64,000 nt of DNA from Halomonas sp. BDJS001 (GTDB lineage: Bacteria > Pseudomonadota > Gammaproteobacteria > Pseudomonadales > Halomonadaceae): the NCBI RefSeq assembly GCF_026104355.1, contig NZ_CP110535.1:1116001-1180000 (forward strand). Reading direction: 5' to 3'. Under the pieces are notes generated by a model, which was not told the origin of the DNA, searched no databases, and was given only the letters and a program-made list of their open reading frames with translations. Numbering within the stretch: position 1 is the first letter of the stretch; every line of letters starts with the position of its first letter. This document shows positions 1 through 64,000 of this stretch, one piece after another. Made by a program: the position numbers and the translations under genes.

Positions 1-1335
1 GGCGCGCAAGTGGTTGTGGGTACCCCAGGCCGGATTATCGATCACCTGGATCGCGGCAGTTTGAAGCTTGATGGCCTCTCCGCCCTGGTGCTGGACGAAG
101 CTGATGAAATGTTGCGCATGGGCTTTATCGACGACGTAAAACGCGTGGTCGCCGATACCCCGAAAGATGCCCAGCGTGTGTTCTTCTCAGCGACACTGCC
201 CACTGAAATTGAGCGCATCGTTAACCGCTACCTGGTTAACCCGGTAAAAGTCGCCATTGAGTCTAGCACCACGACCGGCGAAAACATCGAACAGCGCATT
301 GTGCGCGTCGACGGTGGCGCTAAGCTGGAAGCCCTGTCGCGTATTCTCGAAGTTGAGCCTGTCGATGGGGCCATCGTTTTTGTGCGCACCCGTGCGGCTT
401 GTACCACCTTGGTTGAGCAGCTAACTGCCCGTGGCGTTAACGCCGCTGGCTTGTCCGGCGACCTCGACCAGAGCCTGCGCGAGCGTACTATTACGCGCTT
501 GAAGCGTGGCAAAGTCGACGTGCTGATCGCCACTGACGTAGCAGCGCGTGGTCTTGACGTGTCGCGTATTACTCACGTTATCAACTACGATCTGCCTCAG
601 GATGCGGAAGCTTACACGCACCGTATCGGCCGTACTGGTCGTGCAGGCCGCAGTGGCATCGCAATTACCTTTGCTGGCTTCCGTGAAGGCCGCAAAGTGG
701 GCTGGATGGAGCAGGCAACCGGTCAGAAAATGACTGAAATGCCGCTACCCGACGAAGCCGCTATCCGTGCCCATCGCGATGACGTCTTCTACCAGCGTGT
801 TATTGCTTCCTTAACGAAGGGCGCTGAAGAGCAGCGTGCTCTGATCGAGCGTCTCATCGAAGAGGGCCATGATCCGATCGAGCTGACCTGTGCGTTTGCC
901 GCTATGGCGCGTGCTGACGAAGCACCGATTGGTCGCCTACAGCCACCGCGCAAAGAGAAGCCCTCGCGTGATGGTGCGTCTGGCGGTAAGCCGGGGGCAC
1001 GTCGCGAACGCACTGGTGCGCCGTCTGAAGGCATGACGCGCTACCGCGTATCGGTTGGCCATAAAGATGGTGTCAAACCTGGCCAACTGGTCGGTGCTCT
1101 CGCTAACGAAGGCGGCATTGAAGGCGCACGTATCGGTCGTATCGATATTCGCAATGCTTTCTCTGTGGTCGAGCTGCCGAGTGGCTTGCCCGCAACGATT
1201 CTGACCAAGATGGCCCGTGCCCGTGTGGCCGGTCGCCCGCTGGAAATCAGTGAAGACAGCGCACCGGCTGAGCGCGCTCCGCGCCGTCGTCGTGACGAAG
1301 GCGATGCGCCGGTTCGTCGTCGCGAACGCGCTTAA
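1..1335 (+). CDS. deaD: DEAD-box ATP-dependent RNA helicase (5' end outside window)
   Basis: This is the C-terminal part of a DeaD/CsdA-type RNA helicase, which unwinds RNA during ribosome assembly and mRNA turnover. The frame is open from base 1, so the gene starts upstream and the GTG at 10 is not a real start. Visible motifs are VVGTPGRIIDHL (Ib), the Walker B LDEADEML, SATLP (III), IVFVRT (IV), ATDVAARGLDV (V) and HRIGRTGRAGRSG (VI). A basic linker and a DbpA-type RNA-binding domain (TRYRVSVGHKDGVKPGQLVG to about VELPSGLP) follow, and the protein ends in an Arg-rich tail. The linker plus RNA-binding domain separates DeaD from shorter RhlE-type helicases. The Q motif and Walker A are outside the window. 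Confidence 0.95.
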   Translation, partial: GAQVVVGTPGRIIDHLDRGSLKLDGLSALVLDEADEMLRMGFIDDVKRVVADTPKDAQRVFFSATLPTEIERIVNRYLVNPVKVAIESSTTTGENIEQRIVRVDGGAKLEALSRILEVEPVDGAIVFVRTRAACTTLVEQLTARGVNAAGLSGDLDQSLRERTITRLKRGKVDVLIATDVAARGLDVSRITHVINYDLPQDAEAYTHRIGRTGRAGRSGIAITFAGFREGRKVGWMEQATGQKMTEMPLPDEAAIRAHRDDVFYQRVIASLTKGAEEQRALIERLIEEGHDPIELTCAFAAMARADEAPIGRLQPPRKEKPSRDGASGGKPGARRERTGAPSEGMTRYRVSVGHKDGVKPGQLVGALANEGGIEGARIGRIDIRNAFSVVELPSGLPATILTKMARARVAGRPLEISEDSAPAERAPRRRRDEGDAPVRRRERA

Positions 1336-1378
1336 AGATTGATCAGTCGCCGTTAAACGGCGCCTGAGAAAATCTCAA

Positions 1379-1415
1379 ACGCCCCCGTACCTTTTCAGGT
1401 GCGGGGGCGTTTTTT
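1379..1415 (+). terminator. Rho-independent terminator of deaD
   Basis: A 13-bp GC-rich stem (1379-1391 with 1398-1410, one G-T pair) closes a 6-nt loop and runs into six T residues, 44 bp after the helicase stop codon. Confidence 0.9.
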
Positions 1416-1454
1416 GCTACCTTATTCACCATTCACTAGATCACGGAGGATGAT

Positions 1455-2141
1455 ATGTCAGCACCACTACACGAATGGAATTTGGCGCCTAAAGAGGCGA
1501 GGGCGCTGCAAACAGAGCTGTCGAAGCGATTGGAGCTTGCTGACCGCTTAGCGCCGATAACACATATCGCCGGAGTGGATATTGGATTTGAAGAGAGTGG
1601 CGAAATCACCCGGGCAGCGGTGGTGGTATTGAAGTGGGATCCTGCCACCGCGCCCGATTTAAGCGTGGTGGAGCAGGTGGTGCACCGCGAGCCCACCCGT
1701 ATGCCGTATATTCCCGGTTTGCTTTCGTTTCGCGAAATCCCCGCCGCGCTGGGTGCGTTTGAAAAACTCAGCGTAATACCCGAGCTGGTGATGGTCGATG
1801 GTCAAGGGATTGCCCACCCACGCCGGCTAGGGGTGGCCGCTCACTTAGGGCTATGGCTGGATTTGCCCACCATTGGGATTGCCAAGTCACGCCTCTATGG
1901 CCAACACGCTGAGGTGGGCGAGCAGCGCGGCGACTGGGTGCCGCTTTACGCGGGGAAAGAGACCCTTGGTGCTGTTTTGCGCTCCCGCACCAAGGTGAAG
2001 CCCGTTTATGTATCGCCTGGGCACCGCATCACACTTGAAACCTCGATGGCCTGGGTAATGTGCTGCTTAGGGCGCACCAAACTGCCTGAGCCAACACGGC
2101 TGGCGGATAGGCTGGCCTCGCGGCGTGATCAGCGTAAGTAG
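1455..2141 (+). CDS. nfi: Endonuclease V (deoxyinosine 3' endonuclease)
   Basis: The enzyme nicks DNA one base 3' of deoxyinosine, starting repair of deaminated adenine. At 228 aa it matches the usual size of bacterial EndoV. Family motifs are visible: HIAGVDIGF with the metal-binding Asp, PYIPGLLSFREIPA with the base-flip wedge PYIP, and VMVDGQGIAHPRRLGVAAHLG, followed by TIGIAKSRLYG. The start is ATG 1455, preceded by ACGGAGGA at suitable spacing. The gene is transcribed alone after the deaD terminator. Nothing looks degenerate. Confidence 0.95.
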   Translation: MSAPLHEWNLAPKEARALQTELSKRLELADRLAPITHIAGVDIGFEESGEITRAAVVVLKWDPATAPDLSVVEQVVHREPTRMPYIPGLLSFREIPAALGAFEKLSVIPELVMVDGQGIAHPRRLGVAAHLGLWLDLPTIGIAKSRLYGQHAEVGEQRGDWVPLYAGKETLGAVLRSRTKVKPVYVSPGHRITLETSMAWVMCCLGRTKLPEPTRLADRLASRRDQRK

Positions 2142-2160
2142 ACGGCTTATTCTAAGGGTG

Positions 2161-2883
2161 TCAGAGGCTATACGAATGCCAAAAAGCGATGCAGCAGGCT
2201 GGTGGCATCATGGCAGTCCGCAATGTTCGCCAGCAGAGCGTCGGGCTCTTCGCCTTGGTCGCGTAGGGCGCGCGTTGGCGCTCAAGGTAGGCGCGCATCA
2301 CTGGCGCCGTAAACTCGGGGTGAAACTGCACGCTCCACTGGCGCGGGCCGTAGCGCAGCGCCTGGTAGGCGTCGTGGCTGTTATGGGCCAGCACTATGCA
2401 GCCGTGAGGCACCTGCATCACCGATTGGGCATGGGTCAGATGGGCGGCAAAGCTTTCCGGTAGCTGGCTAAACAGCGGGTCTTGCTGGCCCGCTTGGGTA
2501 AGTCGCACGGTGCGCGTGCCCGATTCCCGGCCAGCCGGGTGGTAGTCGCTCACACCTCCAAAAGCGGCGGCCATTAACTGGTGGCCATAGCAAACGCCTA
2601 GCATAGGAATGTCTTTTTCCAATGCCTCTTGCAGCCACGGCTTAAGTGCCTCGCTCCAGGGCTCGGCCTCGCTGACCATGCTGTGCGAACCGGTAATCAC
2701 CATACCCGCGAGTGTATTAAGCTCAGGAGCGCTGGGTTGGCGGGTTGCATCCCAGACCTGTAAATCTAAATGTGCCGGTAAAGCCGTGCTAAGCTGCTTT
2801 TCAAATAGCGTTTCAAAATCACCGTGCTGGTCGACAACTTCCGGAAAAGCGTCGCCGGTTTTAACAATCAATACACAGGCCAT
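2161..2883 (-). CDS. Class I glutamine amidotransferase (GMP synthase-like), C-terminus frameshifted
   Basis: This is a free-standing class I glutamine amidotransferase-like protein that would hydrolyse glutamine or act on a related amide. The nucleophile elbow VCYGHQLMA and the later FHPEF supply Cys and His-Glu of the triad. The start is ATG at 2883 (protein begins MACVLIVKTGDAF), preceded by GAGGGAG; a longer upstream reading frame has no support. The last roughly 30 residues in this frame (YATKAKSPTL...) look unnatural. The neighbouring frame reads DQGEEPDALLANIADC and then LLHRFLAFV before a stop at 2168-2170. This suggests one base is missing near 2268-2275, by real frameshift or sequencing error. 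The substrate is unknown. Confidence 0.85.
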   Translation of the reverse strand: MACVLIVKTGDAFPEVVDQHGDFETLFEKQLSTALPAHLDLQVWDATRQPSAPELNTLAGMVITGSHSMVSEAEPWSEALKPWLQEALEKDIPMLGVCYGHQLMAAAFGGVSDYHPAGRESGTRTVRLTQAGQQDPLFSQLPESFAAHLTHAQSVMQVPHGCIVLAHNSHDAYQALRYGPRQWSVQFHPEFTAPVMRAYLERQRAPYATKAKSPTLCWRTLRTAMMPPACCIAFWHSYSL

Positions 2884-2974
2884 ATCACTCCCTCGGTAGG
2901 ATGAAACGCAAACGTTGAACAAAGGTCTTTCAGGAACAGCGCTCAGGCGTGAAGATAGCCTACCATGGCTTCTC

Positions 2975-3002
2975 AGTTGGTAAGAACGAGTTGGTAAGAA
3001 CG
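2975..3002. repeat. 14-bp tandem direct repeat in the tpx promoter region
   Basis: The unit AGTTGGTAAGAACG occurs twice back to back, ending about 30 bp before the tpx start. It may be a binding site or a simple duplication. Confidence 0.6.
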
Positions 3003-3033
3003 CATGAATTATTAACGTCATAAGGAGAGGAAA

Positions 3034-3534
3034 ATGCAACAGATTACCCGCGCAGGCGAACCGCTGGATGTGGCGGGCACACTGCCCGCAAAAGGGCAGG
3101 CGGCACCGGCGATGACGCTGACCAATACCGAGCTGCAAGACGTTACCCTCGATACCTATGCAGGCAAGCGCAAGGTGCTCAATATCATTCCCAGTGTGGA
3201 TACGCCCACCTGTGCCATGTCCACGCGTCACTTTAACGAGCTAGCGTCTAACCTTGCCGACACCGTGGTATTGGTGGTTTCAGCGGACTTACCCTTTGCA
3301 GCTAAACGCTTTTGTGGCGCAGAAGGGCTGGATAACGTTGAAACACTGTCTACTTTCCGCCATCCCGAGTTTCGCGAAGCCTGGGGCGTGGCGCTGTGTA
3401 ACAACTCCATGGAAGGCCTTTGCGCTCGTGCCGTCGTGGTACTCGATGCCGATAACCGCGTGCTACACAGCGAGCTGGTGAGCGAGTTAAAGAACGAGCC
3501 TGACTACGAGGCTGCCTTGGCGGTGCTGAACTAG
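3034..3534 (+). CDS. tpx: Thiol peroxidase (Tpx, 2-Cys peroxiredoxin)
   Basis: Tpx reduces H2O2 and alkyl hydroperoxides using thioredoxin. The 166-aa length matches the family. The peroxidatic cysteine is in SVDTPTCAMSTRHFNE and the resolving cysteine in RFCGAEGLDNV, both in the positions known for atypical 2-Cys Tpx. The start is ATG 3034 with AAGGAGAGG upstream. The gene is divergent from the amidotransferase at 2883. It ends tail to tail with the minus-strand C26 gene: the two stop codons share the palindrome CTAG at 3531-3534. Confidence 0.96.
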   Translation: MQQITRAGEPLDVAGTLPAKGQAAPAMTLTNTELQDVTLDTYAGKRKVLNIIPSVDTPTCAMSTRHFNELASNLADTVVLVVSADLPFAAKRFCGAEGLDNVETLSTFRHPEFREAWGVALCNNSMEGLCARAVVVLDADNRVLHSELVSELKNEPDYEAALAVLN

Positions 3535-4214
3535 TTTGTCTGGCGCTTAGCATGCCGCTCTGACGCCCTCACCAGCGCACGAATTAAGCGCTGCTGGGGG
3601 CGGTTGAAAATCAGCCACTCCGGGTGCCACTGCACGCCAATCAAGAAGTCGTGCTCCCGCGACTCAATCCCTTGCACCAAACCATCTCTGTCCCGTGCAA
3701 CGATTTCAATCCCTTTGCCCGCCTGATAAACGGCTTGATGATGCAGGCTGTTAACCCGGCACCAGGTGACCCCCAGTAAACGATGTAGTTTACTCGCTCC
3801 CACGATATCAACAGTTTTGCGCGGCAGTACGGTACGGCGCCTTTTTAGCCCTTCATGGGTGGTGTAGATATCTGGATCCAGCGTGCCGCCAAGGTGTACG
3901 TTGATTAATTGTGCCCCACGGCAAATTCCCAATACGGGTGTATGCAGTGGGATAAAGCGTTCAAGTAGGGCGAGTTCCAGCTCATCCCGCGCTGGGTCTA
4001 AGCGAACATCCAGCTGTACTTCCCCCCCGTAGAGGTGGGCTTGAATATCGTCGCCGCCGCCAATGATTAAGCCGTCCAGGTTTTCAGGCTTCGGGCGCGA
4101 AGGGGACAGCCGTAGTGGTTTGCCGCCATGCCGCCAAACGGCAAACCAATCAAACCACCACGCTAAGTGGCTTTTTTGATCAGAGGTGGTAATTCCGATA
4201 AGCGGCCGAGTCAT
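3531..4214 (-). CDS. Gamma-glutamyl hydrolase-like class I amidotransferase (peptidase C26, PuuD-like)
   Basis: The 227-aa protein is a C26-type amidase. The nucleophile motif is VLGICRGAQLINVHLGG and the His-Glu pair lies in GVQWHPEWL. PuuD-like enzymes cleave gamma-glutamyl amides such as gamma-glutamyl-GABA. The opening GITTSDQKSH and the GLIIGGGDD motif also fit. The gene follows a putative amidoligase on the same strand, separated by 73 bp. Amidoligase/amidotransferase pairs are a recognised gene neighbourhood in which one partner makes and the other trims or supplies an amide. The exact substrate is not visible. Confidence 0.88.
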   Translation of the reverse strand: MTRPLIGITTSDQKSHLAWWFDWFAVWRHGGKPLRLSPSRPKPENLDGLIIGGGDDIQAHLYGGEVQLDVRLDPARDELELALLERFIPLHTPVLGICRGAQLINVHLGGTLDPDIYTTHEGLKRRRTVLPRKTVDIVGASKLHRLLGVTWCRVNSLHHQAVYQAGKGIEIVARDRDGLVQGIESREHDFLIGVQWHPEWLIFNRPQQRLIRALVRASERHAKRQTN

Positions 4215-4287
4215 GTGTGTCGTTACTCACTGTGACAGAAAATGAAAGGGGCTAACCGGCGTTATATCGCTGGACTCTTCCGAACGA

Positions 4288-5319
4288 TCAGCGCTCGCGG
4301 CGAAGCCAGCGAGCCAGTTTAGCAGTTGACCGGGCAAGCTTATCTTTTGCGCGGCTAAGCAGCGGTCGGTTATGGTCGGCGATATACTCAGCGCAGCGTG
4401 CGAGCAGAACCTCAGAATTGGCGGCCAGTTTCTCAACTTCCACCCAACGATTCCACTCGATCACAGAGCCCCACCCAGGCTGGGAAAGCTGAGCGTTGGG
4501 TAAGCGGTAGTGAAAGGTGGGGCGCGGCTTGATAAGCTGCGTATGCAGCAGTTCATGAGGATGGTCAGGGCGCAGAAAGGCAAATAGCGGTAGCATGTCC
4601 AGTTCACGGTTGCGGGTTGGATTGTGGTGCAGGTAGTCGGCAATCAGCGTATCAAGATCAGGCGAGTAGCGGCTATCCAATACTTTTAGCGCATAAGCTT
4701 TGTGAAATGGATTGGCATGGGGCAGCATCTCACGGGTAATGTCGACTTTAATTTCGTCGCGAAGCCAGCCAGCCAGCAGCAGGTAAGCGCGTAGCATAGC
4801 GAGCAAGTAGTCAACGTCAAAGCGCTCTACTTCAGGGTTTAGGTGTAACCCGAACCCGTACAGCAGGCTGGCATCGGTACCCTTGGCGCCGTGTTCACGC
4901 AGAGCTTCAAACAGGGCGTCTAACGCTTCCAGCTCATTCCAGGGTATGGGTGGGCAAACAATTTCGGTCGGTACCAGGCCGGTAACCATATCACCGATCA
5001 ATTCGCGGGTTTTTTGGTGAAACTCGACTCGCCGCTGATGCTGATGTCGCGCCCACTCGCTATCTTCAGCGATCGGGACATCGACCAGCGACTTATCAGG
5101 ATGCGCGTACTGGGTGTCTAGCTCGATATCAAATTCGCCCCAACGGGTATCTTCAACCAGTAGCCGATGGGGGCTTACCACGTTAAGCTCCCCGCCAAAC
5201 AGCTCGCGTACGATCATCGCCGTGTCCCGGGGTGGCAGACCAGCGAATTCAATTTCGACGCCAACTTGCCGGATTTTCCCGTGGCTATTTAAGCGATTAG
5301 GTGGAGCTTGTAGCGTCAT
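4288..5319 (-). CDS. Putative amidoligase family protein
   Basis: The 343-aa protein resembles the amidoligase_2 family, whose members have a COOH-NH2 ligase fold related to glutamine synthetase. Supporting features are the N-terminal VGVEIEFAGL acidic ligand motif, the downstream GEFDIELDTQYA, and the His/Asn segment YGFGLHLNPEVERFD that would complete a metal-nucleotide site. The protein is predicted to be cytosolic, with a basic C-terminus (KLARWLRRER). It sits directly upstream of the C26 amidotransferase and is probably co-transcribed with it. Family assignment rests on motif recognition only, and the product of the reaction is unknown. Confidence 0.75.
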   Translation of the reverse strand: MTLQAPPNRLNSHGKIRQVGVEIEFAGLPPRDTAMIVRELFGGELNVVSPHRLLVEDTRWGEFDIELDTQYAHPDKSLVDVPIAEDSEWARHQHQRRVEFHQKTRELIGDMVTGLVPTEIVCPPIPWNELEALDALFEALREHGAKGTDASLLYGFGLHLNPEVERFDVDYLLAMLRAYLLLAGWLRDEIKVDITREMLPHANPFHKAYALKVLDSRYSPDLDTLIADYLHHNPTRNRELDMLPLFAFLRPDHPHELLHTQLIKPRPTFHYRLPNAQLSQPGWGSVIEWNRWVEVEKLAANSEVLLARCAEYIADHNRPLLSRAKDKLARSTAKLARWLRRER

Positions 5320-5475
5320 CTCAGCATCCTTGAGGTGAACGTTTAAGCCTCCAGCCTATCATAGTCACGCGTTGAGACTGAGCTTGTGGCCTGAGCTTAT
5401 GACTAAGTTCAGTAAATTGAAGCGGTGGTAAATAGTACGCAGGTCGCCATCCAGGCTAATTTTCAGGAGTAAGGC

Positions 5476-7980
5476 GTGCGACAGCACTGGTTAATCAACT
5501 CGCTAATAGGCGTTGTCTTGTTTGTGTTAGCAAGCCTGACAGTGACGAGCATGGCAATCACTCAGGCCCAGGCGCAAACGGTGTCGCTGCCCGGTCTGAG
5601 CAGTGGTTCCGACGAGCAAACGGCTGAGGTCAGCGGCGAAGAGTTTCAGCAGTCGCTCAATGACGTCATCACCCTGCTCGAAAATGAGCAGCAGCGCAGC
5701 GAGTTGCTTAAATCGCTGCGCGAGCTCCAGGTCACTGCTGACGCTGCCAGTGAGGATGAGGGCGTGGTGCGCCAAGGGCTGCTGGGGGCTCTTGCCGACA
5801 CCTTAAGTGACTTGGGTGACCAAGCTGAGGCGGGGGGCTCTCCCATTGATGAGTGGGCGCGCCAACTGGCGCAAGGTGCTGAAGATTTGCGCGCGCTTAA
5901 CGATGATGCCGACCAGGGCGAGGCCATTCGCGCGGTGGCAGAGGGGGCCGTGCTAGCCTTTATATGGGGGGTGCTGCTGGTCGTCATGATTGCCTTTGGG
6001 CGCATGGTGGCCACCCGGCGGGAGTGGCCGTTGGATCTGCCTCGGGATCCCAAAGGCTGGCTGATGGCAGTGCACTTCTTACGCCGTATGCTGCCTTGGG
6101 CGTTGTCGTTTGCCATCACGCTGGGCATTGGTCAAGTGTTGCCCGATAGCCCTGGGCGAACGCTGGTGCTGGTGGTGGCCTATATTTGCCTGTGCGGGCG
6201 GGCGCTCTCGGTGGTGTTTGAAACGGTCATCGCGTTCTTTAGCCGGGGCCACCGGTTTACCGCAGTTCAACTGCTACAACAGCGTGCGTTGCGCGGGCTG
6301 TTTGTGATTGGTGCCTTGATTGCGTTGGGCGATGCGGTTAACTCCTCTCGTTTGGTCGAAATGCTGGGCAGTGAGCTATCGAGCCTGGTTTCGGTGCTTT
6401 CCAATATGCTGGCGGCGCTGTTCGCTGCGCGTTTCATTATCAAATTCAAACGGCCTGTGCGCCATTTGATTTGCAACCGCCCGTTCAAGCAGCGTCGTGA
6501 TGCCAGTACGGCCGTTGAGATGATTCGCTCCTTGGGGGGGCTCTGGCACATCCCCGCGCTGTTACTGGTGAGTGGCTCGCTGCTGGCGATCTTTATCACC
6601 GTGGGGGATGTGGGAACCGCCCTGGCACGCTCGATTATTTCCGCCAGCCTGTTGGTGCTTACGCTGGTGGTCACTGGCTTATTGCGCCGCCAGGCGGAGC
6701 GCATGGGCAAGCGCCGACACCGCCGCCGCCAGAGCCAGTACCGTAAGCGTTTGGAGCGTTTTGGTTTTGTGCTGGCGCATATCTGTTCGTGGATGGTGTT
6801 TGCTGAGCTCTCAATGCAGGTGTGGGGTAGTTCCTTCTTTGGGCTAGGCCAGCAGGCCGTGGCCAGCGCGCGTATTGGCCAAGCGCTGATGAGCCTGGGG
6901 GCCACCGTGCTCCTGGCGTGGCTAGTGTGGATCTTTGCCGATACCGCCATTCAGCGGGCACTCACGTCGTCGGCACGCTCTCGTGGGCGGCGGGTCAATC
7001 AGGCGCGGGCGCAAACCATTACGCCGATGATTCGCAATGTCATCTTCGTCACCATTTTGATTATTGCCTTCATCGCTGGGCTGGCGAATTTGGGGGTCAA
7101 CGTCACACCGCTGCTAGCCGGTGCCGGTGTGATTGGTCTGGCGATTGGTTTTGGCGCCCAGACGTTGGTGCAGGATTTGATCACCGGTATTTTTATCTTG
7201 ATTGAGGATTCGCTGGCGGTCGATGACTTCGTGCAGATTAATAACCATATGGGTACGGTCGAGGGGCTGACGCTACGCACCGTGCGGCTGCGCGATTTGG
7301 ATGGGATAGTGCATATCATCACCTTCAGCCGCATTGAGTCGATTCATAACATGTCGCGCCAGTTCGGCATTGCGCTAATGCGTATCCGCATTCCCTTTGA
7401 TATGAAAATCGACGATGCGATTACGCTGATGCAGGAGACCGCCCAGGAACTGCGCCGTGACCCGATGATGCGTCACTACATCTGGTCGCCTCTGGAGATG
7501 CAGGGCGTTCAGGGTTTTGAAGATGGCTGCCCCATTTTACGTATGCGTTTTCGCACCGCGCCGGAGATGCAGTGGGATGTTTCACGGGCGTTTAATCTGC
7601 TGCTGAAGCAGCGTATGGAAGATCAAGAGATTGACCTGGGTGTACCGCGTCTCAGCGTGAGTATGGAAGCGCGCGCCGAAGACCGTATGGAGGCCACCGC
7701 GGGGACTTCGTTCTCTTTGGAAAAAGACTCGCCGGAGAGCGGACAGAACGGTGGTGAAGCTGGGCAGGAGAGCGAATCAAACGACGGGCATCATAAGCAA
7801 CCGGCTCCGCCGAAGCCCGCGCCGCGTCCGACAAAAGCCGAGATACGCCAGGATGAGCAGGCACGCAAGCACGATAAGACGGCTAACCGGGCAGCCTCAC
7901 ATCGGCAAACGGCCCATGCACAGGGCGAGCCCCAGGGCGATACCTATGCCAGCCCCGGCGGCGAACACGGCGATGAGTAG
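5476..7980 (+). CDS. Large MscS-family mechanosensitive channel (YbiO-like)
   Basis: This is an 834-aa inner-membrane channel predicted to release solutes on hypo-osmotic shock. It begins with a signal-like segment, then a periplasmic region rich in Glu/Gln (about 35-150), then many membrane helices from about 160. The conserved pore and beta domain starts near 535 (PLLAGAGVIGLAIGFGAQ, then LVQDLITGIFILIEDSLAV). The last 100 residues form a charged, disordered tail. The start is GTG 5476 with CAGGAG upstream. The size and layout resemble YbiO more than the small MscS. The 3' end overlaps the convergent J-like gene by 84 bp. Confidence 0.9.
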   Translation: MRQHWLINSLIGVVLFVLASLTVTSMAITQAQAQTVSLPGLSSGSDEQTAEVSGEEFQQSLNDVITLLENEQQRSELLKSLRELQVTADAASEDEGVVRQGLLGALADTLSDLGDQAEAGGSPIDEWARQLAQGAEDLRALNDDADQGEAIRAVAEGAVLAFIWGVLLVVMIAFGRMVATRREWPLDLPRDPKGWLMAVHFLRRMLPWALSFAITLGIGQVLPDSPGRTLVLVVAYICLCGRALSVVFETVIAFFSRGHRFTAVQLLQQRALRGLFVIGALIALGDAVNSSRLVEMLGSELSSLVSVLSNMLAALFAARFIIKFKRPVRHLICNRPFKQRRDASTAVEMIRSLGGLWHIPALLLVSGSLLAIFITVGDVGTALARSIISASLLVLTLVVTGLLRRQAERMGKRRHRRRQSQYRKRLERFGFVLAHICSWMVFAELSMQVWGSSFFGLGQQAVASARIGQALMSLGATVLLAWLVWIFADTAIQRALTSSARSRGRRVNQARAQTITPMIRNVIFVTILIIAFIAGLANLGVNVTPLLAGAGVIGLAIGFGAQTLVQDLITGIFILIEDSLAVDDFVQINNHMGTVEGLTLRTVRLRDLDGIVHIITFSRIESIHNMSRQFGIALMRIRIPFDMKIDDAITLMQETAQELRRDPMMRHYIWSPLEMQGVQGFEDGCPILRMRFRTAPEMQWDVSRAFNLLLKQRMEDQEIDLGVPRLSVSMEARAEDRMEATAGTSFSLEKDSPESGQNGGEAGQESESNDGHHKQPAPPKPAPRPTKAEIRQDEQARKHDKTANRAASHRQTAHAQGEPQGDTYASPGGEHGDE

Positions 7981-8328
7981 CCATGGGCCGCGCAGACGGC
8001 GCCAGCGGTTGTACAGCGAGACCGCGTGGCTAACGCGGTCAACCAGTTCGTCGTGACGGGCAATAGCGTGGTCGGGGGGCAGTGAAAAGTCGTTAGCGAC
8101 ATCGCCCTGCCAGTGGGGGCCGTGGCTGAGCCCAAGGCGTGCGCGTAGCCTGCCAATATCACTGACGGTGTCGTGCAACGTATCGTAGGTTTCCCGGCGT
8201 TCGGCAACCGCGAACACCGCCTCAGCATCCTGGCGTAGCGCGCTGTGCTGGCAGCTAGCCACAGCTTGGCTGATTTCCTGGTCGTTGGCCTCGGGGGAAA
8301 CGGCGAGGCGCTGATACAAATCGCGCAT
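7897..8328 (-). CDS. Small J-domain-like protein with one C-terminal membrane helix
   Basis: The 143-aa protein begins MRDLYQRLAVSPEANDQEI, and the first 65 residues have the helix pattern of a J domain (RRETYDTLHD resembles helix IV). No clear HPD tripeptide is visible, so it may not stimulate DnaK. Residues about 118-138 form a hydrophobic helix (LLIAVFAAGAGIGIALGLAL). It lies just after a true J-domain gene on the same strand (76-bp gap), so the two probably form an operon. Its 3' end overlaps the MscS gene in antisense over 84 bp. Function is unknown. Confidence 0.65.
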   Translation of the reverse strand: MRDLYQRLAVSPEANDQEISQAVASCQHSALRQDAEAVFAVAERRETYDTLHDTVSDIGRLRARLGLSHGPHWQGDVANDFSLPPDHAIARHDELVDRVSHAVSLYNRWRRLRGPWLLIAVFAAGAGIGIALGLALCMGRLPM

Positions 8329-8404
8329 AGGGGGCTGTTGTTTCTCTTAGAACTCGTTTCTTGTGAACCGGCGCATAGTGCGAAACGTATAGCGTTACAT
8401 GGTC

Positions 8405-9418
8405 TTAGTAAGTTTGCATTAAATAATCATAGGCGTTTTTAATACGCTGAAACCGTGCTGACGCCAAGGCAACCTGGTGTTCGCTTTCCGAATAGAAGCG
8501 GTCCGGGTGGTGAAGCTGCGCCATCCTTCGATAGGCGTGGCGTACCTCTATCCGGGTGGCGCCAGGGGTAAGCCCCAACACCGAAAGCGCCCGCGTGGTG
8601 CGGTCGGGCGGTGGCGGTGAAGCGCGCTGCTGCCGATGTCGGTGCTGCTGACGAGAATCTTGCTGGCGGGAGCGTCGCTGCTCGCGTTCGGCTTGTTCGC
8701 GCTGCTGTTGCTGCCTTTGCCGCTCCTGCTCTTGTTGGCGTGTCTGTTCCCGCTGGCGCTGCTGTTCCTGTTCTCGCGCTTGGCGCGCCTGCTCCTGACG
8801 TTGCTGCTTCTCCTGCTGTTTTTGTTGCTTCTGTTGGTGGCGCTGCTCTTTTTTTCGTTGCTGTTGTTCGGCCCGGGCGTGAGCCTGCTGGTGTTGCCGT
8901 TCAGCCGCCTCAGCCTCACGTGCTTTTCGGGCATGGTATTCTGGGTCGTGGGTTTGCCAGTAGGCGTCGCGGCTAGGGTCTTCGGGGGTGGCAAGCGGGG
9001 TGCCTGTGAGTTCCTTAAACAGCGTATTTAAGGTCATTGGTGCAACGTTTAGCAAATCAGCCAAAAAGCGCAAAATATAGTGGTTGGCCAGCGACAGCTC
9101 GCCGTCATCAGTGGCGACGGCAATGGCTTGATGAATAATGCTTAGGCTACGTTCAGAGCCACACTCTTTGCGAACCACCTCGGCGGCTAACTGGATTGCC
9201 TGCAGATCCTGGCTATGGGCAATACTCATCACCGGCCCCAGCTCATGCCCATGGCGAAACTGCGCGGTCACCTGAGCCAAGCGGCGGCGGCGCTGGCCTT
9301 CTGAGACGTGTTGGCGGTGCACCAGCACCCAGGCCAACAGCAGCAGGGTTGCCGTATCCACTTGGCTACGGCTCTTTAATAGCAGCAGCTCAAAGGGTGA
9401 AAAACGGGCAATGGGCAT
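8405..9418 (-). CDS. J-domain protein with TerB-like N-terminus and long Gln/Arg coiled region
   Basis: The 337-aa protein has three parts. Residues 1 to about 140 are helical with a TerB/DjlA-like look (DDGELSLANHYILRFLADLL). Residues about 165-265 are almost only Gln, Arg, Glu and Lys, a low-complexity charged coil. Residues about 270-337 are a J domain (ALSVLGLTPGATRIEVRHAY, then the HPD tripeptide in QLHHPDRFY). This resembles DjlA-type co-chaperones that stimulate DnaK, but no membrane anchor is visible at the N-terminus. The antisense Leu-rich frames across the coil are shadows. Confidence 0.8.
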   Translation of the reverse strand: MPIARFSPFELLLLKSRSQVDTATLLLLAWVLVHRQHVSEGQRRRRLAQVTAQFRHGHELGPVMSIAHSQDLQAIQLAAEVVRKECGSERSLSIIHQAIAVATDDGELSLANHYILRFLADLLNVAPMTLNTLFKELTGTPLATPEDPSRDAYWQTHDPEYHARKAREAEAAERQHQQAHARAEQQQRKKEQRHQQKQQKQQEKQQRQEQARQAREQEQQRQREQTRQQEQERQRQQQQREQAEREQRRSRQQDSRQQHRHRQQRASPPPPDRTTRALSVLGLTPGATRIEVRHAYRRMAQLHHPDRFYSESEHQVALASARFQRIKNAYDYLMQTY

Positions 9419-9533
9419 TTCCTAGCTCCACAGACGAAGAGGTAAATAAAGTACGGTGGCTTTATGCGGCAACATGATCATTTTTAGCCATGGTATATCA
9501 TCACGTTAGGCAAAGGAGTAGGAGATTGATGAG

Positions 9534-10979
9534 TTGATCAACGTTGAGCGTAAAAACAGCTTTCAGCTACGTCTTATCCGGCGGCTCAAGGAAGAGACAT
9601 CGCATAACCTCGACGTCTATCTTTTTGTGCCTGGCGAGCTTGGCTTAAGCACACAGCTTATCTCAGAAGAAGCCTTTTATCATGCGGCTATCAATGTCTC
9701 ACGCACCTACTACAGTGACGAGTATCTCCTACCCTTGGTGCACAGTCGATTGGCCAGTCGAAACCGTCTTGGCAGCGAGTCGTACCGGTTAAGCCTAAGC
9801 CTCTATGCTTACCAATACGTGGAAGCGATGGAGCGCACTACTCGCTCAATGCTAGTGAGTGCCAATAAGCTGCGTCACGCTCGCCAAGAGGAGCGGGATG
9901 AGAGCAGTGAAGCACAAGAGAGTGCCGACGCCCTGCGTGATCAACTGCATGAAATGATCGACTTAAGCGACGGTATTCTCAATCGGCTACGACGCCATAA
10001 GCCCGATGATGAAAGCTTCAATAAGTACTTTGCCAATATCGATAACTACCTCTCTTGGTTTACCGAACAGCAGTTGCTGGCGTTGATCGCTCATATGCCC
10101 CGAGGGGGAGAGTTTACCGATATTCGCCGCCGTTTCATCAGCGTCTGCCATCGTGAGGATGAGCATCGCCGGGAACAGCAGTACAACGCTGAGCGGGTCA
10201 TGGCAGACCCTACGCGCATGTCGAATAAAATGCGCCTGCTGCGACGCTTGATCGAGCACCCAATTACGCTGAAGCAAGAGGCCTTGGAGTTGGGCGGCGG
10301 CGAGCAAAAAGCGGTCAAAGCGCTTGCCACCGCCGTGGTGATGGCCTTTGTATCGTTGGGCGTGCTGCAGTTGCGTAGCGCCTTGGGCGATATCACGGCG
10401 CTGTTTGTGCTAGCCATGGCACTGCTCTATGCCATGCGTGAGGTCTTTAAGGATGATTTGCGCAATACTCTGTGGCGCTGGCTGCGTAAAGGGCGCCCCA
10501 AATGGCGTCGCCAGTATTTAGACCCTACGCGCAATGCCGTGGTGGGGCGTCAATTGGAGTGGTTCGATTATAAGCGCTTTGCTTCATTGGCCGCTGATAT
10601 CCAAAAGATGCGACGCCGCACGGTCGCTCAACGTGAAGAAGTGGTGCTTCACTACCGTTCAAGTTCACGTATGTCCCCCACGCGCTTTTTAAGCGGCTAC
10701 GAGCATACCCGCGAAACCCTCAATCTGGATATCTCCATGCTCACCCGGCTCATGAGTAAGGGCAAACATCATATCTACCGCCTGAAGGATGGCCAGGCAG
10801 TGCGGGAGGGTGTCGAGCGCCGCCATCTGTTCAACCTGGTGATTCGGGAAACAGGCAGCGAAGATACGCCCTATCTCGCTCGTTGGAAGGTCGTCGTGAG
10901 CCGCTCGGGCATTGTCGATGTGGAGAAAGTCGAAGAGAGCAGTGGCATGCAGCAGAAGAAAGAAAACAGTGAGGCATAA
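9534..10979 (+). CDS. Conserved hypothetical membrane protein
   Basis: I do not recognise this 481-aa protein. It has a soluble N-terminal half with charged helices (about 1-255), two hydrophobic helices at about 260-303 and a basic C-terminal half of about 180 residues that would be cytoplasmic. The only start in frame near the Shine-Dalgarno sequence (GGAGTAGGAG, 9514-9523) is TTG 9534. An ATG at 9529 reads only two codons before TGA, so it cannot start the gene. The gene stands alone with about 115 bp upstream and 164 bp downstream. It could be a scaffold or signalling protein. Confidence 0.75.
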   Translation: MINVERKNSFQLRLIRRLKEETSHNLDVYLFVPGELGLSTQLISEEAFYHAAINVSRTYYSDEYLLPLVHSRLASRNRLGSESYRLSLSLYAYQYVEAMERTTRSMLVSANKLRHARQEERDESSEAQESADALRDQLHEMIDLSDGILNRLRRHKPDDESFNKYFANIDNYLSWFTEQQLLALIAHMPRGGEFTDIRRRFISVCHREDEHRREQQYNAERVMADPTRMSNKMRLLRRLIEHPITLKQEALELGGGEQKAVKALATAVVMAFVSLGVLQLRSALGDITALFVLAMALLYAMREVFKDDLRNTLWRWLRKGRPKWRRQYLDPTRNAVVGRQLEWFDYKRFASLAADIQKMRRRTVAQREEVVLHYRSSSRMSPTRFLSGYEHTRETLNLDISMLTRLMSKGKHHIYRLKDGQAVREGVERRHLFNLVIRETGSEDTPYLARWKVVVSRSGIVDVEKVEESSGMQQKKENSEA

Positions 10980-11143
10980 ATAAGCCCCCATAAACTGCGC
11001 TAGATCAACACCGCCTCAATGTGTTCCTTCCAGCATAGGCAAATTGCTCGCAGCGAACTAGGCTCAAAGAACAAGCAGGACAACCTGCATCTGCGAATCA
11101 GTCTTTAAAATACGTATTAAAGGCTGACGCAAGGAGGAGAGCC

Positions 11144-11833
11144 ATGCAAGCTATCGATATTATGACGCCTAACGTGGTCAGCGTGGGCCCTGATACAGAA
11201 GTGCGCGACATTGCCCAACTGCTGCTCAAGCACCGGATCAGTGCCGTGCCTGTAGTTGATGAGGATCGCCAACTGGTTGGCATTGTCAGCGAAGGCGATT
11301 TAATGCGTCGGATAAAAGATGAGGGTGACCACCGCGACGCCTGGTGGTTAACGCTATTTGCTGGTGGCAAGGATGCGGGTGACTATGTGAAGTCCCACGG
11401 TCGAAAAGCCCATGAAGTCATGACGGCCAACCCGCTGTCAGTAGCGGAAAATACGCCGCTGCACACCATTGCGCGTATGTTGGAAAAACACCATATCAAA
11501 CGGGTGCCTGTGCTGCGTGAAGGCAAACTGGTGGGCATTGTCAGCCGCGCTAACCTGCTACAAGGGATTGCCAATGCCGCGGTAGCGCCGACCCAATCAC
11601 CCACGGATGATCGGCAGATTCGTGAGGCCATTCTCAAAGAGGTTGAGAATAATACCGGTGTACAGGTCGAAGGCATTAGCGTGATTGTGGATGGCGGTGC
11701 GGTAGAGGTTTGGGGGCTGGTCGAATCCCATGAGCAGAAGCAGGCGGTATCAGTGGCAGCAGAAAACGTGCCAGGGGTTACGAAAGTTGAAAACCACCTG
11801 GGTATGATACCGCGGGGCGTGGGGTATATGTAA
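11144..11833 (+). CDS. CBS-domain pair protein with C-terminal BON domain
   Basis: The 229-aa protein has two CBS domains. The first spans about residues 1-60 (MTPNVVSVGPDTEVRDIAQL to VGIVSEGDLMRR) and the second about 85-145 (VMTANPLSVAENTPLHTIAR to VGIVSRANLLQG). A BON domain (about 155-225) ends in VPGVTKVENHLGM. CBS pairs bind adenosine nucleotides, and BON domains bind membranes or phospholipids. No enzyme domain is present, so it is probably a sensory or stress-related protein. The start is ATG 11144 with AAGGAGGAG upstream. Confidence 0.92.
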   Translation: MQAIDIMTPNVVSVGPDTEVRDIAQLLLKHRISAVPVVDEDRQLVGIVSEGDLMRRIKDEGDHRDAWWLTLFAGGKDAGDYVKSHGRKAHEVMTANPLSVAENTPLHTIARMLEKHHIKRVPVLREGKLVGIVSRANLLQGIANAAVAPTQSPTDDRQIREAILKEVENNTGVQVEGISVIVDGGAVEVWGLVESHEQKQAVSVAAENVPGVTKVENHLGMIPRGVGYM

Positions 11834-11837
11834 CCTT

Positions 11838-11861
11838 AGCCCGCTATTCTTATAGCGGGCT
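11838..11861 (+). terminator. Terminator-like hairpin between convergent genes
   Basis: A perfect 10-bp stem (AGCCCGCTAT with ATAGCGGGCT) has a 4-nt loop. It lies 5 bp after the CBS-BON stop codon and ahead of the convergent aminotransferase. The T-tract is weak. Confidence 0.7.
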
Positions 11862-11877
11862 ACTCCTTCCTGACTCT

Positions 11878-13002
11878 TTAAACCACTGACTTAATCGCCT
11901 GCTCCAGGCTGTTGACGCTGCGCTCTGTGTGGTGGAGCTTATCGAGTCCAAACAGGCCAATGCGGAAGGTTTGGAAGTTATCACCCTCATCGCACATTAG
12001 CGGTACGCCGCCTGCCACCTGAACGCCCGCCTGGGCAAGCTTGCCCACCAAGCCGCTATCGTCGCTGTAGCACACCACCACGCCTGGGGCTTCAAAGCCT
12101 TCCGCGGCAACGCTGACAAAACCGTGGCGTTTAAGCATCGCGCGGACTTCCCGACCAATCGCCTGCTGCTCCTGTTTTACTTTGGCAAAGCCGTAGGCGC
12201 GGGTCTCCTGCATGATATCCCGTAATTGTCTCAGCGCATCGGTAGGCATCGTGGCGTGGTAGGCGTGCCCGCCATTTTCGTAGGCCTGCATGATGCTGTG
12301 CCACTTGCCTAAATCGCAGGCAAAGCTGTTGCTCTGGGTCTCGCTCAAACGCTGGGTAGCACGCTCTGAGAGCATCACCATAGCGCAGCAGGGTGAGCCG
12401 CTCCAGCCTTTCTGCGGGGCGCTGACCACTACATCAATGCCTAGCGCCTGCATATCCACCCACAGGGTGCCCGCAGCAATAGCGTCCAGCACAAACAGAC
12501 CACCTACTTCATGGGTTGCTTCGGCAAGCGCCTGAATATAGTCGTCCGGAAGCAGCAAACCAGCGGAGGTCTCCACTTGTGGGGCAAACACGACGGCAGG
12601 TTTCTCGCTACGAATTTGCGCCACGGCCTCATGAATGGGCACTGGCTGAAAAGGTGAGTGCGGGTCATCGGCATTCAGACGCCGTGCTTTAAGCACCGTG
12701 TGCTGTTGGGTTAAACGCCCCATCTCAATAATTTGCGTCCAGCGGTAGCTGAACCAGCCATTGCGAATGACCAGGGTTTTCTGTTCAACGGCAAACTGGC
12801 GCGCTACTGCTTCCATACCAAAGGTACCGCTCCCCGGTACGATGACCGCAGCGTGGGCGTGATACACCTCCTTTAGCGTGGCGGAAATGTCCCGCATTAC
12901 ACCTTGAAACTGCTGTGACATATGGTTCAGCGAACGGTCGGTATAGACCACTGAGTACTCAAGCAGGCCGTCGGGGTCGACGTTGGGTAGCAAACCAGCC
13001 AT
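11878..13002 (-). CDS. Class V pyridoxal-phosphate aminotransferase
   Basis: The 374-aa protein is a class V aminotransferase of the alanine/serine-glyoxylate and aminoethylphosphonate-pyruvate transaminase group. The PLP lysine is in SAPQKGWSGSPCCAMV, preceded by the cofactor-binding Asp in LFVLDAIAAGTL. The IVPGSGTFGMEAVARQF region matches the phosphate-binding end. The ATG at 13002 is preceded by AGGAG. The gene is divergent from a sugar cluster across 253 bp. Its donor and acceptor cannot be told from sequence alone. Confidence 0.88.
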   Translation of the reverse strand: MAGLLPNVDPDGLLEYSVVYTDRSLNHMSQQFQGVMRDISATLKEVYHAHAAVIVPGSGTFGMEAVARQFAVEQKTLVIRNGWFSYRWTQIIEMGRLTQQHTVLKARRLNADDPHSPFQPVPIHEAVAQIRSEKPAVVFAPQVETSAGLLLPDDYIQALAEATHEVGGLFVLDAIAAGTLWVDMQALGIDVVVSAPQKGWSGSPCCAMVMLSERATQRLSETQSNSFACDLGKWHSIMQAYENGGHAYHATMPTDALRQLRDIMQETRAYGFAKVKQEQQAIGREVRAMLKRHGFVSVAAEGFEAPGVVVCYSDDSGLVGKLAQAGVQVAGGVPLMCDEGDNFQTFRIGLFGLDKLHHTERSVNSLEQAIKSVV

Positions 13003-13041
13003 GGCATTCTCCTGGTGTTAGAAACAGCTAGTGAAACACAT

Positions 13042-13060
13042 GCTTTAGCGGCGCTAAAGC
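13042..13060. promoter_or_regulatory. Palindrome 1 (CTTTAGC-GGC-GCTAAAG), likely operator
   Basis: A perfect 8-bp inverted repeat with a 3-bp centre lies 40 bp upstream of the aminotransferase start. A near copy lies at 13130-13146. The binding protein is unknown. Confidence 0.55.
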
Positions 13061-13129
13061 GGGTGGGAACACATCAGAATACGGATAACCAGGGCGCTAT
13101 GCCAATAGCGTTAGCTAACAGAGTGCTCT

Positions 13130-13146
13130 CTTTAGCGCGACTAAAG
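13130..13146. promoter_or_regulatory. Palindrome 2 (CTTTAG-CGCGA-CTAAAG), likely operator
   Basis: This 6-bp arm palindrome matches the half-site of the copy at 13042-13060. Its centres lie about 87 bp apart. It probably belongs to the control of the aminotransferase or of the divergent cluster. Confidence 0.5.
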
Positions 13147-13156
13147 TTGCAGATAA

Positions 13157-13190
13157 GTAAACGTTTACGTAGTTGTGGTAAACGTTTACC
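13157..13190. promoter_or_regulatory. Pair of LacI-family operators
   Basis: The palindrome GTAAACGTTTAC occurs at 13157-13168 and at 13178-13189, exactly 21 bp apart and therefore on the same DNA face. The core AAACGTTT is typical of LacI/GalR-family sites. They lie 67-99 bp before the thuA-like start. The LacI regulator encoded at 16480-17469 is the obvious ligand. Confidence 0.8.
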
Positions 13191-13255
13191 TTGGCGGTTG
13201 AGAGCGACATAAAACGTCATTTAGACGCGATTGCCAGTCTGGCTGAGGAGAAAAG

Positions 13256-14035
13256 ATGACCATTAACGTCACAGTGTGGGGGGAGAACGTCCACGAACAA
13301 ACCAATGAAGTCGTGGCACGCATTTATCCTGATGGCATGCATCACTGCATCGCCGAAGGTCTCAACGAAGCGGCAGAGATCAACGCCACCGCGGTTACCT
13401 TGCAAGACCCCGAGCAAGGGCTAAGTGAAGCAACCCTTGAGAATACCGATGTGCTGCTGTGGTGGGGCCACGCAGCCCACGGCGATGTACTGGAAGAAAC
13501 GGTTGATCGCGTTCAGAAACGAGTGCTGCAGGGCATGGGGCTGATTGTGCTGCACTCCGGGCACTATGCAAAAATCTTCAAACGCTTGATGGGCACCACC
13601 TGCTCGCTCAAGTGGCGGGAAGCAGGGGAGCGCGAACGGCTATGGGTGGTGAATCCTGGGCACCCTATCGTGCAGGGGCTGGGCGACTATATAGAACTGC
13701 CGCATACAGAAATGTACGGCGAGCCGTTTGCGGTGCCCAACCCCGATGAAGTGATATTTATCAGTGCTTTTGAAGGTGGAGAGGTATTTCGTTCAGGGCT
13801 GACCTATAAGCGCGGCAACGGCAAGATTTTCTACTTCCGCCCTGGCCACGAAACCTACCCAATCTACTATGACGCCCAAGTTAAAACGGTGCTGAAGAAC
13901 GCGGTGAATTGGGCGCGCCCGGAAGGCTCCCGATGGATCGACAGTTGCCCTAATGTTCCTGCCGATCAGGCGCCCAACCCGGTGGAGATCAAAGGGGAAA
14001 GCCTGCATAAACCCGGTGAGGAGGGTTTCAAATGA
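13256..14035 (+). CDS. thuA: ThuA-like trehalose/disaccharide utilization protein
   Basis: The 259-aa protein belongs to the ThuA family, which has a class I amidotransferase-like fold and takes part in trehalose and related disaccharide catabolism. The WGENVHEQ opening, the [12 protein letters not shown] segment and the C-terminal [28 protein letters not shown] pattern fit the family. The start is ATG 13256 with GAGGAGAAAAG upstream. The stop overlaps the next gene by the ATGA at 14032-14035, so the two are translationally coupled. The paired LacI operators upstream should control it. Confidence 0.9.
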
Positions 14036-15081
14036 TCCGTTTGGCGATTATTGGCGCGGGCAGTATGGCGGGTGAACACGCCAAGCACTTTAGCCGGATC
14101 GAGGGAGTGGAAGTGGTGGCGGTGTGTGATATGGATTTAGTCAAGGCCCGAGACTTTGCGGGGCGTTTTGGTATCGCCGATGCGTATGACGACCTGGAGG
14201 CTATGCTGGCGCGGGAGGATATCCAAGCCGTTAGCAACGTCACACCAGATGGTGTTCATAAGCGCACGTCACTGGCCGTGATTGCCGCCGGCAAACACAT
14301 TTTGTGTGAAAAACCGCTGGCGACGAATGCCGACGATGCCCATGCAATGGCCCAGGCGGCCGAGGCTGCCAACGTCATCAATATGGTCAACTTTAGCTAT
14401 CGTGATGCACCGGCCATTCAGCACGCCCGTGCACTGATTACCGCTGGGGCGATTGGGCAAGTCCGTCACGTGGATGCCAGCTACCGGCAGAGTTGGCTGG
14501 TCAGCAATGCCTGGGGACGTTGGGATCAGGATAGCCAGTGGCTTTGGCGGCTCTCTGAAGCCCACGGCAGTAAAGGCGTGCTAGGGGATGTGGGTGTCCA
14601 TATTGTCGATTTCGCCAGCTTTCCCGTTGGCGATATTACCCGCGTTAACTGCGAACTGACCTGCTTCGAGAAAGCCCCGGATAACCGCATCGGTGACTAT
14701 CTGCTGGATGCCAACGATACCGCGCTAATGCGGGTAACCTTTGCCAATGGAGCCAAGGGCACCCTTCAAGCTACCCGCTGGGCGACTGGGCACCACAACT
14801 CGCTAACCCTGAGCGTACACGGCGATAAGGGCGCTATTCGGGTCGATCTGGATACATCATTAGACGAGGTGCAGGTTTGCCTGGATGACAATGTTCACCC
14901 CGCCCGCTGGAGCACGGTCAAGGCTCCGTCCACGCCGAATATCTATCAGCGTTTCATAGAAAGCATCCGCAGTGGTGAAAACGACCAGCCGGACTTTGCC
15001 CGCGGCGCGGCGATCCAAACCGTTCTTGATGCCTGTGTTATCTCCAGTCAGGAGGATCGCAGCTTGGCCATTATCCGCTAA
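14032..15081 (+). CDS. thuB: Gfo/Idh/MocA-family oxidoreductase (ThuB-like)
   Basis: The 349-aa NAD(P)-dependent dehydrogenase has an N-terminal Rossmann fold ([17 protein letters not shown]), the EKPLATN motif with the catalytic Lys, and a C-terminal alpha/beta domain beginning near residue 125. The family oxidises sugars, often to 3-keto derivatives. In rhizobia ThuA and ThuB together give 3-keto-trehalose-type intermediates, so the same role is inferred here. It overlaps thuA by 4 bp. Confidence 0.87.
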
Positions 15082-15136
15082 AACAATTGATACAACGCTC
15101 TAACCACCTACCAATAACAAATAGAGGTGAATTGCC

Positions 15137-16408
15137 ATGTTCCACACCCCACGTAAAGCGCTATGTATGTTAGCGGGCCTGACCTTGCTGCCTTTCGCGC
15201 TACCTGCTGATGCCGTCGAGATTACTATTGCCTGTGGTGATGGCGGTGAGGCAGATTTTTGCCCGGAGCTGGCGCAGCGCTGGGCAGAAGCGAACGGTCA
15301 TCAGGTTAATATTGTAACCACGCCGCCGTCGCCCACTGAAAAGCTCTCGCTGTACCAACAGCTGTTAGGCAGCCACTCGCAAGATGTCGATGTGCTAATG
15401 GTTGATATCGTCTGGCCAGGCTTATTAGCCGAGCACTTGGTCGATTTAAATGAGTACCTGCCAGACAGTGCCACCGAAGGATTTATTCCCTCTTTAATGG
15501 CGAATAATACCGTGCAGGGAAAATTGGTGGCACTGCCATGGTTTACCGACGCGGGGTTACTTTACTACCGGCACGATTTATTAGACAAATACGACGCCGC
15601 AGTGCCGCAAACCTGGCGATCACTGACCGACACCGCACGACAGATTCAAACCGCTGAGCGTGAGGCTGGCAATCAGCGAATGCACGGGTTTGTATTTCAG
15701 GGGCGGGCCTATGAAGGCTTGACCACCAATGCTTTAGAGTGGGTAGCGAGCTACGGCGGCGGTACCTTTATCGATGAAAAGGGGCAGGTGACGGTTAATA
15801 ATGTCAATGCAGTCAACGCATTAACCCTGGCCGCATCGTGGATCGGTGATATTAGCCCCGAAGGCGTGCGTAACTATATGGAAGAGGAAGCCCGAGGCGT
15901 CTTCCAGGCAGGAAATGCAGTTTTTATGCGCAACTGGCCTTATGCATGGTCGCTAGGGCAAGCCGATGGCACACCGATTCAGGGCAAGTTTGCGGTGGCG
16001 CCGCTACCCAGTGGGCCTGATGGGCAGTCTGTCGCGACGCTTGGTGGCTGGAACTGGGCTGTTTCGCGCTACTCAGAACACCCAGCAATTGCTGCTGATC
16101 TAGCCGCCTATTTAAGTGCTGCAGAGCAACAGAAATCCCATGCGATTATGTATGGGCGTAATCCTACTCGGCCTGCCTTGTATGAAGACGACGATGTCTT
16201 GGCCGCTCAGCCCTTTATTGGCGAGCTTTATCAGACCGTAATGAATGGCGTGCCGCGCCCGGCCAGCATCACCGGAGATGCCTACCCTCGGGTATCCAAT
16301 GCTATTTTTAACCGCGTGCACGAAGTCCTTTCTGGTGACGTTGAGCCCAGCCAGGCATTACAGCAGTTGGAAAGCGAGCTTGTCCGTTTAGGGCGTCGTG
16401 GCTGGTAG
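15137..16408 (+). CDS. ABC transporter sugar-binding protein (periplasmic, MalE-type)
   Basis: The 423-aa protein has a Sec signal peptide (MFHTPRKALCMLAGLTLLPF, cleaved near ADA-VE) and the fold pattern of family 1 extracellular solute-binding proteins, for example VDVLMVDIVWPGLLAEHLVD and WFTDAGLLYYRHDLLDKYD. These bind trehalose, maltose or similar sugars. It lies 55 bp after the ThuB-like gene. No permease or ATPase gene is present nearby, which is unusual for this family: they must be elsewhere or lost. Confidence 0.9.
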   Translation: MFHTPRKALCMLAGLTLLPFALPADAVEITIACGDGGEADFCPELAQRWAEANGHQVNIVTTPPSPTEKLSLYQQLLGSHSQDVDVLMVDIVWPGLLAEHLVDLNEYLPDSATEGFIPSLMANNTVQGKLVALPWFTDAGLLYYRHDLLDKYDAAVPQTWRSLTDTARQIQTAEREAGNQRMHGFVFQGRAYEGLTTNALEWVASYGGGTFIDEKGQVTVNNVNAVNALTLAASWIGDISPEGVRNYMEEEARGVFQAGNAVFMRNWPYAWSLGQADGTPIQGKFAVAPLPSGPDGQSVATLGGWNWAVSRYSEHPAIAADLAAYLSAAEQQKSHAIMYGRNPTRPALYEDDDVLAAQPFIGELYQTVMNGVPRPASITGDAYPRVSNAIFNRVHEVLSGDVEPSQALQQLESELVRLGRRGW

Positions 16409-16479
16409 TCTGTCGCAACGCCGGGCGTTTTCGGCACACTGGACGCTTTCCAGGTGAGAGACAGGGCGAGAAACAGTCG

Positions 16480-17469
16480 GTGAGAGAGAGCAAACAAAGC
16501 GCCCAAACGGCCACCATTCGGGAAATTGCCTGTCGGGCCCAGGTATCGATTGCCTCGGTCAGCCGGGCATTGAACGGCAAGCCGGGGCTTAGCGACGCCC
16601 TGCGTGAGAAGATTTTGGCGATTAGTCGAGAAGTAGCCTACCAGCCCAGCGCCGCGGCTCGTCAGCTAATAAGCGGTAAAATGGCAGTGGTGGGCATCTC
16701 GCTCGGCCGTCAGGATATCGAGCTGCGCCCTTACTATATATTGCTCTACCAGCATCTTACCGTGGCCCTTCATCAGCAGGGTATGGTGCCGGTGTTCTTT
16801 AATCACCAGCAAACCGCCGAATTACCCGCACGCGCGGGGGCTGCTATTTTGCTTGGTGAAGCCCCAGACGATGAGCGTCCGGCACTGCTCAAAGCCGCTG
16901 CTATTCCTTTTGTGCGCATAGGTGACGCCGGGGAAGGCTTTTCCGTCGCTCCGGACGATCGGCAGGGGCTGTATGAGATGACCCACCACCTCATTACCCA
17001 GGGGCGCAGACGGCTTGCCTTTATGGGCGGTGAGTTAGAGGTGCCGCGTCCCCATAGCCGTTTGGAGGGCTACCGGCGGGCGTTGGCAGAGGCTGGGCTT
17101 GCCGAACGTTTGATCAGCCTACCGCACCGCTTGGCGTCAGACTCCCTTAACAGCTATCGCTATTTAAATCGCTATTTAGATCAAGAGGGTGCCCAACCAC
17201 TGCCTTTTGATGCACTGGTGTGCGCCACCGACGAACTAGCGTTGGGTTGTGTGGCCGCGCTGGAAGACCGCGGGATCGAGGTGCCTGTTCAGGTCGCGGT
17301 GACAGGCTTTGATGACCTGCCCACCCTTGCTACTGGGCTCACCACTGTACGGCAGGATATTGCCGAGATAGCGGCGACGAGCATGGCACTACTGGCGGAA
17401 GCAAGGGCGGGAGAAGCGCCCCGGCACGTATCGTTGCCGGTGGCGCTGGTGGTGCGCGAAACTGGGTAG
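16480..17469 (+). CDS. LacI-family transcriptional regulator of the thu-like cluster
   Basis: The 329-aa regulator has an N-terminal LacI HTH (TIREIACRAQVSIASVSRAL, then NGKPGLSDALREKI and the hinge YQPSAAARQL) and a periplasmic-binding-like effector domain. The GTG start at 16480 is weakly supported. A start further upstream is not possible without crossing stop codons in frame. It follows the binding-protein gene on the same strand by 71 bp. Together with the AAACGTTT operators this suggests autoregulated, sugar-inducible control. Its stop abuts the convergent cdd stop. Confidence 0.92.
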   Translation: MRESKQSAQTATIREIACRAQVSIASVSRALNGKPGLSDALREKILAISREVAYQPSAAARQLISGKMAVVGISLGRQDIELRPYYILLYQHLTVALHQQGMVPVFFNHQQTAELPARAGAAILLGEAPDDERPALLKAAAIPFVRIGDAGEGFSVAPDDRQGLYEMTHHLITQGRRRLAFMGGELEVPRPHSRLEGYRRALAEAGLAERLISLPHRLASDSLNSYRYLNRYLDQEGAQPLPFDALVCATDELALGCVAALEDRGIEVPVQVAVTGFDDLPTLATGLTTVRQDIAEIAATSMALLAEARAGEAPRHVSLPVALVVRETG

Positions 17470-17889
17470 TTAACGCGGTGGCAGTTGCTCAGGCCCAAAA
17501 CCGTCGGGTAGCAGGGCTTCCATGGTGTAGGTTTTCAGCAGTTCACCGCTGCCGGAGAGCACCTTGATTTGTGTTTCTGGCGTGGCGAACTCGCGGATGC
17601 GCTGGCGGCAGTCGCCACAGGGCGTGCACAGGTGATCGCCCGGGCCCATGACGTAGACGGTGGCCAACTGGCGTTGCCCGGCGGTTACCATGGCGGAAAT
17701 GGCCGAGGCTTCGGCACACAGGCCTTTGTAGTGGGCCACTTCTACGTTAGTACCCGCAAACTGCTGGCCATCCGGCGTCACCATGACTGATGCCACCGGG
17801 TGTGCTGAGTAGGGCACATAGGCGTTAGCCCGGGCGCTGAATAACTGCTCAACAATCTCTGCTGATACTTCATCTGTTTGCTGACTCAT
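17470..17889 (-). CDS. cdd: Cytidine deaminase
   Basis: Cdd deaminates cytidine and deoxycytidine to uridine and deoxyuridine. The zinc site is visible as CAEASAI and the later CTPCGDCRQRI, matching the short tetrameric Cdd form. The start is ATG 17889 with AAGGAGG at a 5-nt gap; the GTG three bases upstream is too close to the ribosome-binding site. It is the last gene of the deo operon, 12 bp after deoD, feeding deaminated nucleosides to the phosphorylases. Confidence 0.93.
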   Translation of the reverse strand: MSQQTDEVSAEIVEQLFSARANAYVPYSAHPVASVMVTPDGQQFAGTNVEVAHYKGLCAEASAISAMVTAGQRQLATVYVMGPGDHLCTPCGDCRQRIREFATPETQIKVLSGSGELLKTYTMEALLPDGFGPEQLPPR

Positions 17890-17901
17890 CACACCCTCCT
17901 T

Positions 17902-18627
17902 TTAAGCGCGGGCTGCGTCGTCGCGTAACACGGTGTCCAAAGCAATCAACATCATGTCGTCAAAGGTCGTTTGACGGTCAGCGCTTGAGAGCGAATCGCC
18001 TTTCAGGATGTGATCCGATACGGTGCAGATGGTCATGGCGCGGGCGCCAAACTCGGCGGCGACGCCGTAAAGGCCAGCAGCTTCCATCTCTACACCCACA
18101 ATGCCGTAACGCTTAAGCATTTCAGCCATCTCAGTTTGCGGGTTGTAGAACAAGTCTGCCGAGAAGATGTTGCCAACTTTGACTGGCACGTTTTTGGCCT
18201 TGGCGGCAGCCACGGCGTGCTGGGTCAGCTCAAAATCCGCAATGGCGGCGAAGTCGTGGTCGTTAAAGCGCATGCGGTTAACTTTTGAATCGGTGCTCGC
18301 GCCCATGCCGATCACCACATCACGCACATTGACGTCGTCGCGCACCGCGCCGCAGGAACCCACGCGAATCAGCGATTTAACGCCGTAGTCGGTGATTAGC
18401 TCTTTGGCATAGATAGAGACCGACGGAATGCCCATGCCGTGGCCCATTACCGAAATCTCGCGGCCTTGATAGGTGCCGGTATAGCCGAACATATTGCGCA
18501 CGTCGTTGACCTGGCGAACGTTCTCCAGGTAGGTGTCGGCGATGTACTTGGCGCGCAGCGGGTCGCCGGGCATCAGGACGGTATCGGCGAAATCACCGGG
18601 GGCAGCGTTAATATGCGGGGTAGCCAT
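17902..18627 (-). CDS. deoD: Purine-nucleoside phosphorylase DeoD
   Basis: DeoD cleaves purine (deoxy)ribonucleosides with phosphate to free base and (deoxy)ribose-1-phosphate. The 241-aa hexameric type is shown by [29 protein letters not shown] and [12 protein letters not shown]. The start is ATG 18627 with AAGGAG seven bases upstream. The in-frame TTG before it is not needed. The gene lies 29 bp downstream of deoB and before cdd. Confidence 0.96.
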
Positions 18628-18656
18628 CAAAGTTCTCCTTTAAACAGCGCTAGCCT

Positions 18657-19916
18657 TTAAGCGGCGTCGGGTAGAAAGCTTTTGCCATCGGCCATGGCCG
18701 GTAGCAGGAAAAAGTCGGCCAGGGTTTGGCCAATATCGGCAAAGGTGCCGCGCTCCCCCAGCGGGCCGGGGGTGAAGCCGGGGCCTTGTACCAGAATGGG
18801 GATGTACTCGCGGGTGTGCTCGGTGCCGTGCCAGCTTGGGTCACAGCCGTGATCGGCGGTGAGAATCAGCAGGTCATCTTCGTTTAGCGCAGCCAGGAGC
18901 TTAGGCAGCTTGGCGTCGAAATCTTCCAGCGCTGCGGCATAGCCCGGCACGTCCCGGCGGTGGCCGTAGACTGAGTCAAAATCGACAAAGTTGGTCATGA
19001 TCATGGCGCGCTCGCCCTTATTTTTCTTGTCAAAGCCGCGCTGGCTGGTGCGCTCGATCTCGTTGAGGGTGGCGTCCATCAGTGCATCGTGGCCGCTGGC
19101 TTTTACCTTGTGTGTAATGCCGCAGTGGGCGTAGATATCGGCAATTTTACCAATCGAGACCACTTCGCCACCGGCATCGGCAAGCTTCTGCAGCACCGTA
19201 GGCGAGGGCGGCTCTACGCTGTAGTCGCGACGGTTGCCGGTGCGGGCGAACGTTTTGCTGTCTTCGCCGATAAACGGACGCGCAATGACGCGGCCAATGT
19301 TGTAAGGCTCCAGCAGCTCGCGGACGGTTTCGCAAAGCTTATAAAGGCGTTCAAGGCCGAAATGCTCTTCGTGGGCGGCAATCTGAAACACTGAATCTGC
19401 CGAGGTGTAAACAATCGGCTTGCCGGTGGCAATGTGCTCTTCACCCAGGCGGGCGATGATCTCGGTGCCCGAGGCATGGCAGTTGCCAATGACCCCAGTG
19501 AGGTCGGCTTCTTGCACGATGGCGTCGAGCAGCTCGAGGGGGAAGCTGTCGGTTTTATCCAGAAAGTAGCCCCAGTCAAAGCGTACCGGGACACCGGCAA
19601 TTTCCCAGTGACCGGAGGGGGTATCTTTACCGCTGGAAATTTCTTTGGCGTGGGCGTAAGCACCTTCCAGACTTTCCGGCAGCGTGACGCCTTCGGCAAC
19701 GTTGCCCGTGGCATCGCGGTGGGCGTGAAATAGCCCCAGCTTGGCCATGTTGGGCAGCTTGAGTGGGCCTGAACGGTTGGCGGTATCCGCCTCGCCGCGA
19801 GCGCAAGCGGCAGCGATATGACCCAGGGTGTCGGAGCCTTCATCACCGAAGGTAGCGGCATCCGGGGCGGCGCCAATGCCAAAGGAGTCAAGTACCAGTA
19901 CAATCGCGCGGCTCAT
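18657..19916 (-). CDS. deoB: Phosphopentomutase DeoB
   Basis: DeoB converts (deoxy)ribose-1-phosphate to the 5-phosphate for aldolase DeoC. The 419-aa protein has the alkaline-phosphatase-superfamily metal residues in [15 protein letters not shown] and [18 protein letters not shown]. It begins four bases inside the end of deoA (ATGA overlap), so the two are translationally coupled. Length is close to the family norm of about 400. Confidence 0.96.
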
Positions 19917-21268
19917 AAGGCTTCTCCACGGAAAGTGTCTTGTAGCAGGGTGTTGGCGCTGGCGGTACCTTCGCCAATGGTAAATGCGGCGCGCAGTTGC
20001 TCAGCGGCGCGCTCGGCGGCGGCTTCACTGCGGGCGTGCACCATGGCAATGGGGCGCTGGCTATCCACACGCTCACCGATTTCGACGATAGCCGTAAAGC
20101 CGACGCTGTGGTCGACGCTGGCGTCGTTACGCAGGCGACCACCGCCCATTTCCACCACGCTCATACCTACGGCGCGGGTATCAATACGTTGCACAATACC
20201 TGCTTGCTCGGCATACACGGGTTTAATCACGTCGGCCTTGGCCAGGTAGTGATCGGAGCGCTCCATAAAGTCGCTGGGGCCGCCAAGTTCACGCACCATG
20301 CGGGCGAAGACTTCAGCGGCGGCGCCGGAGGTTAGCGCCTTTTCAAGCTTGGTTAGCGCTTCTTCACGAGAGCCTGCGAGTTTGCCTGCAATCAGCATCT
20401 CCACTGCCAGCTCGCGGGTGACTTGCATTACGCGGCTGTTGGGGCGGTCACCGCGCAGCAGGGCTAGGGTCTCGACGATTTCAACGGCGTTACCGGCGCA
20501 GGGGGCTAGCGGCTGGCTCATATCGGTGAGCAGGGCGGTGGTGGGTGTTCCCGCTTGGGTGGCGACATTGGCGATGCTTTTGGCCAGCTCGCGGGATTTT
20601 TCCGGCGTGGGCATAAAAGCGCCGCTGCCGACTTTTACGTCCATCACCAGCGCATCCAGTCCGGAGGCCAGCTTCTTGCCCAAGATAGAGGCGGTAATCA
20701 GCGGAATCGATTCTACCGTTGCGGTCACATCACGCACGCCGTAAATACGTTTATCGGCAGGTGCCAAGTCGCCGGTCTGACCGATAATCGCTACACCGGT
20801 GGATTTCACCACCTCGCGGAAACGCTCTGGTGCGGGGTAAGGGTCGTAGCCGGGGATTGATTCAAGCTTATCCAGCGTGCCGCCGGTATGGCCCAGGCCA
20901 CGCCCGGAGATCATTGGTACAAAGGCACCGCAGGCGGCCACCCAGGGGCCGAGCACCAGCGAGACTAAATCGCCCACGCCGCCAGTGGAGTGTTTGTCTA
21001 CGATCGGGCCGGGCAGGTTTAAGTCGCTCCACTGCATCACATGACCGGAATCGCGGGTGGCAGTAGTCAGGGCTACGACTTCTTCACGGCTCATGCCGTT
21101 GAGGAACACTGCCATGGTAAAGGCGCCAATCTGGGCGTCGCTGATACGGTCATCGGCAATGCCCTGGACAAAGGCTTTGATCTCTTCCGCGGGCAGCTGC
21201 TGGTTATCACGCTTTAAGCGAATCAGCTCCTGGGGGAGCAGGGTGTGTTGAGTGGCGTTGGCAGACAT
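19913..21268 (-). CDS. deoA: Thymidine phosphorylase DeoA
   Basis: DeoA cleaves thymidine and deoxyuridine to base and deoxyribose-1-phosphate. The 451-aa protein shows the signature [10 protein letters not shown] (phosphate and substrate binding), the [17 protein letters not shown] block, and the glycosyl-transferase-like N-terminus [18 protein letters not shown]. It starts at the stop codon of deoC (TAATG at 21268) and overlaps deoB by 4 bp, a tight operon. Confidence 0.96.
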
Positions 21269-22062
21269 TAGTAACCTCCCTCTGTAGTGGCCGCGTTGGT
21301 ATTGCCGGTCAACGTCGCCAGCAGATTGCCCAGCAGGCTAGAGGCACCAAAGCGGAAGTGCGCGGGCGTCGCCCAGTCTGGGCCCATGATGTCGTTGGCA
21401 AGCGCTAAATATTCTGCTGCGTCTTCGGCGGTTTTGACGCCACCCGCCGCTTTGAAGCCGACGTCCTGGCCACTGGCTTTAATCGCCTTGAGCATGATTT
21501 CGGCGGCTTCAAGGGTGGCGTTAATGGCCACTTTGCCAGTGGACGTTTTAATAAAATCAGCGCCACCCTCAATAGCGAGTTCGCTGGCGCGTTTAATCAG
21601 CGCAGGCTCTTTAAGCTCGCCTGACTCAATGATCACTTTGAGCAGTGCTTGGCCAGCGCAGGCGGCTTTGCACATTTCAATCAGCTCAAGGCCGGTCTCT
21701 TCGTCACCGGCCATCAGCGCGCGGTAGGGAAAGACCACATCAACTTCATGGGCGCCAGAGGCAACCGCATCGCGGGTTTCACGGGCGGCGGCCATAATGT
21801 CGTCGCCGCCGTTAGGGAAATTGGTGACCGTGGCGATCTTTACCTGCTCATTTAGCTTGTGAGCAGTCAGGGCACGTTGTGCGGTAACAATAAACTGTGG
21901 GTACACGCAGACCGCGGCAGGGGTACCAAAAGGCGTTTTTACCTGCTGACAAAGCGCCTCAATGGTGCTGTCTGTGTCGTTGTCATTCAGGCTCGTTAGA
22001 TCCATGAGGGTGAGTGCTTGGCGGGCGGCTTGGACGATATGGGGGGAGGCGGTCGCAGTCAT
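21268..22062 (-). CDS. deoC: Deoxyribose-phosphate aldolase DeoC
   Basis: DeoC splits 2-deoxyribose-5-phosphate to glyceraldehyde-3-phosphate and acetaldehyde. At 264 aa it matches the gammaproteobacterial type. The Schiff-base lysine lies in [13 protein letters not shown], and the second lysine region is [14 protein letters not shown]. It is the first enzyme gene after nupC. Confidence 0.96.
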
Positions 22063-22146
22063 GGAATTCTCACAAATCAGTAAAAGATAAAAACGGGCAC
22101 TGCGGATAAAGCCGCAGCGCCCGTCACCTTCAGCAAGCCCGCTGCG

Positions 22147-23430
22147 TTAAGCAGTGACGTTACTTAGGGCGATAAAGAAGCCAGCAATAGAGGCCGACAT
22201 CAGATTGGACAGTGTACCGGCCAACACGGCTTTGACACCAAAGCGGGCAATCTCTTTGCGGCGGGTAGGGGCAATGCTACCCAGGCCACCCAGCAGAATC
22301 GCAATGGAGGAGAGGTTGGCAAAGCCACACAGCGCAAAAGAGAGGATCGCCATGGTGTGCGGTGTCATCATCTGACCCGTGGCAGCTACCACCTGTTCCC
22401 CATCAATGTAAGGCGCTAGGTTGATGTAGGCGACAAACTCGTTGACCACTAATTTTTGACCAATGAATGAGCCAGCCAGCGTGGCCTCTTCCCAGGGTAC
22501 ACCTAATAGGAAGGCCAGCGGGGCAAACAGCCAGCCCAGGATCAGTTCCAGGCTCAGCGAGTCAAAGCCCACCCAGCCGCCAATACCACCCAAAATACCG
22601 TTGACCAACGCAATTAGGGCGATAAAGGCCAGCAGCATGGCGCCCACGTTGGCGGCCAGCATTAGGCCCGAGGTAGCGCCCGATGCCGCAGCGTCCAGTA
22701 CGTTGGCAGGTTTATCTTCCTGGGCTTCAATCTCTTCTTCAACCTTGGAAACGCTGTCGCTGTCGGTAACGTCTTGGGTTTCCGGCATGATCAGCTTGGC
22801 AAACAGCAGCCCGCCTGGCGCCGCCATAAAGGAGGCCGCTACCAAATACTCCATGGGAATGCCCAGTGCCGCGTAGCCCGCCAATACTGAACCGGCCACC
22901 GATGCTAAGCCACCACACATAACGGCAAACAGCTGCGAAGGCGTCATACGGGCGATAAAGGGACGTACCACCAGCGGTGCTTCGGTCTGGCCGACGAAGA
23001 TGTTCGCCGTTGCGGAAAGTGATTCAGTCCGTGAGGTGCCCAGGGCTTTTTGCAGGGCGCCACCGAGGATACGAATCACCCACTGCATAATGCCGATGTA
23101 GTAGAGCACGGCGATTAGCGAGGAGAAGAAGATAATGACGGGGAGTACTTTGATGGCGAATACAAAGCCGACGTTATCCACATCGGCTAAACCGCCGAAT
23201 AGAAAGCCGATACCGTCGTTGGCATACACCAAAACTTGGCTAACGCCGGAGGAGATGGTTTGCAGCACCGCTTGGCCAAACGGCACATAGAGGACAAAAG
23301 CACCAATTCCCGCTTGAATAGCAAAGGCGCCCAGCACGGTACGTAGCCGGATGGATTTACGGTCGTAGGAGAAAATCAGGGCAATGGCCACCAGAGTGAC
23401 CATACCCACCAAGCTCATAAGGAGTGTCAT
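22147..23430 (-). CDS. nupC: Concentrative nucleoside transporter (NupC/CNT family)
   Basis: This is a 427-aa inner-membrane transporter with about 10 helices. The CNT hallmarks are visible: [17 protein letters not shown] in the nucleoside-binding region, [15 protein letters not shown], and the late FVAYINLAP block. It would take up nucleosides with Na+ or H+. It sits 84 bp before deoC, in line with the deo operon, after the outer-membrane channel gene. The symbol is by family; NupX is possible. Confidence 0.9.
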
Positions 23431-23454
23431 AAGGGGATCCTTCGAGTCCTGGAA

Positions 23455-23586
23455 CCTCTGATTAACTATTGCGCTTGCCTATACGGCGTTAAAAATCGCC
23501 TCAAAGTGCTCATTTACTGCTAGTAAACTCCGCCTTTTCGTTGATTTTTGCCTTGTCTAGCCTGCGCTCATTACGTTAATCAGAGG
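23455..23586. mobile_element. 132-bp palindromic MITE-like element
   Basis: The perfect 12-bp terminal inverted repeat CCTCTGATTAAC / GTTAATCAGAGG bounds a segment whose two halves are imperfect reverse complements, with the short palindrome TTTACT-GCT-AGTAAA near the centre. There is no reading frame. It separates nupC from tsx and could form a large hairpin in the deo transcript. It looks like a non-autonomous inverted-repeat element. Confidence 0.7.
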
Positions 23587-23598
23587 CTCCTAAATCGA

Positions 23599-24444
23599 TT
23601 AAAGTAAGTTGAGCTTGACGGAGTAGATCATCGCATTCTGATAGTCGTTGGGGGTGCCCAACTTGTTATCAGAGTAGCGATACTGAATGCCAGTGGTGAT
23701 CAAGTCACTCGGATGCCACCATAGGCTCAGTGCACCGTTGGTGCCTACGCTGCCCGCTGTATCGCCCACGTAGTTCTGCTCCAGATACTCATCATCGCGA
23801 CCAAAGGTCTGTTCGTGCCAGTTGGTGACGCTGAAGTTCTGGTTGAGCGCGTTGAAATCATAACCCGCGACCCAGCCTGCCATATAGCCGTTCATGCCGG
23901 TATAGCTGTTACTCTGCACCCGCGCAGCACCGATAAAGGGCTTGAACCAGAGGCCATTATCGAAGGTAGTGCGGTAACCTAAACCCAGAATCTGATCCTG
24001 TTCGCGGCTGTTATAGCCGTAATCGCGGAAGTCATACAGGTGGGCGTAAATCGACAGCGGGCTATCACCCAGGTAAATATGCGAGGTCACTTTGCCCGCA
24101 GTGCGGAAGTTGTCTTTACCACCGCTTGACTCATCGAACTGATCGTTGGTGGGGTTCTCGAAATCAAAGAAACCGTAAAACTCACCCCAGCTAAAGCCAG
24201 CGCCGCCTTCGATTTCGAGAAACATAAAGTCGCTTTTCGCCGCGTTGGAAGCGGTGCGATCTTCGGTACCGTTTGACCAATCCAGGTAGTTAACCGAAAC
24301 GTTGGCGAATGACCACAGCCGGTCAAGAGGATGCGGTTGAGCAGCCTCGTCAGCCATTAGCGGCATAGTGAGAATTGCCCCTAATACGCCAGCGCCAAGC
24401 GCGATTATAGACGAAGGGGTGCGAGAGAGTGTTCGAGCAGTCAT
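23599..24444 (-). CDS. tsx: Tsx-like nucleoside outer-membrane channel
   Basis: The 281-aa outer-membrane beta-barrel has a signal peptide (hydrophobic IIALGAGVLGAILTMPLMA) and alternating aromatic strands, for example LWSFANVSVNYLDWSNGTED and NGLWFKPFIGAARV. It ends in hydrophobic MIYSVKLNLL. The Tsx/OmpK family conducts nucleosides across the outer membrane. As the first gene of the minus-strand cluster it precedes nupC. The deo operator region upstream should control it. Confidence 0.88.
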   Translation of the reverse strand: MTARTLSRTPSSIIALGAGVLGAILTMPLMADEAAQPHPLDRLWSFANVSVNYLDWSNGTEDRTASNAAKSDFMFLEIEGGAGFSWGEFYGFFDFENPTNDQFDESSGGKDNFRTAGKVTSHIYLGDSPLSIYAHLYDFRDYGYNSREQDQILGLGYRTTFDNGLWFKPFIGAARVQSNSYTGMNGYMAGWVAGYDFNALNQNFSVTNWHEQTFGRDDEYLEQNYVGDTAGSVGTNGALSLWWHPSDLITTGIQYRYSDNKLGTPNDYQNAMIYSVKLNLL

Positions 24445-24822
24445 GAGAGCCTCAACAAGGGTTGTCGCGGAGCCATTTGGGTGTGGCTATCCGAGGTTAT
24501 AGTCGTGCGGGCTGGCGTTAATGTTAAAATTATAACATTCAGTGTTATTTTTCTAACGTTGATTTGCAAGTATTGTCACATCAACGCTATTTAAATGTCA
24601 TATAACTCTCACGGAGGTCAGGTATAGGCTGGGCGGTTCAAGGGTTGTGGTAGCCGTGGAGATATGGCCGTAGAAACATCCCATGACGATATAGCAGTGG
24701 AAATTCCGCCGTTGCTCACGCAGCATAGAAATGAACGCTGACTATTTAGGAAGGCAGCATCGCCAAGACATCGATTCGATATTTACGTTTAGCTTCACAC
24801 AACAAGAGGGGTTTGCAAGGAG
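24445..24822. promoter_or_regulatory. Divergent deo control region (378 bp, no gene)
   Basis: This AT-rich gap between tsx (minus) and deoR (plus) holds the inverted repeat AATGTTA-N6-TAACATT at 24520-24539. A weaker GTTA-N6-TAAC repeat follows at 24544-24557. Their likeness to the TGTTA half-sites of DeoR operators suggests DeoR binding and autoregulation. Confidence 0.6.
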
Positions 24823-25593
24823 ATGCCCACTACCAATGGCCGAAGCGCGCTGCGCCTTGCCAAACTTCAGGAAGCGCTTGCCAGTGGCGGCACTCTGCAT
24901 CTGCGCGATGCCGCAGAGTTGTGCGATGTTTCAGAAATGACCATCCGCCGCGATCTGACTACCCAGAAGACCGCTATTAGCCTGCTGGGGGGGCGGCTAG
25001 TGATGGCAAACTACCCGGGCGTAACCCCTATTTACGACTTAAATGAACAGCAGGCCAGCCACTATCAAGCCAAGCATCGGCTCTGCCAACGTGCCTTAGC
25101 TTATATACAAGAGGGCGATACGCTGTTTATTGACTGCGGGTCAACGCTGATGCCGCTGCTCAGCCAGTTAAGTCATTTCCACGAACTGACGGTAGTCACC
25201 TATGCGTTAAACGTTGCCAATGCTGTCGCCGCACTCCCCAACGTGCGCTTGGTACTGCTGGGTGGGTTGTTTTATCCTGCTTCGCAGTCATTTGGCAGCG
25301 ACAATATGGCCGCTGCCATCGAACGGTTGGGTATTAATAAAGCGCTGATATCGGCGGCTGGGGTAGATCTAGAGCGAGGTGTTAGCTGCTTTCACTTTCA
25401 CGAAGTTGCACCCAAACAGGCAGCCATTGCCACCGCCATGCAGCGGCTGTTGGTGGTGGATGCTAGCAAGTTCGGCGTAGTACGCCCTGCCTATTTCGCT
25501 GCTCTGGACGATTTTGATGTGGTGGTTACCGACGAAGAGAAGACACATAGCAGTCAATACCTGGGGTGCGGCAATGCGCCACTTCTTTCGTGA
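24823..25593 (+). CDS. deoR: DeoR-family transcriptional repressor
   Basis: The 256-aa protein has an N-terminal DeoR winged HTH (LRLAKLQEALASGGTLHLRD and AAELCDVSEMTIRRDL) and a C-terminal sugar-phosphate sensor domain with DCGSTLMPLL and ALISAAGVDLERGVSCFHF. DeoR senses deoxyribose-5-phosphate. The start is ATG 24823 after CAAGGAG. It is divergent from tsx and the whole deo operon, which fits a local repressor. Confidence 0.93.
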   Translation: MPTTNGRSALRLAKLQEALASGGTLHLRDAAELCDVSEMTIRRDLTTQKTAISLLGGRLVMANYPGVTPIYDLNEQQASHYQAKHRLCQRALAYIQEGDTLFIDCGSTLMPLLSQLSHFHELTVVTYALNVANAVAALPNVRLVLLGGLFYPASQSFGSDNMAAAIERLGINKALISAAGVDLERGVSCFHFHEVAPKQAAIATAMQRLLVVDASKFGVVRPAYFAALDDFDVVVTDEEKTHSSQYLGCGNAPLLS

Positions 25594-25603
25594 TCTAGAT
25601 CAA
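25590..25603. promoter_or_regulatory. FNR/Anr-like box (GTGAT-CTAG-ATCAA)
   Basis: This matches the TTGAT-N4-ATCAA consensus at 9 of 10 positions. It overlaps the stop codon of deoR and lies 231-244 bp before cyoA, an operon that is FNR/ArcA repressed in E. coli. Confidence 0.4.
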
Positions 25604-25623
25604 TAGAAAATACTTTAGTCTTA

Positions 25624-25653
25624 GCTGCTTAAGTCCTTTAGTGCTTAAGCAGC
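25624..25653. repeat. 10-bp inverted repeat between deoR and cyoA
   Basis: GCTGCTTAAG and CTTAAGCAGC are perfect complements around a 10-nt loop. There is no T-tract, so it may be an operator rather than a terminator for deoR. Confidence 0.6.
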
Positions 25654-25833
25654 GCGACTCGTCGCCATTTCCCATTCGGCGACGCATATTTTTCCCGGAG
25701 CAGTGACGCTCACAGCTTCATGCAGTGTTCTGAAGAGCATGTTTTGGGAAGAGTATGGGGTGGTAGTTAGCCTGCTATGTTTTTTGTCGCGTGGCTGGCT
25801 AGTGTTTTAAACAACCTCTGACGAGATCACACC

Positions 25834-26859
25834 ATGCAACGACGCTCACTTTGGCGCAGGCGAGGCACGCTAGTGCTCCTTGCGCTGTGTCTGTTTCTAG
25901 CAGGCTGTAGTTCAGCGCTGCTAGACCCAAAAGGCCAGATTGGCGCTGAGCAGCGCACACTGATTCTCACCGCCTTTGGCCTAATGTTGATTGTGGTTAT
26001 TCCTGTGATTGTCATGACGCTGCTGTTTGGCTGGCGTTACCGGCGTAGTAATAGCCTGGCTAAATATACGCCTGATTGGGCGCACTCCAATGTGATTGAG
26101 GCGGTGGTGTGGCTCGTACCTTGCGCAATTATCGCTGTACTCGCCCTGTTGACCTGGAAGACCTCCCATACCCTTGATCCCCACAAACCGCTAGAAAGCG
26201 ATGTGGCGCCGATCGAAATACAGGCGGTGGCGCTTGATTGGAAGTGGCTGTTTATCTACCCCGAGCAGGGTATTGCCAGTGTTAACGAAGTGGCCTTTCC
26301 GGTGGATACACCGGTGCGCTTCCGGGTCAGCTCAGGCTCAGTGATGAACGCTTTCTTTATCCCCCATCTTGGCAGCCAGATTTATGCCATGGCGGGCATG
26401 GATAACGATGTCCATCTGATCGCTGATGAAATTGGTAGCTACCCTGGTCGTTCCACCAACTACAGTGGCGCGGGCTTCTCTGGCATGACTTTTGAAGCCA
26501 AGGTGACGACGCCTGCAGATTTTGACGCTTGGGTTGAAACCGTGCGCGGCGCCCCGCAAACGCTGACTTACCCCGAAGGTTATGAGGCGTTGGCTGAGCC
26601 CAGCGAATCGAATCCGGTGGAGTACTTCTCGGCGATTTCGCCTTCGCTGTATGAAAGCATCTTGAAAAGTTTCCATACCGGCAGCGAGCACGATATGGGC
26701 GGCGGCCACCAGATGGGCAGCGACCATGCTAAGCCACACGATGGCGAAAGCGCTCACGCTACTGATCATGCGGCCGAATCAGGCCATGAAACCAATAACC
26801 ATGCTAGTCAGGATAATGCCATGCGCAGCCATCCTTCTAGCGTAGAAGCGGGAGGTTAA
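25834..26859 (+). CDS. cyoA: Cytochrome bo3 ubiquinol oxidase subunit II
   Basis: CyoA is the membrane-anchored subunit II of the terminal quinol oxidase. It has a lipoprotein signal with lipobox LFLAGCSSA, two membrane helices (about 50-70 and 92-112) and a cupredoxin fold lacking the copper A ligands, as expected of quinol oxidases. Residues about 285-335 form a His-rich tail with spaced HD, HQ, HA and HE pairs, which E. coli CyoA lacks. The start is ATG 25834. It leads the cyoABCDE operon. Confidence 0.94.
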
Positions 26860-26862
26860 GTC

Positions 26863-28857
26863 GTGTTTGGAAAACTCACGTTAGAGTCAATTCCCTACCA
26901 CGAGCCGATCATCATGGTCGTCGCGGCCTTTATGGCCATTGGTGGGATCGCACTGTTTGGTTTAATCACCTATTACCGTAAGTGGGGCTGGCTGTGGAAC
27001 GAGTGGTTTACCTCCGTTGACCATAAAAAGCTCGGCATTATGTATTTCATCGTCGCTCTGGTGATGCTGCTGCGTGGCTTCTCGGATGCGATAATGATGC
27101 GTACCCAGTTGGCAATGGCCGCCGGGGATGCAGCGGGCTATTTGCCGCCGCACCACTACGATCAGATCTTTACTGCCCACGGCGTGATCATGATCTTCTT
27201 TGTCGCCATGCCCATGGTCATCGGCCTGATGAACCTGGTGGTGCCGCTGCAAATTGGTGCCCGCGACGTTGCCTTCCCTTTCCTGAATAACTTAAGTTTT
27301 TGGCTGTTTGCGGTCTCCGCAATTCTGGTCAATATTTCGCTGGTAGTGGGGGAATTCGCAGCTACCGGCTGGCTCGCTTACGCGCCGTTATCGGGGATCG
27401 AGTTCAGTCCCGGGGTGGGGGTCGATTACTGGATATGGGCGTTGCAGATATCCGGGATAGGTACGACGCTCACCGGTATCAACTTCTTCGTCACCATCAT
27501 TAAAATGCGCACCAAAGGCATGACCATGTTCCGCATGCCGATCTTCACCTGGACCTCGCTGTGCGCCAACGTGCTGATCATTGCTTCCTTCCCAATTTTG
27601 ACCGCGACCATCGCACTGCTAACGCTGGATCGCTATTTGGGGATGCACTTCTTTACCAATGATTTTGGCGGCAACATGATGATGTACGTCAACCTCATCT
27701 GGGCCTGGGGCCACCCGGAAGTTTATATCCTGATTCTGCCTGCCTTCGGCGTGTTCTCTGAAGTAATTGCTACCTTTGCCCGTAAGCGGCTGTTTGGCTA
27801 CGCCACTATGGTGTGGGCGACCATTTCGATCACCTTGCTCTCGTTTGTGGTTTGGTTGCACCACTTTTTCACCATGGGGGCGGGCGCCAACGTCAACGCC
27901 TTCTTCGGCATTATGACGATGATCATCGCCATCCCCACCGGGGTGAAAGTGTTCAACTGGCTGTTCACCATGTACCGCGGCAGCCTGGAGTTGACGTCGC
28001 CGGTGCTGTGGACGCTGGGCTTTATTATCACCTTTACCCTAGGCGGTATGACCGGCGTTATGCTTGCGGTGCCCGCGGCCAACTTTGTGCTGCATAACAG
28101 CCTGTTCGTTATTGCGCACTTCCACAACGTCATTATCGGCGGCGTGGTGTTCGGCATGATGGCGGGGCTTACCTACTGGTTCCCCAAAGCGTTCGGCTTC
28201 ACGCTCAGCGAAAAGTGGGGCAAGCGTTCGTTCTGGTGCTGGTTTATCGGTTTCTACGTCGCCTTTATGCCGCTTTATGTGCTGGCCTTCTTTGGTGCCG
28301 TACGCCGCATGCAGTCTTATCCCAACACTGAGTGGCAGCCGTGGATGATTCTGGCCTGGGTTGGTGCGGTGATCATCATGTTGGGCATTGTCTGCACCAT
28401 TATTCAGTTCTGGGTCAGCATCCGCGACCGCAAGCAAAATGCGGATGTCACTGGTGACCCCTGGGATGGCCGTACCCTGGAGTGGTCAACCTCTTCACCT
28501 GCACCGTTCTACAACTTTGCGCGCCTACCGGAAGTGGGTGATATCGATAGCTTCTGGTCGCAAAAACAGCGTAGCAACGAGCAGTTGGAAGAAGCCCCCT
28601 ACACCGATATCCATATGCCGCGTAATACCGTGGCCGGGCCGGTTATCAGCTTCTTTGCACTGGTCATCGGTTTTGCCCTGGTATGGCATATCTGGTGGTT
28701 AGCCGGCGTCGGCGCTGTGGGTGTATTCGTCAGCTTTATGGCGCGTGTGTTTAACGACGATATCGACTACTACGTTCCTGCTGCTGAAGTTGAGCGCATC
28801 GAACGTGAGCATCAACTCAAATGTGAACAAAAACTAGGCGTGGAGGCGCAAGCGTAA
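26863..28857 (+). CDS. cyoB: Cytochrome bo3 ubiquinol oxidase subunit I
   Basis: CyoB carries the heme-copper catalytic core, reducing O2 to water and pumping protons. The 664-aa size matches E. coli. The copper-binding [21 protein letters not shown] with cross-linked His/Tyr, the LHHFFTMG motif and [17 protein letters not shown] with heme ligands are all visible. It begins at GTG 26863, 4 bp after cyoA, and shares the TAATG junction with cyoC. Confidence 0.97.
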
Positions 28858-29477
28858 TGTCGACTGATACGCTAAATCATAGCTCGCACCACCCGGTAGA
28901 GCACGAAGAAGAGCATCACGATGCCTCGGGCACGAAACTGTTTGGTTTCTGGGTCTACTTAATGAGCGATTTGGTGATCTTCGGGTCACTGTTCGCCACT
29001 TACGCTGTGCTGATGAGAGGCACGGCGGGTGGACCAACCGGCGCTGATATCTTTGAATTACCGTTGATTCTTTTCGGTACCTTTGCGCTGCTAATCAGTA
29101 GTTTTACCTTCGGCATGGGCGTTTTGGCAATGCATGCCAACCGTGTAGGCCAGGTAAAAGTTTGGCTGATCATTACCTTCCTGCTGGGCTTGTGCTTCCT
29201 GGGGATGGAAATCTATGAATTCCAGCACCTGATCCATGAAGGGTACGGTCCGGATCGTAGCGGCTTTTTGTCGGCCTTCTTTACTCTGGTAGGCACCCAT
29301 GGGTTGCACGTTACGTTCGGCATGATCTGGATTCTGGTGATGCTGGTACAGCTGTCGACCAAAGGGTTGAACGATATGACCCGGCCGAGGATTTTGTGCC
29401 TAAGCCTGTTCTGGCACTTCCTCGATATTGTCTGGATCTGTGTCTTCTCATTCGTCTATCTGATGGGAGTGTTGTGA
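28857..29477 (+). CDS. cyoC: Cytochrome bo3 ubiquinol oxidase subunit III
   Basis: The 206-aa subunit III has five membrane helices and the typical [11 protein letters not shown]-like start ([20 protein letters not shown]). The internal [13 protein letters not shown] and the C-terminal [18 protein letters not shown] are diagnostic. It starts at ATG 28857, overlapping the cyoB stop by one base. Confidence 0.96.
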
Positions 29478-29478
29478 G

Positions 29479-29799
29479 ATGAGTGCAAGTTCAACCAATG
29501 CCCATGGCAGCGTTAAGTCGTATGTGACAGGACTGGTATTGTCGCTGATACTGACCATTATTCCTTTTGCGGTGGTGATGAGTGGCGCTTTTAGCGTACT
29601 GGCTACCGTGATTGTGATAGCCGTGACCGCGGTGTTGCAGATCCTGGTGCAACTGGTCATGTTTATGCATATGAGTACCAAAGCCGACGAGGGCTGGAAC
29701 CTGATGTCCTTCGTCTTCACACTGACGATTCTCGTCCTAGTGGTAGGAGGCTCGCTGTGGATCATGCAGCATCTGCATCTCAACATGATGATCGGCTGA
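29479..29799 (+). CDS. cyoD: Cytochrome bo3 ubiquinol oxidase subunit IV
   Basis: The 106-aa subunit IV has three membrane helices, with LVMFMHMSTKADEGWNLMSF as the conserved centre. It starts 1 bp after the cyoC stop. Its 3' end overlaps the start of cyoE by 43 bp. Confidence 0.93.
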   Translation: MSASSTNAHGSVKSYVTGLVLSLILTIIPFAVVMSGAFSVLATVIVIAVTAVLQILVQLVMFMHMSTKADEGWNLMSFVFTLTILVLVVGGSLWIMQHLHLNMMIG

Positions 29800-30680
29800 T
29801 TTCAGCACCTAGCCGCTGGCGGGATCTGCTCGAGCTGACCAAACCGGGCATTATCGGGGGCAACCTGATTGCGACGCTAGGCGGCTACTTTCTGGCCGCC
29901 CAGGGGCAGTTCGAGTGGCTCAGCTTTGTGGCGGTCATGGTAGGGATTGCATTAATCATTGCGTCGGGCTGTGCGTGTAACAACGTTATTGACCGCGATA
30001 TTGATGCATTGATGGCGCGCACGCGCCATCGCCCCCTGGTCAGAGGCAGCATTTCCATCACCCAAGCGTTGGGCGTTTCGGCGCTGCTGGGGGTGGCGGG
30101 CGTGGTGTGTCTGGCGCTGGGCACCAATGGGCTGACGGTTGCCCTGGCGGTGATTGGCTGGGGCGTGTATGTGGGGCTGTATAGCCTCTATATGAAGCGC
30201 CGTTCAGAGTACGGCACCCTGGTGGGTAGCCTTTCTGGCGCCATGCCGCCGGTGGTGGGCTACTGCGCAGTGTCAGGTCAGTTCGACAGCGGTGCGATCA
30301 TGCTGCTGGTGATTTTCTGCTTGTGGCAGATGCCGCACTCCTATGCCATTGCGATCTTCCGCTACGCTGATTATCAACGGGCATCGATTCCGGTACTGCC
30401 GGTGGTGCGCGGGGTCAAAATGGCCAAGCACCATATCCTGGGCTACATCGTGGCGTTTATTCCCGCCTCGCTGGCGCTAGGGCTGGCCAGCCAGGCGGGC
30501 GCGGGGTATCTGTGTGTGGCGCTGACCATGGGCGGCTACTGGCTCTACCTGGCGCTGCGCGGCTACCGCTTAGACGACGATGTGCGCTGGGCCAAGAAGG
30601 TGTTTGGCGTCTCCATTTTGACCATCACCGCGATGAGTTTAGTCATGGTGTTGGAATCGATGGTGCCAATGTGGGTTTAG
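29757..30680 (+). CDS. cyoE: Protoheme IX farnesyltransferase (heme O synthase)
   Basis: CyoE attaches farnesyl to heme b, giving heme O for the oxidase. The 307-aa, multi-helix UbiA-superfamily protein shows the first Asp motif in NNVIDRDIDALMARTRHRPL and the second near IFRYADYQRASIPVLPVV. The GTG start at 29757 follows AGGAGG at a 6-nt gap and lies within cyoD, so the two overlap and are probably coupled. It is the last gene before a terminator. Confidence 0.95.
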   Translation: MDHAASASQHDDRLISAPSRWRDLLELTKPGIIGGNLIATLGGYFLAAQGQFEWLSFVAVMVGIALIIASGCACNNVIDRDIDALMARTRHRPLVRGSISITQALGVSALLGVAGVVCLALGTNGLTVALAVIGWGVYVGLYSLYMKRRSEYGTLVGSLSGAMPPVVGYCAVSGQFDSGAIMLLVIFCLWQMPHSYAIAIFRYADYQRASIPVLPVVRGVKMAKHHILGYIVAFIPASLALGLASQAGAGYLCVALTMGGYWLYLALRGYRLDDDVRWAKKVFGVSILTITAMSLVMVLESMVPMWV

Positions 30681-30710
30681 CTCGCACCTACTGTTAAGTA
30701 GTCAAGCCAA

Positions 30711-30745
30711 ACGCGAGCAGATAACTGCTCGGGGCGTTTTTTTTT
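30711..30745 (+). terminator. Rho-independent terminator of the cyo operon
   Basis: The stem GAGCAG-ATAA-CTGCTC, extended by ACGC/GCGT across a small bulge, is followed by nine T residues. Confidence 0.85.
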
Positions 30746-30767
30746 GAGTAGGAGAAAGTTATGTAAC

Positions 30768-32947
<2,180 letters not shown>

Positions 32948-32951
<4 letters not shown>

Positions 32952-34132
32952 ACACGTGTCTCTAGGCAGTGGCGGGTTTCCATGGCAATGCGGCCCTCTT
33001 CATCGGTAGGAATCACCCACACCTGGGGGCCTTGGTGTCCAGCACTATCCAGCTTGCCCTCTTTGCCGCGGATAGTCGCTTCGTTAGCGTCGTTATCCAG
33101 CGCGAAGCCGAAGTGGGGCATCAGTGACAATACCTGACGGCGCACGATGGGCGAGTTTTCGCCGATCCCGCCGGTGAAAATAACCCCATCGAGCTGGGGC
33201 AGCGCACAGGAGAGCCCCGCCAGCGATTTAGCGATCCGGTAGCAGAATACTTCTACTGCCAACTGAGCAGTGGCGTGGCCCTGTTCGGATGCCTCCTCAA
33301 TTTCGCGCATATCGTTGGTTAAGCCTGAAAGGCCCTGTAGGCCGCTCTCTTTATTGAGCACGTTGTCGATTTTATCTAACGACCAGCCCAGTTGACGGTG
33401 CAGATGGGCGTGCAGGCCAGGGTCAACGTCGCCACTGCGGGTGCCCATTACCAAGCCTTCCAGCGGGGTAAGGCCCATGCTGGTATCCTGGCTTTGATTG
33501 TTCCAAACCGCGCTGGTGGAGCAGCCATTGCCCAAGTGGGCGGTCAGCCAGCCGCCTGTGCCACGGCTACTCAATTCACCGGTACGCTGGCTAACGTAAG
33601 CGTGGCTGGTGCCGTGAAAGCCATAGCGGCGAATGCCATGCTCAGCGTAAAGGTTTTCAGGCAGCGCGTAACGGTATGCGCGGGGCGGCATGGTTTGGTG
33701 GAAAGCGGTATCAAACACGGCCACTTGGGGCAGCGCCGGAAAGACGTTTTGGGTGGCCGCAATACCCGCTAGATTGGCTGGGTTATGCAGGGGGGCAAGC
33801 GCTGCGGTGGTTTCGATGGCCGAGATGACGCTATCGTCGATAAGTGCGGCTTGAGTGAAGTGCTCGCCGCCATGCACGATGCGATGGCCTACCGCCGCCG
33901 GTAATCGGCCCTCCATGCGCTCAAGAATGGCGCTAAGCGCCTGGGTATGGTCGGCTCCAGGCAGTGGCTGAGTAAAACGTTCACCGGCACTGTTTTTGCC
34001 CTTTAAGCGCGCCTCTTCGCTACCCAAACGTTCAGCTATACCTTCGAGTCGCGGTGCTTGAGGGTCTGAGTCAATCAACGCGTATTTAATCGAGGAGGAA
34101 CCGCAGTTAATTACCAGCACCGGTGCGTTCAT
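32948..34132 (-). CDS. ackA: Acetate kinase
   Basis: AckA makes ATP from acetyl phosphate, or the reverse. The 394-aa protein shows the N-terminal [15 protein letters not shown], the [10 protein letters not shown] and [10 protein letters not shown] active-site blocks, [10 protein letters not shown], and the C-terminal FTGGIGENS. It is the first gene of the ackA-pta operon on the minus strand; the start ATG at 34132 follows AGGAGG-like bases. Confidence 0.97.
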
Positions 34133-34259
34133 AAAAACCTTTTCGCTAGGAGGTTAGTGGGCAAAGAGATAGACTTTAGTTTAACATGCTGCGCTGCGGA
34201 AAAGCAGCGCCTGAATTTCGTTAGCCTTCTATGTAAAAGCGAGGCATGCTGGGCTATTG

Positions 34260-35243
34260 ATGGCTACACGCCTGGTATTTACCTTACACCTTCTTACTCC
34301 CTTAATGAGCCGTTCTGTTCTTATGTCAGCGTCCCCTTTGCCGAAACTACTGCCGCGCCACTTGGCCATTTTGTTAATGATGACCGTGGCCACCATGTTC
34401 GCCGCCAATCATGTCTCGGCGCGGCTGGCGTTTGATAACGGTACTGGTCTGTTACTGGCGGTATTGACCCGTTCAGGGGTTGCCTGCCTGATTTTGGTGG
34501 CACTCGTTATCGTGCAGAAAAAGCGGCTCTGGCTGCCTGCGGGGAGTTGGCCTTGGCAGCTTGCGGTGGGGCTGCTAATCGCGATTCAGAGCGTTAGCCT
34601 CTACTCGGCCGTGGCCAGGCTGCCGGTGGTGATTGCGCTGCTACTGGTCAATACCTTTCCGATTCAACTGGCACTGCTCAGTTGGGCGCTGGGCGGTCCG
34701 CGGCCGACGCTGCGCAGCTGCCTGATTATGGGCACCATTCTAATCGGCTTACTGGTGGTGCTGGATATCCCTTCATGGATCGCCAGCGCCGATGGCATGG
34801 GGCCAGGGTGGATCGCGGGCATCGGGTTTGGATTGATGGCGGCCTTCGTCTTTGCCTGCGCGCTGTGGGTCACCGAACACCGCCTGGCGGGTGTGGGCAG
34901 CACGCTGCGCAGCCTATTGACCATGCAAACGGTGTTTATCGTCATGATCATTGGCGGCATCGCCGGAGTGGTACCTGGGGGAATGAGCCTGCCGGATAAC
35001 AGCACTGGCTGGCTGGGGCTCACGCTGCTCGGGCTGCTCTATGGTTCGGCGTTCTCAACGCTGTTTATTTTTGTGCCACGACTCGATATGGCGCGCAACG
35101 CACCAGTGATGAATATCGAACCGGTGGCCTCACTGGTGCTGGGTTACTTTGTGTTGGGGCAGATGCTTAGCCCCGGCCAACTGGTCGGTGGGGCTGTCGT
35201 CGTTGGCGGCATTGTCGTGCTGAGTTTATCCAAGGGGCGGTAA
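34260..35243 (+). CDS. DMT-superfamily (EamA) inner-membrane transporter
   Basis: The protein (up to 327 aa) has about ten membrane helices in two EamA repeats, for example LLMMTVATMFAANHVSARLA and LLVNTFPIQLALLSWALGG. Such transporters export metabolites, often amino acids or drugs. The start is uncertain: ATG 34260 and ATG 34323 (MSASPLPKLLPRHL) are both in frame and neither has a clear Shine-Dalgarno sequence. The later start would place the first helix close to the N-terminus, as in relatives. Substrate is unknown. Confidence 0.85.
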   Translation: MATRLVFTLHLLTPLMSRSVLMSASPLPKLLPRHLAILLMMTVATMFAANHVSARLAFDNGTGLLLAVLTRSGVACLILVALVIVQKKRLWLPAGSWPWQLAVGLLIAIQSVSLYSAVARLPVVIALLLVNTFPIQLALLSWALGGPRPTLRSCLIMGTILIGLLVVLDIPSWIASADGMGPGWIAGIGFGLMAAFVFACALWVTEHRLAGVGSTLRSLLTMQTVFIVMIIGGIAGVVPGGMSLPDNSTGWLGLTLLGLLYGSAFSTLFIFVPRLDMARNAPVMNIEPVASLVLGYFVLGQMLSPGQLVGGAVVVGGIVVLSLSKGR

Positions 35244-35320
35244 ATATTTGCGTTCTCCATAGTTATGAACCACAATACAAACGTGTAAGGAAACACTGTT
35301 TTTTAACTGAGGTACAAGCT

Positions 35321-35830
35321 ATGAAGATGTCTCTATTGTCACTTACATCGGCGGTACTCCTGGTGGGTGCAGGCGCATTTGCAACCACTGCTCAAGCACA
35401 ACAGTCCTTCGGTTACCCACAAGCTTACCTGGGTGGCGATGCCATGTTCTGGAGCCTGGATCCAGACAGGGGCTCTTCCCGTGATGACGTGGGCTTACGC
35501 CTGCGTGGTGGCGCTCAATTTAATGACTACTTTGCGCTGGAAGGGCATTTAGGCACGGGCGGTTCAGATGGTGGCGCTGATCTGGATCATCTAGCTGGCG
35601 CTTATGCAAAAGGGATTTTCCCGGTGGCGCCTGAAGTGCGGTTATACGGTTTAGCGGGCTTCACAGAAGTTGAGGTTAGTAATAACAGGGAGAGTGATTT
35701 CTCCTACGGTGGCGGCGCTGAAATGGACGTAGCCCCCAATTTGTCGGTGAATGCAGATTACATGCGCTACCTGGATAAATCTGATTACACCTTTGATGCG
35801 GCCAGCGTTGGTCTACGTTACCGGTTCTAA
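35321..35830 (+). CDS. Small outer-membrane beta-barrel protein
   Basis: The 169-aa protein has a signal peptide (cleaved near AQAQQ) and eight or so amphipathic strands, ending in VGLRYRF with the terminal Phe typical of BamA substrates. It resembles the OmpA-type or OmpW-size barrels, with no periplasmic domain. The start is ATG 35321 after a GAGG-like site. A remnant of a related barrel lies at 58330-58560. Function is unknown. Confidence 0.85.
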   Translation: MKMSLLSLTSAVLLVGAGAFATTAQAQQSFGYPQAYLGGDAMFWSLDPDRGSSRDDVGLRLRGGAQFNDYFALEGHLGTGGSDGGADLDHLAGAYAKGIFPVAPEVRLYGLAGFTEVEVSNNRESDFSYGGGAEMDVAPNLSVNADYMRYLDKSDYTFDAASVGLRYRF

Positions 35831-35868
35831 ATCGTTGGCTTGAACGTGTAGCGAATCACTAAGCACTC

Positions 35869-35901
35869 AGCCCTGTGGCCTTTATGCCATGGGGCTTTTT
35901 A
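35869..35901 (+). terminator. Rho-independent terminator after the barrel gene
   Basis: An 11-bp stem (35869-35879 with 35886-35896, two G-T pairs) is followed by a T-rich tract. Confidence 0.8.
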
Positions 35902-36070
35902 TTTTTATAAGCTTGTTATAGCGCGTTGATGCAGTGAATAAGTCCAAGTATATTGTTAGCCAGCTAATTAATTGTTAGACTAAAGTCCCCTACGCTATTT
36001 CCTACACGATACGCGCCCGTAGAGAGGCGCTGGCCAGGCAGTTGCCTGGTGGCTAACAAGTGAGTTCTGC

Positions 36071-37132
36071 ATGACCCCTGATCAAACATTTGCCCGCTGG
36101 GTGAAAATAGCCCTTGCTGCCTTTGTATTGCTTTTTATCTATTTTCTAGTGGCCGATAGCTTTATGCCCATGACCCCCGAAGCGCGGGTGATGCGGCCGG
36201 TAACGCGTATAGCGCCCGAACTGAGTGGCCCAGTGAGCGAGGTGTTGGTGCGTGATCACCAACATGTGGCTAAAGGTGATGTACTGTTTCAGATCGACCC
36301 GACGCCGTTTCGATTAGCCGTTGAGCAGGCGCAACTTAATCGCGAACAGGCCGAGCGGGAGAATGCCCAGTTGGAAGCGGAGCTTACCTCTGCCCAAGCG
36401 GAGTTGGCATCCGCTGAGGCGACGGCTGCCGAGCGTCGGGGTGAGCTACGTCGTGCCGAAACCCTGGTGGCGCAGCAGAGCGTATCGCGCCAACAATATG
36501 AGCAGCAGGTGGCTGCTGAGCGTACCGCACAGGCCAGTGTGGCGGCAGCCAGGGCTAAAATAGTCAGCCTGGAAGTGCAATTGGGCGATGCCGGCGAAAC
36601 GAACCTGCGCTTGCGCCAAGCGGAAAACGCGCTCTCCCAAGCGCAGCTGGATCTTGCCCATACTCAGGTGCGCGCCGCGCAAGCCGGGAGTGTTTCCAAC
36701 CTGCAGCTAGAGGCCGGTGACTATGTTCAGGCGGGACAGCCCGCGGTAGCGGTAGTGGCGGATGCGGTCGATATCATTGCCGATTTTCGTGAAAAGAGTT
36801 TGCGCCATGTTGCGCCTGGTGATGCAGCGCGGATAGTATTTGATGCCTGGCCGGGGCAGGTATTTGATGCCCAAGTACTCGCTATGGATGCCGGTGTCCG
36901 CGAAGGTCAGTTGGCTGCCGATGGGCAACTGGCCGATATTCCCACCACTGATCGTTGGGTGCGCGATGCCCAGCGTATGCGCGTTCACCTGGCGCTCACT
37001 CAGCCCATCGCGAACTTATTACCCAGCGGCGCCCGTGCCACGGTACAGCTCCAGCCCGGTGATGCTGTCCTGGCCAAGCCTTTTGTATGGTTACAGGCAC
37101 ATCTCATTAGCTGGCTGCACTATGTGTATTAA
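36071..37132 (+). CDS. HlyD-family membrane fusion protein (EmrA/AaeA-like)
   Basis: The 353-aa periplasmic adaptor has one N-terminal helix (ALAAFVLLFIYFLVADSF), a biotinyl-lipoyl-like segment (RIAPELSGPVSEVLVRDHQH), a long Glu/Ala coiled hairpin (about 85-185) and the second lipoyl half near VRAAQAGSVSNLQL. It would link an inner-membrane pump to an outer-membrane channel. The next gene overlaps it by 11 bp and supplies the inner-membrane partner. Confidence 0.9.
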   Translation: MTPDQTFARWVKIALAAFVLLFIYFLVADSFMPMTPEARVMRPVTRIAPELSGPVSEVLVRDHQHVAKGDVLFQIDPTPFRLAVEQAQLNREQAERENAQLEAELTSAQAELASAEATAAERRGELRRAETLVAQQSVSRQQYEQQVAAERTAQASVAAARAKIVSLEVQLGDAGETNLRLRQAENALSQAQLDLAHTQVRAAQAGSVSNLQLEAGDYVQAGQPAVAVVADAVDIIADFREKSLRHVAPGDAARIVFDAWPGQVFDAQVLAMDAGVREGQLAADGQLADIPTTDRWVRDAQRMRVHLALTQPIANLLPSGARATVQLQPGDAVLAKPFVWLQAHLISWLHYVY

Positions 37133-38210
37133 AAAAACATTGGCCAGATCGCGATCCCCTAGCATGGCGGCCACTAAGCGCAAGCCCGAACTCTCAAAGA
37201 ATGGCTTGCGTCAGTGCCTTAGAGTGGCCGGGGGCGGTACGCTGGGTTTTATAGTTAGCCAACTGATGGGCTGGAACTACGGTGTATTTTTTACCGTTTT
37301 CCCGATGTTTTTACTGGGTATGGTGCCGGTGCTCAATGGGCATATCATTCGTCAGTTTTTAGCCAATGTATCGATCAACGTGCTCGAAGTCAGCCTGGTG
37401 GTGGGGTTGCTTAAACATATGCCGGTAGTGATGACCCTGGTGGTGCTGGGCATTTTTCTGTTTCGCTTTAACCTGATGGCGAAAGGGCCGCTGTTTCTGT
37501 TTGGCGCCAATGGCGTGCTGACACTCAGCATTCTGCTGCACTTCGCCAGTTACCCTAATGTGGACTTGAGCGATTTACTGGCCAGTAACCTCGTTGCCAG
37601 TGGTTTAGCAGTGTTTATTGCCATGCTGATGCATACGCTGTTTCCCGATGTAGAAGCCCGTCAGTCGCCACCGAGTGCCACCAAAACTTCCTCGCAAATT
37701 CGTCATGAAACCCTCATTGGAGGATTAACCGCCACGCTCTCGTTTGTGGTGTTTCAGGTGTTCGACTTGCAAGGGTCGCTTTCTGCGCAGATGGCCACCA
37801 TCCTGGTGCTGTTTACGCTGGGGTACTCTGGAGCGAAAGTATCCGCCGCCAAACGAGCCGTAGGAACGCTGCTGGGGTGCAATTTGGCGCTACTCATGCA
37901 GTTGCTGCTATATACCCAGAGCCACCATTTTTTGCTGGTGGTGTTGCTCTACTGGCTGGGGTTAATGCTTTTCGCTCGGGAGCATATTCATGAAGGGGGA
38001 GGTTCGGGGATCGGCTTTGGCGGGCTGACCACTCTGGGGATTCTGTTTGGCCAGTCGCTAGGCCCGCAGCAAGATCTGGTGTACAGCGCGCTCTATCGTT
38101 TCTCTTCCATGAGTGTTGCACTGACCCTTACGCTGCTGACCATGGCTTGCTTACACGTTGTGTTGAACCGCTGGACGCCAACGCGGTTACCCGCAAGCAA
38201 CCGGAGATAA
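37122..38210 (+). CDS. DUF2955-type inner-membrane protein, pump partner
   Basis: The 362-aa protein has ten or so membrane helices in two similar halves, each opening with a G-G-T/L-T pattern (GGGTLGFIVSQLMGWNYG and GGLTATLSFVVFQVFDLQG). This resembles DUF2955, a family found beside HlyD adaptors and related to FUSC/aromatic-acid exporters. The start is ATG 37122, overlapping the adaptor stop; ATG 37164 is an alternative. A much longer upstream frame overlaps the adaptor and is rejected. Substrate is unknown. Confidence 0.82.
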   Translation: MCIKKTLARSRSPSMAATKRKPELSKNGLRQCLRVAGGGTLGFIVSQLMGWNYGVFFTVFPMFLLGMVPVLNGHIIRQFLANVSINVLEVSLVVGLLKHMPVVMTLVVLGIFLFRFNLMAKGPLFLFGANGVLTLSILLHFASYPNVDLSDLLASNLVASGLAVFIAMLMHTLFPDVEARQSPPSATKTSSQIRHETLIGGLTATLSFVVFQVFDLQGSLSAQMATILVLFTLGYSGAKVSAAKRAVGTLLGCNLALLMQLLLYTQSHHFLLVVLLYWLGLMLFAREHIHEGGGSGIGFGGLTTLGILFGQSLGPQQDLVYSALYRFSSMSVALTLTLLTMACLHVVLNRWTPTRLPASNRR

Positions 38211-38347
38211 AAATAATGACATCAATAAATCAGCGCAACTTTTTTAATACAGGCTACTCTGATGAGTGTGCCGACATGTGATTAGCCGTGCTATTGGCAC
38301 CTTTCACATACGGTGCTTTCCCTACTAACGGATTAGAGGTGTTCGTC

Positions 38348-38533
38348 ATGGCAACTGGTAAAGAAGATAAAGCGAAAGGAACGGCCAATAAAGCAGCAGG
38401 CAAAGTGAAAGAAGCCGCGGGCAAGGCAACGGGTAGCACTAAAACAGAAGTCAAAGGTAAGGCCCAGCAGGCGAAAGGCGAACTGCAAAAAGGCAAAGGC
38501 GATGCCAAGGAGAGCCAGAAAAAACAGCGCTAG
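38348..38533 (+). CDS. CsbD-family stress protein
   Basis: The 61-aa, Lys/Ala/Gly-rich protein (MATGKEDKAKGTANKAAGKV and onward) matches CsbD-like proteins, which accumulate under general stress. Repeated K-x-K-G and KxAxGK units give it a helical, disordered character. The start is ATG 38348; the longer upstream frame is not coding-like. Confidence 0.85.
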   Translation: MATGKEDKAKGTANKAAGKVKEAAGKATGSTKTEVKGKAQQAKGELQKGKGDAKESQKKQR

Positions 38534-38549
38534 TTATGTAAGACTGATA

Positions 38550-38577
38550 CCAACAGGGGGCTTCGGCCCCCTGTTGG
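38550..38577 (+). terminator. Terminator with 12-bp stem and TTCG loop
   Basis: CCAACAGGGGGC and GCCCCCTGTTGG pair perfectly around a stable TTCG tetraloop, after csbD. The T-tract is short. It also faces the end of the minus-strand lipoprotein gene. Confidence 0.85.
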
Positions 38578-38661
38578 CGTTTATGCGGCTTTCAAGCCCC
38601 CGCTAATATTGATAAATCGTTTATATCAGCGGGTTCTTCGTAGTGAATGAACTGTCGGGTA

Positions 38662-40374
38662 TCAATTCAATTCCAGCGAGAAACTCATTTCAACGCCAGC
38701 GTCATCCACTCTGAACCAGTACTCTGTGTTCTGGTAAGCGTCACCATACTGCTTGAGCACTTCGATATCAGATGCAGTTATTTCATCGGACGCTGTCTGC
38801 TCCATAACATTGGCCAGGGCCTGATAAAACTCGCCTGTCATATGACCATGAAATAGCAGATCACGCTCCGAAGTAGGGGCTTGTAGCTCTGACTGCAGTG
38901 CCGCTGAATCGCTAATACCCACGCCTAATGCAACCGCCGTGTCAGACATGGCGGCGTAGAGCGGGGGGGAGTCAGGTGGCAGCATCATGCTCTCGATCTG
39001 CCTGGCTTTTCCGCCTGGTTCAAGCCCAAGAGCTCCTATCTCTGGCATGAAAGCGCTCACTGTAGAGAGTAGCGCCAGCGGATTTTGTGAGGCGAGGGTG
39101 AGGATGCCAACACCGTTGGGTGCACCGTTTTTCATCGTTAGACTGTCAATGCGAGCATTGAAGCCAGACAACGACGGGCCAATCATCATGGTGATCGGGT
39201 TATTGAGCGCCATGTTAATTTCATCCCAAGTGCTGTTTAGCTCCTGCAGTTCATCACAGCTGAACGGGTTTTGACGAACTTCCTGCGCATATTTTTGCAC
39301 GGTTTGAAGCAGTACAGGCAGATCCAGGCCCAAACCGAAGCTGGCCATTCCACCTGTGCTGCCAAGGCCCGGAACCTGTGTAGTTAGGGCGCGTAGATCG
39401 CTGACAATCTCCTCATCGGTTTCCAGGATGAGGTTCATCTCCATACGGTCGTGGTTGTACTCGCGCATGCCCATGACAAGACCAGGGAAGCGGCTGGTGA
39501 TGCGGTCAATATCTGCCTGGCAGGTGGAAAGATCCAGAGGTTCCCCATCGACGGCATTCATCAACGCTTGAGTACCCGAATGCGTAGGGCTGCTTAGCTC
39601 ATCAAACAGCCGAGAGGAGTCAACCTGCCCGGCACCGTAAGGTGTGAAGTCATGGCGCTGTTCAAGCTCTGCCAGTGCATCGGTATCACCGATACTGCTG
39701 TCAGGCAGCGTTTTACCCAGCACCTGCGCTAGCAGCTCATCGCTGGCATCCTGCGGCACCACCGATACCAGTAGCTGCTGGTCTTCAATGACTAGAATGG
39801 CCTGGAGAGGGCCCTCAGGTGTTAATACCCAGTAGTCTGTGCCGTTAGTACTGCCCGTACGTGGGGTGATGTCTGCTTTGGTCAGGATGCGTTGCAGCGT
39901 TTCACGAAAGGCCTCTTCATCCTGCAGCTGCATACGCATAACAGGCAAGATACCCAGCCCATAAAAAGCAGCCTGAGGGCTCATCTTGAGGCCCAATGCA
40001 TGCACATCTTCCAGTGATTCAACCCCGATTAGCTCTTCACCCATGGCGATTAACAGCGTCATCATCGAATGTAGTACTTCATCGTCTTCTATCTCGGGCA
40101 GCGTGTTGCGCAGTTCATCCAGATCCGACTCAAGGGTCGTCATGGGCTGCATACGCTGATAAAGATCAAAGGCTTCTTGTTCAGGCAAGGCTTCGCGCGT
40201 TGCCATGAAGTAGGGTGAATTAGCCGGAACGTATTTCAGCATTGGTGCAGCGTTATTTTTCGGCGCTTCCTCTTGCGTTGCCGCTTCGGTTGGCTCGTTA
40301 TCATCGCTGCAGCCGCTGAGGAGGCCAGCGCTAAACAGGGCAAGGGTAACCGCTATGGAAAGTTTGGTTTTCAT
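38662..40374 (-). CDS. Hypothetical lipoprotein
   Basis: The 570-aa protein has a lipoprotein signal (lipobox LLSGC, Cys near residue 22), then an acidic spacer (DDNEPTEAATQEEAPKNN). The rest is a large soluble region with no recognised domain, probably periplasmic or on the inner face of the outer membrane. Segments such as YVPANSPYFMATREALP resemble DUF3352-type periplasmic proteins, but I am not sure. It is a single gene between two terminators. Confidence 0.75.
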   Translation of the reverse strand: MKTKLSIAVTLALFSAGLLSGCSDDNEPTEAATQEEAPKNNAAPMLKYVPANSPYFMATREALPEQEAFDLYQRMQPMTTLESDLDELRNTLPEIEDDEVLHSMMTLLIAMGEELIGVESLEDVHALGLKMSPQAAFYGLGILPVMRMQLQDEEAFRETLQRILTKADITPRTGSTNGTDYWVLTPEGPLQAILVIEDQQLLVSVVPQDASDELLAQVLGKTLPDSSIGDTDALAELEQRHDFTPYGAGQVDSSRLFDELSSPTHSGTQALMNAVDGEPLDLSTCQADIDRITSRFPGLVMGMREYNHDRMEMNLILETDEEIVSDLRALTTQVPGLGSTGGMASFGLGLDLPVLLQTVQKYAQEVRQNPFSCDELQELNSTWDEINMALNNPITMMIGPSLSGFNARIDSLTMKNGAPNGVGILTLASQNPLALLSTVSAFMPEIGALGLEPGGKARQIESMMLPPDSPPLYAAMSDTAVALGVGISDSAALQSELQAPTSERDLLFHGHMTGEFYQALANVMEQTASDEITASDIEVLKQYGDAYQNTEYWFRVDDAGVEMSFSLELN

Positions 40375-40550
40375 CTGGAATCAGTTCTTTGAAAGGTATT
40401 GGTTTTAAATGGGCCGTGTCTGACAGAACGCTCGCAAATGGGAATCATACACGAGCAATGTATAATTAACCTCTACTTAAGCGAAAATTTATTATTACTT
40501 CAGAGCTGATTGAGCAAGGGGAAGGTCAGAAAATTATGCAGAATAAAGGT

Positions 40551-40581
40551 GGCCCTTGAGTTTTGCTAAGGCTCAAGAGCC
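40551..40581 (-). terminator. Terminator of the tenA-thiC operon
   Basis: A 10-bp stem (40551-40560 with 40572-40581, one G-T pair) lies just past the thiC stop on the minus strand, followed by ACCTTTATT. Confidence 0.7.
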
Positions 40582-40610
40582 ACACTCCATAGTGAACCTG
40601 TTAAGTAGAT

Positions 40611-43233
<2,623 letters not shown>

Positions 43234-43377
43234 GATGCCTCCGGTGATAGTGATCCGGAAGGCAGGCGGGAGAGATCGAGGAAATGGCGCGGAAGGTGGC
43301 GTGCGTTCGTGAGAGAGAGCTAGCCATGGCCATCGCTTGATCCCTACGCCGGTACCCGTGCTGCGAGCTTTGTAAGT

Positions 43378-43482
43378 AGCAGCACATTAGCCGGATCAGG
43401 TTCAGCGGGATCAGCGCTTGGCAGCATTAATTGCTACGCCCTGCGCCATCTCAGCCGGATTTCACCGGCACCCCGTCAAGCT
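43378..43482 (-). ncRNA. TPP (thi-box) riboswitch
   Basis: On the minus strand the sequence reads GGGGTGCC, then CTGAGATGG, then CCCGCTGAACCTGATCCGG, the conserved thi-box nucleotides that bind thiamine pyrophosphate. A variable stem lies between. It sits about 145 bp before tenA, and TPP binding should switch off tenA-thiC. Confidence 0.95.
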
Positions 43483-43534
43483 GTTCGTGGGTGGAGTGTA
43501 GGAGGCGGGTGGGGGAGATGCAAGTGGGGAGGTT

Positions 43535-43610
43535 GATACTGCCGAATTAGGCTTTGCTTGGTTGTGAAAGAGTGGAGTAGAGTCATGCTAGGGTTTACAT
43601 ATCTTCAATG
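43535..43610 (+). promoter_or_regulatory. Promoter-like segment A, related to segment at 44419-44497
   Basis: TTGCTT (43554-43559) and TAGAGT (43578-43583) sit 18 bp apart. The stretch around them resembles the sequence before the attI site, including a shared GTAGAGTCA and CAATGAA. It may drive the tautomerase gene. Confidence 0.45.
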
Positions 43611-43690
43611 AACTAGTCGTAAGATTTAATAAGGTGATGCAGCCTGCCTCATTTAAACCTATATATCTTGGATTTTATTAGGAGAGCTAT

Positions 43691-43879
43691 ATGCCAATCG
43701 TAACCGTTCAGCAGTCTCCAGGCAGGACTAAAGAGCAACGTGAGCTCTTAGTAAAGCGGATAACCGAAGCATTTTCAGAAGCGTATGGAACAAACCCTGA
43801 GGCAGTCACAATATTCTTGCAAGATTTTGATGATGAGCATTGGGCTAAAGGTGGGAAGCTACATTCTGAGCGATATTGA
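43691..43879 (+). CDS. 4-oxalocrotonate tautomerase-family protein
   Basis: The 62-aa protein starts MPIVTVQQSPGRTKEQRELL, with the N-terminal Pro that is the catalytic base in this family. It has the short beta-alpha-beta fold and the conserved NPEAVTIFLQDF region. The start is ATG 43691 with AGGAG upstream. The substrate is unknown; it lies between the TPP riboswitch and the integron remnant. Confidence 0.85.
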   Translation: MPIVTVQQSPGRTKEQRELLVKRITEAFSEAYGTNPEAVTIFLQDFDDEHWAKGGKLHSERY

Positions 43880-43970
43880 CCTCTTACAGTCGAGAAAAGG
43901 TCGACTTCTTTAGTACGTAGCTGTTATGCCTCTGAGGCTCATAACCCCGAATCTTACATAAGTGTTGCAA

Positions 43971-44345
43971 TTAGAAGCATGGAGCCGGACAGATGCTCAA
44001 CACACCCATAACCTCTTGGTGGGAAAGCACGACAGGCAAGCGCTGAGGGCGCTTAGCCCGGCTAAAATTACCAATCTCACCCAGCGGTTGATCTAGAACG
44101 TGGCGATAAAGAAATACGATGGCGTTGAGTGCCTGGTTTTGTGTTGCCGCAGCAACACGCCTCTCTATCGCAAGATATTCTAAAAATTGCCGCACTTCAT
44201 TGCCCGCCATGGTGGCAGGATGCCGCATTCTGTGGAAACGAATGAAAAAGCGAATCCAGTAGCAATAGGTTTTCTCAGTGCGAAGGCTATAGCGCTTGAC
44301 TGTGAGGGCAGCTTTCACCCTCTCCATCAGTTTCATAGATTGCAC
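43971..44345 (-). pseudogene. intI: Integron integrase IntI, C-terminally truncated
   Basis: The 124-aa product is the N-terminal SAM-like domain of an integron tyrosine recombinase, with YSLRTEKTYCYWIRFFIRFH, the typical EVRQFLEYLAIERRVAAATQ, and ALNAIVFLYRHVLDQPLGEI. It ends shortly after VVLSHQEVMGVLS, where the catalytic domain should begin, and then reads SICPAPCF to a stop. The Arg-His-Tyr residues are therefore gone and the protein cannot recombine. Full-length IntI is about 320-340 aa. It reads away from the cassette array, as intI genes do. Confidence 0.85.
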
Positions 44346-44360
44346 CCACGTGGCTTTTAG

Positions 44361-44376
44361 CTGATTTTATATACAG
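44361..44376 (-). promoter_or_regulatory. LexA box upstream of intI
   Basis: CTG-N10-CAG with an AT-rich core (CTGTATATAAAATCAG on the minus strand) lies 16 bp before the intI start. SOS control of integron integrases by LexA is established. Confidence 0.7.
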
Positions 44377-44418
44377 TATTATTGAAAATAGCAAATCGCG
44401 CAAGCACGCGAATTTTGT

Positions 44419-44497
44419 CTATACCGCCAAATTTTGCTTTGCTCTCAGGGGAATCAATGGGGTAGAGTCAAATGGTAGGCTACAAAACCCCAATGAA
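44419..44497 (+). promoter_or_regulatory. Promoter-like segment B, candidate cassette promoter Pc
   Basis: TTGCTC (44439-44444) and TAGAGT (44463-44468), 18 bp apart, point toward the cassettes. The segment is related to segment A at 43535-43610. Its place between intI and attI is that of a Pc promoter. Confidence 0.45.
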
Positions 44498-44527
44498 TGC
44501 GCCGTCACGTTCATTGAGGTTTTGTAG
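44480..44527. repeat. 18-bp inverted repeat beside attI
   Basis: CTACAAAACCCCAATGAA and TTCATTGAGGTTTTGTAG are complementary at 17 of 18 positions around a 12-nt loop. It lies 18 bp before the attI crossover point. Confidence 0.75.
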
Positions 44528-44544
44528 CTGGGTGTAGAATCACT

Positions 44545-44551
44545 GTTAAGC
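44545..44551 (+). other. Integron attI-type crossover site GTTAAGC
   Basis: The heptamer fits the GTTRRRY crossover consensus and marks the junction between the intI leader and the first cassette. Confidence 0.6.
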
Positions 44552-44560
44552 AGAAAATTT

Positions 44561-44650
44561 GGTGCTGTCGTCTAGCGGTCCAAGACGCCCGCCGATTATG
44601 TCGGATTGTGAAAGCGGGAAACTGAGGTTCGAATCTTCACGGCACCACCA
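44561..44650 (+). tRNA. tRNA-like gene with a 21-nt anticodon loop
   Basis: The segment folds as a tRNA with 7-bp acceptor stem GGTGCTG/CGGCACC, D-arm GTCT-AGCGGTCCA-AGAC (GG present), anticodon stem CCCGC/GCGGG, 4-nt variable loop and T-arm TGAGG-TTCGAAT-CTTCA. A is the discriminator base, followed by an encoded CCA. The anticodon loop (44593-44613) has 21 nt instead of 7, and a small hairpin (CCGA-TTATG-TCGG) is possible inside it. No anticodon can be assigned. The D-arm resembles tRNA-Glu. It begins 10 nt after the attI site, in the first cassette. Confidence 0.7.
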
Positions 44651-44665
44651 TTACATGAGTAAGTT

Positions 44666-45469
44666 ATGGAAAGTGAAGGTCTCAAGCAATTCTTAGAGGT
44701 TGTTGGCGATGCTGTGCATTCGGTTAACACAATCTGTGTTGGCTTGGCTGCTGTGCGAGAAGGGACTGTCAAGAAACCTGATGAACTAACAATTGGCTGG
44801 AAAAGTTCTAATCCAGAGACATCTGCCTCAAAGGCCAGGATATTTGCTCTCCGAGCATCACTGGTTTTCGTTGAAGAAGCGCTTCTAAAGTACCTTGATT
44901 TCCTCAAAGATTGTTCAACTGAAAACGAGAGGCTATATAAGGCGCTATCTAGCGAGGGAGCAGCGGACCGGGTTGTTGAAGTGTCCAAGTATCTTTCAGA
45001 TGCTGAGCCTTATTGGTGGCCGATGGTTGTTCTGCTAGTGCGATGGCGAAATAGGGTCGTCCATAATGCGAAAATTGGATTGGCTCCGCTTCAGAGGAAA
45101 ATTCTCCTTGAACACGAGGAGATTATTAAGCAGAGGCACGCGGGCATTGATATACAGAAAACCTTAGAAAATTTCGACTCTAGCCAGATAACTCTGAAGG
45201 ACTTCACGACCCTCATTGCAATTACAGTCCGCTATGTGCGAGCGCTTGATGAACAACTTGAGCCTCAGCTACACACGATGCAGGGCTTCATTTCCCGGTT
45301 GGAGCAACGAGGGTTGATAGAGGTTTTTGATAACGTGATGAAAGCAAACGGAGAGTCTACGCGGAGACGTAAGCTGCGGTCCTTTTTGGAAACTGAATTT
45401 TCAAAAATACCGGATAATTTTTTCGAGGACATTTTTCATCATGGGCCAATCCGCCAGAATAATGCTTAA
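44666..45469 (+). CDS. Cassette protein with HEPN-like Rx4H motif
   Basis: I do not recognise the family of this 267-aa protein. Residues 126-134 read RWRNRVVHN, the Rx4H catalytic motif of HEPN ribonucleases (R128, N129, H133), within a helical region. Helices 55-80 and 100-120 would form the rest of a HEPN bundle. The C-terminal part is helical and ends in RQNNA. HEPN proteins often cut RNA in toxin and defence systems. It lies 16 bp after the tRNA-like gene and its stop is inside the next attC site, so both belong to one cassette. Confidence 0.75.
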   Translation: MESEGLKQFLEVVGDAVHSVNTICVGLAAVREGTVKKPDELTIGWKSSNPETSASKARIFALRASLVFVEEALLKYLDFLKDCSTENERLYKALSSEGAADRVVEVSKYLSDAEPYWWPMVVLLVRWRNRVVHNAKIGLAPLQRKILLEHEEIIKQRHAGIDIQKTLENFDSSQITLKDFTTLIAITVRYVRALDEQLEPQLHTMQGFISRLEQRGLIEVFDNVMKANGESTRRRKLRSFLETEFSKIPDNFFEDIFHHGPIRQNNA

Positions 45470-45541
45470 CAATCGGCTGCATGGCGACCGATTTTCCGCC
45501 GCTGCGCGGCTCCAAACCGGCGCATGAGCCGGGCGTTAGAT
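45464..45541 (+). other. attC site 1
   Basis: It starts with GCTTAAC and ends with GTTAGAT, spanning 78 bp of imperfect palindrome (CGGCT...CCGGCGCATGAGCC). It closes the HEPN cassette. Confidence 0.8.
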
Positions 45542-45564
45542 TTTAAAAAAGGAAGTTTGTTTCC

Positions 45565-46074
45565 ATGCTCCCAGTTCAGACCATTGAAGAGCTAATTAGC
45601 GAGTCCTACGTCAGTGCGATTGTCGCTCGGTCTGGCTTTGTGCCGAATTCGATTTCAAAGGACTTTGGTATTGATCTTGAAGTTCGCAATATAACTTCCT
45701 ATGGAAACAAGCGTATTGATATGGGCGCATTTCTTTCGCTGCAGCTTAAAGCAAGCGTAAATTGGTCTCTGGAAGATGACTATGTTGTCTACGATATGGA
45801 AGCCGATGCATTCAATCGACTCGTTTTCAGGCGGGATCAGTCAGCTTTGCCATGTGCTCTGGTTTTGTGCTGTCTACCAGATGATAAATCTTTGTGGATG
45901 GCCGCGTGTGAAGACGAGTTGACCATAAAAAAATGCTGTTACTATTACTTCGTCGAAGGGCCTGAATCCCCCAACTCAAGCTCGAAGCGTATTAGAATAC
46001 CTAGAGATCAATTGCTTACGCCAGAATCATTGCTGGGCCTTAAAGAAAAGCTACTCATGGGAGCTGTCTCATGA
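45565..46074 (+). CDS. DUF4365-type nuclease-like protein (cassette)
   Basis: The 169-aa protein resembles the DUF4365 family, whose fold is PD-(D/E)xK-like. The expected motif is visible: D37 in DFGIDLEVR, then Q60 and K62 in LSLQLKASVNW. Such domains act as nucleases in defence genes. It overlaps the next gene by 4 bp (ATGA), showing translational coupling. Base composition is lower in GC than the flanking chromosome. It is the first of three genes in one cassette with a SIR2-like gene. Confidence 0.75.
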   Translation: MLPVQTIEELISESYVSAIVARSGFVPNSISKDFGIDLEVRNITSYGNKRIDMGAFLSLQLKASVNWSLEDDYVVYDMEADAFNRLVFRRDQSALPCALVLCCLPDDKSLWMAACEDELTIKKCCYYYFVEGPESPNSSSKRIRIPRDQLLTPESLLGLKEKLLMGAVS

Positions 46075-47210
46075 TTCGCTCGGGAAATAATATTTTGGAG
46101 AATATAGATCGAGTCAGGTTATTTGATCTAAAAAACTACCTTTATAGAAAGGGTTGGCAGCAAATTGCAACCAACGGCGAAAAATGGCAGGTCTTCAAGC
46201 TCGATGTGGATTTGGATCAATCGCTGGAGCTTATCCTGCCAGGCAGCGAATCATTCATCGATTTCAGAGAGCGTATTCAACAATCGATAGAAGCTCTTTC
46301 TCAGATTGAGGACAAGCCAGTATCTGAAATACTTTCAGGATTGATGGTTGAAAATGCTGACTCAGTGAAGCTGCGACTTCAAGTTCCTGACTCTGTCAGC
46401 TCGTTGCCTATTGATGACGCTTCTAAGCATATTAAGGCAATTAGAAATCTTTTTTTATATTCTGGGTGCTCTGAAATAAAAAGTTTTCCTCACTTTGAAC
46501 AGCCGTTACCAGCCGCTCAAGATTATCTTGGTGACTTTGAATTTTGCCATACTTTCCGAGGAAGCTTTGGATTTGAAGTGTCTAGTGCAATTATTAAAGA
46601 AAAAGAGGATCGAGACCTATTTGAGCTGCCGGTAAATAGACGTATTGTTGAAAGAATAGCTAGAGGCCTCGTGGCTCTCGATAGTGCGGTTCGTAATGAT
46701 GATCCCGATATCCTGATTTCGTCCTACGAAAGAGCGCTAAATGCTCGCATGTGCGATGCATTAGCTCAAATTGGTCTTGGTGGCGAGTTAAATTTTGGCG
46801 TAGACATCGATTGGGCCACCATATTAGAACCGTCTGAGGATGTCGTTTCGTTCCGCAGTGTAACTGTAGGAGAAGCTCAAATTAGCATGCTCAGCTATGC
46901 ATCCGAAAAATTGAAGATTGTCGAGCCAACAGCGCAGCAAATATCTGGGCGAGTAGTTAATTTACATTGTGTTGCGAACCCCTCTGAGGGGAGTGCGAGA
47001 CGGACAGTAGCTATTAAGGTTGATCATTCAGATCATGGCCTGATTGAGGTTCGTTTGGCACTTGGTCCTGACTCCTATTTAAGGGCTTTAAAAGCACATT
47101 CCGAGGGAAGGGAGTTGGTAGCGTCCGGTCAGTTACAAAGGAAAGGCAACACCTGGAGCTTGGACGCTATAACTTCGGTTCAGGAAGGCCAACAATCTAC
47201 AAAGCGTTAG
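46071..47210 (+). CDS. Unknown protein of the three-gene cassette
   Basis: I do not recognise this 379-aa protein. It is predicted to be cytosolic and has a mixed alpha/beta look. Residues about 290-370 (SGRVVNLHC to WSLDAITSV) read as a beta-rich, possibly OB-fold-like domain. No catalytic motif is clear. It overlaps the DUF4365 gene by 4 bp and lies 13 bp before the SIR2-like gene, so a joint function is likely. The final codons overlap GTTAGGC, which resembles an attC end but is probably chance. Confidence 0.7.
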   Translation: MIRSGNNILENIDRVRLFDLKNYLYRKGWQQIATNGEKWQVFKLDVDLDQSLELILPGSESFIDFRERIQQSIEALSQIEDKPVSEILSGLMVENADSVKLRLQVPDSVSSLPIDDASKHIKAIRNLFLYSGCSEIKSFPHFEQPLPAAQDYLGDFEFCHTFRGSFGFEVSSAIIKEKEDRDLFELPVNRRIVERIARGLVALDSAVRNDDPDILISSYERALNARMCDALAQIGLGGELNFGVDIDWATILEPSEDVVSFRSVTVGEAQISMLSYASEKLKIVEPTAQQISGRVVNLHCVANPSEGSARRTVAIKVDHSDHGLIEVRLALGPDSYLRALKAHSEGRELVASGQLQRKGNTWSLDAITSVQEGQQSTKR

Positions 47211-47223
47211 GCCTGAACTGATC

Positions 47224-48474
47224 ATGGGTGGAGTTGGTAAGAAATTAAAGGGAAAAAGGCTCAAGCAAGCTTTGATGGATCTTTCTAAAAATAAAGAGGT
47301 TGTAGGAATGAACAAAGAGCATCCTGGGTTTCGAATTTTTGTGCTTGGGGCTGGTTTCTCTGTTCCTGCCGGCCTGCCCACTGCGGCAGAATTGTACCCT
47401 GAAGTTGTTAGGCGAGTGGAGCGGCTGCATGGGAAAGATAATCGCTTTCATTGGGCGCTTCAGGACTATATAAATTACCGAAAAAGAAGCGATGGTGTTG
47501 AGTTGAGTGTCGAAAACATAGACTTGGAAGAGTTTATGTCCTATCTCGATATCGAGCATTTTCTGGGATTAGAGGGTGGCGATACCTTAAGTGAGCATGG
47601 TAATGCAGCTCAGTTATTCGTGAAAAGATTTATTGGCCAAATAATTCATGAGCGAACGCCAAGCAAAGACTCTTTGCCACAAGAATATTATGAGTTTGCT
47701 GAGAGGTTGTCACTAAATGATATTGTAATAACTCTTAATTATGATGTGGTGCTTGAACGGGCTCTTGATCATGTTGGAAAGCCTTATCGGCTCTTTCCTC
47801 ATCGATACAGCAAGATCGGTGACGGATTTAATACGGTAGACGACTCCAGAGACGAAGTTACGATATTAAAGCTGCATGGCTCTTTAGATTGGTTTAGCAA
47901 TAAGTCCTACCTTCACGGCTTGGATGCTTTTAAAAAACAAGGTGTGGATGGGGCACCTAATGATCCTATTTTCAATAACAATGATAAGTACGGCCACTGC
48001 CCGTTAGTTGATGGTCCTAGAAATGAGGATGATCCGCTATTAAATATATATAGGTTAAAGAACATAGACCGTTTCTATGGAAATTATGATCCACCAGCTG
48101 TACCCATGATTCTTTCCCCTTCGCATATGAAAATTGTCTATGCCAATCCATTTCTGGATTTTTGGTGGGGTTGGGGGCGTGCCGGTGGTATGAACTTGGG
48201 TGTGTCAATTATCGGGTTTTCCCTCCCCTTACATGATGACTACCTTCGTATATGTCTCTATAGAATGGTATCTAATTTCCAAGGCGTATACTGGGACCAA
48301 CCTCTTCTAGATTGGTATAAAAATCACGTAAAGCTTGTTGACTATAGAACCGACGAAAAAAGCAAAGATGAGTTGCTAGAAAGATATCGGTTTATTGATT
48401 ATGAGAAAGCAGATGTCTATACAGATGGCTTTTCTAAGGATGCAGTCGATTTTATTTTTAGTCAATCGAGATGA
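47224..48474 (+). CDS. SIR2-like domain protein (candidate NADase effector)
   Basis: The 416-aa protein belongs to the SIR2-like group often found in antiphage systems. Motifs are LGAGFSVPAGLPTAAEL (NAD-binding GAGFS, residues 42-46), TLNYDVVLERAL (N172-D174) and KLHGSLDW (H218). In other SIR2 systems the enzyme depletes NAD in infected cells; this role is inferred. The start is ATG 47224. ATG 47308, with AGAGG upstream, would remove 28 residues and begin just before the SIR2 domain. An attC site follows its stop codon. Confidence 0.85.
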   Translation: MGGVGKKLKGKRLKQALMDLSKNKEVVGMNKEHPGFRIFVLGAGFSVPAGLPTAAELYPEVVRRVERLHGKDNRFHWALQDYINYRKRSDGVELSVENIDLEEFMSYLDIEHFLGLEGGDTLSEHGNAAQLFVKRFIGQIIHERTPSKDSLPQEYYEFAERLSLNDIVITLNYDVVLERALDHVGKPYRLFPHRYSKIGDGFNTVDDSRDEVTILKLHGSLDWFSNKSYLHGLDAFKKQGVDGAPNDPIFNNNDKYGHCPLVDGPRNEDDPLLNIYRLKNIDRFYGNYDPPAVPMILSPSHMKIVYANPFLDFWWGWGRAGGMNLGVSIIGFSLPLHDDYLRICLYRMVSNFQGVYWDQPLLDWYKNHVKLVDYRTDEKSKDELLERYRFIDYEKADVYTDGFSKDAVDFIFSQSR

Positions 48475-48546
48475 GTCTAACAAGTTGCTACACGCGGATA
48501 AATTACTCGCTGCACTCCTAATTTACCGGTGAGCAAAGCGTTAGTT
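48475..48546 (+). other. attC site 2
   Basis: The 72-bp site runs from GTCTAAC to GTTAGTT. It ends the three-gene cassette. Confidence 0.8.
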
Positions 48547-48577
48547 GGTATTATCCATTGTCGGAGTTCATAGAAGA

Positions 48578-49435
48578 GTGAAAGATAAAAGAATATTTAA
48601 AATTGAGCTTCCGTCGGTTGATGTTTTAGGCGTAAGAAGCATTGAAAAGCGTACAAATGGAGATGTTGTCGAAACTCGAGCGGGTAGTTTTACTCATAAA
48701 TATATCGCACCGTTTTTCTTGATCGTAGAAGATAATCTAGCAAAACAAGTTATAGATGTTATCGCTTCTGAGTTCACTAGCTTGCCGAGAAAATATATCC
48801 TTTCCGGAGTCTGGGTCAATCAAGCTGCCTGCTTGCTTGGATTTTTGATGTACGCCAAAGAGCTAGAGAGCACTAACGTCCCACAATTTTCCATTCTGTC
48901 TATTGATGATGGAGATATACAAAAAGAGGAGAAAGAGAAAAGACTCAACAAATTATTAAAAGGTAACTATTTTGGAGAGGAACTCGGAGTCGCGAAAAAG
49001 CTCTTGTCTGAGCTGATGTTATCTTTTAACTTAGAGTATTTGGATCGTAATGTAAAAAAAGGGCTGCCAGAATATAACCATAAGAAATGGTTTGAAGAGA
49101 TAGATAAAGAAGTTATTCTCTCTATTGATAAGCCGTCTAATCTACATGAAGAACGGAAAGTTGAAAGCTTGCTAGAGCTTATTAAGTTCTCTAAATCAAT
49201 AGAGTTGAATGATTATCACAGCTATTACGAAGAGCTAAGAAAATTTCGTCCAAGCAATACTTTGGATTTATTCCATATGACCGAATTCTTCGTTCTAAAT
49301 GCCATAAAGAAATACAATAAAGTCAAATGGGATGCATATGTTGGGCGCATTAGGGATGCCCTAGTTGATGTAAAGGAAGAAAATAGGAAGAGGTTCGTTG
49401 AGGCCGATATGTACTTCAACAAAAGAAACAACTAA
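48578..49435 (+). CDS. Unknown cassette protein
   Basis: I do not recognise this 285-aa protein. It is soluble, rich in Lys and Glu, and low in GC. GTG 48578 (preceded by GGAG at about 11 nt) is a likelier start than the TTG at 48545, which lies in the attC site. No membrane helix or catalytic motif is evident. A helical C-terminal half begins near residue 175. Its stop lies within the attC3 core. It could be defence-related by context. Confidence 0.6.
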   Translation: MKDKRIFKIELPSVDVLGVRSIEKRTNGDVVETRAGSFTHKYIAPFFLIVEDNLAKQVIDVIASEFTSLPRKYILSGVWVNQAACLLGFLMYAKELESTNVPQFSILSIDDGDIQKEEKEKRLNKLLKGNYFGEELGVAKKLLSELMLSFNLEYLDRNVKKGLPEYNHKKWFEEIDKEVILSIDKPSNLHEERKVESLLELIKFSKSIELNDYHSYYEELRKFRPSNTLDLFHMTEFFVLNAIKKYNKVKWDAYVGRIRDALVDVKEENRKRFVEADMYFNKRNN

Positions 49436-49513
49436 CAATTGCAGGCACTGTGTCGGCTTTTTCGTTGCGGCTTCGCCTCCACTACAAAGCCGCACGTGCT
49501 GCAGGCGTTAAAG
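49430..49513 (+). other. attC site 3
   Basis: The 84-bp site runs from AACTAAC to GTTAAAG; its centre has the TCGTTGCGGCTTCGCC pattern, shared with the site at 52645-52729. Confidence 0.8.
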
Positions 49514-49524
49514 GAGAATCAGTT

Positions 49525-50145
49525 ATGACTTTAATGACCATCCTGTTATTCATACCAGCATGTTTTGCTTTGAACATGGCACCTGGTCCAAATAACTTGC
49601 TTTCGATGGCGAACGCAAAGCGCTACGGCATTAAGGCCGCCTGTTATGCTGGCTTAGGCCGTTTGGTCGCATTTGTGGGCATGATCACGCTTGCTGCTAC
49701 AGGGCTAGCAACAGTGCTGTATACATCTGAAAAATTATTTCTCGCTATAAAAGTAGTAGGAGGGCTCTATCTACTTTGGCTGGCCTTTCAGTTGTGGACT
49801 GCAGACCCAACCGCCGGTGGGAACGAAGCTCTGGGTGGAAAAAGCCTTTTCCAACTGGCGAGGCAAGAATTCTTTCTGGCGGCAGGGAACCCCAAGGCTA
49901 TTTTGATTTTTACAGCTTTCCTGCCTCAGTTTGTTGACCCTACAGGCTCTGTTGGATTCCAATTCTTGATATTAGGTGTGCTGTTTTTAATGCTTGAGTG
50001 GGTAGCAATAGCCGGGTATGCATTTTTTGGCAAAGCGCTGCGCCATTGGTTCTCCCGCCCTTCTATGCGTCGCCTGTTCAATAGAGTTTGTGCTGGACTA
50101 CTTGGTAGTGCTGGGGTTGGGCTTTTACTGGCTCGTCGTGAATGA
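49525..50145 (+). CDS. LysE/RhtB-family exporter (cassette)
   Basis: The 206-aa inner-membrane protein has about six helices and the family start NMAPGPNNLLSMANAKRYG. Members export amino acids such as threonine, homoserine or lysine. The start is ATG 49525 after AAAGGAG; the longer frame upstream overlaps attC3. It is a single-gene cassette, with its stop in the next attC site. Confidence 0.9.
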   Translation: MTLMTILLFIPACFALNMAPGPNNLLSMANAKRYGIKAACYAGLGRLVAFVGMITLAATGLATVLYTSEKLFLAIKVVGGLYLLWLAFQLWTADPTAGGNEALGGKSLFQLARQEFFLAAGNPKAILIFTAFLPQFVDPTGSVGFQFLILGVLFLMLEWVAIAGYAFFGKALRHWFSRPSMRRLFNRVCAGLLGSAGVGLLLARRE

Positions 50146-50222
50146 ACTAACAAAGCAATTAAATTCGCTCCCTGCGGTCGCCGTACGCTCGTTCCTCGCT
50201 CCATATATTGCGAGCGTTAGGG
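50145..50222 (+). other. attC site 4
   Basis: The 78-bp site runs from AACTAAC to GTTAGGG and contains the inverted CGCTC/GAGCG arms. Confidence 0.75.
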
Positions 50223-50238
50223 AGTTACAGGAATTATT

Positions 50239-50763
50239 ATGCCAAACTGTCTATACCAGCTAGCGCAAGACTTTCAAACGCTCATCGTGGGATTCCTCGG
50301 ATTTTCAGGCGTAATATTCACTCTTTATATGAATGCACGCTTATCTAGAAAACAGTACGATCGCAACATTACTCACGAAGCAAAGACAATCAGGACAGCA
50401 CTTCACGCAGAGTTAGAACTGGCAAGAAGGGCTTTTGTTGGTATAGGCACACCAAGCGGCGACAGCAACGAAGATCAAGGGGCATTCTTTCCAGAGCATT
50501 ACTCCCAGTCAATTTATCAAAGCCTAATTTCAAAAATCGGCCTTTTATCACTAACCGAAATCTCCGCAGTCACAGAAGCTCACGCTTTGATCAGCGAGCT
50601 TCCTATACGACTTAATCTATTATCTTCAGGCCATCATGAGTCTTTCGAGCGCCCAGGGTACATTTACATTTCCGGTGAGCATGCAGAAACGGCTATGAGC
50701 ATTTATAGAAATTTTCTCCCAAAAATTGAACTCGCCGTAGAAGCATTGCAGCAATCGGCATAA
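50239..50763 (+). CDS. Unknown membrane-anchored cassette protein
   Basis: I do not recognise this 174-aa protein. It has one N-terminal membrane helix (TLIVGFLGFSGVIFTLYMNA, about 14-33), then a charged segment with positive residues and a helical cytosolic domain. The topology resembles small effector or sensor proteins of phage-defence gene sets, but there is no direct evidence. The start is ATG 50239 after AGGA. It is the only gene of its cassette. Confidence 0.65.
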   Translation: MPNCLYQLAQDFQTLIVGFLGFSGVIFTLYMNARLSRKQYDRNITHEAKTIRTALHAELELARRAFVGIGTPSGDSNEDQGAFFPEHYSQSIYQSLISKIGLLSLTEISAVTEAHALISELPIRLNLLSSGHHESFERPGYIYISGEHAETAMSIYRNFLPKIELAVEALQQSA

Positions 50764-50781
50764 TCACACAGTGTGGTACCC

Positions 50782-50857
50782 CCCTAACTAGTGGTTCAAG
50801 TCGTTCGCTTCGCTCACTGGGACGGGCTAAAGCCCGCCCCTTAACCAAACGTTAGTG
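50782..50857 (+). other. attC site 5
   Basis: The 76-bp site runs from CCCTAAC to GTTAGTG with GACGGGCTAAAGCCCGCC in the middle. Confidence 0.8.
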
Positions 50858-50858
50858 C

Positions 50859-51455
50859 ATGAGACATATGGAAATATTTTTGTTGAGACATGCTGAAACA
50901 GAATCAAATCGGGCTGGCTCACTTAGTTCGGGTTGTGAGGATACTTTGACACAGCTCGGGCATTGGCAGGCCCGAGCGATCGTCGACGGTCTTATGGAAT
51001 TTGAAATAGAGACTATCCTTTGCTCTCCTTACTCTAGAGCTTTGGATACGGTTGCACCTTTCGCTCAAGCTGCGTCGCTCGCTGTTGAAGTCCATCCTTG
51101 TTTAGCCGAAGGCCAGTTGATACTCGACAACCTAGTCTCTCACGAAGAGCCGATTTACATGCCCCACTCATCTGGCTATCTTCACCCAGCAGGTACTGAG
51201 CAAGCCGGTGCATTTCTCGGGCGTGTCATGCAGGCGCAAGAGATAATCTTCTCTCAAGCTGCATCTAAAATCTTGGTAGTGACTCACGGGCACATGATTC
51301 GGGAGTTGCTAAATAGTCTTCTGGCATTGCCAATAAAGACACGATTTCCCCACGACAACTGCGGGCTAAGCCTCATTTCTGTAGGGAAGGTCAACACAGT
51401 GGGCTTCCTAAATCGTGCCATGTGCTCTAACCAAACCGTGCACCGGAGGCCATAA
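50859..51455 (+). CDS. Histidine phosphatase-family protein (cassette)
   Basis: The 198-aa protein is a phosphoglycerate-mutase-like phosphatase, with the RHG-type motif as LLRHAETESNRAG, the Arg in CSPYSRALDT, and the second His in VVTHGHMIREL. The substrate is unknown. It starts at ATG 50859 or ATG 50868 directly after attC5. The last codons run into a degenerate attC-like end. Confidence 0.88.
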   Translation: MRHMEIFLLRHAETESNRAGSLSSGCEDTLTQLGHWQARAIVDGLMEFEIETILCSPYSRALDTVAPFAQAASLAVEVHPCLAEGQLILDNLVSHEEPIYMPHSSGYLHPAGTEQAGAFLGRVMQAQEIIFSQAASKILVVTHGHMIRELLNSLLALPIKTRFPHDNCGLSLISVGKVNTVGFLNRAMCSNQTVHRRP

Positions 51456-51489
51456 GCGTCGCTGACGGCCACTTCTGGCCCTGTTGACG
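51424..51489 (+). other. Degenerate attC-like site
   Basis: GCTCTAAC at the left and GTTGACG at the right are poorly complementary. The 66-bp spacing is right for attC. It precedes the resistance-gene remnants, so it is a probable decayed site. Confidence 0.4.
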
Positions 51490-51645
51490 GAAGAGGTGCT
51501 CCTGGAAGATATGGCAGCTACAGAGGTACCAGATGAAGCGAAGCAGGCACAGTCAGTCGTTGAAGCTGTGCTGGGTGATTCGATCATCGGCATTTATCTC
51601 TTCGGCTCTGCTGTCGTTGGTGGTTTAGAGCGAGATAGCGACGTT
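51484..51645 (+). pseudogene. Aminoglycoside adenylyltransferase-like fragment (N-terminal)
   Basis: The frame reads LGDSIIGIYLFGSAVVGGL then ERDSDV, matching the nucleotidyltransferase active-site start of ANT(3'')-type proteins (GSA and DSD). It stops at DSDV, where the sequence changes into unrelated codons. Only about 55 of over 250 residues remain, so it cannot work. Confidence 0.7.
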
Positions 51646-51647
51646 CC

Positions 51648-51900
51648 AATCGGGGCAAGGGGGCTTTGGTAATACACTTATGAAGCTCACTATCGAGAAG
51701 GCTATTGAACACGGAATTCGGGAAATAAATATCCGTTGCCACAAACACAAAAGCCTTCGGCGATAGGGATTAAAGCGAATGGTGTAAGTCGGGAGGCTGC
51801 GATTCTGAATGACGGAAAGGTTGTCCAGCGCTATATGGCCATTGCTCCTTATCATCGCAAGCAATACGGCCCTTCGGGCCCGGTCGTCGCTGAGATATAG
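51648..51900 (+). pseudogene. GNAT acetyltransferase C-terminal fragment, frameshifted
   Basis: One frame reads GFGNTLMKLTIEKAIEHGIR and INIRCHKH; another then reads KPSAIGIKANG and NDGKVVQRYMA, ending at TAG 51898-51900. Together they look like the C-terminal half of a GNAT N-acetyltransferase with one frameshift near 51745. The N-terminal part is absent. It directly abuts the adenylyltransferase remnant. Confidence 0.6.
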
Positions 51901-51980
51901 TCCCAGTGGCCTTTACGGGCTGATTATTCATGGTTGTACGAGTTACTCTTCAGTAGGTTTTTATTTTTTCAGGAGGCACC

Positions 51981-52565
51981 ATGCCCTTTACCAAACGCGG
52001 TGCAAATCTCGCCCTCACCCTGTTAGCAGGTTTGCTGGCCATCACTTTGATCACCGGCTGCTCGACTCCCTCCCCGGACGCAGAGGAAGAGGCGGCGCAA
52101 TCGTCGTCGACCTCGCCGTCAGCCGAGGCGTCCAATGATTCCGACAAACAGGAAGGCGCTGCTCCTTCGGGGCAGACCCAGGGCGGTGATGGTTCCGAGA
52201 TTACGCTGAATGCTCTCACGGAGGAGGACATGAACGAGGCCAGCCTTCCCGGGGAGCTGGGGTGCCAGTTCACCACGGATGACGGAGAGGTGTTACTGAT
52301 TGCCATGGGCAATGTAGGGTCGTCCGATGCAGCGCAAGGGGTGGTCAAGGTCGCCGGTTACGTGGAGCGCGTGTCGGCACCTGGTGGCTTCAATGGCATA
52401 ACCGAGTCTCCGACCTTCAATGGCAAGGGCAAGACCGTCCACATCGAGGTCACCGGTGAGCCCACCGAAGGCGGAGAGTCGCCGCCAAGGCCGGCAACGT
52501 TGACGTATGACCGGGCCGACGGCGCTCAGCGTGACTGGCAGGGCGAGTGGCGTTGCGGGCCTTAA
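51981..52565 (+). CDS. Hypothetical lipoprotein
   Basis: The 194-aa protein has a lipoprotein signal with lipobox LITGC, then a Ser/Glu/Asp-rich linker (about 32-75) and a beta-rich domain of about 115 residues containing CQFTTDDGEVLLIAMG and ending in WQGEWRCGP. The two Cys could form a disulphide. The start is ATG 51981 after AGGAGG. Function is unknown. Confidence 0.78.
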   Translation: MPFTKRGANLALTLLAGLLAITLITGCSTPSPDAEEEAAQSSSTSPSAEASNDSDKQEGAAPSGQTQGGDGSEITLNALTEEDMNEASLPGELGCQFTTDDGEVLLIAMGNVGSSDAAQGVVKVAGYVERVSAPGGFNGITESPTFNGKGKTVHIEVTGEPTEGGESPPRPATLTYDRADGAQRDWQGEWRCGP

Positions 52566-52644
52566 GGCGCTGGGTGTCCCAAGATTTAAGCATCGCAAGG
52601 CGTATATTAGAGCTCAGACGATCATATCTGAGCAGCTAGCGGTC

Positions 52645-52729
52645 ACTTATCATCAGCCAGGCACGCCGATGCCTTGTTCGTTGCGGCTTTCGCCTCCACT
52701 AACAAGGCGCGCATGCTGCAGCGTTAGAT
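52645..52729 (+). other. attC site 6 (left core degenerate)
   Basis: It ends in GTTAGAT and shares CGTTGCGGCTTTCGCCTCC with attC3. The left core reads CTTATCA, a mutated TAAC. It may no longer be active. Confidence 0.65.
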
Positions 52730-52754
52730 GCGGGGCTTTCAACTGAGGTGTGTC

Positions 52755-53399
52755 ATGACACAAAAAGTATTTTGGCAAAACCCATACCAAACTGACCACG
52801 ATACATTCGTTGCTTCAGTTGATGGAACTCAGATTACTTTAGAATCAACCATCTTTTTTGCCTTTTCAGGTGGGCAGGAGAGCGATTACGGAACTATTGG
52901 GGGTTATCCGGTTATTTCAGCAGTGAAAAAAGGTTCCGAGATCATCTACACCTTACCTGACGATCATCAGCTTGGGCTTGGCCAATCTGTCCGCATAGAA
53001 ATTGACTGGGAAAGGCGCTACCGGCTTATGCGTCTCCATTTTGCTGCCGAACTTGTTCTGGAGCTGTTTTATAAAGCGGTGCCAGGGATAAAAAAAGTGG
53101 GTGCCCATATCGCCCAAAATAAAGCGCGGATAGATTTTGAGTGGCCTGAAAGCATATCTCCCATGTTGCAAGGATTTGCCGATGAGGCAAACCGAATTAT
53201 TCAATCAGGGTTAACGATACAGACTGGCTTTGATGACAGTAAAAACGAGCGCAGATATTGGGAGATTGAGGGGTTCTCAAAAGTACCTTGCGGGGGAACC
53301 CATGTCAGAACGACCAGTGAGATCGGGCCCATCAGGTTGAAAAGAAATAACATCGGTCGAGGAAAAGAGCGAGTCGAGATTTTATTAGATACTCAATAG
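52755..53399 (+). CDS. AlaX-type alanyl-tRNA editing protein (cassette)
   Basis: The 214-aa protein resembles the free-standing editing domain of AlaRS, which removes wrongly attached amino acids from tRNA-Ala. Seen are FSGGQESDYGTI (residues 38-49), RLMRLHFAAEL (H95) and PCGGTHV (C179, H183). The usual HxxxH zinc motif reads H95-xxx-E99. The start is ATG 52755 after GAGG. No attC follows, so this is the decayed end of the array. Confidence 0.82.
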   Translation: MTQKVFWQNPYQTDHDTFVASVDGTQITLESTIFFAFSGGQESDYGTIGGYPVISAVKKGSEIIYTLPDDHQLGLGQSVRIEIDWERRYRLMRLHFAAELVLELFYKAVPGIKKVGAHIAQNKARIDFEWPESISPMLQGFADEANRIIQSGLTIQTGFDDSKNERRYWEIEGFSKVPCGGTHVRTTSEIGPIRLKRNNIGRGKERVEILLDTQ

Positions 53400-53660
53400 T
53401 CAAATTTTCATTTTATGAAAGCTTCTGAGACTTGCGTGATGTCACACGCGTAATCTCACCATGCGGTCACCCAGACTTCCCTAAAATGGGTACACCCGTT
53501 GAAAGGGCACCGGTGCTTCTCTCGTGATGCACCGAGCCTGGAAGCCCCCGCAAGGGTTGCCGTTTTCGTCCATCCAGCGAGCGTTACCCAAAGACCCACG
53601 GCACAGAGCCCGTGAATCAGGCCAAGGAAGTAAATATGCCCGCGATTGTTGAGTAAGGTC

Positions 53661-54392
53661 ATGAAACATCCCAATATGGGGCTGCACATACGCACTTATG
53701 ACGATGAAGTGAAACGTCATTCCCACGACCATCATCAACTGGTACTACCCTTGGTCGGTACGCTGTTTCTGTCGATAGATGCCATGTCGGGGGAGGTGGC
53801 ACAGCACCGTGCGGCGATCATTCCTTCAGGAAGCATCCATGGGTTTGCTGCAACAGAAGATAACCGGTTTTTGGTGGTCGATTTGCCAGAAGGGCTGGCG
53901 CCTGCGCTAGATAAGCTGCCTTGTTTCGCCGAGCTTGATTTGGCACTGCACCATTACATCCAGTTCCTACATGCTCAGGCCATGAGCGGGACTGTGGCGG
54001 GCGCTACCCAGCATCACATGCTGCTATTGCTGATCCAACTGCTGCAAGAGCGCCATGGAAGTCAATTGCAGCTGGATCGCAGGATTCACGCAGCGCAACA
54101 GTTTCTGGATGATCACTTTCAGCGACCGGTTTCCATGGCCGAGGTAGCCAGTGTGGCCCATCTGAGCATTCGTCAGTTGAACGAGCTTTTTCGCCATCAG
54201 GTAGGTGTGACGCCTCATCAATATCTCACAGATGTACGGATGAAAGAGGCGTGGCGGCTTCTGGAGCAGTCAGGTCTCAGCGTTCAGCGGGTGGCTGATG
54301 CGGTGGGCTACTCGTCGTTATCGGCCTTCAGCGACCGCTTCAGACGCCACTTTGGTAAACCGCCTAGCCACTTCCGCCGTCTCTCGACATAA
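53661..54392 (+). CDS. AraC-family transcriptional regulator
   Basis: The 243-aa protein has an N-terminal cupin-like sensor (HSHDHHQLVLPLVGTL) and two C-terminal HTHs (VSMAEVASVAHLSIRQLNEL and SVQRVADAVGYSSLSAFSDR then FGKPPSHFR). The start is ATG 53661. It is 88 bp before a YddG-like exporter on the same strand, which it probably controls. Confidence 0.92.
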   Translation: MKHPNMGLHIRTYDDEVKRHSHDHHQLVLPLVGTLFLSIDAMSGEVAQHRAAIIPSGSIHGFAATEDNRFLVVDLPEGLAPALDKLPCFAELDLALHHYIQFLHAQAMSGTVAGATQHHMLLLLIQLLQERHGSQLQLDRRIHAAQQFLDDHFQRPVSMAEVASVAHLSIRQLNELFRHQVGVTPHQYLTDVRMKEAWRLLEQSGLSVQRVADAVGYSSLSAFSDRFRRHFGKPPSHFRRLST

Positions 54393-54480
54393 TTCCGCCA
54401 GGATTCAAAAGATCCTCATCGATGCTATGGATACGCTCTCCCGTCACCGCTAACGCACGACAATTTCGGGGGAGAGAGAC

Positions 54481-55377
54481 ATGGCAACCGTGAGCGCCGC
54501 TACCTGGATCGGATCCATTTCCGTGCTGCTTTGGGGCACGTTGGCTTTGCTGACCAAGCTATCCGGCGGAGAGATTCCAGAGTTCCAACTGATGGCCATG
54601 ACTTTCGGCATTGCGTTTCTGTTGATGGGTGGGCGTTGGGTCTTGGCTGGCCATACGGGCGTTCGCTATATACGCCAGCCGCCGTTTGCCTGGTGTATCG
54701 GTATCGTCGGGTTATTCGGTTATCACTTTGCCTATTTCAAGGCGATGACGCTAGCACCAGCGGTGGAGGTCAGCCTGTTGGCTTACCTCTGGCCACTACT
54801 GATCGTTCTGCTTTCTGCCCTGTTGCCGGACGAGAGGCTGCGAGCTCAGTCTATCGTTGGCGCCTTGGTGGCACTGGTAGGTTGTTGGTTATTGATCAGC
54901 CGAAATTCTGGAGGATTTGCTTGGGAGAACCTACCCGGTTATCTCGTAGCGCTGGCGTGTGCATTGATTTGGTCTTCTTACTCCGTGCTCAGCAGGTTGG
55001 TGCGTACAGTACCAACCGATGCCGTCGGTTGGTTCTGCGGCGTGACGGCGCTGCTGGCTTTAGGGTGCCATATGCTGTGGGAAGAGACGGTGTGGCCAGA
55101 TGGCTTGATGCAATGGGTAGGCGTGGCTGGGCTGGGCCTTGGGCCAGTGGGAATTGCTTTCTTTACCTGGGACTATGGCGTCAAGCACGGGAACATCCAG
55201 CTACTGGGCACCCTAGCCTACAGCGCGCCACTCATTTCGGTGGTGCTACTGATCCTGGCGGGATACGGCGAGGCCACGGTAGCCGTATTGAGTGCCAGTG
55301 TGCTCATCGTCATTGGTTCCTTGATTGCAGGTCGCGCGAAGCAGCGGGGCTCGCAGCACAAGAATGATGGCAACTAA
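54481..55377 (+). CDS. DMT-superfamily (EamA) exporter, YddG-like
   Basis: The 298-aa inner-membrane protein has ten helices. The FAYFKAMTLAPAVEVSLLAY and LWPLLIVLLSALLPDERL pattern resembles YddG, an aromatic amino acid exporter. The start is ATG 54481 after GGGGGAGAG. An AraC regulator gene precedes it. Confidence 0.85.
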   Translation: MATVSAATWIGSISVLLWGTLALLTKLSGGEIPEFQLMAMTFGIAFLLMGGRWVLAGHTGVRYIRQPPFAWCIGIVGLFGYHFAYFKAMTLAPAVEVSLLAYLWPLLIVLLSALLPDERLRAQSIVGALVALVGCWLLISRNSGGFAWENLPGYLVALACALIWSSYSVLSRLVRTVPTDAVGWFCGVTALLALGCHMLWEETVWPDGLMQWVGVAGLGLGPVGIAFFTWDYGVKHGNIQLLGTLAYSAPLISVVLLILAGYGEATVAVLSASVLIVIGSLIAGRAKQRGSQHKNDGN

Positions 55378-55540
55378 TGACGCTGGTGCTGCAACAGGCG
55401 ACTTGCTGGCGTTATCTCCAGCTCCGTTAAGACCGACGTGGTCACCGAACATGAGTGGGAGGCTACCGTTTGACAGGAAAAGCGCTTGAAGCGTTTGCAG
55501 GTAGAGCGGCCACAAAATCAATGACTCTGATTCCATTGAT

Positions 55541-56362
55541 TTAATTTCCGTTCGCGATATTAACCGACTGTTCGATCTCCATTTTGAGACGATTTACCTT
55601 GTCGGTGGCCCACTCCTGTGCATCGTCACCAAAGACGAAACGGGCGGGTGGCTCGTTCGACATGCCGAGGGTGACTATTCTTTCTGCGAGCCTGACCGGG
55701 TCACCAGGTTGGTTATGATTGGCGGCTGCGATAAACGAGCGAAACTGCCGGGTCGATTCTGCATAATCGGGCACTTCGATATCACCGTGCGCGGCTGACT
55801 TGTCGTCAAGGAAATCTGTACGCAGCATTCCCGGCTCAACCACCATCGATTTGATATTGAGGGGAGCCAGTTCCTGTGCAAATCCCTCGATCCAGCCCTC
55901 AATGGCAAATTTTGACGATGCGTAGATCGATCCTCCCGGATTTGCGAGCAGCCCGTTAACGGAGGAGATGGTAACGATAAGGCCTGACTGGCACGCACGC
56001 ATGTGGGGAGTCACAGCACGGGTTATGTTCATCGTGCCGAAGACATTCACCTCGAACTGCCGCCGCACTTGTGCGCTGCTGATCGTCTCGAACCAGCCGA
56101 GCTGTGCTTGGCCAGCGTTGTTGACCAATACGTCGATCGTGCCAAGCCTATTGACTGCCTCCTGTGCCACGGCGACCGCCGCACCTTCGTCCGTAATATC
56201 GAGTGCCAGCGCGTGTAGTCTGCTGTTTGATCCAAGTGCTTCCTTAACGTCGTTCGCAGACCGAGCCGTAGCGACGACAGTTTCACCAGCAGCAAGCGCC
56301 GCACGGGCGAGCTCCATACCTAATCCACGGCTTGCGCCCGTGATGAGCCAGTTGCTAGCCAT
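55541..56362 (-). CDS. Short-chain dehydrogenase/reductase
   Basis: The 273-aa classical SDR has the cofactor motif ITGASRGLGMELA, NNAG in VLVNNAGQAQLG and the active-site YASSKFAIEGW. The substrate is unknown. The start is ATG 56362 with TAAGGAG upstream; the 14-residue longer frame is not needed. It is divergent from the LysR regulator across 98 bp, which suggests control by it. Confidence 0.93.
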   Translation of the reverse strand: MASNWLITGASRGLGMELARAALAAGETVVATARSANDVKEALGSNSRLHALALDITDEGAAVAVAQEAVNRLGTIDVLVNNAGQAQLGWFETISSAQVRRQFEVNVFGTMNITRAVTPHMRACQSGLIVTISSVNGLLANPGGSIYASSKFAIEGWIEGFAQELAPLNIKSMVVEPGMLRTDFLDDKSAAHGDIEVPDYAESTRQFRSFIAAANHNQPGDPVRLAERIVTLGMSNEPPARFVFGDDAQEWATDKVNRLKMEIEQSVNIANGN

Positions 56363-56460
56363 AAGTTGCTCCTTATCTGTCATGTTGTTACATAGTAGAC
56401 TCACTAATCAATGACGATAACCTGCTTATTAATTATAGGGTCTAGAAGGAGAGCTAACGA

Positions 56461-57360
56461 ATGCGCCCAAGCCTACTCGGCGATCTGGAAATTTTCCGTA
56501 TTATCGCTGCTGAAGGCAGTTTTACGCGGGCAGCTAAGCGGCTGGGCGTCACTCAGTCGGCGCTCAGCCAAACGCTCAAGCGGTTGGAGGAAGACATTGG
56601 GATCAGGCTTCTGGCGCGCACGACGCGCAGTGTTTCGCCAACGCATGCTGGCACCCGTCTGCTGACAAAACTCTCGCCCGCGCTCGACGAGGTGACCAAC
56701 GAAATCAAGTTGCTCGCTAGCTTGCGCGATGAACCGATTGGTACTGTCAGGGTAAGCGCCGGAAAACACGCAGCCGACACGATTCTCTGGCCAGCGCTGA
56801 GTTCTTTGATTCGACAGCATCCGGGTATTGAAATCGAAGTCTCCGTCGAAAACGACTTCGTGGATCTCATCGCGGGTAGGTTTGACGCTGGCATCCGGCT
56901 GGGCGAAAGGCTTGAGAACGATATGGTGGCACTGCCAATTGGCCCTCGAATGCGGGTCGCTGTTGTCGCCGCGCCCTCTTATCTCTCGCAACACGGTACA
57001 CCGAAACAACCTTCCGAACTGTCCCAGCACTCCTGCATCAGTTTCAGAAATCGCAGCGGGGAGTTATCGCCTTGGGATTTCGAAAAGGATGGGCGCAACC
57101 TCTCCGTCAAACCTGGCCGAGGCCCAATTTTCAACGACAGCGATTTGATGGTTGCCGCTGCAACCGAGGGGTACGGCTTTGCGTACATCCTTGAGGACAT
57201 CGTTAGCAGACAAATAGCTTCTGGTACGCTGGTACGTGCGCTGGAAGAGTGGTGTGAGCCGTTCGCTGGTTACTACCTTTACTATCCGAGTCGCCGACAG
57301 CAAACGTCCGCCTTCACACACTTCAAGAATGCACTGCGGGACGTGGTTTCGTTGAGTTAA
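56461..57360 (+). CDS. LysR-family transcriptional regulator
   Basis: The 299-aa protein has an N-terminal winged HTH (GSFTRAAKRLGVTQSALSQT, then LKRLEEDIGIRLL) and a LysR substrate-binding domain (about 90-295). The divergent SDR is its likely target, through the 98-bp shared gap. The start is ATG 56461. Confidence 0.94.
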   Translation: MRPSLLGDLEIFRIIAAEGSFTRAAKRLGVTQSALSQTLKRLEEDIGIRLLARTTRSVSPTHAGTRLLTKLSPALDEVTNEIKLLASLRDEPIGTVRVSAGKHAADTILWPALSSLIRQHPGIEIEVSVENDFVDLIAGRFDAGIRLGERLENDMVALPIGPRMRVAVVAAPSYLSQHGTPKQPSELSQHSCISFRNRSGELSPWDFEKDGRNLSVKPGRGPIFNDSDLMVAAATEGYGFAYILEDIVSRQIASGTLVRALEEWCEPFAGYYLYYPSRRQQTSAFTHFKNALRDVVSLS

Positions 57361-57403
57361 TGGGGTAAGGTTATCGCGGGATAATGAGCCACAGGATGTG
57401 CCT

Positions 57404-58171
57404 ATGACAACGATTGATGCCATCAGATTTCCGAGACTTAAGCTCGGCTTGCTCCTGTTCTTTGCAGGTATGTTCGGTGTGATTGCTCTCACCGTCACGG
57501 TACTTCCCCAGGTTTTGGGTGACGCGTCACTGCCTTTACCCTCGTGGTTGGTGTTGGCGGCGAGCATCATGCAGAGCGGGCTCCTTGTCGCGCTTGTCGT
57601 GTGGTTGGGCGTGTTGCTTGCACCGAAGGTTGGCCTCAGTGCGCCCGCGTTTGAGGCAGCGGTAACCCGTCAGTCGGTAGCCGCAGCACTCTGACCCCAA
57701 CTGCACCCCGGGCTTCTTGGCGGGTTTCTGGGTGGGCTTGGGCTCTTTGCGATTGGCGGCTATGCCCCTGCGGAGCTTGCTGACGTGGAGCAGCCGTTCA
57801 CCGTGCCACTAATCGCCCGCGTTCTCTATGGCGGTATCACGGAGGAGTTGCTTTTACGGTGGGGGCTAATGACGGTACTGGTTTGGATAGCGTGGCGACT
57901 CTTGCAGCGTCGAAAAGGTACACCACAGATCGTTTATATCTGGCTCGCCATTGTCGTAAGCGCACTCTTATTTGGGGCAGGTCACCTGCCAGCTGCTGCA
58001 GCCCAGGTCGGGGAGTTGACCGCTGACGTAGCAGCGTTCGTCGTCGGCGCGAACACTGTCTTCGGCATACTTTTCGGCTTCCTGTTCTGGCGATACGGCT
58101 TGGAGGCGGCGATTATCGCTCACGCGTTTGCGCATATGGTGAGCCATGTCGTTAGCATTGTAGTGGCATAA
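57404..58171 (+). pseudogene. CPBP intramembrane metalloprotease gene with one in-frame stop
   Basis: The frame from ATG 57404 encodes membrane helices and then meets TGA at 57692-57694 (LTPQLHP context). It stays open in the same frame to 58171, with the family motif EELLLRWG, HLPAAAAQVG and a last HAFAHMVSH block. The rest of the family sequence is intact, so a single C-to-T change (CGA to TGA) could have broken it. Readthrough or error is also possible. Confidence 0.8.
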
Positions 58172-58292
58172 CAATGCAGGGGACGCCAGAAAGCGTCACA
58201 CCTTTCGCTTTCACAAAAGCTGCACCGCTATTCGGCACCGCTAATCGCCGACGTTAAAGACGCACCGTTTACCGCGCTGAGTCGATGACCGA

Positions 58293-58327
58293 AGCGCCTC
58301 TCCCTTCCCGGTAGAGGCGCTTTTTTT
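58293..58327 (+). terminator. Strong Rho-independent terminator
   Basis: AGCGCCTCT and AGAGGCGCT pair perfectly around an 11-nt loop, followed by seven T residues. It ends a transcript from the CPBP side. Confidence 0.9.
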
Positions 58328-58329
58328 AC

Positions 58330-58560
58330 AACAAAAGCTTACCTGCCGTAACCGAATCTTCCTTGTTATCGAACGTCGACGGTAATCTGGGCGATGCTAG
58401 GGTTGATCTTGAAGATCAGGACGGTTCCGATCCGGTCTACGGTGTCGGTGCGCAGTTCAACTTCGATCCCTTCCTGGTCCGTGCCGAATACGAGCGCTAC
58501 GACTTTGACAGCGACTACAAGATCGACACCTTTACCGCGTCAGCCGGTTTCCGCTGCTAA
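58330..58560 (+). pseudogene. C-terminal remnant of an outer-membrane beta-barrel
   Basis: The frame reads KSLPAVTESSLLSN and later YGVGAQFNFDPFLVRAEYER, ending in TASAGFRC. It matches the last strands of an OmpA-type barrel, but the signal and first half are absent and the terminal aromatic is Cys instead of Phe. There is no ribosome-binding site, and a terminator lies just upstream. Confidence 0.7.
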
Positions 58561-58589
58561 CCGTCAATTTGTTTTGCCATTTACGATAT

Positions 58590-58618
58590 CAGCGCCGGGT
58601 TCGCCCCGGCGCTGTCGT
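58590..58618 (+). terminator. Terminator after the barrel remnant
   Basis: CAGCGCCGGG and CCCGGCGCTG pair around a 5-nt loop, followed by TCGTTTT. Confidence 0.85.
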
Positions 58619-58635
58619 TTTATGTCGCGCAACCC

Positions 58636-60699
58636 TCAGTCGTGATCCGCCACATTAAGCCCCGTCCATTGTGCTGCAAAGGCCCACATGTCAGCGATCT
58701 GCTCTATTGCCATGCCCGTGGGTGTGCCAGTCCCGTGGCCGGCGCGGGTCTCGACGCGAAGCAGGTGCGGCCGTGGTCCGATATCGGCAGCCTGAAGGGT
58801 GGCGACATACTTGAACGAATGCGCCGGGACGACGCGGTTGTCCGTGTCGGCCGTGGTGGCGAGGATTGCGGGATAGCGCTCCCTGTCGCGGATGGTGTGC
58901 AATGGCGAATAGGACAGAAGGTTGTGGAACGCATCCTCCACGGCTGGGCTGCCGAACTCTTCCACCCACATTGACCCGCTGGTGAAGCGGTCAAACCGCA
59001 GCATGTCCATGACGCCCACGCCTGGCAGGGCTGCCGCGAACAGGTCTGGCCGTTGATTGACCACTGCCCCGACCAGCAGCCCGCCATTGGACTCGCCGTG
59101 GATGGCGAGACCGTCAGCCGGCGTGATGCCCTTCGCGATCAGATAGTCCCCGGCGGCGATAAAGTCATCGAAGACGTTCTGCTTGTTCTCGCGCCGCCCG
59201 GCATGGTGCCAGGCGCTGCCGTATTCGCCGCCGCCCCGGATATTAGCCACGGCATAGACACCGCCCTGTTCAACCCAGGCCATCGCAGCGGGCGAGAAAT
59301 GCGGCACCATGCTGATTGCAAAGCCACCGTAGGCATAGAGCATTGTCGGTGCCGGGCCCGTCACCTCTTGTCGGCGCACGACGAACAGGGGCACCCGCGT
59401 CCCATCCTCGGATGTGTAGAACTGTGGCTCCACCACAATCTCGTCGAGATCGACCGCCAGATCAGGCGTAGCCCAGACCGTGGTGCGGTTCGCAGCTAGC
59501 TCAAGACGGAGGATCGTCACGGGTGCGTCATAGCTGGTGAAGGCGAAGAACGCTTCGTCGTCCCCCGGCCTGCCGTGAAACGCGCCGGTGGTACCGGGGC
59601 CTGGCAGGTCGACCTGGCCCTCGAAGGTGCCGTCTAGCCGGTAGCGCTCGACCTGCGTCTGTGCATCCACCATGTAGGATAGGATGAGCCGGTCGCCCAG
59701 CACGGCCGCCGAGCCCTCGCGCAGGACGGCATCCTTCTTTTCAGGGATCAACTCCACGAATTCCGGTTCTGCCTCTGCAAGATCGAGGGCCATCACCCGG
59801 CCGCGTGGGGCATCCATCTGGGTGGCAAGGTAGAGAACCGAGCCGACATTGCCCAGCAGGATCCAACTGGCATCATAACGCTCGACGATCGACCGGGGCG
59901 AAGGATTGGCAGCGGACAAATCCGTGACGGTTATCGCCGCCCCGCCAGTCAGCGCCGAGGTGTAGACGATCAGGTAGCGGCCATCCGGAGTGACATCCAC
60001 GGTGTGAAGCAGCGGCTGTCCGGGCAAGGGGGCATGAACCAACCTATCCTCGGATTGCGGCGTGCCGAGCTGGTGAAAGTAAACCGCATGCGCGTCTATG
60101 CCAGCGTTGAAACTTGCGCCGGCCTCCGGCTCGGGAAACCGCGAGTAGTAGAAGCCCGAGCTGTCTCCCTTCCAGGCGATGTTGGTGAAGCGAGCCCATT
60201 CGACCATGTCGTCAAGCATCTCGCCGGTGGCCGTGTCCATCACCCGTATCGTCCGCCAGTCCGAACCGCCGTCCTGCATGGCGAAGGCGAGAAGCGATCC
60301 ATCGCCGGAGGGCGCCCACTCGGCCAGCGCCACAGTGCCATCCTCGGCCCAGGTATTGGGGTCGATCAGGGGGCGGTTCTCGCCATTCGATCCATCCCGA
60401 ACCACAAGCTGCGCCTGATTATCGAGGCCGCTGTTGCGGGTGAAGAAGTAGAGGCCCCCGCGTTCAACCGGTGGGGTTGCGGTTGCATGGTCGAACAGCG
60501 CTGTCAGACGTTGCTGGAATACTTCCCGCCCGGCAAGGTTGGCGAGGTAAGCGGCCGACAACGCATTCTGCGCCTTGATCCAATCAGCCACTTCTGCGTC
60601 TTGGCGCGGATCGTTTTCCAGCCAGCGGAACGGATCAGCGACGGTGACGCCGAAACGCTGCTCAGCCGTGTCGGTCAGGCGTGTGTCCGGATAGGTCAT
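58636..60699 (-). CDS. Prolyl oligopeptidase-family serine peptidase (S9)
   Basis: The 687-aa protein has an N-terminal beta-propeller (about 60-400) and a C-terminal alpha/beta-hydrolase. The nucleophile is in GLAIHGESNGGLLVG and the catalytic His in VETRAGHGTGTP. These enzymes cut short peptides after proline. There is no clear signal peptide, so it is probably cytosolic. The start is ATG 60699 with GAGGAGATC upstream. GC-rich composition here differs from the integron region. Confidence 0.92.
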   Translation of the reverse strand: MTYPDTRLTDTAEQRFGVTVADPFRWLENDPRQDAEVADWIKAQNALSAAYLANLAGREVFQQRLTALFDHATATPPVERGGLYFFTRNSGLDNQAQLVVRDGSNGENRPLIDPNTWAEDGTVALAEWAPSGDGSLLAFAMQDGGSDWRTIRVMDTATGEMLDDMVEWARFTNIAWKGDSSGFYYSRFPEPEAGASFNAGIDAHAVYFHQLGTPQSEDRLVHAPLPGQPLLHTVDVTPDGRYLIVYTSALTGGAAITVTDLSAANPSPRSIVERYDASWILLGNVGSVLYLATQMDAPRGRVMALDLAEAEPEFVELIPEKKDAVLREGSAAVLGDRLILSYMVDAQTQVERYRLDGTFEGQVDLPGPGTTGAFHGRPGDDEAFFAFTSYDAPVTILRLELAANRTTVWATPDLAVDLDEIVVEPQFYTSEDGTRVPLFVVRRQEVTGPAPTMLYAYGGFAISMVPHFSPAAMAWVEQGGVYAVANIRGGGEYGSAWHHAGRRENKQNVFDDFIAAGDYLIAKGITPADGLAIHGESNGGLLVGAVVNQRPDLFAAALPGVGVMDMLRFDRFTSGSMWVEEFGSPAVEDAFHNLLSYSPLHTIRDRERYPAILATTADTDNRVVPAHSFKYVATLQAADIGPRPHLLRVETRAGHGTGTPTGMAIEQIADMWAFAAQWTGLNVADHD

Positions 60700-61068
60700 C
60701 GGATCTCCTCATTGGCCTATGCAGGGCGATCGGCGTCGTAAGAGCCAGTGCGGCGAAGCTCAGGATTGTTTGTTTCAGCATCGGTGCGCGCGTAGCGCAG
60801 CCGGCAGCGCGCCCGAATATCCGGGTCACTTTGCTCTTCACTTAGGGCTCGCCTTGTTGGGTGCCCTTGGCCGCAAACGGGTAGCAAAGCGGTCAATGTA
60901 GGTGGTTCGCCAAGGCCGTCAGAATTAAACAATCCGACACATATCGGTTTTCCAATGACTATAGCGTGAGTCGCGGTATGTTGATATTCATCTAAGCTTG
61001 GATATACCAGGGTGGGGTTTACAGGATCCAACTCCCTAATGCGCCGACCATGTCGTCGAGGAGCGCTT
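60700..61068. other. Divergent intergenic region (369 bp, no gene seen)
   Basis: It separates the prolyl oligopeptidase gene from the membrane-protein gene. I see no coding frame with a ribosome-binding site, no tRNA and no clear repeat. Confidence 0.6.
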
Positions 61069-62283
61069 ATGTCAAAGCCTAGAAACGAGGAATACACCAA
61101 GGAACCCCTAAAAGGGAGCCGGACGGCAAACGCATGCCGAAAAGTGGTGGGCCTTATACCCGCCCCGGAGATGTCCGCGGAAATAGCCGAACAGGTAACC
61201 GACCAGTTACCCGAACTTCTGGCCAACTACGTCGATGACCGGTTGAGTTGGGAGGTGCAACTGGTCGTTGATCCGTTGATCGGCGCTGCAGAGGCTTCCA
61301 ACGATATTATCGAGAGTATTCTTGAGTACAAGCGGCATCAGCAGTGGGACTACGCGATCTGTATTACCGATCTTCCGATCCGCAAACATGGGCGCTTCGT
61401 GATCGCGGAAACCAGCACAATGAATGGCGTGGCGATGATTTCATTGCCTGCCTTCGGTATTACTGCAATACGCCGTCGCCTGAGCGAAGCGATCCTGCAA
61501 CTGGTCAACGAACTGCATCATGGCAGTTCAGAAGAGGACCGTGCCCGCCAAGAGCAGCGCACCGAACAATCCTATAAAGTCCACGAGAGCCTGCGTGGCA
61601 AAGGTGCCTGGCAACTACTGGGTAGGCGTCTCTACGAGAAGCTGTTCCCGATACGACGGGTAACACTATCGGGCGAGGGAGAGTCCTTCGACGTACGCTT
61701 TATTGCCGATTCATGGCTCAACGGGAACCTTCGCATCCTGGCCGGCATGGTGCGCGCCAACCGCCCCTGGACCATCTTTCCTTCTTTCAAGGGTGTCATC
61801 GCCGTCGCGTTCGCGACCGGCGCCTATGGCCTGGTGTTTCCCACCCTTTGGCAGCTCAGCAACAATTATGGCTGGCCACGCCTTGTGCTGCTGATGGGTC
61901 TCGCCATGACGGCCATGATCGCCTGGATCATTCTTGCTCATACCCTTTGGGAATCGATAAGAAGCGCTCCATCGCCTCACCTGGTTCGCCTCTATAATAC
62001 GGTCACGGTACTGACGCTAAGCACGGGGGTCATATTTTATTATACGATCCTGTTTGGCCTATTCTGTTTCGCAGTCCTCGTTTTCATTCCGGCCAACATG
62101 CTGGAAGCCCAAATCGGCCACACGGCTGGTCTTATCAATTACACGGCCCTTGCCTGGCTCGCGACTTCGATAGCTACTATCGCTGGTGCCCTGGGGGCCG
62201 GTTTGGAAGATGAAGAAACCGTCAGAAACGCGACCTATGGCTATCGGCAGCGACGCCGTAACCAGGAAGTGAATCAGCGGTGA
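61069..62283 (+). CDS. Unknown membrane protein
   Basis: I do not recognise this 404-aa protein. Residues 1-235 are soluble and charged, with a segment QWDYAICITDLPIRK that looks like a Rossmann-like strand. Then come helices at about 240-257, 272-290, 305-340 and 355-377, and a basic tail. The start is ATG 61069 after GAGGAGCGC; the longer frame from 61012 is not supported. It is 260 bp before the Clp gene and may belong to the same stress island. Confidence 0.7.
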   Translation: MSKPRNEEYTKEPLKGSRTANACRKVVGLIPAPEMSAEIAEQVTDQLPELLANYVDDRLSWEVQLVVDPLIGAAEASNDIIESILEYKRHQQWDYAICITDLPIRKHGRFVIAETSTMNGVAMISLPAFGITAIRRRLSEAILQLVNELHHGSSEEDRARQEQRTEQSYKVHESLRGKGAWQLLGRRLYEKLFPIRRVTLSGEGESFDVRFIADSWLNGNLRILAGMVRANRPWTIFPSFKGVIAVAFATGAYGLVFPTLWQLSNNYGWPRLVLLMGLAMTAMIAWIILAHTLWESIRSAPSPHLVRLYNTVTVLTLSTGVIFYYTILFGLFCFAVLVFIPANMLEAQIGHTAGLINYTALAWLATSIATIAGALGAGLEDEETVRNATYGYRQRRRNQEVNQR

Positions 62284-62392
62284 TGTGCGGCGACAATTTT
62301 GTTTTGGCCAACTGACAGCCTACTCCCGAAGTTGAACGGCAGGAGGCTGGATCCCGTGAAAATAGTTCTGTCCCGGTTTCACCGATTCCGCC

Positions 62393-62420
62393 TTGCTTTC
62401 GATCCACCTCTCGCTATACT
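62393..62420 (+). promoter_or_regulatory. Sigma-70-like promoter upstream of the Clp ATPase gene
   Basis: TTGCTT (62393-62398) and TATACT (62415-62420) lie 16 bp apart, about 120 bp before the clpK-like start. No clear sigma-32 site is seen. Confidence 0.45.
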
Positions 62421-62543
62421 GAAATTTTAAGCTTCTCTCGGGCTCTGCCCCCTCCCAGGTTTCACTGGGCTCCGCCCCTTCTCCAAGGCTTAGCCGTTCC
62501 TATACGACTGTTGTAAGCCACACAGCGGTACAACGGAGGCATC

Positions 62544-64000
62544 ATGGGCAAGAGCGCGGAACAATCACCCCAAGTATCATGCGATATCTGCCGGCAACGC
62601 CCTGCGGCTCTGCAGGTCACCGTTTCACAAGCCGGTCGAAGACGCACCCTCAACGTATGCCAAACGGATTATTTGCGCCTGAGAGCACGAAGTGCCTCTC
62701 CGTTTGAATCCCTTTTTGGAAGCGGGCTGCTCGCCGACGATTTTTTCGAGCGGCTGGCACGAGACGAGGATTTCGGCTTTGGCAGTGTCGCCAGTCGAGA
62801 GAACGGCCGGCCGCAGGATAGCGAATCGGTCGCCCTCGGTGACCTGCTTAGCGAGCAAAGCGAGCAGATTCTGCAGCAAGCCGCGGCTACCGCGACGGAG
62901 TGGGGTTCGCAGCTGATTGATACCAGCCACCTGCTTTACGCGCTGGCCGATAACGATGTGGTGCAGGCGCTCCTCAAGCGATACCAGCTATCGGCCAAAG
63001 ACCTTAAGACCCAGGTTGAGCAACTGACACCCAAAGCTGCGAGCGAACCCGAAACGGACGGGCCTACAAAGATCGGCGTCTCCCCACGGGTGAAAGCCGC
63101 GCTACAGCGCGCCTTCCAGGCGTCGAGAGACCTCGGGCATGGCTATATTGGTCCCGAACACCTTCTGATCGGTCTGGCCGAGGAGGAGGGGCTGGCCAGC
63201 GACTTGCTGAACCGTTATGGCCTCTCTGCACACGGTCTTCGGCAGAAGGCTGTGCAGGTGGTCGGAAAGGGGGCGCAGGAGGGGCGACTGCCGGAGCAAA
63301 GCGACACGCCCACCCTGGACAAGTACAGTCGGGATCTCACTGCATTGGCTAACGAGGACAAGCTGGATCCGGTGATCGGGCGAGCGGCCGAGGTCGAGAC
63401 CCTGATCGAGGTTCTTTCCCGGCGCCGCAAGAACAACCCCGTTCTTATCGGTGAGCCTGGCGTCGGCAAGACCGCCATCGTCGAAGGGCTGGCGCAGCGA
63501 ATTGTTCACAATGAAGTGCCGGACCTGTTGCAGAACAAACGGGTGGTTGAGCTAAACATCAACTCGCTGGTGGCCGGTTCCCAGTATCGTGGTCAATTCG
63601 AGGAGCGGATCAAACAAGTCCTCGACGAGATTACGTCCCACCAAAACGAGATTGTGCTGTTCATCGACGAGCTGCACACCATTGTCGGCGCCGGATCGAC
63701 CGGGGGCGAAGGCGGGCTGGACGTCGCGAATACCCTCAAGCCCCAACTGGCGCGTGGTGAATTGCATTTGGTCGGGGCGACCACGCTGGGCGAATACCAG
63801 AAGTACATCGAAAAAGACGCTGCGCTGGAGCGGCGGCTGCAACCGGTGTTCGTCGCCGAACCAACGATTGACCAGACCATCAATATACTAAGAGGGCTTA
63901 GGGATCGACTGGAGGCTCACCACAAGGTGACTATCACCGACGAGGCGATTGTCGCCGCCGTGGAGATGGCCGACCGCTACGTCACCAACCGGTTCCTGCC
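62544..64000 (+). CDS. clpK: ClpK/ClpG-like AAA+ disaggregase (3' end outside window)
   Basis: The first 485 codons of a large AAA+ chaperone. It starts with a short zinc-finger-like N-domain (CDICRQRP, then NVCQTDY), typical of ClpK/ClpG. A linker, Clp N repeats (about 110-240) and the first AAA+ domain follow, with Walker [10 protein letters not shown], Walker [10 protein letters not shown] and the arginine region [14 protein letters not shown]. ClpK raises heat tolerance by disaggregating proteins. The start is ATG 62544 after CGGAGG. The frame is open to the window end. Confidence 0.88.

Follow-up and report, generated by a model that had tools for sequence, protein, structure and literature searches.

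In the 64,000-nucleotide stretch of Halomonas sp. BDJS001 DNA analysed here (the window), an RNA that folds as a tRNA cloverleaf with an oversized anticodon loop lies directly upstream of a gene for a predicted HEPN ribonuclease, and the two are coupled in one mobile two-part module. Wherever this module was found, RNA and gene co-occur strictly, in the same order and orientation and at close spacing, with a conserved RNA fold, a conserved active-site motif and carriage by mobile elements near defence genes. On balance, we consider it probable that these loci represent a new class of defence module, in which a tRNA with its loop enlarged to 20–30 nt has been refashioned as the dedicated RNA partner of a HEPN protein – be it as antitoxin, decoy or sensor – and has travelled through alpha- and gammaproteobacteria on integron cassettes, prophages and plasmids. 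That the RNA and the HEPN gene form a mobile RNA–protein module working like an RNA-antitoxin/RNase-toxin pair is a reading in which our confidence is about even; the role of the module is probably phage defence.

The tRNA-like RNA (44561–44650, + strand), recognised by its fold, ARAGORN, Rfam and its homologues, is 90 nt long and forms a full cloverleaf: an acceptor stem GGTGCTG/CGGCACC, a D stem GTCT/AGAC with GG in its loop, an anticodon stem made of CCCGC (44588–44592, +) and GCGGG (44614–44618, +), a T arm TGAGG-TTCGAAT-CTTCA, and a discriminator A followed by an encoded CCA (44647–44650, +), which is not kept in all relatives. Between the two strands of the anticodon stem sits a loop of 21 nt, CGATTATGTCGGATTGTGAAA (44593–44613, +). 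A cloverleaf with such an outsized loop had been proposed in a preliminary description made from the sequence, and it proves to be real: all arms are present, ARAGORN calls the element, and the Rfam tRNA covariance model RF00005 gives it 45.0 bits (gathering threshold 29; E=9e-8), a score that is not random, with 20 anticodon-loop residues left unmodelled in the alignment. The ARAGORN call, the only one in the window, carries the label tRNA-Asn(att), which is a mislabel. Among the 59 tRNA matches of the host genome, the element ranks bottom by score; tRNA-Glu is its nearest host tRNA among those compared, mainly through the D arm, and the element is neither a recent copy of it nor a stray tRNA.

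The long loop recurs throughout the family. Its length in 11 tRNA-like RNAs is 20, 21 (four copies), 24, 26 (two), 29 (two) or 30 nt: the loop of the Zhongshania copy has 21 nt, that of Vreelandella (V.) lionensis is identical, and distant copies span 20–30 nt, which rules out the sequencing error that might have explained the length. The extra hairpin noted earlier inside the window's loop is present as CCGA/TCGG but is not kept in Zhongshania, and some copies among the alphaproteobacterial relatives have a different hairpin of 5–6 bp there (GAAGC-CTTG-GCTTT, GAGCCC-TTTG-GGGTTC). Loops are alike within clades (CGATTAY..TTNTNAAA; CTTTAYGAAGCC..GGCTTTCTCAGA), and their conserved portion, CCGCC...AAAGCGG plus a YUNARA-like 3′ end, is modest and does not define a specific binding site. 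A pairing between the loop and the Shine–Dalgarno sequence of the HEPN gene, suggested by CTTTCT against AGGAAG in L197 (L numbers denote loci), fails in the gammaproteobacterial copies. Matches of viral contigs to AAGACGCCCGCCGATTA (L036–L038) are put down to chance, in DNA with a coding look and no tRNA call; a looser loop pattern picked out 120 viral-contig stretches, with no R1 match (see below) among the 80 scanned.

The partner gene (44666–45469, +) starts 15 nt past the CCA and encodes a predicted HEPN ribonuclease of 267 aa. No family was assigned to this protein by NCBIfam, PADLOC or Pfam above its cut-off; the Pfam model HEPN_RiboL-PSP – whose family has been called a distant relative of AbiF and AbiD (PMC3710099) – reaches 11.5 bits with it, below the cut-off, and 20.3 bits (cut-off 28.4; E 5.5e-4) with one of the L194 copies. 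The HEPN catalytic motif is R-N-x3-H, with a polar residue typically following the arginine (PMC3710099), and the protein has R128-N129-x3-H133, in keeping with the general R-x4-6-H pattern; this motif (codons at 45047–45064, +) does not vary in the alignment, where W127, R128, N129, H133, L147, T176 and K178 are invariant. An AlphaFold2 model built from four sequences, whose input excluded the plasmid and whole-genome homologues, is all-helical (pLDDT 83.6, pTM 0.78) and places the motif at the end of the helix 117–133; an earlier two-sequence model was poor (pLDDT 53.8) and was not used. The solved structures that Foldseek ranks highest by probability are HEPN toxins (7ae6, prob 0.89; 5yep; 7bxo), at a non-significant E=0.62, and a sequence search of the PDB returned no convincing match. 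Taken together, these results make a HEPN identity likely. Two copies of the gene are broken beneath a well-formed RNA: that of V. lionensis (L003:4001–4590), by stop codons and the contig end, and that of Pseudoalteromonas (L193:3667–4465), by a frameshift. Such broken genes beside intact-looking RNAs are compatible with decay and do not prove toxicity.

The case for coupling comes from homologous loci, which were gathered by protein sequence alone, without reference to the RNA. In 84,980 species genomes, the window protein has homologues in Zhongshania aquimaris (65% identity) and V. lionensis (91%, the broken copy), and both loci (L002 and L003) have the same tRNA-like RNA directly upstream, with 21-nt loops. 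The Zhongshania protein as query led to relatives of about 23% identity on a Sinorhizobium americanum plasmid (L192) and a Pseudoalteromonas piscicida replicon (L193); protein profiles then added members in G1183, G1271 and one IMG/VR contig, and subsequently in G1428, G1440 and a second IMG/VR contig. The 10 loci thus found beyond the window (L002, L003, L192, L193, L194, L195, L197, L200, L201 and L203) have protein identities down to about 20%; they lie in Vreelandella, Zhongshania and Pseudoalteromonas, in alphaproteobacteria and prophages, and on a plasmid of Sinorhizobium, and one contig has two copies in tandem. All 11 loci, the window's included, have a tRNA-like RNA with a loop of 20–30 nt directly upstream of the gene and on its strand – a count that starts from HEPN genes, the score of R1 being unable to separate HEPN-less tRNA-like RNAs from ordinary tRNAs. 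The gap between RNA and start codon is 5–23 nt where an ATG could be assigned, the start in L201 being ambiguous.

Most of these RNAs were predicted blind. The covariance model R1, built from the three close copies only, found matches upstream of the genes in L192, L193, L194 and L197, those directly upstream of the Sinorhizobium and Pseudoalteromonas genes having E=1.9e-9 and 1.5e-11, respectively, at sites where ARAGORN was silent; R2, built from seven copies, added blind matches upstream of L200, L201, L195 and L203, so that eight of the 11 RNAs had been predicted before any model included them. R2 matches 11 times in the 55.7 kb that make up the 11 loci, always immediately before the HEPN gene; the weakest, in L195 (19.9 bits) and L203 (17.4 bits), are supported also by position and stem pairing. 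Distances among the RNAs are correlated with those among the proteins (r=0.886, Mantel p=5e-5, n=9 pairs), as expected if both travel together. Applied to whole genomes, R1 picks up mainly ordinary tRNAs, which score about 58 bits; in 275 genomes of the family, nothing but the two Vreelandella copies stood out. When 274 gammaproteobacterial genomes were later searched with a profile, no further members emerged, which marks the module as rare (1943 genomes were searched overall). With the window protein as query, tblastn in phages and a first plasmid search gave no match, and a match in Bdellovibrio (L004) was discarded as spurious, lying antisense to another gene.

Across this divergence the cloverleaf has been kept. 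With the 11 RNAs aligned, standard pairs fill 97.8% of the pair cells, and 15 of the 21 cloverleaf pairs have changed on both sides, a degree of covariation reached by none of 500 shuffles; a seven-sequence alignment not fitted to any model gives the same picture. Two pairs of the anticodon stem and one of the T stem are invariant. By this pattern of substitution, selection maintains the RNA as a long-looped cloverleaf. The scaffolds themselves differ, being Glu-like in gammaproteobacteria and of another type in alphaproteobacteria, and RF00005 scores of relatives are 39.8–56.1 in L194, L192 and L197 and 26.3 in L193. Several hallmarks of tRNA are meanwhile dispensed with. The branch of L195 and L203 has lost the D-loop GG and the encoded CCA, and L203 also the T-loop length; CCA is absent from copies outside this branch, too, and is encoded in only about half of them; U33 is not conserved. 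A canonical anticodon loop, 7 nt long with U33 and a legible anticodon, is found in none of the 11. Since D-loop GG, encoded CCA and U33 vary among relatives, the RNA is not a decoding tRNA – as one of the earlier suggestions had it – and, with T-loop length lost as well, translation is not the function that has been kept.

In the window, the module travels as an integron cassette. A GTTAAGC recombination core (44545–44551, +) marks the 5′ boundary and an attC site (GCTTAAC...GTTAGAT; 45464–45541), which folds into a long imperfect hairpin, lies at the other end; the cassette contains the tRNA-like RNA and a single gene, 44666–45469. It is the first cassette, as had been recognised earlier, behind a decayed integrase gene (43971–44345, − strand) of which only the N-terminal 124 aa remain, so that this integron has lost its own integrase. 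The companion proposal, that expression from Pc would be strongest at this position, found no support: no sigma-70-like site occurs in 44340–44720, and the integrase gene is truncated. Nor was a promoter or terminator found in the window between the tRNA-like RNA and the HEPN gene. The next cassette region (45565–47210, +) contains a candidate defence pair, PDC-M02A/B (PADLOC E 6e-55 and 3e-123), consisting of a DUF4365 protein and its partner; 47224–48474 (+) encodes a SIR2-like protein, likely another defence cassette, and 48545–49435 (+), still within the cassette region, a 296-aa protein that has no Pfam, PADLOC or NCBIfam match.

Other copies of the module reside in prophages and on a plasmid, and the integron is therefore one carrier among several. 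On the Sinorhizobium plasmid (L192:5399–8549, +), genes for an ApeA-type HEPN defence protein, a hypothetical protein and a RES NAD+ phosphorylase come after the module. In two IMG/VR contigs (L197:2322–4554 and L203:1978–3870), it lies beside phrog_6367 among phage structural genes, a site that is likely a hot spot for morons. The Zhongshania copy has as neighbour an ATP-grasp protein (MvdD/RimK-like; L002:4825–6062, +), whose gene, together with a preceding small ORF, resembles a RiPP-type pair. In L194:1474–3026 (−; G1183), one tRNA-like RNA precedes two tandem HEPN paralogues, with a TnsA-like protein nearby, a layout which suggests that a single RNA may be the partner of two proteins or of a heterodimer. 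No partner protein gene recurs in the flanks examined, which leaves the RNA as the only consistent partner of the HEPN gene there.

In the antitoxin model, the tRNA-like RNA would be transcribed ahead of the HEPN gene in the same transcript, from which the tRNA-processing enzymes of the cell may free it. A HEPN dimer would then bind this tRNA mimic through its anticodon arm, and the oversized loop, too long for a normal substrate, would block the active site and so restrain the enzyme. Phage infection might shift the balance between RNA and protein; with the RNA lost, the freed nuclease would cut RNA, probably in tRNA anticodon loops, and growth would arrest. Neutralisation of the HEPN protein by the tRNA-like RNA is what we infer, the closest demonstrated precedent being AbiF, whose HEPN toxin is neutralised by an upstream ncRNA through direct binding (PMC12373285). 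Counting against the antitoxin model are the modest conservation of the loop, the below-threshold Pfam and Foldseek matches of the protein, the spacing of 5–23 nt, which fits a cis-regulator equally well, and the single-copy RNA. Classical type III antitoxins, by comparison, consist of tandem repeats, and a terminator separates them from the toxin gene.

One of its two chief rivals is a cis-acting autoregulator, to our mind rather unlikely, in which the tRNA-like element would be part of the HEPN mRNA leader and the HEPN protein would bind the mimic and repress or cleave its own mRNA; ThrRS, for one, regulates thrS through a tRNA-like operator. The constant position directly 5′ of the start codon, the continuity of RNA and gene without a separate promoter or terminator in the window, and the dispensability of tRNA hallmarks in L195/L203 all agree with this. 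Compensatory change, however, keeps the full cloverleaf and acceptor stem, beyond the need of an anticodon-arm operator, and a CCA encoded in about half of the copies suggests a released, tRNA-processed RNA. The other chief rival is a bait or sensor, quite unlikely in our estimate: the RNA would imitate a tRNA that is the target of nucleases and repair enzymes from phages or competitors, and its cleavage or titration would activate the HEPN protein. No trigger is known for such a sensor, which formally overlaps with the antitoxin model; the defence contexts, the enlarged and accessible anticodon loop and the difference in loop sequence between clades on a fixed stem are what one would expect of it.

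Very unlikely, in our view, is a guide RNA whose 20–30-nt loop would pair with a target RNA and direct the HEPN protein, a tRNA-scaffold analogue of Cas13-like systems. The loop length lies within the range of guides and HEPN nucleases underlie Cas13, of which AbiF with its ncRNA is a proposed ancestor (PMC12737573), but the loop is conserved within clades rather than reprogrammable, and there is no array. We see slimmer prospects still for a captured tRNA fragment, acting only as a processing signal or attachment remnant with no role in HEPN control. tRNA genes are common attachment sites of genomic islands, and the processing of a tRNA can also mature an mRNA that follows it; against this general plausibility stand the linkage in 11 of 11 loci across different carriers and distinct scaffolds, as well as the compensatory evolution and the long loop in every copy. 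Least credible is a translating or intron-bearing tRNA, from which the extra 14 nt would be removed to leave a decoding RNA: despite the good acceptor and T arms, the encoded CCA and the tRNA calls by ARAGORN and Rfam, excising 14 nt never yields a 7-nt loop that has U33, the loop varies from 20 to 30 nt, relatives have lost D-loop GG, CCA and T-loop length, and the RNA is linked to a HEPN gene rather than to a need of translation. The intron suggested earlier can thus be set aside; the decoy proposed alongside it is still a candidate.

Among known systems, the RNA of the module resembles canonical tRNA (RF00005) in its cloverleaf, T-loop and tRNA-Glu-like D arm, but differs in its 21-nt loop without an identifiable anticodon, and in that CCA and D-loop GG are unconserved in relatives. 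Annotation programs call such RNAs ordinary tRNAs (here tRNA-Asn) or overlook them. PrrC and RloC defend against phages as HEPN RNases that cleave the anticodon loops of tRNAs (PMC3710099); the module, unlike these, has neither an ABC-ATPase domain nor a restriction–modification partner, its linked element being an RNA. HepT/MntA (HEPN–MNT) type VII toxin–antitoxin systems provide the closest solved folds by Foldseek probability, whereas the HEPN gene of the module has an RNA and no nucleotidyltransferase antitoxin beside it. Type III toxin–antitoxin systems (ToxIN, CptIN, TenpIN, AvcID) likewise place an untranslated RNA directly upstream of a predicted toxin, and the module shares this order in position and spacing, with the antitoxin role of its RNA putative; unlike them, it has a single tRNA-like unit (one R2 match per locus) and a HEPN protein instead of a ToxN fold or deaminase. 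Lacking repeats, it does not count as a classical type III system.

The nearest parallel is AbiF, in which a HEPN gene likewise follows a short structured ncRNA on the same strand, with carriage by prophages and other mobile elements; a structured RNA directly upstream of the HEPN gene is found in all 11 loci of the module. The AbiF RNA (RF03085, RCd22/AbiFr) differs from the tRNA cloverleaf with its 20–30-nt loop. No Abi_2 domain was matched in the members scanned (at E<=10 in two scans and E<=1 in a third) and tRNA is the one family that Rfam reports at the site, with no abiF RNA motif, so the module is not an AbiF. A pairing of a tRNA-like RNA with a HEPN gene was not found described in the literature covered, outside which lie most subscription papers and preprints. 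We place the module with a known kind, HEPN nucleases accompanied upstream by an RNA of their own, and see a substantial chance that it merits a separate class. If it is indeed an RNA-controlled RNase, a tRNA-derived RNA would join the short list of RNA antitoxins, and the evolution of a tRNA into a regulator of an RNA-cutting enzyme could be tested directly on the module. It would also represent a second lineage of HEPN proteins with an ncRNA, to be compared with AbiF, the proposed ancestor of Cas13.
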